DNA of 27,121 nucleotides from a virus: the IMG/VR virus record IMGVR_UViG_3300027734_000263, positions 1-27,121 of that record, one strand, 5' to 3'. Positions 1 to 27,121 of this stretch are shown piece after piece. Each line of letters opens with the position of its first letter. Within the stretch, counting starts at the first letter, position 1. The position numbers were made by a program, and so were the translations under genes. Under the pieces are notes generated by a model that worked only from the letters and a program-made list of their open reading frames with translations, was not told the DNA's origin and did not search any database.

Positions 1-1
1 T

Positions 2-322
2 GAAGATCGCAACAAGCAAGGCTTCAACTGGAACAATCTGATGCTACAGCGTTGGACTGATCACAACGGTGATGAACATCGTGTCAAGGATGATTATGAA
101 CGCAACAAGACGCTGATTGATCTCCGAGCGCAACCGGCAGAAATCAAGACTGCGGTCGATAGTGTTATCAAAGAGAATGTGCGTACAACTACGACACCGC
201 AGGTAGGCATTCATCTTATGAAGTTCTGTGGCAAGTACGAACTCACGAAGATTTCGGAGCAGGCTGAGACTTATTCAAAGTGGCTCAACAACCCATATAA
301 AGGAATTCTGAATGCCGATTGA
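2..322 (+). CDS. 3' part of a hypothetical protein, truncated by the window edge
   Basis: The reading frame is open from base 2, so the true start lies outside the window; an internal ATG at 41 is unlikely to be the start because coding continues upstream of it. About 106 residues are visible. They are charged, mostly helical in character, and end near a WLNNPYKG motif. I do not recognise the family. The stop overlaps the next gene by 11 bases, which suggests translational coupling in one operon. Confidence 0.7.
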   Translation, partial: EDRNKQGFNWNNLMLQRWTDHNGDEHRVKDDYERNKTLIDLRAQPAEIKTAVDSVIKENVRTTTTPQVGIHLMKFCGKYELTKISEQAETYSKWLNNPYKGILNAD

Positions 323-617
323 TCCTGTTCTTCTCTGTAAAGACTGCATTCACTCTCGTATTTCTACTTACGCCAAATACAGCAGTTATATTTTCGAGTG
401 GAAGGCTCCGAAATCACATTGGTATAAGTGCGCTAAAACCTTTGAACCGGGGCATGAAATTATTGATCCGGTTACCGGTTATGAAAAAGTTAAGGCTAAA
501 ATGACTTACTGTGAAATATCACGTAAGCATGGTGATTGCGGACCTACTGCAAAGTACTGGAAGCCGAAGCATAAGAAAGATTTATTTAAAATGTTGACAA
601 AGGAATCATATGACTGA
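312..617 (+). CDS. Cysteine-rich, probable zinc-binding small phage protein
   Basis: This is a 101-residue basic protein with an N-terminal CKDC pair, a middle cysteine (WYKCAKTF), a DPVTG turn, and two further cysteines in a TYCEISRKHGDCG segment before a lysine-rich tail. The spacing suggests one zinc site. From memory, small proteins with this CxxC...C...DPVTG...C...R...CG layout are common in phages of Gram-negative bacteria, but no function is known to me. It overlaps both neighbours, so the start at 312 fits an operon arrangement. Confidence 0.8.
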   Translation: MPIDPVLLCKDCIHSRISTYAKYSSYIFEWKAPKSHWYKCAKTFEPGHEIIDPVTGYEKVKAKMTYCEISRKHGDCGPTAKYWKPKHKKDLFKMLTKESYD

Positions 618-1065
618 ACTAGTCGCAAAACCAATCGTTAAGAACCAGTTTTGGATCGTCACTGACGGTAACAAGAAGGTCGGCAATATCGAAGCTAACA
701 ACGCTGGATACGGTGTTCAGCTTAATGGCACTTCGTTGCAATTCAACAACACTGATGAGTTGAAGAAGAAAACTCATATTCGATTTGAACCTATCAAGTC
801 AAACAATACGAAGGCTTCACTTCCGTATCCTGAGTATCCTACTACTTCTCGCATCTATAACTCACTTTTTGATGTTAAGCGAGGACTACATCTTTTCACT
901 AAGACACGTAAATCTAAGTGTCAACATGCAGCAGGTTGGTTTGTGATGGATCAAAACGGCGTCAAGGTTGTTGTTTTTTGTCCCAAATACATCTTTATCC
1001 AACGTTATCCGTACTCCGGTCCCTACAAAACGGAAGCGGAAGCGACAGTTCAGATAAATACATAA
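610..1065 (+). CDS. Conserved T4-like phage protein of unknown function
   Basis: The protein has 151 residues and no membrane segment. It opens with a KPIVKNQFWIVTDG stretch and later has a YNSLFDVKRGLHLFTKTRKS block, followed by a CPKYIFIQRYPYSGPYKT segment. That order matches, from memory, a family conserved among marine T4-like myoviruses. No catalytic motif is evident. Its start overlaps the upstream stop by 8 bases, and its stop shares TAATG with the next gene, so four consecutive genes here look co-translated. Confidence 0.85.
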   Translation: MTELVAKPIVKNQFWIVTDGNKKVGNIEANNAGYGVQLNGTSLQFNNTDELKKKTHIRFEPIKSNNTKASLPYPEYPTTSRIYNSLFDVKRGLHLFTKTRKSKCQHAAGWFVMDQNGVKVVVFCPKYIFIQRYPYSGPYKTEAEATVQINT

Positions 1066-1265
1066 TGATGCATATCAACCGATTCATGGATAAGATGACC
1101 GTAGCAGACGGTAAACAAAGCAAAGATTTAGTTTTGCCCATGACGGATGCCCGCGGATTGCGTGATGATATCATTAGGTTGCTTTCAGATTTACATGAGA
1201 TGTCTAAGAATAAAAATCAAGATGAGGTACTCCAAGTCGAAATTAGAGGCGGGTCATTCAAGTGA
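1065..1265 (+). CDS. Small hypothetical protein (T4-like family)
   Basis: I place the start at 1065 (an ATGATG pair that shares TAATG with the previous stop). The same frame is open from 918, but a start there would lie deep inside the upstream gene. The 66-residue product has a MTDARGLRDDIIRLL helix followed by an acidic stretch ending in VEIRGGSFK. From memory, this M-x-DA-x-x-L-x-x-DI-x-RLL pattern occurs in small proteins of marine T4-like phages. Function is unknown. The next gene starts inside its stop codon. Confidence 0.75.
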   Translation: MMHINRFMDKMTVADGKQSKDLVLPMTDARGLRDDIIRLLSDLHEMSKNKNQDEVLQVEIRGGSFK

Positions 1266-1561
1266 GTAGAACCCAACCTAATGTACTGCTAGAGTATGTA
1301 GACAAGAATACCTACAAGTGTGACCAGATTGTAGAGGCAGCAGGCATTTGGGCCGTGTTCTATGATGATCAACCTATCAATCTCAAGTCTTCTCATTATC
1401 TCGCAAATGATGCTGCTCCAAAGTATAAAAAGACTAGCTTCTCCAATCCAGGACATGCTAGAAATCTTTGCCGTAAGTTGAATGCACAGTTCAAGACAGA
1501 CAAGTTTACTGTCGTCTTCATGAATTCGGGACGCACAGTTTATCCCGATGACTTATCCTAA
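1262..1561 (+). CDS. Conserved T4-like phage protein of unknown function, GTG start
   Basis: The start is GTG at 1262, giving a 4-base GTGA overlap with the preceding stop; no ATG fits better. The 99-residue product has an N-terminal PNVLLEYVDKNTYK segment, a central GIWAVFYDDQPINLKS beta-rich block, and a KYKKTSFSNPGHARNLCRKLN helix near residue 60-80. The pattern matches, from memory, a family found next to the 610-1065 protein in marine T4-like phages, which supports a conserved gene pair. No enzymatic motif is visible. Confidence 0.8.
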   Translation: MSRTQPNVLLEYVDKNTYKCDQIVEAAGIWAVFYDDQPINLKSSHYLANDAAPKYKKTSFSNPGHARNLCRKLNAQFKTDKFTVVFMNSGRTVYPDDLS

Positions 1562-1967
1562 AACTAAAACTGAAATTGTCAAGACTATCCTGACTGAAAC
1601 TCAGGATGATCCTGATTTTCCTTGGAACAATCATGAACCTGACAAGCTGATATTTGAATGGTTTGTCACAGGAAGAAGGGGAGAAGGTCTTAGACTAACT
1701 GATGTTGGTGCTTCTGCCTTCACAAAAGCAAACATTGCTCACTACACGTTTGACCTTAAGCAGGACTCTAAATCGTTCTTACCTGCAAAGAATTGGGAAA
1801 GTTATGCTATGCTTCTAAACAAGAAGATACATTGTCCTTATTATATAGGTGTGAGCATCGATGAGAAGAAAAAGAAAAAACCATATATTAGAATCTACGA
1901 TCACAAGATTGCTATGCTCATGACATTATACGGTACAGTAGATGACTATTTGGAATCAGTAAAATAG
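1548..1967 (+). CDS. Conserved phage protein with GLRLT motif, unknown function
   Basis: The 139-residue product overlaps the upstream gene by 14 bases. It has an FEWFVTGRRGEGLRLTDVG block near residues 36-54 and a PYIRIYDHKIAMLMTLYG block near the C-terminus. These two blocks define, from memory, a soluble family in marine T4-like phages. A lysine run (residues about 107-111) separates the two halves. Function is unknown. It ends the first operon; a late-type promoter motif and a secreted protein follow. Confidence 0.8.
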   Translation: MTYPKTKTEIVKTILTETQDDPDFPWNNHEPDKLIFEWFVTGRRGEGLRLTDVGASAFTKANIAHYTFDLKQDSKSFLPAKNWESYAMLLNKKIHCPYYIGVSIDEKKKKKPYIRIYDHKIAMLMTLYGTVDDYLESVK

Positions 1968-1992
1968 TATTATTTTATGTTCGCACTTGCAG

Positions 1993-2000
1993 CATAAATA
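1993..2000 (+). promoter_or_regulatory. T4-type late promoter motif CATAAATA
   Basis: CATAAATA lies 42 bases upstream of the EF-hand gene, in a non-coding gap with no TTGACA-like partner. NATAAATA is the late-promoter core known from T4 and marine T4-like phages. The placement gives a leader of about 35 bases that carries a good Shine-Dalgarno AGGAGA. Confidence 0.55.
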
Positions 2001-2041
2001 AACTCGTAGCACGTTGCTACTCACACACACAGGAGAAACAA

Positions 2042-2281
2042 ATGAAGAATATCGCAGTGAGCCTTTTAATGGCTCTAACTCTATCAACACCGGCACTTGC
2101 TGCTAACCCCGCTCGATTTGAAAGAATGGACCTTGATAAGGATGGTTTTGTCACACTAGACGAAGCTAACACTGTCTGTAAGGTAAAGCCTAGCATCTTC
2201 AAGTATGCAGATGAAAACTCCGATGGCAAGTTGTCGAGCAAAGAACTTCGCAGTCACTTTTCTCTTTTTCAACGTTGCTGA
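2042..2281 (+). CDS. Secreted two-EF-hand calcium-binding protein
   Basis: The 79-residue protein starts with a clear Sec signal peptide: a short basic N-terminus, a hydrophobic core, and an ALA cleavage site after residue 20. The mature part is almost only two canonical EF-hand loops, D30-x-D32-x-D34-G35 to E41 and D57-x-N59-x-D61-G62 to E68, with all calcium ligands present. Two cysteines (C46 and the C-terminal C79) could form a disulfide. It would act in the periplasm of a Gram-negative host or at the envelope. AGGAGAAACAA precedes the ATG. A calcium-dependent partner is not visible. EF-hand identification is strong; the role is unknown. Confidence 0.9.
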   Translation: MKNIAVSLLMALTLSTPALAANPARFERMDLDKDGFVTLDEANTVCKVKPSIFKYADENSDGKLSSKELRSHFSLFQRC

Positions 2282-2296
2282 TAGGAGAATAATAAC

Positions 2297-2566
2297 ATGA
2301 TTAAGAATTTCATCGATAATACTATTGACGCCTTTCAAACTTCAAAGAAAATCTTTGTTGATACGGTAGTTAAACACGAAGGTCTTGCATCTTCTCTCAA
2401 CAAATTTGTTGATACACAGACTGCATACACCAAGAAGGCAGTTGATGGTGCGTTTGAGGTCAGTCAGGACCTTTATAAGGTTGTCACTGATAAAGCATTC
2501 TATACCGATCTAGTAAAGAATGCACAAGATAGCGTACAAACTATTTTCCCTAAAAAGGAAAAGTAA
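2297..2566 (+). CDS. Phasin-like amphipathic helical protein
   Basis: The 89-residue protein is predicted to be one long helix with regularly spaced hydrophobic residues, alternating K/D/Q faces, few prolines and no cysteines. The segments AFQTSKKIFVDTVVKHEG and TKKAVDGAFEVSQDLYKVV resemble phasins, which coat polyhydroxyalkanoate granules, in style and length. I cannot see a diagnostic motif, so a generic coiled-coil or structural phage protein is also possible. It lies 15 bases after the EF-hand gene with a good AGGAGAA ribosome site, so the two probably share a late transcript. Confidence 0.5.
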   Translation: MIKNFIDNTIDAFQTSKKIFVDTVVKHEGLASSLNKFVDTQTAYTKKAVDGAFEVSQDLYKVVTDKAFYTDLVKNAQDSVQTIFPKKEK

Positions 2567-2571
2567 TATAA

Positions 2572-2709
2572 ATGATTAAGAATTTTTTCAAAAAGTTATT
2601 GGAGATTTGGCTCCAAGGACTGTACATCAATGGACGAAATGAAGTAGATAGACAGGAGTCTATGATGTTGGTAATAAGAAGTTTTAATCAAAAAGATCGA
2701 TCTTTATAA
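2572..2709 (+). CDS. Small basic protein, 45 residues, hypothetical
   Basis: This short frame begins ATG ATT AAG AAT TT, the same 14 bases that begin the phasin-like gene, and is preceded by AAGGAAAAG. The product is MIKNFFKKLLEIW at its start, an amphipathic helix, then a charged NGRNEVDRQES segment and a hydrophobic MMLVIRSF. It could be a membrane-associated peptide. The gene sits only 5 bases after the previous stop. No family is recognised; coding is supported by position and start context. Confidence 0.5.
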   Translation: MIKNFFKKLLEIWLQGLYINGRNEVDRQESMMLVIRSFNQKDRSL

Positions 2710-2722
2710 TCGATTACGTTAA

Positions 2723-2730
2723 TATAAATA
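2723..2730 (+). promoter_or_regulatory. T4-type late promoter motif TATAAATA
   Basis: An exact TATAAATA octamer lies 10 bases before the 33-residue micro-ORF at 2741. Transcription would begin almost at that ATG, so the promoter may mainly serve the gene at 2835, which has its own Shine-Dalgarno GGAGG. Confidence 0.45.
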
Positions 2731-2740
2731 GGAAATACTA

Positions 2741-2842
2741 ATGAATATTATTGCATACATCGGACTAGTTAATATTGCTATTCCGTTTGGTTTAATGTTG
2801 ATGGATGAAATAAAAACGTCCATCGGAGGACACAATGGATAA
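2741..2842 (+). CDS. 33-residue single-span membrane peptide
   Basis: A short frame with AGGAAA upstream encodes a peptide whose first 22 or so residues are hydrophobic (start MNIIAYIGLVNIAIPFGLML) and whose tail is short and polar. It overlaps the next gene by 8 bases, and the GGAGG inside it serves as that gene's ribosome site. It may be a real membrane micro-protein or simply a leader peptide that couples translation. No family is known to me. Confidence 0.4.
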   Translation: MNIIAYIGLVNIAIPFGLMLMDEIKTSIGGHNG

Positions 2843-3101
2843 CAAACTACCGAGTTTACCTGAAGTAAAATTTAACAAGAACGGATATGAAATCCGTACT
2901 GATATTCTTTCAATGGCAAAGTCACTTGTAGCTGAAGAATATCATGCCAAGTATATGGGATGGGAAGTAACGCAACAGCGTGACCCAAAGACCGGGCAGC
3001 TTGTCACTACAGTAGGTATGCCGGAGTTTCCAGGGTTAGAGAAGGTTCTCGAAACTGCACAGAAGATGTACGATTTCGTAAACAACCCAACTAAGAAGTA
3101 A
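2835..3101 (+). CDS. Conserved T4-like phage protein with NGYEIRTD motif
   Basis: The 88-residue soluble protein has an NGYEIRTDILSMAK segment at about residues 15-28, a YMGWEVTQQRDPKTGQLVT block in the middle, and a MPEFPGLEKVLETAQKMY C-terminal helix. The combination matches, from memory, a small family conserved in marine T4-like phages, often near structural genes. No function is known to me. A strong intrinsic terminator follows directly, so this is the last gene of its unit. Confidence 0.8.
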   Translation: MDNKLPSLPEVKFNKNGYEIRTDILSMAKSLVAEEYHAKYMGWEVTQQRDPKTGQLVTTVGMPEFPGLEKVLETAQKMYDFVNNPTKK

Positions 3102-3120
3102 TCTTTATCAACGGGGAGAA

Positions 3121-3149
3121 AATGCCTGATTCGTCAGGCATTTTTTTTT
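3121..3149 (+). terminator. Rho-independent terminator
   Basis: A 9-bp perfect stem (AATGCCTGA with TCAGGCATT, 3121-3129 and 3134-3142) closes a TTCG tetraloop and runs into an unbroken T tract through 3149. The UUCG loop makes this a very stable classical terminator. It ends the 2042-3101 unit. Confidence 0.95.
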
Positions 3150-3161
3150 GGATAAAAAAGG

Positions 3162-3189
3162 TTGACATTGACTCTGATTTTGTTATGCT
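3162..3189 (+). promoter_or_regulatory. Sigma70-like promoter, extended -10
   Basis: TTGACA at 3162 and TATGCT at 3184 are 16 bp apart, with TG two bases before the -10 (TGTTATGCT), an extended -10 element. It lies between the terminator and the gene at 3214, so it opens a new, probably early, transcription unit read by host RNA polymerase. Confidence 0.8.
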
Positions 3190-3213
3190 GAGTGTATAGC
3201 AAGGAGATAGCAA

Positions 3214-3411
3214 ATGGCACAAGTTAATGTTAAGTTTCGTGTTCACGGTGTAGATTCAGAGCGTGGTTGGGGCCGCGAATATTGGCACGTTGATTTCGAT
3301 ACCCGTCCCGAAGCTGAAAAGTTTATGGCAGACACTAATGCTAAGAACACTGCTACGTATGCCCCTGACTTCTACAGCCAAGCAAATAGCATCGAAATGA
3401 TCGAAGCATAA
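3214..3411 (+). CDS. Small hypothetical protein
   Basis: A strong AAGGAGAT ribosome site precedes the ATG. The 65-residue product begins with a beta strand (VNVKFRVHGV), has a tryptophan-rich GWGREYWHVDF segment, and a helix (RPEAEKFMADTNAK). It looks like a compact alpha/beta domain. I do not recognise a named family. It is the first gene after the terminator and has its own extended -10 promoter, which suggests early, strong expression. Confidence 0.75.
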   Translation: MAQVNVKFRVHGVDSERGWGREYWHVDFDTRPEAEKFMADTNAKNTATYAPDFYSQANSIEMIEA

Positions 3412-3470
3412 AAATCGTACCCGAGGTCATTTTTCGGTTGACTTCGGGTACCCATTTTGCTATAAAGAAT
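3411..3470 (+). promoter_or_regulatory. Type A promoter module with inverted repeat (copy 1)
   Basis: TTGACT (3438) and TATAAA (3461) are exactly 17 bp apart. The -35 lies in the right arm of a 13-bp inverted repeat (GTACCCGAGGTCA at 3417-3429, TGACTTCGGGTAC at 3439-3451, one mismatch). The spacer also holds the palindrome GGGTACCC. The module is repeated at 18072-18130. The arrangement suggests that a repressor or activator controls it. Confidence 0.8.
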
Positions 3471-3497
3471 ACATCAAGAGCAAACAGAGAGATTGAT

Positions 3498-3839
3498 ATG
3501 TTTTACGTTGTTATTAGTGAAGATGGTTTTTGCTACATTCCTACTGTCACGATTGTTGACCATGCCAACATCAAGTCATATCGCGGCAAGACGCTACCAA
3601 GTGTTGTTAGTCGCAATCTTGTAGCTAACGTGCTTGATCGCGGTACTGCTATTTTTGATTGCAGCAACGCACGGGAAGCCCTGAACCTAGCGTGTGATAT
3701 CTATAAGAAGATGCCCCGCTATCGTCGTCAGATTGGGTATCTTACTGATACTAAGAACCCTGACGTTGTTCGCTATAAGGGTATGCACTCTAAGGGTGCT
3801 GGTATCTGGGAATCAGAAGTCGCTGACAAGTATCTCTAA
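3498..3839 (+). CDS. Hypothetical protein
   Basis: The frame opens earlier, at 3438, but that would place the start inside the promoter -35 element; I choose ATG 3498, which follows AGAGAG. The 113-residue product starts with strands (MFYVVISEDGFCYIP), then has two helical parts, and a GYLTDTKNPDVVRYKG segment near the end. The protein is basic. No named family is recognised. It is driven by the repeated type A promoter module and is followed by another well-translated small gene 12 bases away. Confidence 0.75.
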   Translation: MFYVVISEDGFCYIPTVTIVDHANIKSYRGKTLPSVVSRNLVANVLDRGTAIFDCSNAREALNLACDIYKKMPRYRRQIGYLTDTKNPDVVRYKGMHSKGAGIWESEVADKYL

Positions 3840-3851
3840 AGGAGAAATATA

Positions 3852-4175
3852 ATGTCACTGGATGTTTATCTGACTGCTGTTCGCCCGACTGAGGTATACA
3901 GCCGCAACATCACGCACAATCTGAACAAGATGGCTATGGAAGCTGGCATCTACGAGGCCCTGTGGCGTCCCGAGGAGATCGGTATCGTTCGTGCTGACCA
4001 ATTGATTGAACCTCTGACGGTTGGATTGGAAAAGCTGAAGGCGGATCCTGAACACTATCAGAAGTTCAATGCCCCCAGCGGTTGGGGAATGTACGAACAC
4101 TTCGTTCCTTTCGTTGAGGACTACCTGCAGGCCTGTAAGGAAAACCCAGACGCAGAAGTCAACGTAAGTCGTTGA
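3852..4175 (+). CDS. Conserved phage protein of unknown function (MSLDVYL family)
   Basis: AAAGGAGAAATAT precedes the ATG. The 107-residue protein carries the hallmarks of a family I remember as frequent in phages and prophages: an N-terminal MSLDVYLTAVRPTEVYS, then NITHNLNKMAMEAGIYEALW, and a GWGMYEHFVPFVEDYLQAC stretch before a C-terminal VSR. High conservation of the N-H-N and GWG segments hints at a binding site, but no function has been assigned that I know of. It shares the transcript that starts at the 3438 promoter. Confidence 0.85.
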   Translation: MSLDVYLTAVRPTEVYSRNITHNLNKMAMEAGIYEALWRPEEIGIVRADQLIEPLTVGLEKLKADPEHYQKFNAPSGWGMYEHFVPFVEDYLQACKENPDAEVNVSR

Positions 4176-4180
4176 TTCGT

Positions 4181-4265
4181 AAGAGCCAAAATAATTCACT
4201 TTTTGGTGAAAAAAGGCTTGACTTCGGGTACCCGATTTGCTATTATACATCATAAGCTGAGAAAA
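4181..4265 (+). promoter_or_regulatory. Type B promoter module (copy 1) with palindromic spacer
   Basis: TTGACT (4218) and TATTAT (4241) are 17 bp apart, and the spacer holds a perfect 12-bp palindrome, TCGGGTACCCGA. Upstream sits a smaller inverted repeat (CCAAAA...TTTTGG) next to an A tract. The whole 85-bp block is repeated almost unchanged at 16711-16796 in front of an unrelated gene, so it behaves as a mobile regulatory cassette. Confidence 0.85.
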
Positions 4266-4276
4266 AGGAACTGAAC

Positions 4277-4540
4277 ATGTCGAACGAATTGAAGCAGTAT
4301 CTTGATCGTGCTAACACTCTGGGCAAGCTTTTCGGTGAGAAGGAGTACGACCTCAACAGTGCTGTTGATCGTCGGCGCCTCGCTGAGAAGCTGGATTGCG
4401 ATCTTAGCCCTGAGAATCTGTCCTGCGACGGCGAACTGCGCGGTGAGGCACTTAAGCGTAAGTACACTCTGTTGACTCGTGCGCTCAAGCAGCTTGAAGC
4501 CCTTGAGGATCATGAACTGAAACATGCGATGTTCAAGTAA
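4277..4540 (+). CDS. Small helical hypothetical protein
   Basis: The 87-residue product is strongly charged and helical, with heptad-like leucines (LKQYLDRANTLGKLF, YTLLTRALKQLEALEDHEL). It contains two cysteines (LDCDLSPENLSCDG) in the middle. No domain is recognised. Expression would be strong: it is the first gene behind a type B promoter module with AAAGGA before the ATG. It may be one of the short host-takeover proteins typical of early phage regions, but that is inference from position only. Confidence 0.7.
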   Translation: MSNELKQYLDRANTLGKLFGEKEYDLNSAVDRRRLAEKLDCDLSPENLSCDGELRGEALKRKYTLLTRALKQLEALEDHELKHAMFK

Positions 4541-4590
4541 GTCTTGAGTTTTTCTTAAAATCGTTTACACACTGAAAAAAGGAAATTTGT

Positions 4591-4713
4591 ATGGTTAGCG
4601 TTATTGTTGCTTTCATTTTTGGAATGGTTGTGATGGACTTTATGTGGGCCTACAAGATGGGCATCCCTCAGGCCATGTGGCGTCGTTGGAAAAATCGCAA
4701 GCCTCGCATTTAA
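4591..4713 (+). CDS. 40-residue membrane micro-protein
   Basis: AAAAAAGGAAAT lies before the ATG. The product has one hydrophobic span (VSVIVAFIFGMVVMDFMWAY, residues 2-21) followed by a positively charged tail (WRRWKNRKPR), which predicts an N-out, C-in inner-membrane peptide. It fits exactly between two genes with normal spacing. Function is unknown; similar short membrane peptides are numerous in this window. Confidence 0.65.
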   Translation: MVSVIVAFIFGMVVMDFMWAYKMGIPQAMWRRWKNRKPRI

Positions 4714-4716
4714 GGC

Positions 4717-4745
4717 TTGACTTCTTCGCAAAGAAGTAGTAGATT
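4717..4745 (+). promoter_or_regulatory. Sigma70-like promoter with hairpin-like operator
   Basis: TTGACT (4717) and TAGATT (4740) are 17 bp apart. The spacer and -35 overlap an inverted repeat, ACTTCTT-CGCA-AAGAAGT (4720-4737), a plausible regulator site that differs from the GGGTACCC operator of the neighbouring promoters. Confidence 0.65.
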
Positions 4746-4777
4746 AAGATCATAGATTGAAGCAAAGGAACTAGTAC

Positions 4778-5437
4778 ATGGCTCGTTATCAGGCTCCTAA
4801 GATTTCTTACTCGACCATCGAAGTGTTTGCTGCTGCTTGCGCTGCCCAGCGTATCAACGGTGAATACCTCAAGGACGACAAAAATCTTTATGATGCTGAC
4901 GGGCATGTTGCTATGACTTTGAATATCGCCAACAAGAAGCTGACTTCTAAGTTTCTGCAAGGCGATTTTGAAATCACTGATGAGGATCGTGAACAGGGGC
5001 AAGAAGTACGTCAGTACTGCCACTCTCTTACGTTCAAGATCCTGCAGGGAAAGACTCTGAGTGACTTTGAGCAGACCATGCTCAAGATTGCTGACAAAGA
5101 GACGGTTGACAGTTTCTATGACATTGCTGTTGTTTCGTCTCTCCCTGCTTCGTATGAGCGTTCTAAGGCTCGGCTTGAGCAGAGCAATCGTCTCCGCGAT
5201 CATCAGGGCTGTCTGAATCAGGCAGAGGGTACTAAGGTCGATCTTGAAATCGAAGTCGTGCGCTGCAACTATAGCAATAACTGGGACACTTATTATGTCA
5301 CTGCTATTGTTGAAAATGCTGTAGTGTTTTTTGCGTTTCGTGATCAGATTGAAATTGGTTCTAAGATCCGTGTCAAGGGTAAGGTTAAATCCCACAAGGA
5401 AGATCGTACTCAACTTAGCCACGTGAAGATTGTATAA
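4778..5437 (+). CDS. Protein with C-terminal OB-fold-like domain
   Basis: The 219-residue protein begins MARYQAPKISYSTIEVFAAA, has an acidic helical middle, and ends in a beta-rich domain from about residue 150 (VDLEIEVVRCNYSNNWDTYY ... GSKIRVKGKVKSHKEDRTQL). The G-x-x-I-x-V-x-G-x-V-K-x-H pattern followed by a T-x-L strand is typical of OB folds, so nucleic-acid binding is plausible. AAAGGA lies upstream. It sits before a structured terminator and not far from the DNA ligase, which fits a replication-region role. The family has no named function that I know. Confidence 0.75.
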   Translation: MARYQAPKISYSTIEVFAAACAAQRINGEYLKDDKNLYDADGHVAMTLNIANKKLTSKFLQGDFEITDEDREQGQEVRQYCHSLTFKILQGKTLSDFEQTMLKIADKETVDSFYDIAVVSSLPASYERSKARLEQSNRLRDHQGCLNQAEGTKVDLEIEVVRCNYSNNWDTYYVTAIVENAVVFFAFRDQIEIGSKIRVKGKVKSHKEDRTQLSHVKIV

Positions 5438-5448
5438 GAGTTAACCTT

Positions 5449-5546
5449 AAGCGTCTGTGAGTCCCGAGTGGTCTTTCGTATATTGGGTCTCCCTTAAATG
5501 GGTTGTAAATTCCCTAGGTGGACTGACTCACAGACGCTTATTTTTT
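5449..5546 (+). terminator. Long-range hairpin with T tract; structured RNA candidate
   Basis: A perfect 15-bp inverted repeat (5449-5463 with 5525-5539, core AAGCGTCTGTGAGTC) encloses 61 bases and is followed by A and six T. The enclosed part contains C- and G-runs (CCC 5491-5493 with GGG 5500-5502) that allow an inner hairpin. It can act as a terminator for the 4778 gene. The large, organised loop is unusual for a plain terminator and suggests a small RNA or a leader for the gene at 5580. Confidence 0.7.
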
Positions 5547-5579
5547 AGGTTTTAATCATTCCCGATTGGAACAAAAATA

Positions 5580-5789
5580 ATGCAGTGGGTTCGTGAACAT
5601 AGCAAGCCGTATAAGCTGGAGCTGAAATACAAGCCCGGCTATGATGTTTGGAAAGAAGTGCAAGATACCCTGTGGGAAGCCAAAGACTGGTGCAAGCAGA
5701 ACAAGATGATGATTTGGGACGACGGATTGTTCTATATCCGGTTCACCAATGATCGTGATCTTGCTTGGTTCCTGTTGAGGTGGTCATGA
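5580..5789 (+). CDS. Small W-rich paralogue 1 (WC...FxxRW family)
   Basis: The 69-residue product ends with AKDWCKQN ... LFYIRFTNDRDLAWFLLRWS. This C-terminal unit, a WC-containing helix, a W-D turn, a Y-x-x-x-F strand, then D-x-x-x-F-x-x-R-W, recurs in the next gene and again at 24735, so the three are paralogues. The start is 33 bases behind the T tract of the structured hairpin, with only weak ribosome-binding sequence (TTGGAA). Function is unknown. Confidence 0.7.
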   Translation: MQWVREHSKPYKLELKYKPGYDVWKEVQDTLWEAKDWCKQNKMMIWDDGLFYIRFTNDRDLAWFLLRWS

Positions 5790-6100
5790 AAATTAGCAAT
5801 GTTAAATCGGTGTATAACGGTAATCAATGGGTCCGTGTCAAAAGAGTCGTACCAAAGTTTGTTTGGCGTGATTGGCGTCCTGCAGGATACACGGACGATC
5901 TTGGCATTATTGCTGATCGTAATCAATGGGTAGATGAAGTAACAGGCGGGTACTATTCAGAAATTGACCCGCAAGATTATCATGCTATACGAGACTGGTG
6001 TGAACAAACTTTAACACAAGGTGACTGGTGCACCGGTATCTACTATATTATCCTACAGAATGAAGAAGATGTTGTTTGGTTTCTTTTGAGGTGGTCATAA
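5786..6100 (+). CDS. W-rich paralogue 2 (WC...FxxRW family)
   Basis: I choose ATG 5786 (ATGA overlap with the preceding stop, GAGGTGG upstream) over the longer frame from 5765. The 104-residue product has an N-terminal extension with NGNQWVRVKRVVPK and a C-terminal IRDWCEQTLTQGDW ... YIILQNEEDVVWFLLRWS unit homologous to genes at 5580 and 24735. The final about 20 bases of this gene and of the previous one are also alike (TTGAGGTGGTCAT), pointing to tandem duplication. Function unknown. Confidence 0.75.
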   Translation: MKISNVKSVYNGNQWVRVKRVVPKFVWRDWRPAGYTDDLGIIADRNQWVDEVTGGYYSEIDPQDYHAIRDWCEQTLTQGDWCTGIYYIILQNEEDVVWFLLRWS

Positions 6101-6429
6101 TGCAAATCGCAATCGCAGATACTACAGGTAATGTTTCTCTTTGGTGCAGTGTTAATAGCATCAATGAAGATGGTTCCATTGACTTTGATGTTATCAACGG
6201 TGCCTGGCGCGGACGTTATAATAACGGCAAGGTATTCATTGAATACACTAAGGCTACTATTCCCGGCTTTCTTGTTTGGGTAGGTAGTCGAGGTGGAAAC
6301 TACAATGATGTTATTCCGATGATTCAGGAAGAGATTGACAACCCCGACTATGTGATGACGCAACTTGATCAGTATGTTGCTCCTGTCAGGGAAGTTGACG
6401 AAGATGAATGGGATGATATTCCTTTCTAA
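6100..6429 (+). CDS. Hypothetical acidic protein
   Basis: ATG 6100 shares TAATG with the previous stop and has GAGGTGG upstream, so I prefer it to the frame opening at 6076. The 109-residue product is beta-rich at first (MQIAIADTTGNVSLW, SIDFDVINGAWRGRYNNGK) and has a very acidic C-terminus ending VDEDEWDDIPF. An acidic tail with a final hydrophobic residue is reminiscent of single-stranded-DNA-binding proteins or DNA mimics, but no such domain is recognisable. It is in one operon with the W-rich paralogues. Confidence 0.7.
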   Translation: MQIAIADTTGNVSLWCSVNSINEDGSIDFDVINGAWRGRYNNGKVFIEYTKATIPGFLVWVGSRGGNYNDVIPMIQEEIDNPDYVMTQLDQYVAPVREVDEDEWDDIPF

Positions 6430-6440
6430 GCGAGGATAAC

Positions 6441-6719
6441 ATGGATTACAAATTTATCGGTTGGTGTCGTGCAGATAATCACGATAAGGTCTGGGGCGTG
6501 ATTGCACTCCATTCAGATTCTTACGTAACCTTTTGGGGACGCCGAGGCTCAAAGCTACAAACTAAGATTAGCAATGATCTATACTCTGTCAATGACCTAA
6601 TCTATAAAAAGCAGTTGAAGGGCTACAAGAGCATTCAACGTGATGAGATTGATGAGGTTTATCCTGAGTTCCAATCTGATCTAGAGAAGACTGCCCTTTG
6701 GGCGATGCTTAAGGCTTGA
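6441..6719 (+). CDS. WGR-domain-like small protein
   Basis: The 92-residue product holds a stretch YVTFWGRRGSKLQTK near residues 28-42 that resembles the WGR motif (tryptophan-glycine-arginine, a nucleic-acid-associated fold found in PARPs and in bacterial MolR-type proteins), followed by a LIYKKQLKGYKSIQR segment at the place where WGR domains have K-x-x-K-G-Y. GCGAGGAT precedes the ATG. It directly precedes the DNA ligase, whose promoter starts within this gene's stop, so a DNA-related role is reasonable but unproven. Confidence 0.7.
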   Translation: MDYKFIGWCRADNHDKVWGVIALHSDSYVTFWGRRGSKLQTKISNDLYSVNDLIYKKQLKGYKSIQRDEIDEVYPEFQSDLEKTALWAMLKA

Positions 6720-6744
6720 CTTTCGTTTGTCTTGGCTGTATAGT
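6716..6744 (+). promoter_or_regulatory. Sigma70-like promoter of the DNA ligase gene
   Basis: TTGACT (6716, overlapping the upstream stop codon) and TATAGT (6739) are 17 bp apart. Transcription would start about 20 bases before the ligase ATG. The GGGTACCC operator is absent here. Confidence 0.8.
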
Positions 6745-6768
6745 GACTACATAAACTAAAGGAAACAC

Positions 6769-8142
6769 ATGTCTGCATCTTGGATTCAAAAGTTATCTGA
6801 AAGCGATTCTCGCCTTCATAAAGAAGATGTTATTCTTCAAGCACTGACTGCTACAAAGTTAGGAAATGATATCTCCTCGCGGTTTCTGCGAGGACTAAAC
6901 GTATGCTATAATCCATTCGTGACGTTTGGTGTGAAGCAGATTACCGAACGTGTGGTTTTTGATGACACCGAAGTTGACCACGAGAATCCTTGGGAAGAAT
7001 ACTTCGACTTGCTAGGCAGGTTGGCTAAACGTGAGTTGACTGGTAACGCTGCTCGTGATGCTATCGAAGATATAAGTATGCGTTTTGACAGCGTTGAATG
7101 GAATTCGTTCTGTGCCCCTATCCTTCGTAGGGATATGCGGGTCGGCGTCAGCGAAAAGACGATCAACAAGATTTGCAAAAAGACTGAATACGAAATTCCC
7201 GTATTCGGGTGCCAGCTTGCTACTAACAGCGAAGGTCGCCCTGAAATGCGCGGCACAAAGCGTCTTGAGCCGAAACTAGACGGTGTGCGTGTTATTATGA
7301 TCGTGCAGCCTGATCCGTATCTACCCGTAAATAGTTCGGTATTTTGCTATAGTCGTAACGGCAAGGTGTTTGACAACTTCTCACACATTGAAGAACAAGT
7401 CCGAGACAATGTTCAGGAGCTTATCGCTGCTGCTGATAAAGTAAATGATATGCAGAGCGGAATTCTCAAGCAAGGATTTGTCCTTGACGGAGAAGTTGTA
7501 GGAAACACTTTCCAAGAACTGATGCGTCAGGCTCGTCGTAAAGAAAACGTCAATGCTACTGATAGCGTATTCCACGTATTTGATGTTCTTCCGCTTGCTG
7601 ACTTTCAACGCGGTCACTGGAATGCACAGTTGAGCAAGCGTATTGCTTTGCTTGAAGCGATGCAATCTGCATTTGCTAAGATGCCTAACGCTGAACTTCT
7701 CCCTCATCTTCAAGTTGATCTTGATACAAGCGAGGGTAATAACCAGCTTGAGCGTTATGCTAAGGATATGGTTAATGCAGGATTCGAAGGCATCATGATC
7801 AAGAATCTTGATGCACCTTATCTCTGTAAGCGTAGCACTGATTGGATGAAGTGGAAGCCTACTATCACTGTTGATCTTCAAGTGATCGGGCTTGAAGAAG
7901 GTACTGGTCGCAATAAGGGTCGGCTTGGCGCATTGGTCTGCAATGGTGTTGATGATGGTAAGGAGATCACTGTCAACGCTGGTTCTGGATTCAGTGACAC
8001 AGAGCGTGACAGTCTTTGGGAAGATCGTAATCTGATTGTAGGTCGCACTGTCGAGATTCTTGCTGACGCTGTTACGCAGAATCAAGATGGTACATATTCG
8101 TTGCGCTTTCCGCGCTTCGTTCGTTTTAGGGATGATAAGTGA
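6769..8142 (+). CDS. ATP-dependent DNA ligase
   Basis: The 457-residue enzyme seals nicks in duplex DNA by an enzyme-AMP intermediate, and would join Okazaki fragments of phage DNA. The nucleotidyltransferase core is clear: motif I KLDGVR with the adenylated lysine at K169, motif III VFDVLP, motif IV EGIMIK with E340, and motif V WMKWKP (K361, K363). An N-terminal helical domain and a C-terminal OB domain (VDLQVIGLEEGTGRNKGRLG onward) complete the usual T4-ligase-type layout. The length is close to that of T4 ligase. AAAGGAAAC precedes the ATG, and a sigma70-like promoter lies upstream. Confidence 0.95.
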   Translation: MSASWIQKLSESDSRLHKEDVILQALTATKLGNDISSRFLRGLNVCYNPFVTFGVKQITERVVFDDTEVDHENPWEEYFDLLGRLAKRELTGNAARDAIEDISMRFDSVEWNSFCAPILRRDMRVGVSEKTINKICKKTEYEIPVFGCQLATNSEGRPEMRGTKRLEPKLDGVRVIMIVQPDPYLPVNSSVFCYSRNGKVFDNFSHIEEQVRDNVQELIAAADKVNDMQSGILKQGFVLDGEVVGNTFQELMRQARRKENVNATDSVFHVFDVLPLADFQRGHWNAQLSKRIALLEAMQSAFAKMPNAELLPHLQVDLDTSEGNNQLERYAKDMVNAGFEGIMIKNLDAPYLCKRSTDWMKWKPTITVDLQVIGLEEGTGRNKGRLGALVCNGVDDGKEITVNAGSGFSDTERDSLWEDRNLIVGRTVEILADAVTQNQDGTYSLRFPRFVRFRDDK

Positions 8143-8144
8143 TT

Positions 8145-8297
8145 ATGATTAGACTGTTACAACTCCTTTGGTCTGGCTGCTGGCACAAATGGGAGACCAT
8201 GAGAGAATGTGATCTGACCAGCGGCGGTGATAGAGGCAGTAGAGTCTATCTCCGTTGCACTCATTGTGGCACATGGAAGAAAAAGGATTTGATATGA
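8145..8297 (+). CDS. 50-residue zinc-ribbon-like protein
   Basis: The frame starts three bases after the ligase stop. The product has a CWHKWE segment at residues 12-17 and an RCTHCGTWKKKDL ending, so C-x-H and C-x2-C could hold a zinc ion. The same C...HxW...RCxxC layout occurs in the gene at 20279. From memory, tiny proteins of this build are frequent in phages. Function is unknown. No strong Shine-Dalgarno is visible, so translation may be coupled to the ligase. Confidence 0.65.
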   Translation: MIRLLQLLWSGCWHKWETMRECDLTSGGDRGSRVYLRCTHCGTWKKKDLI

Positions 8298-8312
8298 TGA
8301 AGGAGAAGAGTA

Positions 8313-8489
8313 ATGAATATACAACCTAAAGATACTAGCCGAGGACATTTTCTCGTCAGTCTTGTAAAGAGTCTTGTACGCATCGTTGCAGGTACTGCCC
8401 TATTGCTAGGGGGAACCGGTTGGATCGCTGTTGCAGGTGCTGCCCTTATCGTAGCAGAAGTATTAGGTATTGTAGAAGAGGTCGTGTAA
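8313..8489 (+). CDS. 58-residue membrane protein
   Basis: AAGGAGAAGAG precedes the ATG. After about 12 polar residues the product is largely hydrophobic and rich in G, A and V (SLVRIVAGTALLLGGTGW, then AVAGAALIVAEVLGIV), forming one or two membrane spans with small-residue packing faces. It ends in EEVV. No family is recognised. It groups with the membrane protein at 8494. Confidence 0.65.
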   Translation: MNIQPKDTSRGHFLVSLVKSLVRIVAGTALLLGGTGWIAVAGAALIVAEVLGIVEEVV

Positions 8490-8493
8490 AATA

Positions 8494-8706
8494 ATGTATT
8501 TGCTTATAGCCTTTATGTTGTTGGTAGTATTTGCCTACTTTGCAATTTGGATTGATGATCATCTTGAAATAGATAATCTTGTTTTCACTTTCATTATTGG
8601 GTTTGTTGCCTGTGGAATGTGGCCATTGACGATTGGACTAGCTGCACTGTTCGTGCCTCTATATCTAATTGCTCGTTGGGGTGCAAAGCGTAGAGGTGAT
8701 TTCTGA
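8494..8706 (+). CDS. Two-span membrane protein, hypothetical
   Basis: The 70-residue product has a hydrophobic N-terminus (residues 1-20), a short charged loop (DDHLEID), a second long hydrophobic stretch (residues about 27-60) and a basic tail (RWGAKRRGDF), so it is an inner-membrane protein with both ends predictable by the positive-inside rule. It shares TGATG with the following gene. Its family and function are unknown. Confidence 0.7.
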   Translation: MYLLIAFMLLVVFAYFAIWIDDHLEIDNLVFTFIIGFVACGMWPLTIGLAALFVPLYLIARWGAKRRGDF

Positions 8707-8951
8707 TGGAAGACGATGATGAGGATATGGAGAAGATAACAGCCGAATGGTCTGAAAAACTGTTGGGTCTTCATCATACATTTGAAGACGGTGATAGCAT
8801 TGAAGTCACTCAAGTAAGACGCAGAGACACTGGTCCCTGGGTCACTTTTAATGTCAGACAAGGTCCAGGAATCCCGAGAAAGTTGCTTATGGGTATTGAT
8901 GAATTCCTTGGAACGTACGGCCATTTATTCATCAAAGAGGAAGATAGTTAA
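8706..8951 (+). CDS. Conserved small acidic phage protein
   Basis: The 81-residue product starts with a run of D and E, then has IEVTQVRRRDTGPWVTFNV and GPGIPRKLLMGIDEFLGTYG. This pattern, a beta-rich RxDTGxWVTF segment followed by a GIPRKLxMxxxEF helix, matches from memory a small family spread through phages of Gram-negative bacteria. Nothing suggests an enzyme. The start overlaps the preceding stop codon by one base. Confidence 0.75.
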   Translation: MEDDDEDMEKITAEWSEKLLGLHHTFEDGDSIEVTQVRRRDTGPWVTFNVRQGPGIPRKLLMGIDEFLGTYGHLFIKEEDS

Positions 8952-8961
8952 GGGACAATAG

Positions 8962-8969
8962 CATAAATA
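8962..8969 (+). promoter_or_regulatory. T4-type late promoter motif CATAAATA
   Basis: CATAAATA ends four bases before the ATG at 8974. With a T4-like late start site, the transcript would begin at or next to the start codon, giving a nearly leaderless mRNA. The same NATAAATA-N4-ATG spacing occurs at 13641. Confidence 0.5.
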
Positions 8970-8973
8970 GAAG

Positions 8974-10416
8974 ATGACCATGTTTAGAAAAATATTCAGT
9001 TTTGCAACCGTTACTCTATTGGTTGCCATTGCACTAAGCTCCGTCGCAGCCTGGTATTCTATACTGGGCCTGACTGCAATCTTTGCCGCCGCCGTTGTCC
9101 CAATCATTATTATGGGTGGTTCACTAGAACTAGCTAAAGTAGTCACCACAGTTTGGCTGCACCGATATTGGAACAGATGCGGTTGGGGAATGAAACTCTA
9201 CCTTGTGCCTGCCGTCGTTGCTCTTGCATTGCTGACTAGCATGGGTATCTTTGGCTTTTTGTCAAAGGCTCACAGTGATCAATCGTTAGTTAGCGGTGAC
9301 GTTGGTGCTAAGGTTGTCATTTATGATGAAAAGATCAAGACAGCTAGAGACAACATTGACGCCAATCGCAAAGCATTACAACAAATGGATGCTCAGGTCG
9401 ACCAGCTATTAGGTCGTACTACTGATGACAAGGGCGCTAACCGTGCTGTGCAAGTCCGTAGACAACAACGTGCAGAGCGCACCAGACTGCAAACCGAAAT
9501 TGCAGCAGAACAAGAAATTATCACTAAGCTGAACGAGGAAGCTGCCCCTATTCGTGCAGAAATACGTAAGGTAGAAGCAGAAGTTGGTCCAATCAAGTAT
9601 ATTGCTGCGATGATATACGGGGATAACCCTGATTCAAATCTCTTAGAACGTGCTGTGCGTTGGGTAATCATTCTCATCGTGCTAGTGTTTGATCCTCTAG
9701 CTCTCATGCTCATGCTAGCTGCACAGAGCGGCTATAAATGGGATGAAGAAGACTTAGCAAAACGAGAAGACGAAGAAGAAAAAATTGAAGAATTCCTAGA
9801 AACTAACACTGATGAAATACTCAATGAATTAGAACAGGAAGAAGTCGTTAAGGAGAGCGAAGATGATGAAGTTGTATTACCAACTGATGCTGGTGCAAAT
9901 GAAGATGATAGAGAACATTACGTTCAAGCACATAGCACCGATGCAGATGAGGATGTTCCTGAACTGGAACCAGTCGAAGATCAGAATCCAGAATCAAATA
10001 GAGAAGTCGTAACCGAAGGGGTAACACTTCACGAAATTCAAGATGGTTATTACGACTTCGAAGGCAAGTCTATGAGCAAGGCTGCGCTGTTAGGGATGCG
10101 TCCCGAATTGTTTTCTGCTAAACCTGACAGTGAGCAGAGCAGTACTAATTTTGGAACCGAGTTTCCTAGATTTGCGAAGAAGTCTGATATATTCGTTCGT
10201 GTAGATGTTCTTCCTAACAAAGTTTTTAAATTTGATGGTTACAAGTGGATTGAAATCAACAAAGAAACTAGTGACTCGTACTTATATGATGAAGAATATA
10301 TTCGTCACCTTGTAAGCAAGCTTGCATCAGGTGAGTACGATGTTGACTTGCTTTCAGAAAACGAAAAAGCACAAATCGAAGAATATCTTCAACGCAATCA
10401 ATCCCAAGATAAGTAA
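8974..10416 (+). CDS. Four-span membrane and coiled-coil protein, T4-like conserved
   Basis: The 480-residue protein has membrane spans near residues 9-28, 30-50, 73-98 and 230-252, separated by a long charged coiled coil (about 115-205). The C-terminal half is very acidic, then ends in a small folded module (KVFKFDGYKWIEI ... EEYIRHLVSKLASGEYDVDL). From memory, this architecture is conserved in marine T4-like phages; the C-terminal YIxHLxxKxxxGEYDxxLL motif recurs there. The role is unknown. ATG 8980 is an alternative start (AGAAG upstream). It precedes clpX by 5 bases, so the two are probably co-transcribed. Confidence 0.8.
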   Translation: MTMFRKIFSFATVTLLVAIALSSVAAWYSILGLTAIFAAAVVPIIIMGGSLELAKVVTTVWLHRYWNRCGWGMKLYLVPAVVALALLTSMGIFGFLSKAHSDQSLVSGDVGAKVVIYDEKIKTARDNIDANRKALQQMDAQVDQLLGRTTDDKGANRAVQVRRQQRAERTRLQTEIAAEQEIITKLNEEAAPIRAEIRKVEAEVGPIKYIAAMIYGDNPDSNLLERAVRWVIILIVLVFDPLALMLMLAAQSGYKWDEEDLAKREDEEEKIEEFLETNTDEILNELEQEEVVKESEDDEVVLPTDAGANEDDREHYVQAHSTDADEDVPELEPVEDQNPESNREVVTEGVTLHEIQDGYYDFEGKSMSKAALLGMRPELFSAKPDSEQSSTNFGTEFPRFAKKSDIFVRVDVLPNKVFKFDGYKWIEINKETSDSYLYDEEYIRHLVSKLASGEYDVDLLSENEKAQIEEYLQRNQSQDK

Positions 10417-10421
10417 TATGT

Positions 10422-11618
10422 ATGACTGATAAGAAGTTACACCATTGTTCTTTCTGCGGAAACCACAAAGACCAAGTAAAAAAATTAATAGTAAGTGAAG
10501 ATGTTTCTATTTGCAGTGGATGTATCTCATTATGCACCCAACTTCTGGATGAAGAGAAAATCGAAGGGACACCGGAGATACAACCCAAATCCTTCGATGC
10601 TTATAGCATTAAGGAACATCTGGATCAGCTAGTTATCGGGCAAGACTCGGCTAAAGAGGTACTGGCAGTCGCAATCTCTAATCACTACAAGCGAATCAAT
10701 CACCCTCCCAAGAACCTTGAGATTCAGAAGGGTAACGTATTATTGATTGGTCCAACTGGATCAGGTAAGACACTACTAGCTAGATCAGTCGCAAAGTATC
10801 TTAACGTACCTTTTGTCGTAGCAGATGCTACTAGCCTTACCGAAGCAGGTTATGTAGGCGAAGACGTAGAGAGTATGATTTCGATGCTCCTTGCATTAGC
10901 AGACAATGATGTTAGCAAAGCAGAGCGTGGAATCGTGTTTATCGATGAAATTGATAAGATTGCCCGCAAGAGCGAAAGTACTAGCATTACTCGTGATGTA
11001 AGCGGTGAGGGTGTTCAGCAAGCACTGTTAAAGCTAGTAGAAGGTACCAAGTGCAGAGTAAGTGTTGCGGGGAAGCGCAAGCATCCGCAGGGAGAATCAA
11101 TCGAAGTTGATACTAAAAACATTCTATTCATCGCAGGCGGCGCATTCGTTGGACTTGATACTGTCATCAAGTCGAGGACTCAAGGAACCTCAATCGGTTT
11201 CGGTGCCGAGGTAAAGTCCAAAAGCGAAAAGCCTAATATCAATCAAGTAACACCCGATGATCTAACTCGTTTCGGAATGATTCCTGAATTCATCGGTAGA
11301 TTCACCACTACAATCACGCTACAAGAACTGACCCTAGCGCAACTGATCGAAGTCTTAACTGATATCAAGAATAGCTTTATTCAACAGTATGCTTATTTGT
11401 TTTCGATTGATGGCATCAATCTCTCGTTCACAGAACAAGCTATTGAAAAGGTTGCACAGAACTGCATAGACCTAAAGACAGGTGCCCGAGGTCTTCATAC
11501 TGAAATCGAACGTATCCTAATGCCACACATGTTCCATATCAAGAAGTATAAAGAGAACAATCTAACTGAATTGGTTATTGACGTAGAACATATCGATAAC
11601 CCGAAATCTATCTTTTAG
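10422..11618 (+). CDS. clpX: ATP-dependent Clp unfoldase ClpX
   Basis: ClpX hexamers unfold tagged proteins and feed them to ClpP. The 398-residue protein is complete: an N-terminal zinc-binding domain (C9, C12, C31, C34), Walker A GPTGSGKT (110-117), a GYVGED pore loop, Walker B IVFIDE (171-176), the RKH loop (219-221), the IGF docking tripeptide (258-260) that binds ClpP, and the sensor-2 GARGL arginine. Thus nucleotide use, substrate translocation and ClpP docking all seem intact. It is slightly shorter than bacterial ClpX, mostly in linkers. A phage clpX followed by hsp20, clpS and two clpP genes in 6 kb is striking. Confidence 0.97.
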   Translation: MTDKKLHHCSFCGNHKDQVKKLIVSEDVSICSGCISLCTQLLDEEKIEGTPEIQPKSFDAYSIKEHLDQLVIGQDSAKEVLAVAISNHYKRINHPPKNLEIQKGNVLLIGPTGSGKTLLARSVAKYLNVPFVVADATSLTEAGYVGEDVESMISMLLALADNDVSKAERGIVFIDEIDKIARKSESTSITRDVSGEGVQQALLKLVEGTKCRVSVAGKRKHPQGESIEVDTKNILFIAGGAFVGLDTVIKSRTQGTSIGFGAEVKSKSEKPNINQVTPDDLTRFGMIPEFIGRFTTTITLQELTLAQLIEVLTDIKNSFIQQYAYLFSIDGINLSFTEQAIEKVAQNCIDLKTGARGLHTEIERILMPHMFHIKKYKENNLTELVIDVEHIDNPKSIF

Positions 11619-11655
11619 TCCCTAAATACTATTATTTTTTGCGAAATCGTAGTAG

Positions 11656-11663
11656 TATAAATA
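11656..11663 (+). promoter_or_regulatory. T4-type late promoter motif TATAAATA
   Basis: An exact TATAAATA lies 65 bases before the hsp20 ATG, in the 110-base gap after clpX. It suggests that hsp20 and clpS are expressed late, with a leader long enough to carry an AAAGGAGAT ribosome site. Confidence 0.6.
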
Positions 11664-11728
11664 TTAACGTAGATGCTCGTTAATGAGGTCTACTTTAAAA
11701 TAGTCTTGCTTAATAAAGGAGATAAAAC

Positions 11729-12193
11729 ATGACTAATAATCAACTAACCCTTCGTTCCATCGACATTCCGTCGATTCATAAGTTTGCTGTAGGATTCGAT
11801 AACGTCTTTGACGAACTTCTACGAATCAATGCACAGCAATCAAACGGTACAAATTATCCCCCATACAACATAGTAAAGCATGATGACGATCACTTCGCCA
11901 TTGAACTTGCTGTGGCTGGTTTTAAAGTCGGGGATGTCTCTATCACAGTAGAGAAGAATCTTCTCACTATCAAGGGTGAGCAAACGCAGAGTCTTGATGA
12001 ACTGTTAGAAACGGAGGTCGAATACTTGCATCGCGGCATTTCAGCCCGCAGTTTCTCTCGCACATTTACTTTAGCAGAACATGTTGAGGTAACGGGGGCA
12101 GCAGCAGAGAATGGTATTCTCAAGATTGATCTTGAGCGTAAGGTTCCTGACGAGCAAAAGCCCAAAACAATTGCTATTTCGTATAATAAATAG
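11729..12193 (+). CDS. Small heat-shock protein, Hsp20/IbpA type
   Basis: The 154-residue protein is an ATP-independent holdase chaperone. After about 45 N-terminal residues comes an alpha-crystallin domain: NIVKHDDDHFAIELAVAGF, then VSITVEKNLLTIKGEQ, a RGISARSFSRTFTL strand, and the GILKIDLERKVP segment with the typical G-x-L-x-I/L motif. The C-terminus has a KPKTIAI tail, equivalent to the I-x-I oligomerisation motif. Hsp20 genes are known in T4-like marine phages. Here it stands between clpX and clpS, so it may hold misfolded proteins for the Clp machine or assist capsid assembly. Confidence 0.95.
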   Translation: MTNNQLTLRSIDIPSIHKFAVGFDNVFDELLRINAQQSNGTNYPPYNIVKHDDDHFAIELAVAGFKVGDVSITVEKNLLTIKGEQTQSLDELLETEVEYLHRGISARSFSRTFTLAEHVEVTGAAAENGILKIDLERKVPDEQKPKTIAISYNK

Positions 12194-12208
12194 TAGAAGA
12201 AGTAGTAC

Positions 12209-12239
12209 AGTGCTTGCAGTCATCGTGGCTGCAAGCACT
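12209..12239 (+). other. Perfect hairpin between hsp20 and clpS
   Basis: An 11-bp perfect inverted repeat (AGTGCTTGCAG at 12209, CTGCAAGCACT at 12229) with a 9-base loop fills the gap between hsp20 and clpS. No T tract follows, so it is not a standard terminator. It may be an RNA processing or stability element, or an operator, that sets different levels of the two proteins. Confidence 0.6.
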
Positions 12240-12258
12240 CATTCAAAGGAAAAATACA

Positions 12259-12567
12259 ATGGCAAATGCAGAACCAAAAGCTAAGATTCGACCAAACATT
12301 GCTCTTAAGGAGCCGCCTTTGTTCAAGGTCATCTACATGAATGATGAACACACCTCAATGGAATTTGTGATTGAAAGCCTATGTGAGTATTTCAACTACA
12401 ATCCAGACACTGCTACGCAGATTACCGTAGATGTTCACGAACATGGTAGTGCAGTTGTTGCAGTCTTGCCTTATGAAATTGCAGAGCAAAAGGGAATTGA
12501 AGTAACACTTGATGCTCGGGCCCAGGGATATCCTCTTCAAATCAAAGTTGAAGCAGAATCAGACTGA
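12259..12567 (+). CDS. clpS: ClpS, N-degron adaptor
   Basis: ClpS delivers proteins with destabilising N-terminal residues to the ClpAP protease in bacteria. I choose ATG 12259, which has AAAGGAAAAAT upstream, rather than the longer frame from 12214 that begins within the hairpin. The 102-residue protein keeps the family layout: a flexible N-terminus, PPLFKVIYMNDEHTSMEFV with pocket residues N28, D29 and M34, and the VHEHG histidine (H60). The N-degron pocket therefore looks intact. No clpA is present in the window, so it would have to use the host ClpA or an adapted ClpX. It ends by overlapping the convergent gene by 9 bases. Confidence 0.95.
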   Translation: MANAEPKAKIRPNIALKEPPLFKVIYMNDEHTSMEFVIESLCEYFNYNPDTATQITVDVHEHGSAVVAVLPYEIAEQKGIEVTLDARAQGYPLQIKVEAESD

Positions 12568-13260
12568 TAGTGTTATTCTCTTAGCCCAATAAGGTTGCTT
12601 ATAAGGGCGGGGATTGTTGACATAATTTACATTACCTAAGTAAGTGTCAACCATCTTATCATAGGTTCCAAATACCCAATGCGTTACTTTGTGTTCAGTG
12701 TCGATTTTTAACGTAGCGTGTAAGGGTATTTGGGCCTCTGTTACTTCAGGGGTTTCTTTGAAGTACAAATCTGGATGAGGCACTGCGTTAGTCACGACAA
12801 TCACTTTCGTGATATCTAGATGCTTTTGAAGTTTTTCAATCGATTTATATAGATACGTTGTATCTTCTTCTCTCGACGCTGCTTCCATTAAGTTTTCTAA
12901 TGTTAGATTATCAGTGTCAGCATTAGTCCATCCGTTAGCACCAATGATAGCAATTCCGTCAATCATCACTACATGATGATGTAATATACAAACATTAGGA
13001 ATAGGAAGAGTTAAGTTCATCAACTCTTCCGTCCTAGTCTGGATGTCAGCGGCAGTCTTATACTCTAACATTCCTGGAACGAAAAACACACCTTGATAAC
13101 AAGTGCCAAGATGTGCTAACGTTTGAAGCGTAGTTCTCAAATCAGAACTAATGTTGCCTGTTACAATACAGTACAAACTAGACGCTTTGTTTTCCCAATT
13201 GAAGCTATCTTCAGGTGATAGGTTTAACTCACCTAGTATGTCAAAGCCGATATCCTGCAT
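12559..13260 (-). CDS. Degenerate metallophosphoesterase-fold protein, probably inactive
   Basis: The 233-residue protein aligns by eye with the intact phosphoesterase at 21414-22256 along its length: YCIVTGNISSD for LILSGDICV, GVFFVPGMLEY for HVVYVAGNHEF, AIIGANGWTNAD for TFLGGTLWTDM, VIVVTNAVPHP for YVVVGHHAPT, HWVFGTYD for LWTHGHMHD, and NNPRPY for CNPRGY. In every block the metal-binding D, N or H is replaced, so it should not bind the dinuclear metal centre. It may have become a structural or regulatory protein. It is the second gene of a minus-strand pair, 11 bases after its neighbour. Confidence 0.75.
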   Translation of the reverse strand: MQDIGFDILGELNLSPEDSFNWENKASSLYCIVTGNISSDLRTTLQTLAHLGTCYQGVFFVPGMLEYKTAADIQTRTEELMNLTLPIPNVCILHHHVVMIDGIAIIGANGWTNADTDNLTLENLMEAASREEDTTYLYKSIEKLQKHLDITKVIVVTNAVPHPDLYFKETPEVTEAQIPLHATLKIDTEHKVTHWVFGTYDKMVDTYLGNVNYVNNPRPYKQPYWAKRITLSV

Positions 13261-13271
13261 CTTTAATTAGA

Positions 13272-13580
13272 TTACTTTACGATCTTAATCTTAGGCTTCT
13301 TGACGACCGGTGCTGCTGCTTCTGCAACATCATCAGACTTCTTTGGTGTAGCCTTCTTTGCGGTCTTTGCTTTAGGAGCTGCGGCCTTAGCAGCCTTCTT
13401 AACTTCTGCTACAGCAACTTCAACTTTAGCTTCGACGGCTTTGACCTCAACTACAACTTCTTCCTTGAGGTCAAGTACTGCTTGTTCTACATTGCCCTTA
13501 TTGGCCTTGTACTTCTTATAAAATTCATAGCCAATTGCAAGTACTACTACTGCGGCTAAGAGAGCTAGTGCGATTTCCAT
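13272..13580 (-). CDS. Membrane-anchored Ala/Lys/Val-rich protein
   Basis: The 102-residue protein has one N-terminal span (IALALLAAVVVLAIGYEF, residues 3-20), then a charged repeat-like region of V, E, A and K, and a histone-H1-like basic stretch (KKAAKAAAPKAKTAKKATPK) and a final KKPKIKIVK. It would be an inner-membrane protein with a long cytoplasmic, nucleic-acid-friendly tail. AGGAGAAAC precedes the ATG on the minus strand, and a TATAAATA motif lies 33 bases upstream. No named family is recognised. Confidence 0.75.
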   Translation of the reverse strand: MEIALALLAAVVVLAIGYEFYKKYKANKGNVEQAVLDLKEEVVVEVKAVEAKVEVAVAEVKKAAKAAAPKAKTAKKATPKKSDDVAEAAAPVVKKPKIKIVK

Positions 13581-13613
13581 GTGTTTCTCCTATGATATAT
13601 GGTATCCGTATAG

Positions 13614-13621
13614 TATTTATA
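13614..13621 (-). promoter_or_regulatory. T4-type late promoter motif on the minus strand
   Basis: Read on the minus strand this is TATAAATA, 33 bases upstream of the ATG at 13580. Together with AATAAATA on the plus strand at 13641 it forms a divergent late promoter pair in a 72-base gap. Confidence 0.6.
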
Positions 13622-13640
13622 TGATAACGCTAACCGAAAG

Positions 13641-13648
13641 AATAAATA
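13641..13648 (+). promoter_or_regulatory. T4-type late promoter motif AATAAATA
   Basis: AATAAATA ends four bases before the ATG at 13653. No Shine-Dalgarno is present in the short gap, which again suggests a leaderless or nearly leaderless late transcript. Confidence 0.5.
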
Positions 13649-13652
13649 CTTG

Positions 13653-15179
13653 ATGCGTGATATTATAGACACATTAGAACTTATTAACGAAAGCACGGGA
13701 CTAGCGGGTAGAAGAACGGGTGACGTTTTTCGCAACGAAGCCGGTGATGAGATTACCTTTGACAACATAATGTTTGTCCCTGAACAGGGAGGAAAACTAG
13801 AGGATAAGGATCTAGATGATGCCCTCATTTCTGTTGACGATAATGTCCAATGGCTTAACAATCGCACCGGTCGTACAGGAGGGTATGCTATTGCTACCTT
13901 CAATGGTCCCGACGGTCCCTTATATTTTGGTAGATATTTAGAAAATGTCAAGGCTAACTTTGTGTCTAACTATGTTCCTAATCAAGTAGCAGGATATAAA
14001 CTTGCCACGAAGACTGCATTGAAATCTCAAGCAGGTTTGACTCCGCAAGAACTTCTAACAGAAAAGACAGACCTAACAGTAAACGATATCATTACTCAGC
14101 TTTCAGTAAGCTTGGGCACTAACAATCCGCTTTATGCAGTTGCATATAAGCTGGCTACAGGTGAACCACTTCCAATGACTTTTGCTGCTCCACCTGGAGT
14201 TAGCTTCTCTGCATTTAGAGATTACTTCTGTGAAATTTTACAACCCATTGCACTCCAAAGAGGACAGTATACAGGAAATGCAGGTGAAGCTGCTGAAATC
14301 TTTTTAGGCGGCAGCTTTGATGGTACACTAATCTCATTTGATTTCAGCAAGACCGCTGGATTGAGTGATAGTACAATGGCTAACGAAGACGGTAAGTATA
14401 TAAAGGTTAGCAGCAAGGGCGGTACCGGTGCAACTGCTAGTACAAAGAATCTCATCATTAGCATTGATGAACTTGCACATACCCCTAACGGTAAAAAGCT
14501 ACTTGAGGATCATCCCGAAGTTGTAGAAATGCTTCGTGAGATAGCTGCATTAGGTCAAGTAGGTGCTCCTCTTGGTTTAGGAGTTAAGTTTGACATCATC
14601 GATGATGAAGACGCTGCACAGATTCGTGACTTAAAAGATACCCCGCCTGTCAAAGCAGATAAGATCGATGATCTTGGGTTGAGTGATAATCTTGTAAGGT
14701 TAGCTAAATCTAGAAAGCCCGACAATCCAGAAAGAATCAGTCTGTACTTCCATCTAATCGCAGCAATAGCACACAAAGTTGCAAAGGAAGTAAACGAGAC
14801 TACTGGATTCAGTAAGGCAGCGGCAGACATTCTTAATAACGGTGCATTAGTACAAGTTTATACCAAGGCCAAGGAAGGCAAGGAAACTTGGACACTGGAT
14901 GAATTCACTACTGTTTATCCCGGTAATAGCATCAGGGGAGTTTATCTATCAGCTTCCAAAACGTACTACAGCACAGGCATCAAGGGTAACTTCACGTTCA
15001 AGATTGATCGTGGTAAGGGAGTACCCGAAGACGATAAACCGGGTGAAATGAGAGCTAAGAGAGTTCCTACAGATAAGGACTTTGAGAAGAAAGCTGCCGA
15101 TATTGCTTTGGGTAGAGAAAAGCCCAAAGAAAGAATTCCTTCTAAAATGGGTGACGTTGGTCGTGCGTTACGAAAGTAA
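13653..15179 (+). CDS. Large conserved phage protein, possible nuclease-like fold
   Basis: The 509-residue soluble protein begins MRDIIDTLELINES, a start style common in T4-like marine phage late genes. Early blocks are RRTGDVFRNEAGDEITF and QWLNNRTGRTGGYAIATF, and a central DGKYIKVSSKGGTGATAS segment recalls the K-x-S-x-K-GG-x-G core seen in some restriction-endonuclease-like proteins. The C-terminus is basic and proline-containing. I cannot name a family with certainty; a virion protein or a DNA-processing enzyme are both possible. ATG 13653 is chosen over TTG 13650. The late motif just upstream supports late expression. Confidence 0.75.
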   Translation: MRDIIDTLELINESTGLAGRRTGDVFRNEAGDEITFDNIMFVPEQGGKLEDKDLDDALISVDDNVQWLNNRTGRTGGYAIATFNGPDGPLYFGRYLENVKANFVSNYVPNQVAGYKLATKTALKSQAGLTPQELLTEKTDLTVNDIITQLSVSLGTNNPLYAVAYKLATGEPLPMTFAAPPGVSFSAFRDYFCEILQPIALQRGQYTGNAGEAAEIFLGGSFDGTLISFDFSKTAGLSDSTMANEDGKYIKVSSKGGTGATASTKNLIISIDELAHTPNGKKLLEDHPEVVEMLREIAALGQVGAPLGLGVKFDIIDDEDAAQIRDLKDTPPVKADKIDDLGLSDNLVRLAKSRKPDNPERISLYFHLIAAIAHKVAKEVNETTGFSKAAADILNNGALVQVYTKAKEGKETWTLDEFTTVYPGNSIRGVYLSASKTYYSTGIKGNFTFKIDRGKGVPEDDKPGEMRAKRVPTDKDFEKKAADIALGREKPKERIPSKMGDVGRALRK

Positions 15180-15250
15180 TAGGTAACCAAACGTGTTGCT
15201 TTTAGTACAAAGATAGTCTATTGTTGTTATATCATTAAGAAGGATATTAC

Positions 15251-15841
15251 ATGAGCCTAGTCCCAATCGTACTCGAACAAACCAGCCGCGGTGAACGCAG
15301 CTACGACATTTACTCACGCTTGCTTAGGGATCGTGTCATTTTGCTTGAAGGCGAAGTGCATGACCAGATGGCTAACTTGATTGTTGCCCAGCTTCTCTAT
15401 CTTGAATCAGAAGATTCGGATAAGGATATTTCTCTCTACATTAACAGCCCTGGTGGAAGTGTCACTGCTGGTATGGCAATCTATGACACTATGCAGTTTA
15501 TCAAGCCGGAAATCACTACGATTGTGATGGGTCAGGCCTGTTCGATGGGGTCGCTTCTTGCACAAGCAGGTGCACCCGGTAAGCGAATGATGCTTCCACA
15601 TGCTCGTCACATGATTCACCAGCCCTCAGGTGGCGCACGTGGTCAGGCAACTGACATGTTGATTCAAGTCAATGAAATCCTCGCAATGAAGAAGTCATTG
15701 ACCGAAATCTACGTTCGTCACAATTCAGTTGGCAAGACCTATGATGTGTTGGCAGCAGATATGGAACGTGATTATTTCATGTCTGCCCAAGAAGCACTTG
15801 ACTACGGTCTAATTGATAAGATCGTTGATAAGCGAGTCTAA
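15251..15841 (+). CDS. clpP: ClpP peptidase, bacterial type
   Basis: ClpP forms a 14-subunit barrel that cleaves proteins threaded in by ClpX or ClpA. The 196-residue protein is nearly colinear with bacterial ClpP: an N-terminal [20 protein letters not shown] axial-loop region, the INSPGGSV oxyanion loop, catalytic S98 in QACSMGS, H123 in RHMIHQP, and D174 in MERDYFMS. It has no long propeptide. AAGAAGGAT precedes the ATG, and a weak promoter-like pair (TTGCTT 15196, TATTGT 15219) may drive it. It looks more like a host enzyme than phage ClpP families do, suggesting acquisition from a bacterium. Confidence 0.97.
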
Positions 15842-15881
15842 CGTATATTGTGTGATTTTCAAAGTATAAAAGATACAATAA

Positions 15882-16433
15882 ATGAAGACTGATACCAATA
15901 TTGATAAAATTCAAAATGTACTACTTGATAATAGCATCCACTTTTTAGTAGGTGAAATCACTAGTGAAAATATCAATGAAGCTATCAAATGGATCACCTT
16001 TGAAAATCTCACTAAAAAATCAAAGACGCTAACTCTATACATAAACAGTGAGGGCGGTGACTTATATCAAGCGTTTGCATTAATTGACGTTATGAATAAG
16101 AGTCACCGCCCTATCAAGACTATAGGGTTAGGAAGTATAATGAGTGCTGCGTTCTTGATTTTTGCTTGCGGCACTAAGGGACAGCGTTACATTGCTCCTA
16201 ACACAGGTATAATGTGTCATCAGTTTAGTGGTGTGGTAGAAAATAAGTACCATGACATCAAAGCCCAGATGGTAGAGAATGAACTATGTAATGAGCGGAT
16301 GCTTAATGTTTTGATCAGGGCTACTGGTAAATCTAAATCATTCGTTCAACAACGTCTATTACCCCCTAGCGATGTATACCTGACAGCAGATGATGCTATT
16401 TCTTATGGAATCGCGGATAAGCTGTTCGAATAG
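15882..16433 (+). CDS. Second ClpP-like peptidase, T4-like phage type
   Basis: The 183-residue protein is a ClpP/crotonase-fold serine peptidase that differs strongly from its neighbour. The triad is present: S88 in GSIMSAAF, H113 in IMCHQF, and D164 in PSDVYLT; the INSEGGD loop replaces INSPGGS. The GLGxxMSA form of the serine motif and the LLPPSDVYLTADDAI ending resemble, from memory, ClpP proteins of marine T4-like phages. It lies 40 bases after clpP. It may form mixed barrels with the first ClpP, act alone as a head-maturation type protease, or regulate host ClpP. Confidence 0.9.
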   Translation: MKTDTNIDKIQNVLLDNSIHFLVGEITSENINEAIKWITFENLTKKSKTLTLYINSEGGDLYQAFALIDVMNKSHRPIKTIGLGSIMSAAFLIFACGTKGQRYIAPNTGIMCHQFSGVVENKYHDIKAQMVENELCNERMLNVLIRATGKSKSFVQQRLLPPSDVYLTADDAISYGIADKLFE

Positions 16434-16465
16434 GGTTGACATAGCATATATTAATATGATAGCGT

Positions 16466-16473
16466 AATAAATA
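16466..16473 (+). promoter_or_regulatory. T4-type late promoter motif AATAAATA
   Basis: AATAAATA lies 23 bases before the ATG at 16497, with AGGGAGGG as the ribosome site in between. A TTGACA at 16436 lacks a good -10 partner, so the late motif is the better candidate. Confidence 0.5.
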
Positions 16474-16496
16474 CTACTTTAATAGGGAGGGCTGAT

Positions 16497-16697
16497 ATGA
16501 ATTCATATCGTACAGTAACAAAAATTGGATCTCCCGGATCTAGTAAAGAACTAGATTATGTAGTAAATATTTACCACAAAGGTAAGTTTAAAGTTGCATA
16601 TCGTTATAGAGACTGGACCGAAGACGCAGTATACAAAGAGCTTGATCTTCTCAGGATAAGGTTTAGTGATAGCAATGGGTACCTAATTAAGTTGTAA
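16497..16697 (+). CDS. Small basic hypothetical protein
   Basis: A strong ATAGGGAGGGCTGAT leads into the ATG. The 66-residue product is beta-rich at its start (YRTVTKIGSPGSSKELDYVV) and has a YHKGKFKVAYRYRDW segment, then a helix. It is basic and soluble. I do not recognise the family. It closes the Clp region; a repeated promoter module begins 13 bases after its stop. Confidence 0.65.
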   Translation: MNSYRTVTKIGSPGSSKELDYVVNIYHKGKFKVAYRYRDWTEDAVYKELDLLRIRFSDSNGYLIKL

Positions 16698-16710
16698 GTC
16701 ATTGATTTAT

Positions 16711-16796
16711 AAGAGCCAAAAATAATTCACTTTTTGGCGAAAAAAAGGTTGACTTCGGGTATCCGATTTGCTATTATACATCATAAGCTGAGAAAA
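16711..16796 (+). promoter_or_regulatory. Type B promoter module (copy 2)
   Basis: This block repeats 4181-4265 with few changes. TTGACT (16749) and TATTAT (16772) are 17 bp apart; the spacer holds TCGGGTATCCGA, the same palindrome with one changed base. Upstream GCCAAAAA and TTTTTGGC form a perfect 8-bp inverted repeat. It drives the gene at 16808 and the short genes after it. Confidence 0.85.
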
Positions 16797-16807
16797 CGGA
16801 GACAGAC

Positions 16808-17149
16808 ATGATCATTCAAGTTCATCACACTGTTCATAACGAACTCACCGGTAACCCTGAAGGACACGAGCATATCGCTAACGTGATCATTGCAGGTTCC
16901 CCCATCAACATCAACGAGGCTCTTGAGTACGCTTATCGCTGGACTCAGAACATCGAAGGTTCGTGGTCGATGGAGCCCAATGATAACCCCGATTATAACC
17001 CTGCTGTTGAAGTTGTCAAACCGCTTCGCACTTGGTCGGACGGTCGGGCGATGGGTCATCGTTCTTCGATGATGTATGATCGTATGATTGTCGATGGTAT
17101 CACTTACGAAGTTTCTGCTTTTGGTTTTCGTGAAATGGAGATTGCATAA
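16808..17149 (+). CDS. Hypothetical protein
   Basis: AAACGGAGACAGAC precedes the ATG. The 113-residue product has an N-terminal MIIQVHHTVHNELTGN strand region rich in histidine, a helix (INEALEYAYRWTQNIEGSW), a YNPAVEVVKPLRTWSDGR segment, and a final ITYEVSAFGFREMEIA strand. The fold appears alpha/beta. I recognise no named family. It is the first gene of a five-gene run with overlaps or short gaps, under the type B promoter. Confidence 0.7.
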   Translation: MIIQVHHTVHNELTGNPEGHEHIANVIIAGSPININEALEYAYRWTQNIEGSWSMEPNDNPDYNPAVEVVKPLRTWSDGRAMGHRSSMMYDRMIVDGITYEVSAFGFREMEIA

Positions 17150-17364
17150 TGTCAAAGAAATATGATGAACGTCACGGCGGTCCGTATGATCGCGGGTCTG
17201 CTGATAGCTACTATCGTCGGGGATATCGCCCTCACTATTACGTAGGTGCTACTATGATGTCCGACAAGGTTGAGAAGGATCAGATGACCCCTGAGGAAAT
17301 CGAAGCCTACACAGCGGGTTATGATGCCAACGAAGAAGACGGTAACTTTAAGGATTGGGGTTAA
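17149..17364 (+). CDS. Conserved small polar phage protein
   Basis: The 71-residue product starts MSKKYDERHGGPYDRGSADSY and is rich in Y, R, G and D, then ends with TPEEIEAYTAGYDANEEDG and a KDWG tail. From memory, the RHGGPxDRGxADSYY start with a C-terminal AGYxxNExxGxxKDW motif marks a family found widely in phages of Gram-negative hosts; no function is known. It shares TAATG with the upstream stop. Confidence 0.8.
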   Translation: MSKKYDERHGGPYDRGSADSYYRRGYRPHYYVGATMMSDKVEKDQMTPEEIEAYTAGYDANEEDGNFKDWG

Positions 17365-17368
17365 GATT

Positions 17369-17599
17369 ATGGAAGTTCTTAAGAAGATTGCTGAAGGTGT
17401 TTTCAGCTTTGGAATGCTTGTGTTCTTGATATTCGCAGGATTCGCATTTCTACTGTACGCTACGTTTACCGCAGAATATGAGCGCAGTGAGCAGACTCGC
17501 CGGAAGACCGAAGCCTGCTACGAGCGGGCTATGGTCCTCGTCAACACTGACGCCGGTCAGCGGTGTGTGGATCCTCGCTCACTTGTGAAGGTGAAATAA
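17369..17599 (+). CDS. Single-span membrane protein with two cysteines
   Basis: I choose ATG 17369, five bases after the previous stop, over a frame from 17321 inside the upstream gene. The 76-residue product has a hydrophobic segment at about residues 10-32 (FSFGMLVFLIFAGFAFLLYA) and a polar C-terminal part with two cysteines (EACYERAMV, GQRCVDP) that could pair in the periplasm. It is the first of three membrane or secreted micro-proteins in a row. Function unknown. Confidence 0.7.
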   Translation: MEVLKKIAEGVFSFGMLVFLIFAGFAFLLYATFTAEYERSEQTRRKTEACYERAMVLVNTDAGQRCVDPRSLVKVK

Positions 17600-17600
17600 T

Positions 17601-17834
17601 ATGTTTTATTTGATTGTTTCGTTTGCCATTTTGGCATATCGAGTGTATAAGGCAGCTCAAACCGACTTCACATTCGGACCAGAACATAGATTTCGGAAAG
17701 AGAATGAGATCAATGCCGATAAAGTAGTCATGTATGCAGTCACTACGGTAATCATCTCTGTATTTTGGATTTTTGTATTGCCTTGCTATGGCTTCTGGCT
17801 GCTCGGTAAACGTTTTAAGAAAGAGGCGAAGTAA
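17601..17834 (+). CDS. Two-span membrane protein
   Basis: AAGGTGAAATAAT precedes the ATG. The 77-residue product has a short N-terminal span (YLIVSFAILAYRVYKAA), a charged loop (HRFRKENEINADK), a second span (VMYAVTTVIISVFWIFVLPC) and a basic tail (GKRFKKEAK). Both ends should be close to the inner membrane, with the basic tail in the cytoplasm. No family is recognised. It abuts the next start directly. Confidence 0.7.
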   Translation: MFYLIVSFAILAYRVYKAAQTDFTFGPEHRFRKENEINADKVVMYAVTTVIISVFWIFVLPCYGFWLLGKRFKKEAK

Positions 17835-18047
17835 ATGAGTTTTTGGTTGATTGTTTTCCTATTCACAAGTGACGGTGAGTTCCACGAAAAAAGTAGCTAT
17901 GAGACTGCTTCCAAAGAACAATGTGTTTCTATGGCAGGGGATGAAGCCCGCAAGTTGGTCAACTCCCAGATGCAGATGCAATTCTACTGTGTGAGCAACG
18001 ATCATTATACGGGTAGGTCAATCGATGATGGTATTCCGCTTGACTAA
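17835..18047 (+). CDS. Small protein with cysteine pair
   Basis: The 70-residue product begins MSFWLIVFLFTSDGEF, a short hydrophobic strand rather than a full signal peptide, then has an ASKEQCVSMAGDEARKLV helix and an MQFYCVSNDHY strand; the two cysteines could bond. The layout resembles that of the gene at 19333, which also has a LIV start, a T-x-x-x-C helix and a late cysteine, so they may belong to one broad family. Function unknown. Confidence 0.65.
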   Translation: MSFWLIVFLFTSDGEFHEKSSYETASKEQCVSMAGDEARKLVNSQMQMQFYCVSNDHYTGRSIDDGIPLD

Positions 18048-18071
18048 ATTTAACCGTTCAAGCTGGTAAAA

Positions 18072-18130
18072 AAAAATCGTACCTTAGGTCATTTTTTGGT
18101 TGACTTCGGATACCCTTTTTGCTATATTGA
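18072..18130 (+). promoter_or_regulatory. Type A promoter module (copy 2)
   Basis: TTGACT (18100) and TATATT (18123) are 17 bp apart. The block matches 3411-3470, including the AAAAATCGTACC start, the T-run, and GGTTGACTTCGG. The inverted repeat is weakened by several changes, and the spacer palindrome is reduced to GGATACCC, so regulation here may be looser. Confidence 0.8.
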
Positions 18131-18165
18131 ATCATAGACAGAAACGAACGAACGGAGATACGAAC

Positions 18166-18441
18166 ATGATCTACACTCTCAAGATTTATCGTTATGATCG
18201 TCGCTGCAAGAGTGGTGAACGCTTCGTCAAGTCCTACGAGTATGACCGTAAGGACGATGCTTCGATGGATCGTGAAGTCAATGCGCTTCGCGGCTGTGGC
18301 TACTTTGACGATATGTTCCGCATCGAATATGCTCCCAAGTTCATCACTGTCAAGAACATGATTAGCGGCAAGGATGTGCAGATTGCTGCTGACACGCCTT
18401 GGAACTGCCGCCCCGACTCTGAATCCTACTGGAGCGCATAA
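18166..18441 (+). CDS. Hypothetical basic protein
   Basis: I choose ATG 18166 (AACGGAGATACGAAC upstream); the longer frame from 18100 begins in the promoter itself. The 91-residue product starts with a strand (MIYTLKIYRYDRR), has a YEYDRKDDASMDREVNAL helix and a central GCGYFDDMFRIEY segment, and ends in ESYWSA. The arrangement suggests a small alpha/beta domain. No named family is recognised. The next gene starts one base after its stop. Confidence 0.7.
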   Translation: MIYTLKIYRYDRRCKSGERFVKSYEYDRKDDASMDREVNALRGCGYFDDMFRIEYAPKFITVKNMISGKDVQIAADTPWNCRPDSESYWSA

Positions 18442-18442
18442 A

Positions 18443-18625
18443 ATGGTAACCGATATTGATCACGCCCTGCGTATCGTCCAGAAGATGGCGAAGGAACGCT
18501 GCAAGACTACCGGCGATGTCCTTAACGAATTTCTCAAGTATGTAGAGAATAACGAGGTCAATCATTTTTGGCCTGACGAAAACACAGCATGTCTGATGCT
18601 GCTTAAGCGGCGAGTTAATCAGTAA
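18443..18625 (+). CDS. 60-residue helical hypothetical protein
   Basis: ATG 18443 follows the upstream stop by one base, and is preferred to a frame opening at 18374 within the upstream gene. The product is helical (DIDHALRIVQKMAKERC, GDVLNEFLKYVENN) with two cysteines and a basic end (LLKRRVNQ). It might be a small adaptor or inhibitor, but nothing shows this. It has GGAGCG upstream as a moderate ribosome site. Confidence 0.65.
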   Translation: MVTDIDHALRIVQKMAKERCKTTGDVLNEFLKYVENNEVNHFWPDENTACLMLLKRRVNQ

Positions 18626-18672
18626 TGCTGCATTATATCCCTTCAAAAATTACTATCTATAAGGAAAATAAA

Positions 18673-18900
18673 ATGGAAACTGTTGCTAAGATTATCGGCC
18701 TCGCCATCGTAGGTATTGCCGCTATTATTGTTCTTGGGCTTATTCTTAGCCTGCCGGTCATGTGGCTTTGGAATGCCTGTCTCGTTGCTGCTGTTCCTGG
18801 CATCAAGGAAATTGGATGGCTCCAAGCTTGGGGCATTCTGATTCTGTGCGGATTGCTCTTTAAGAACTCGTCTAGTTCATCTAATTCATCTTCTAACTAA
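18673..18900 (+). CDS. Two-span phage membrane protein (LPVMWLWN family)
   Basis: ATAAGGAAAATAAA precedes ATG 18673; the longer frame from 18625 lacks such a site. The 75-residue product has one span at residues 6-28, a conserved-looking LPVMWLWNACLVAAVPGI turn, a second short hydrophobic part (LQAWGILILCGLLF) and a serine/asparagine tail. From memory, small proteins with a LPxMxLWN...I...QAW motif are very common in phages, and are of unknown function. A terminator follows. Confidence 0.75.
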   Translation: METVAKIIGLAIVGIAAIIVLGLILSLPVMWLWNACLVAAVPGIKEIGWLQAWGILILCGLLFKNSSSSSNSSSN

Positions 18901-18906
18901 AAGTAT

Positions 18907-18939
18907 TGCCCTGATAGTTCTCTGTCAGGGCATTATTTT
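18907..18939 (+). terminator. Rho-independent terminator
   Basis: TGCCCTGA (18907-18914) pairs with TCAGGGCA (18925-18932) around a 10-base loop, followed by TTATTTT. It closes the operon that starts at the 18100 promoter. Confidence 0.85.
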
Positions 18940-18963
18940 GGGTGGTTTGGTCATAGTTTTTTA

Positions 18964-18992
18964 TTGACATCAGTTCGTTCTTAGTGCATAAT
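18964..18992 (+). promoter_or_regulatory. Sigma70-like promoter
   Basis: TTGACA (18964) and CATAAT (18987) are 17 bp apart, just after the terminator and about 30 bases before the ATG at 19022. It has no palindrome in the spacer. Confidence 0.8.
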
Positions 18993-19021
18993 ACATATAT
19001 TGTGATAAGCAGGAGATTGAT

Positions 19022-19333
19022 ATGAACCGTGTTGTTGAGAATGGAAATGTAGCTGTGTTGTATTCTCCGGGATACGGCGCGGGTTGGTATTCGTGGAACG
19101 ATTGTGAAGCTCTGTTATTTGATCCTGTCATTGTTGAAATGGTCCGTAACGACCGCAATGATGAGATTGAGTCGTATGTTGCCCGTGCATATCCTGAATT
19201 GAACGTCTACTGCGGCGGTGCCGAAACATTGACTGTCGCATGGATTCCTATCGGTGAACGTTTTCAAATTGATGAATATGACGGTGCTGAATCTGTCATC
19301 CTCGAATCCGAAGAAGTCTGGATTACTGCATAA
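19022..19333 (+). CDS. Conserved phage protein (SPGYGAGWYSWN family)
   Basis: GCAGGAGATTGAT precedes the ATG. The 103-residue protein has VLYSPGYGAGWYSWN near residues 13-27, a LLFDPVIVEMV segment, a YVARAYPELNVYCGG block, and ends IDEYDGAESVILESEEVWITA. The order of these blocks matches, from memory, a well-spread phage and prophage family with no assigned function. It is acidic and soluble. The next gene shares its TAATG. Confidence 0.85.
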   Translation: MNRVVENGNVAVLYSPGYGAGWYSWNDCEALLFDPVIVEMVRNDRNDEIESYVARAYPELNVYCGGAETLTVAWIPIGERFQIDEYDGAESVILESEEVWITA

Positions 19334-19533
19334 TGTATATTCTAATCGTTCTCGCTACTATGACTAATCTCGGTACTTATCCTACTCAGGCCCGCTGTGA
19401 GGCTGCTGTGCGTAGTGTCTATGAGCAACGTCTTGACCCGTATCGTTTGTTGTCTAAGGCTGCATTGAAGTCCCTGCTAGACAACCAAATGCGGTACGTT
19501 GCCCCAACCGAGTACCTCTGCCGAAAAATTTAG
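19333..19533 (+). CDS. Small protein with N-terminal hydrophobic strand and cysteine pair
   Basis: The 66-residue product begins MYILIVLATMTNLGTYPTQ, then has an ARCEAAVRSVYEQRL helix, a leucine-rich middle and a final APTEYLCRKI. Two cysteines at about residues 22 and 63 may be linked. Its architecture is like that of the gene at 17835, though residues are not closely conserved. It is translationally coupled to the 19022 gene. Function unknown. Confidence 0.7.
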   Translation: MYILIVLATMTNLGTYPTQARCEAAVRSVYEQRLDPYRLLSKAALKSLLDNQMRYVAPTEYLCRKI

Positions 19534-19540
19534 ATTTTCG

Positions 19541-19548
19541 GATAAATA
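19541..19548 (+). promoter_or_regulatory. T4-type late promoter motif GATAAATA
   Basis: GATAAATA is in a non-coding gap 33 bases before the ATG at 19582, and AAAAAGGAT supplies the ribosome site. It points to late expression of the holin-like gene. Confidence 0.5.
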
Positions 19549-19581
19549 TGTTCGTACTAGACTACAAAAAGGATAAACGGT

Positions 19582-19824
19582 ATGGACATATTAGGACAAC
19601 TCAAGGGTATGCTTGCTGAGGCTGACGGTAAACTTAGCAACAAGCGTGTTATCACCTTATCAAGCACGGTAATGCTCATAGTAGCGTTTGTAGCCAATGT
19701 GTTTATGAATAAGCATATTGACGATAACATCTTAAACGCTATCATGTTCGTTATCATTGGTGGTATGGGTATCACAGGTATGGAAAAGTTTGCCCCTAAA
19801 ATAACTGATCAACTTAAAAAATAA
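19582..19824 (+). CDS. Two-span membrane protein, holin-like candidate
   Basis: The 80-residue protein has an N-terminal amphipathic helix (LGQLKGMLAEADGKLSNKR), two hydrophobic spans (about residues 27-43 and 50-67) linked by a short NKHIDDN turn, and a short charged tail. Size, two spans, and a late promoter motif are compatible with a class II holin, which would permeabilise the inner membrane. No endolysin is nearby, so this is only one reading; a virion-associated membrane protein is the alternative. Confidence 0.6.
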   Translation: MDILGQLKGMLAEADGKLSNKRVITLSSTVMLIVAFVANVFMNKHIDDNILNAIMFVIIGGMGITGMEKFAPKITDQLKK

Positions 19825-19827
19825 CGC

Positions 19828-19856
19828 TTGACATTCCCTCGTTTTGGACGTATACT
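19828..19856 (+). promoter_or_regulatory. Sigma70-like promoter
   Basis: TTGACA (19828) and TATACT (19851) are 17 bp apart, starting three bases after the preceding stop and about 30 bases before the ATG at 19887. This is one of the best consensus matches of the window. Confidence 0.85.
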
Positions 19857-19886
19857 GAATCTATAAGTTCAAGACGAGGTTTGTTT

Positions 19887-20282
19887 ATGGATATGCTCAT
19901 AGTCGGCAACGAAGTCACTATCAAAGTTGAAAATGTATTGTGGCCCGTGCGGGACCGATACGCTGGTGGCGTTGCCGGTCCTGAGTTCAATGTCTATACC
20001 GGAACTATCATGCGTGAGAAGTGGTTTGGTGCTGATGAGATTGGCATTACTACCGGCGATCCTCGCTTCCCGTTTCGTCGCATTCAGCGCCAGCGTATTG
20101 TAGCAGTCAACGAGAAGACTGTAGACTATACTCCTGTCAAGTCTGATCGTATTGAAATCACTGTGCAGGGTTCTAAGGGCAACACGTATGTTGTCACTAA
20201 AGAAAACGGCAAGGCTTCTTGCACTTGTGCTGGTTTTCAGTTCCGTAAGACTTGCAAGCACTCTCAAGAAGTACTAGTATGA
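19887..20282 (+). CDS. SWIM zinc-finger protein
   Basis: I choose ATG 19887, which follows GACGAGG, over the TTG at 19881. The 131-residue protein has an N-terminal part of about 95 residues with a FPFRRIQRQRIVAV segment, and a C-terminal SWIM finger, C112-x-C114-x8-C123-x-H125, preceded by the usual NTYVVTKENGKASC strands. SWIM fingers bind DNA or proteins. Driven by a near-consensus promoter, it is likely an early gene, perhaps a regulator. The following gene overlaps its stop (ATGA). Confidence 0.85.
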   Translation: MDMLIVGNEVTIKVENVLWPVRDRYAGGVAGPEFNVYTGTIMREKWFGADEIGITTGDPRFPFRRIQRQRIVAVNEKTVDYTPVKSDRIEITVQGSKGNTYVVTKENGKASCTCAGFQFRKTCKHSQEVLV

Positions 20283-20488
20283 ACGCTGCAAAAGAAAACA
20301 CATTCAGAGCATTGAGGGAAGAAGAATTACTTGTGACTAATTTTTGGTGTAGGTTTGGTTGGCATACGTGGACCAAATATCGTGAACCCGAAATCGTGCG
20401 TGAGGGTATCTACAAATTGAAAATTCAAGAACGTAGATGCGGGTATTGTAATGTCACCAATCGTAAAGTCTTGAATAAGGATTATTAA
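20279..20488 (+). CDS. Zinc-ribbon-like small protein
   Basis: ATG 20279 overlaps the previous stop; the frame open from 20252 is rejected. The 69-residue product has an FWCRFGWHTWTKYREPE segment and an ERRCGYCNVTNRKV segment, so C-x4-H plus C-x2-C could chelate zinc. The build is like that of the gene at 8145 (CWHKWE...RCTHCG). It is basic. Function is unknown; translation is coupled with the SWIM protein. Confidence 0.7.
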   Translation: MNAAKENTFRALREEELLVTNFWCRFGWHTWTKYREPEIVREGIYKLKIQERRCGYCNVTNRKVLNKDY

Positions 20489-20491
20489 TCA

Positions 20492-20920
20492 ATGTCAATG
20501 CATCTTGTAGGTCCTTATCTGACCACTACCAATTACAGCAAGCGCAAGACTAAGATGACTGCTGCCAAACAAGCTAAGTTACAAGAGCAGTGGCATAAGC
20601 ATAACAAGTGGCTAAAGAGCATTCGCTTGCCCAAAATTACCTTTGAGGAATATGAAGACTATATCACTGGTAAAAAGAGGGCTCCTATCAAGGCTGCTAT
20701 TAAAAGTCCCTTTGACACAAAGGCTTACGTGAGAGAGACTCCAAATTATCCTAGCCTTAACACTGATCTTAAAGACCTTAAGGAATCATGTGCTAAGAGA
20801 GAAGAAATGAAGTATACTGGTACTTTGGTCAAGGGCATCGCAACTATGCACAAGAGCAATGCTGTTCCTGTCATCGATCAGAAGCAGATGGAAGAAATCT
20901 CTAGGATGCGTCGAGGTTAA
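20492..20920 (+). CDS. Conserved basic phage protein (HLVGPYLTTT family)
   Basis: The 142-residue protein starts MSMHLVGPYLTTTNYSKRK, followed by a lysine-rich helical region (KQAKLQEQWHKHNKWLK), a FEEYEDYITGKKR segment, a SPFDTKAYVRETPNYPSL stretch, and a C-terminal DQKQMEEISRMRRG. From memory, a family with this MHxVGPYLxTT start is widespread in phages of Gram-negative bacteria. Its high basic content suggests nucleic-acid contact. AAGGATTATTAATC precedes the ATG. Confidence 0.8.
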   Translation: MSMHLVGPYLTTTNYSKRKTKMTAAKQAKLQEQWHKHNKWLKSIRLPKITFEEYEDYITGKKRAPIKAAIKSPFDTKAYVRETPNYPSLNTDLKDLKESCAKREEMKYTGTLVKGIATMHKSNAVPVIDQKQMEEISRMRRG

Positions 20921-20934
20921 ACTAAGAGGTAATT

Positions 20935-21417
20935 ATGCGTAAAGAACTTGATGAATTGCTGTGTGTGAAGTACCCTAAGATTTTCAGGGACCGAAACGCA
21001 CCCATGAATCAAACCTGCATGTGTTGGGGATTCGATTGTGGTGATGGATGGTTCAACATCATTGACATGCTTTGTGCTAACATTCAAGGTCACATTGACC
21101 GTGTTGAACGGCAGCGAGATTCCACTATCAAATGGAATGAAAATGTGAATGATCCTAACTTTGAATGGATGTCATTTGTTAAACGAGAAGAACGACCTGT
21201 TCCGGAACTCGTTGATCAAGTTGTTGCTGTACAGGTAAAAGAAAAGTTTGGTACGTTGCGTTTCTACTATAACGGCGGCGACGATTTCATTAATGGGTTA
21301 GAGCGTATGGCAGAGTCGATGTCGGCTGTTACTTGTGAGGAATGCGGCAACCCGGGAACTATCACCAAAGGCGGCTGGATTCGTACTCTATGTGAAACTC
21401 ATAAAAAGGAAAAATGA
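20935..21417 (+). CDS. Conserved phage/prophage protein with C-terminal zinc ribbon
   Basis: The 160-residue protein has LCVKYPKIFRDRN near the start, an MCWGFDCGDGWFNIIDMLC block, an AVQVKEKFGTLRFYYNGG block near residues 105-122, and a C-terminal TCEECGNPG...CETH zinc ribbon. This order matches, from memory, a hypothetical family frequent in phages and prophages. TAAGAGGTAATT leads to the ATG. It overlaps the following phosphoesterase by ATGA, suggesting a shared process. Confidence 0.85.
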   Translation: MRKELDELLCVKYPKIFRDRNAPMNQTCMCWGFDCGDGWFNIIDMLCANIQGHIDRVERQRDSTIKWNENVNDPNFEWMSFVKREERPVPELVDQVVAVQVKEKFGTLRFYYNGGDDFINGLERMAESMSAVTCEECGNPGTITKGGWIRTLCETHKKEK

Positions 21418-22256
21418 TGAAAATTGCATTAGCAAGTGATCTACATTTGGAATTTCAGACTATCACGCTTCCCAACACTGAGGGAGCGAAGGTCCTGATT
21501 CTATCCGGTGACATCTGTGTAGCACACTCGCTACATGATCATCCGATTGACAAGACTATTCCTGTCGATGCAATGAAGCCCGGTAGGAATGAGGGTGCTG
21601 CTATTCGGTTTCGTGAGTTCTTTCGTCATGTAAGTATGGAGTACGATCACGTAGTTTATGTGGCGGGTAACCATGAGTTCTATCATGGTCTCTTCCCTGA
21701 TGTATATGACTGGTTGCGTACTGAAATGGTAAACTACCCTAATATTCACTTTCTGAATCGTGAGAGTGTAGAGATTGAGGGCGTGACCTTTCTTGGTGGT
21801 ACGCTTTGGACAGACATGCATCGTGCTGACCCACTTACACTGCGAGTTATTGAGTCTGCGTTGAATGATTTTAGGATCATCCGAAACAGTCAGCATAACT
21901 ATCGTCGTTTCCTTCCTATGGACACGGTCCTTGATCACCGAGCAACCCTTGAGTATATCAAGCAAGTCGTTGATGCTGATCCTGCTAAGAAGTACGTTGT
22001 AGTTGGGCATCATGCCCCTACTGCACTGAGTGTTCACGAGAAGTATAAGGATGATCACTATGTGAACGGAGGCTACTACAGTGACTTGTCAGAATTCATT
22101 CTAGATCGTCCTCAGATCGCCCTCTGGACACATGGACACATGCATGATCCTTCTGACTACATGATGGGAGAGACACGCATCGTGTGCAATCCTAGGGGCT
22201 ATAAGGGGCATGACCCTCAGGCTGACCTCTTTCAATTAAAGTTTTTGGAGATTTGA
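21414..22256 (+). CDS. Calcineurin-like metallophosphoesterase
   Basis: The 280-residue enzyme keeps the full dinuclear metal motif set: D9-x-H11 in ASDLHLE, GD in LILSGDICV, GNHE in VVYVAGNHEFYH, H in VVVGHHAPT, and GHMH in LWTHGHMHD. It should hydrolyse a phosphomono- or phosphodiester; the substrate cannot be read from sequence. The family is common in phages. Start at 21414 (ATGATG) overlaps the upstream stop. It serves as reference for the degenerate copy at 12559-13260, with which it shares the same block order and the LxGxxxWT segment. Confidence 0.95.
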   Translation: MMKIALASDLHLEFQTITLPNTEGAKVLILSGDICVAHSLHDHPIDKTIPVDAMKPGRNEGAAIRFREFFRHVSMEYDHVVYVAGNHEFYHGLFPDVYDWLRTEMVNYPNIHFLNRESVEIEGVTFLGGTLWTDMHRADPLTLRVIESALNDFRIIRNSQHNYRRFLPMDTVLDHRATLEYIKQVVDADPAKKYVVVGHHAPTALSVHEKYKDDHYVNGGYYSDLSEFILDRPQIALWTHGHMHDPSDYMMGETRIVCNPRGYKGHDPQADLFQLKFLEI

Positions 22257-22258
22257 CT

Positions 22259-22474
22259 ATGGTTGATATTATTTGGGAATCGAAGTTGGATGAAGTGTTC
22301 GATTGTAAGGTCGAACGCATTGACGAGAGCCGCGGTAAGCTGACTGTCGTTGATCAATTTGATCGTATCCTTCTTGACACGGAAGTTGGACTGTCATATG
22401 GTGCAATGTTTGGACCTGACGTAGCAGACGTTGCCCTTTGGGAAGACATGGTAATTAAGGTTATCGACGGATAA
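22259..22474 (+). CDS. Small conserved acidic phage protein
   Basis: I choose ATG 22259 (GGAG eight bases upstream) instead of TTG 22253. The 71-residue product has IIWESKLDEVFDCKVERID, a strand pair, and a GLSYGAMFGPDVADVALWED segment. From memory the LSYGAxFGPDVxDVxxW motif marks a small family present in many phages. No function is known. It lies two bases behind the phosphoesterase. Confidence 0.75.
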   Translation: MVDIIWESKLDEVFDCKVERIDESRGKLTVVDQFDRILLDTEVGLSYGAMFGPDVADVALWEDMVIKVIDG

Positions 22475-22476
22475 TT

Positions 22477-22516
22477 ACCCGTTTCACTTGTGTTAACGGG
22501 TGTACTGTTGTATTAT
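22477..22516 (+). promoter_or_regulatory. Promoter with inverted repeat
   Basis: TTGTGT (22488) and TATTAT (22511) are 17 bp apart. A 7-bp inverted repeat (ACCCGTT 22477-22483, AACGGGT 22495-22501) brackets the -35 region, which may be an operator. It precedes the winged-helix gene, so autoregulation is possible. Confidence 0.6.
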
Positions 22517-22564
22517 TATAACATGCTATGAGAAATTGTAGCTACTAAACTAAGAGGAAAAACT

Positions 22565-22834
22565 ATGACTACTGTAACTATGACTAAGGCCGAGCGCCTC
22601 ATTGAAGCGTTCAAGCGCGGTGACGAACTCACTGCAAAGCAGATTGCTGCTCGTTTTGGCATTGCCAACCCGACTGCGACTGTAAGTGATCTTCGCTTGC
22701 GTTATGGTCACGCTGTTTATGCTAATCAGCGTACCGATACCAAGGGCCGTGTCACTACGAAGTATAGCTTGGGTCGTCCTAGCCGCAAGGTTGTTGCTGC
22801 TGGATACCGCGCTCTCGCTAACGGCACCGTCTAA
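22565..22834 (+). CDS. Winged-helix-like DNA-binding phage protein
   Basis: The 89-residue protein has a helix-turn-helix reading AERLIEAFKRGDELTAKQIA, then ARFGIANPTATVSDLRLRYG, followed by a wing-like RTDTKGRVTTKYSLG strand pair and a basic end (PSRKVVAAGYRAL). From memory this exact small family is very common in phages of Alphaproteobacteria and relatives, annotated as hypothetical or HTH. AAGAGGAAAAACT precedes the ATG. It may regulate its own promoter, whose -35 is flanked by an inverted repeat. A terminator follows. Confidence 0.8.
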   Translation: MTTVTMTKAERLIEAFKRGDELTAKQIAARFGIANPTATVSDLRLRYGHAVYANQRTDTKGRVTTKYSLGRPSRKVVAAGYRALANGTV

Positions 22835-22849
22835 TCTAGACACAAGGTT

Positions 22850-22881
22850 TGAGGGGTCCTTTCAAAATCCCTCATTTTTTT
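22850..22881 (+). terminator. Rho-independent terminator
   Basis: TGAGGGG pairs with TCCCTCA (one G-T pair) around a loop of about 11 bases, followed by seven T. It ends the winged-helix gene's transcript. Confidence 0.9.
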
Positions 22882-22898
22882 GGTAAGAAAGTATCATA

Positions 22899-23240
22899 AT
22901 GACGTTGACTCTTGTTCTAGTTTCTGCACTGGCTTTCTTTTTCGGTTACCAATTAGGTGTCGCTAAAATTAAAACAATTATTGCTAGTCGAGCCTTTGAA
23001 GAAATTCGAGCCAAAGCTATGATTCCCGTTTGCGTAGCAGAATGTGTTGAGCAGACTTATTATCTATACGAGAAAGATACTGACAAGTTTATGTGTCAGG
23101 CTTCTTCACTTGAAGCACTTCCACAAAGTCTCTTTGATACTAGAAAGATCAACCTAGCACTAGTGTTGTTCCCGACAGCATCCAACAGTGACAATTATTG
23201 GATCATCAACGGAAAGATCAAGAAGCTAGAATCAAAATGA
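22899..23240 (+). CDS. Membrane-anchored hypothetical protein
   Basis: The 113-residue product starts with a single span (TLVLVSALAFFFGYQLGV, residues 4-21), then a basic helix (KIKTIIASRAFEEIRAKAM) and a soluble domain with YYLYEKDTDKFMCQASSLEAL and [15 protein letters not shown]. It would face the cytoplasm or periplasm from the inner membrane. Three cysteines occur in the soluble part. No named family is recognised. It overlaps the next gene by ATGA, so the two are coupled. Confidence 0.7.
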   Translation: MTLTLVLVSALAFFFGYQLGVAKIKTIIASRAFEEIRAKAMIPVCVAECVEQTYYLYEKDTDKFMCQASSLEALPQSLFDTRKINLALVLFPTASNSDNYWIINGKIKKLESK

Positions 23241-23770
23241 GAGTAAAACTCGGGCGCTATCTTAGTTCGAAAGAACGAAAGATAGACATTCAAATTGATA
23301 ACTTTGATACGTGGTCACTAGACCACACCTTGTCTTTGATTATCTTGCCTGCACTCATTCAACTAAAGCACACAAAGCACGGCATCCCGTCAGAATTTGT
23401 AAATGACAGTGCAGAAGATTATCATGATCAACTTACGTTTGACTTCATGAAGGAAGACAAAGATGAGGTCTTCCAAAAAGGATGCGATTCATGGGACGAA
23501 ACTCTTGACAAGATGATTTGGTCTTTTCAACAGATTGCGTTAGATAACTATGAAAATCAGTATCATCACGGGGATATAAAGATTGGTTGGAAAGAATCCA
23601 AAATACAAATTCCTAATCCTGTAACCGGGAAGACAGAACCCACATACGAAATGGTCGATGAGAATCCTGATGAACACTGGTATGATCAGGTAGGACATGC
23701 GTTGCATGAAGAACGAATCCAAGAAGGTGTGGATTTGTTTGCAAAATATTTTAGGAACCTTTGGGACTAA
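23237..23770 (+). CDS. Conserved phage protein (DTWSLDHTL family)
   Basis: I choose ATG 23237 (overlap with the upstream stop) rather than the frame from 23198. The 177-residue protein starts [11 protein letters not shown], then [33 protein letters not shown], a central [19 protein letters not shown] helix, and ends [14 protein letters not shown]. The blocks match, from memory, a family widely present in T4-like and other aquatic phages and of unknown function. Strong conservation of D-x-W-S-x-D-H-T suggests a functional site. Confidence 0.85.
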
Positions 23771-23771
23771 T

Positions 23772-24098
23772 ATGACTCACGTAGTAACTGATAGCTGCAT
23801 CAAATGTAAGTACACGGACTGCGTAACAGTATGTCCGGTTGACTGTTTTTACGAAGGACCAAACTTCCTAGTCATTAACCCTGACGAATGCATAGACTGC
23901 GGAGTCTGTATTCCCGAATGTCCGGTTAATGCAATTGTGACGCATGATGATAAGAGCGTCGATAATATACAAGAGTGGATAGACATCAATCAACGATTGT
24001 CTAGACAATGGCCAAACATCACGCAATCAAAGAGTCCGTTGCCCGATGCTGAAAAATGGAAGAACGTTCCTAACAAGATTGACCTATTAGAGGATTGA
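23772..24098 (+). CDS. fdxA: 7Fe ferredoxin, FdxA type
   Basis: The 108-residue protein is full length and strongly similar, from memory, to bacterial FdxA and Azotobacter ferredoxin [18 protein letters not shown], then [35 protein letters not shown]. By that comparison C9, C17 and C50 hold a [3Fe-4S] cluster, and C21, C40, C43 and C46 a [4Fe-4S] cluster; all are present. The C-terminal tail with WPNIT and a LPDAEKW segment is typical. It carries electrons at low potential. I place the start at 23772, one base after the upstream stop. It sits near a dCMP deaminase; a redox partner is not visible. Confidence 0.95.
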
Positions 24099-24101
24099 GA
24101 T

Positions 24102-24332
24102 ATGAAGATTTTTGATACATTTGAAGAAGTAGAGGGCATGGATCCTTGCATGAAGCGTCCTATGATCGTTCATGCTAAGAAGATGGATGAAGAGTTCCAG
24201 GTTAACACCCTTGAGGGGAACTATAAGCAGGGTAAGCCAGGTGATTATCTGATGCGAGGCATCGATGGAGAGCTATATATCTGTGACGGATCCATCTTTG
24301 AACGATCTTATGATATGGTTGTAGAATTATAA
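24102..24332 (+). CDS. Small conserved phage protein (PGDYLMRG family)
   Basis: AGAGGATTGAGAT precedes the ATG. The 76-residue product has a short N-terminal part and a compact C-terminal domain GKPGDYLMRGIDGELYICDG followed by FERSYDMV. From memory, the PGDxxxxGxxGExYxxxxxxFExxY motif is a small beta domain common in phage and bacterial proteins of unknown function. It shares TAATG with the deaminase gene and so is probably co-translated with it. Confidence 0.8.
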   Translation: MKIFDTFEEVEGMDPCMKRPMIVHAKKMDEEFQVNTLEGNYKQGKPGDYLMRGIDGELYICDGSIFERSYDMVVEL

Positions 24333-24763
24333 TGAAGCCAAAGTTTATTGATTACTTCATGAAGTTTGCAGAGTTGACTAGCGCACTCAGCTATGCCAAA
24401 CGTTTAAAGGTAGGTGCTGTTATTGTGAGAGGTGACAGTCAGATCATAGCAACCGGTTACAACGGCATGCCTAGTAGCTGGGACAACAATTGCGAACTTA
24501 CTCTAGAAGACGGTTCGTTAAAGACTCGTCCAGAGGTACTCCACGCAGAATCGAATGCCCTAATGAAGGTGGCAAGATCAACTGAGTCAAGTGAGGGTGC
24601 AACTCTGTTTTGTACTCACGCACCTTGCATTGATTGCGCCAAACTAATATATCAAGCCGGTGTTACTACTGTATACTACAAAGAGACTTACAGAGATGAC
24701 AGTGGCTTGCGCTTTCTAAGTCAAGGAGGCATCAATGTCATTCAACACAGCGACCGCACATAA
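24332..24763 (+). CDS. Deoxycytidylate (dCMP) deaminase
   Basis: The enzyme converts dCMP to dUMP, which feeds dTMP synthesis for phage DNA. The 143-residue protein has the zinc site H71-A-E73 (general acid/base glutamate) and C99-x2-C102 in CTHAPCIDCAKLI. Earlier segments KVGAVIVRGDSQIIATGYNG and GMPSSWDNNCE are typical of the dCMP deaminase family rather than tRNA or cytidine deaminases. Its 3' end overlaps the next gene by 29 bases, whose AGGAGG ribosome site lies inside this gene. Confidence 0.93.
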   Translation: MKPKFIDYFMKFAELTSALSYAKRLKVGAVIVRGDSQIIATGYNGMPSSWDNNCELTLEDGSLKTRPEVLHAESNALMKVARSTESSEGATLFCTHAPCIDCAKLIYQAGVTTVYYKETYRDDSGLRFLSQGGINVIQHSDRT

Positions 24764-24923
24764 AACAGAAGTAAAATTTCCGTTTGGGGAACTTGATTCC
24801 ATGATTGAGTGGTGTGAAAAGAACTGCCGCTCTGAATGGAAGTTTGGTGATAGCGACAACGGTTACACATTTTATTTTGATTCCGAAAAAGACTATTTTG
24901 CATTTATGATTTGGAAAGCATAA
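24735..24923 (+). CDS. W-rich paralogue 3 (WC...FxxW family)
   Basis: A perfect AGGAGG within the deaminase gene precedes the ATG. The 62-residue product has a MIEWCEKNCRSEWKFGD segment and ends YTFYFDSEKDYFAFMIWKA. The same order (helix with WC, W turn, aromatic strand, D-x-x-x-F-x-x-W) appears at 5580 and 5786, so this is a distant third copy some 19 kb away. Function is unknown; the compact repeated unit could be an inhibitor or a binding module. Confidence 0.75.
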   Translation: MSFNTATAHKTEVKFPFGELDSMIEWCEKNCRSEWKFGDSDNGYTFYFDSEKDYFAFMIWKA

Positions 24924-25183
24924 TGAAGTACTACATATTTGCTAGGGAATCTGACAAGTTTGATGACATTCTTAAAGATATAGCGGTAAAGCCGGTTATC
25001 AGACATAAGATTAGATTCAAGAACCATTTGATCCTTGGCTTCTCTGACGATGATGAAAAGATCATATCATACATGACTATTAAGTATGGTGATGACCTGA
25101 CCTCATTCAACCACATTGCGGCTGATCGAACTCCTATCATGAACAAAGATTATATTCCTAAAAAGAAATCGGTATCAGGTTAG
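24923..25183 (+). CDS. Hypothetical basic protein
   Basis: ATG 24923 shares TAATG with the upstream stop, so I prefer it to the frame from 24911. The 86-residue product begins with a strand (MKYYIFARESDKF), has a KPVIRHKIRFKNHLILGFSD segment and a helix ISYMTIKYGDDL, and ends with a lysine-rich tail. No family is recognised. Its end overlaps the convergent glycosyltransferase gene by 26 bases, without a visible terminator between them. Confidence 0.7.
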   Translation: MKYYIFARESDKFDDILKDIAVKPVIRHKIRFKNHLILGFSDDDEKIISYMTIKYGDDLTSFNHIAADRTPIMNKDYIPKKKSVSG

Positions 25184-26141
25184 ACTTGAATATTTCCCAG
25201 CAATGTTCCCATGTCCATTGCTTGCTATTCCTGACTACTGCATTCCTGTCTAAGGTTAAACAGTAGTCAACTGCGGTAGATAGGTCGTCGGACATAAAAC
25301 CCGTTACTCCCTGTTCAATTATATCTTTAGGTCCGGTAACCGGATATGCTGCTACAGGAGTTCCACACGCCATTGCTTCAATTATAACAATTCCAAAAGT
25401 ATCACTGCGACTAGGAAATACAAAAACTTTAGAATTTTTGTACCAGGTAGCTAGGTCTTCACCTACTTGTTTACCCGTAAAATGCACTGAGGGATATTTC
25501 TTTTTCAACTCGTCAAGATAGGGACCGTCTCCAACTAGTACCTTAAAAGGATAATCTAGTTGACAGAATGCATCCAAATTCTTTTCTTTTGACACCCTAG
25601 ACACACATAGAATATAGTCACCGATTTTGCGGTTGGGTTTGAACACGCTTCTATCTACGCCTCTTGTCCAGGAAATGATATCACCCCTGAATCCATGATC
25701 TTTGAGTTCATTAACCATCGTTTGTGTAGTAGTGAGTACACGACCGCTGTGTTTGTGAAACCATCTTAGATATGCATAGGTAATGAATTCCGGAACGTGA
25801 TATATTTTCTTTAGGAATTCAGGGAATTTAGTATGATAGCTAGTGTTGTATTTCCAGCCTTTGAAGTCTAACCAAACTCTTGCCGCTAATCCAATAGGAC
25901 CTTCTGTAGCAATGTGTATGTGGTCAGGGGTTGCGGCTTTGATTTTAGACCCAGTGTGGATCGGAAAAGACAACTTAACGTCAGGATACCCCGGTGCAGA
26001 TGCATGAGTAAAATCGCTGGGATCAATATAAACAACGTTATAACCATCCAAAGCAGCAAGCCGCTCAATATTTCTAAAAGTCGTAACAACCCCATTGATC
26101 TGTGTTCTTAGATTATCGGTTACTATTAGTATGGTTTTCAT
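25158..26141 (-). CDS. agt: GT4 glycosyltransferase, Agt-like
   Basis: Agt-type enzymes add a sugar to diacylglycerol, forming glycolipids that replace phospholipids during phosphate shortage. The 327-residue protein has the GT-B layout: an N-terminal MKTILIVTDNLRTQINGVVT acceptor domain, then DHIHIATEGPIGLAARVW and NTSYHTKFPEFLKKIY blocks typical of this subfamily, WTRGVDRSVFKP at the linker, and a C-terminal donor domain with SDTFGIVIIEAMACGTP. The start at 26141 matches the family's N-terminus; the frame is open to 26186. It overlaps the end of the upstream plcP-like gene by 29 bases. The substrate is inferred from family and neighbour. Confidence 0.85.
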   Translation of the reverse strand: MKTILIVTDNLRTQINGVVTTFRNIERLAALDGYNVVYIDPSDFTHASAPGYPDVKLSFPIHTGSKIKAATPDHIHIATEGPIGLAARVWLDFKGWKYNTSYHTKFPEFLKKIYHVPEFITYAYLRWFHKHSGRVLTTTQTMVNELKDHGFRGDIISWTRGVDRSVFKPNRKIGDYILCVSRVSKEKNLDAFCQLDYPFKVLVGDGPYLDELKKKYPSVHFTGKQVGEDLATWYKNSKVFVFPSRSDTFGIVIIEAMACGTPVAAYPVTGPKDIIEQGVTGFMSDDLSTAVDYCLTLDRNAVVRNSKQWTWEHCWEIFKSNLIPISF

Positions 26142-26892
26142 CGGTATTGATCTTTTGCCAAACGACGATTTCCCATCGCCCATCATGATGTTCTACCAGT
26201 GCGGTACATGATTCTACCCAATCACCGTCATTCATGTACACAATATCATTGACTGTCTTAATCTCTGCATTATGAATATGCCCGCAGATTACACCGTCAT
26301 ATCCTTTTCGTTTAGCGTATGCTGTAATATTTTTTTCAAATTCAAACATGAAGTCGATAGCTTTTTTAACTTTATGCTTAAGGAACTTAGACAATGACCA
26401 ATAGCCAAATCCCATTCTATGTCTGATCCAGTTGAATCTGCTGTTGAGGTCCAGCACGAAATCATATGCTCGGTCACCTAAAAAACTGAGCCAAGGAGTA
26501 AGACGAGTAATTCCATCAAACAAATCGCCATGTACTACCATGTATTTCTTGCCGTCTACGCCCAAGTGAGTTATAGTATTGCAGATTTCAACTCTACCAA
26601 AATTGGCAGCGTATGGTATCATCGGTCTTAAGAATTCATCGTGGTTTCCTGCAACATACACGACTCTAGTATTGTGTTTGCTGTGACTAAGAATACGACG
26701 AACCACATTAGTATGTGACTGCTTCCACTTCATCCGATTCTGTTGAATCTTCCATGCATCGATGATGTCACCTACAAGATACAGAGTCTCACAGGTATTA
26801 TGTTTTAGGAAATTGTTAAGCAGGTCTGCTTTGCAGTCTTTAGCGCCCAAATGGACATCTGATATGAAGATAGTTCTGTATGTGGGTTTCAT
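26113..26892 (-). CDS. plcP: PlcP-like metallophosphoesterase (LpxH superfamily)
   Basis: PlcP is a phospholipase C that splits membrane phospholipids into diacylglycerol and a phospho-head group. The 259-residue protein has the full metal site: D12-x-H14 in ISDVHLG, D42 in LVGDIIDAW, N83-H84 in AGNHDEF, H121 in VVHGDLFD, and GHIH (204-207). The middle segment WLSFLGDRAYDFVLDLN and GFGYWSLSKFLKHKVKKA is characteristic, from memory, of PlcP rather than true LpxH. The first gene of a two-gene minus-strand unit, with agt next, mirrors the bacterial phosphate-starvation operon. LpxH-like UDP-diacylglucosamine hydrolase activity is the alternative. Confidence 0.88.
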   Translation of the reverse strand: MKPTYRTIFISDVHLGAKDCKADLLNNFLKHNTCETLYLVGDIIDAWKIQQNRMKWKQSHTNVVRRILSHSKHNTRVVYVAGNHDEFLRPMIPYAANFGRVEICNTITHLGVDGKKYMVVHGDLFDGITRLTPWLSFLGDRAYDFVLDLNSRFNWIRHRMGFGYWSLSKFLKHKVKKAIDFMFEFEKNITAYAKRKGYDGVICGHIHNAEIKTVNDIVYMNDGDWVESCTALVEHHDGRWEIVVWQKINTDENHTNSNR

Positions 26893-26897
26893 GCAAT

Positions 26898-26905
26898 TAT
26901 TTATC
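26898..26905 (-). promoter_or_regulatory. T4-type late promoter motif on the minus strand
   Basis: On the minus strand this reads GATAAATA, ending five bases before the plcP-like ATG at 26892. No Shine-Dalgarno is evident in the gap, so the message may be nearly leaderless. It suggests phage-controlled, not PhoB-controlled, expression. Confidence 0.5.
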
Positions 26906-26914
26906 AGATTTGTA

Positions 26915-26943
26915 TTGACTTTCTTCGAAATGTATGCTAAATA
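26915..26943 (+). promoter_or_regulatory. Sigma70-like promoter, divergent from plcP
   Basis: TTGACT (26915) and TAAATA (26938) are 17 bp apart. The -10 ends only six bases before the ATG at 26950, so a very short leader is predicted. Confidence 0.6.
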
Positions 26944-26949
26944 TGTAGT

Positions 26950-27121
26950 ATGAAGATAAAAGAACTACTAGAATCTGCCGAACCCACAGGCAGCAGTCCC
27001 ATTGTCTATGTTGACATGGATGGTGTGTTGGCCGATCTCTACAATTATGCTGCGACTTTGCATGACGTAGATCACTATAACAACATGACTCCTGCACAGT
27101 GGGAGTCGTTCTTCAAAGATT
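26950..27121 (+). CDS. N-terminal part of a HAD-type phosphatase, truncated by the window edge
   Basis: The visible 57 residues start MKIKELLESAEP and then have VYVDMDGVLADLYNYAA. The D-x-D-G-V-L-A-D motif is HAD motif I, with the nucleophilic aspartate at the first D. The form VDMDGVLAD is typical of the 5'-nucleotidase/NT5C-like phage phosphatases, which dephosphorylate nucleoside monophosphates. The C-terminal motifs lie beyond the window, so the substrate is uncertain. It is transcribed divergently from the plcP-agt pair. Confidence 0.8.
   Translation, partial: MKIKELLESAEPTGSSPIVYVDMDGVLADLYNYAATLHDVDHYNNMTPAQWESFFKD

Follow-up and report, generated by a model that had tools for sequence, protein, structure and literature searches.

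A plcP–agt gene pair in phage DNA with a probable role in phosphorus scavenging from host membranes

Introduction

The closest described counterpart of the locus reported here is the bacterial PlcP–Agt operon, represented by PA3219–PA3218 of Pseudomonas aeruginosa and by PlcP–GTcp of SAR11 HTCC7211. The same two gene families are found there, arranged alike and with the genes overlapping or close together. In lakes and oceans the yield of phage can be phosphorus-limited, and the phage phosphorus genes of which we are aware concern uptake, phosphatases or nucleotides. The bacterial PlcP–Agt pathway has been proven in P. aeruginosa (PMC8528852). The glycosyltransferase of the SAR11 lipid pathway is likewise established, and the residues of GTcp that are essential by mutation have been determined in Pelagibacter (PMC8231724). 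Genes of phage S-PM2d are bound by the PhoB of the host, and cyanophage pstS is also under PhoB control (PMC10976474).

An earlier note on the viral DNA analysed here had read two of its genes as a phage-borne plcP–agt operon, and had suggested that it might mobilise host phosphate, prevent superinfection or prepare lysis. Having followed up this reading, we consider the pair to be probably a phage auxiliary metabolic operon that remodels phospholipids to glycolipids and thereby scavenges phosphorus.

Results

The window, by which we mean the whole stretch of 27,121 bases analysed, comes from an IMG/VR virus record and is probably a fragment. Both open reading frames are intact on the minus strand at the positions given for them. 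The first, plcP (26113–26892, 259 aa), encodes a PlcP-type calcineurin-like phosphoesterase and the second, agt (25158–26141, 327 aa), an Agt1-type GT4 glycosyltransferase. Read from its first ATG, the agt frame would span 25158–26186. Alignment with bacterial and phage relatives places the likely start at 26141 (MKTILIVTDN...), and the two genes therefore overlap by 29 nt (26113–26141, minus strand) and not by 74 nt. The same or a similar overlap is present in many viral relatives; the overlap suggests that translation of the two genes may be coupled. A divergent plus-strand gene starts at about 26950, upstream of plcP, and on the downstream side a small convergent plus-strand ORF ends inside agt. 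Other products of the window also look phage-like, one being an ATP-dependent DNA ligase (phrog_114). A 42,576-bp IMG/VR contig (L002) carries the same locus, both proteins being 100% identical. We note that the plus strand of the window also encodes a ClpX-like ATPase (10422–11618) and two ClpP-like proteases (15251–15841 and 15882–16433), both labelled head maturation protease by PHROGs and thus present in two copies in one phage fragment. A second calcineurin-like phosphoesterase (21414–22256, plus strand, phrog_1649) is unrelated to PlcP.

The window PlcP is 53% identical to P. aeruginosa PlcP over 237 residues, compared with 23% identity to E. coli LpxH in a partial match of 125 residues, and it matches PF00149 (E=9.4e-13). 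The metal ligands of PlcP had been reported as complete, and all seven (D12, H14, D42, N83, H121, H205 and H207) are indeed found in the window protein; they are retained throughout the phage homologues that span them (124 sequences). The median dN/dS of phage PlcP is 0.077, indicating purifying selection. In a maximum-likelihood tree LpxH splits off with a support of 100, and the window PlcP is located inside PlcP with the P. aeruginosa enzyme on the same side. Most phage PlcP, that of the window included, form one group within PlcP (support 99), and a few, among them that of phage Mosig, sit in a neighbouring mixed group.

LpxH (UDP-2,3-diacylglucosamine diphosphatase) belongs to the same metallophosphoesterase superfamily and is the nearest solved fold to PlcP. 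GenBank annotates phage relatives of the window PlcP as UDP-2,3-diacylglucosamine hydrolase. This name favours a reading in which neither enzyme acts on diacylglycerol lipids, the first being LpxH-like or a nucleic-acid phosphoesterase and the second a glycosyltransferase for surface polysaccharide, phage DNA or protein. We regard this as very unlikely. On two LpxH models the window PlcP scores 52.8 and 39.2 bits, far under the cut-offs of 134 and 190, and LpxH and PlcP are separate clades. The PlcP-type genes of 20 bacterial genomes, chosen for having PlcP, score 35–58 bits on the LpxH models, and the window PlcP falls in the same range. LpxH normally coexists with PlcP in the same bacterial genome, and 15 of these 20 also encode an LpxH above the cut-off. 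On the strength of the cut-offs and the tree, we rejected a role of the window phosphoesterase as LpxH or in LPS. The predicted fold is closest to LpxH–lipid X complexes, and a profile search of solved structures with PlcP returned LpxH entries alone; the structure model is moderate (pLDDT 74, with a weak cap region) and adds little. A nucleic-acid phosphoesterase was also rejected: a PHROG exonuclease family and the polymerase and PdeM models of NCBIfam were matched only weakly, and in the fold search LpxH structures top the ranking. The window phosphoesterase groups with PlcP, and phospholipase C activity is predicted for it. A phage-like plcP was also located on a 669-kb Methylotenera contig (L098:4977–5744), among small phage-like ORFs, and this contig is a possible host lead.

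The window Agt shares 41% identity with P. aeruginosa Agt1 and scores over the cut-offs of PF13692, PF00534 and PF13439. All phage Agt form one clade (support 100), which is nested, together with P. aeruginosa Agt1, in the bacterial Agt1 clade (support 99); Agt2 enzymes of the PA0842 type form a separate clade of the tree. The two trees are those that the earlier note had put forward as a check, and both agree with its assignments. The blocks INGVV, HIATEGPIGLAARVW and SYHTKFPE, described there as specific to the subfamily, are all present, with cores that bacterial Agt conserve as well. The essential residues of GTcp are likewise all found in the window Agt, namely H103, R160, D247, W311 and the UDP-sugar site. 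Across 98 phage Agt these residues are invariant with the exception of D247, a column occupied by Glu in 61 sequences and by Asp in 37, the window having Asp. Replacing the equivalent Asp of GTcp by Glu abolishes more than 90% of activity (PMC8231724), so part of the phage Agt family may work differently, and Glu at this position may reflect a different donor or acceptor. The 61 of 98 sequences with Glu count, in our view, against a role of the pair in lipid remodelling for phosphorus. The median dN/dS of phage Agt is 0.158, again consistent with purifying selection. As it lies inside the Agt1 clade, the window glycosyltransferase is assigned to Agt1 and predicted to glycosylate diacylglycerol. 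Its place in the Agt1 clade and its full set of essential GTcp residues argue against a non-lipid substrate, as does the plcP-then-agt order shared by bacteria, which in one case is a single fused ORF. The apparent fusion, with PlcP and Agt in one continuous ORF, is found in a Burkholderiales metagenome-assembled genome (L117:4992–6869).

At least 600 viral contig stretches, from metagenomic contigs, match PlcP patterns, and 599 among the matches listed encode PlcP relatives. The earlier note had called for a survey of the pair and had compared its gene order with that of the bacterial operon. In the 73 Agt-anchored viral loci with upstream room plcP is present in 70 and directly upstream in 62, and plcP followed by agt is therefore the order in most Agt-bearing viral loci. 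The recurrence of the pair in the same order, with both proteins under purifying selection, indicates that the locus did not arise by chance.

The gene next after viral plcP is usually one for a glycosyltransferase. In many plcP loci that lack Agt, the gene directly downstream encodes an unrelated enzyme of the GT2 family, about 236 aa long. Examples with GT2 in the place of Agt are L048:5060–5770 and the loci L250–L329. Where there is room, plcP lies within 500 nt upstream in 68 of 73 GT2-anchored loci, and in no GT2-anchored viral locus scanned were Agt and GT2 observed together. Two further scans of plcP loci gave 34 with Agt, 34 with GT2 and 5 with neither, and 43, 13 and 12 respectively. 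That some phages have plcP with neither glycosyltransferase is also counted against phosphorus scavenging. In two close relatives that lack Agt (L003 and L004), a gene for a RimK-like ATP-grasp ligase (300 aa) directly follows plcP. The GT2 partner matches PF00535 and, less strongly, PF13506 (glycosyltransferase family 21), a family that includes bacterial processive lipid glycosyltransferases (PMC8231724). It is plausible that the enzyme making diacylglycerol is kept and the enzyme consuming it is exchangeable. The GT2 partner also weakly matches GtrB-like PHROG families, and is predicted to adopt a generic GT-A fold, closest to a mannosyltransferase and to TarP/TarS; these similarities add to the case for substrates other than lipids. 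In 20 plcP-bearing bacterial genomes the phage GT2 has distant relatives at most (≤34% identity).

The long contigs of the plcP set reach 367 kb. T4-type Gp23 is encoded by 9 of 22 long contigs and a terminase by 18 of 40 contigs; Gp23 is absent from the 42.6-kb contig that carries the window's locus. A cyanophage origin was rejected, psbA being found in 0 of 40 related contigs. Naming a host by way of phage PstS was abandoned as too unspecific, since 32 of 274 genomes in a single class gave a match. The loci of relatives often have an NrdB gene as a neighbour, which fits a link to the supply of DNA precursors. In the cultured Pelagibacter phage Mosig EXVC030M, plcP is divergent from a PstS-like gene.

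Upstream of many phage plcP genes we observed a repeat with the architecture of a Pho box, TGTMAY-N5-TGTMAY, in which two half-sites are set at an 11-bp period. Among the new evidence, we regard this repeat as the strongest. In a deduplicated set of 134 phage plcP upstream regions the exact repeat occurs in 31, compared with 7 of 1,327 other genes on the same contigs (Fisher 1.7e-27). When one mismatch is allowed, the counts are 48 of 134 and 18 of 1,327 (Fisher 5e-39). Making the half-site spacing one base shorter or longer removes the enrichment. Five of the seven exact control matches precede pstS, and two precede one family of 215-aa genes (MRLEDLAVRLVAVEAKLA..., from L217:8984 and L074:7101 onward). 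This family comprises the sole non-pstS genes with an exact repeat in the first control set, and is a candidate for a new Pho-controlled phage gene. The pattern was first noticed in the data and then fixed. In held-out loci, which exclude upstream regions similar to the first set, it was found at 15 of 32 plcP genes against 2 of 308 non-pstS genes (p = 1.3e-15), and at 6 of 10 pstS genes. Among Mosig-like loci the repeat is present at 3 of 33 plcP genes and 0 of 281 controls. Thinning by PlcP identity leaves it in 22 of 80 at 90%, 10 of 40 at 85% and 3 of 14 at 80%. Bacterial plcP genes have the classical TGTCAY version (14 of 76 against 6 of 467, at most one mismatch). A pstS gene with the same repeat is located near plcP–agt in L194:545–3600, where the order is plcP, agt, pstS, and also in L053, L204, L207 and L218. 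The promoters of these phage relatives would be expected to bind PhoB. Predicted phage Pho boxes have not always bound PhoB, and are reported to be unreliable without binding tests (PMC10976474); this too we count against the proposed role.

The plcP promoter of the window itself has no Pho box (best match with 4 of 12 positions mismatched), nor has any of the 20 loci closest to the window, its identity band. We count this against phosphorus scavenging; this subgroup would need a benefit independent of phosphate starvation. One such benefit would be remodelling of the envelope, in which the same enzymes serve another purpose, the glycolipids altering membrane charge or receptor display so as to block superinfection or tune lysis. 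According to unpublished data mentioned in PMC9804370, the adsorption of phage to P. aeruginosa can be influenced by lipid remodelling. We nevertheless consider this purpose unlikely. The Pho-box-like repeats and pstS neighbours of the relatives indicate phosphate, and no receptor or lysis gene was found among the regular neighbours, NrdB being the frequent one. Of the purposes suggested earlier, phosphate mobilisation is thus strengthened by the repeats and the adjacent phage pstS; no evidence turned up in support of superinfection exclusion or preparation for lysis.

The element GATAAATA lies 13 nt 5′ of the plcP ATG (26898–26905, minus strand) and had been taken as a sign of phage late control. 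NATAAATA is present at −30 to −8 in 31 of 134 phage plcP upstream regions and in 67 of 1,327 controls, an enrichment that gives late control weak support; the term itself goes beyond these data. NATAAATA also occurs at a similar distance 5′ of some other window genes, and may therefore be a phage element of general use. A promoter and terminator scan gave no signal above chance. GATAAATA is a possible phage promoter element.

Discussion

Family membership, catalytic residues, purifying selection, pairing and the Pho-box-like promoters of relatives are all observed here, and it appears that phages probably mine the host membrane for phosphorus. In the mechanism we propose, PlcP would cleave host phospholipids (PG, PE) to diacylglycerol and the phosphorylated head group, and Agt would glycosylate the diacylglycerol from a UDP-sugar, yielding a glycolipid. 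The bulk of the membrane would be kept while phosphorus is freed, and the released phosphorylated head group would feed nucleotide and DNA synthesis. For the phage, we infer the two enzyme activities, the binding of PhoB, the destination of the phosphate and the control of the window's copy. More broadly, we lean towards the view that large phages of aquatic habitats possess a modular cassette for mining phospholipid. It would consist of plcP with either of two unrelated lipid glycosyltransferases, sometimes with pstS, and be wired to the host's PhoB in many lineages, and infected cells short of phosphate would thereby turn their membranes into glycolipids to the advantage of the phage.

If this is correct, a phage route from host membrane phospholipid to phosphorus would be a new step in virus-driven phosphorus cycling, present in hundreds of contigs and in many of them apparently induced by phosphate starvation of the host. 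Viral "lpxH" auxiliary genes, named from KEGG annotation, have been reported from the surface ocean and Lake Baikal (PMC10653327, PMC9611531). Some of these annotations may then be explained, as the published genes may be misnamed plcP.

Compared with the bacterial PlcP–Agt operon, the phage Agt form a clade of their own, GT2 replaces Agt in other phages, and a Pho box is missing from the copy in the window. The locus resembles the PhoB-controlled phosphorus genes of phages in that relatives have a Pho-box-like promoter, with plcP and pstS sharing the repeat on the same contigs. It differs from them in that the plcP module would act on membrane lipids and not on uptake or nucleotides, and in that the window copy is without the repeat. 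The half-site in front of phage plcP, TGTMAY, follows the proteobacterial pattern, whereas the cyanobacterial one is PyTTAAPyPy. The earlier note knew of no described phage operon of this kind, and in the open literature, preprints and most subscription journals lying outside the search, we found no paper on a phage plcP–glycosyltransferase operon. Each part has a known counterpart, in bacterial PlcP–Agt and in PhoB-controlled phage pstS; what looks new is that they are combined, that the combination is abundant, that its glycosyltransferase can be exchanged and that it is wired to Pho boxes.
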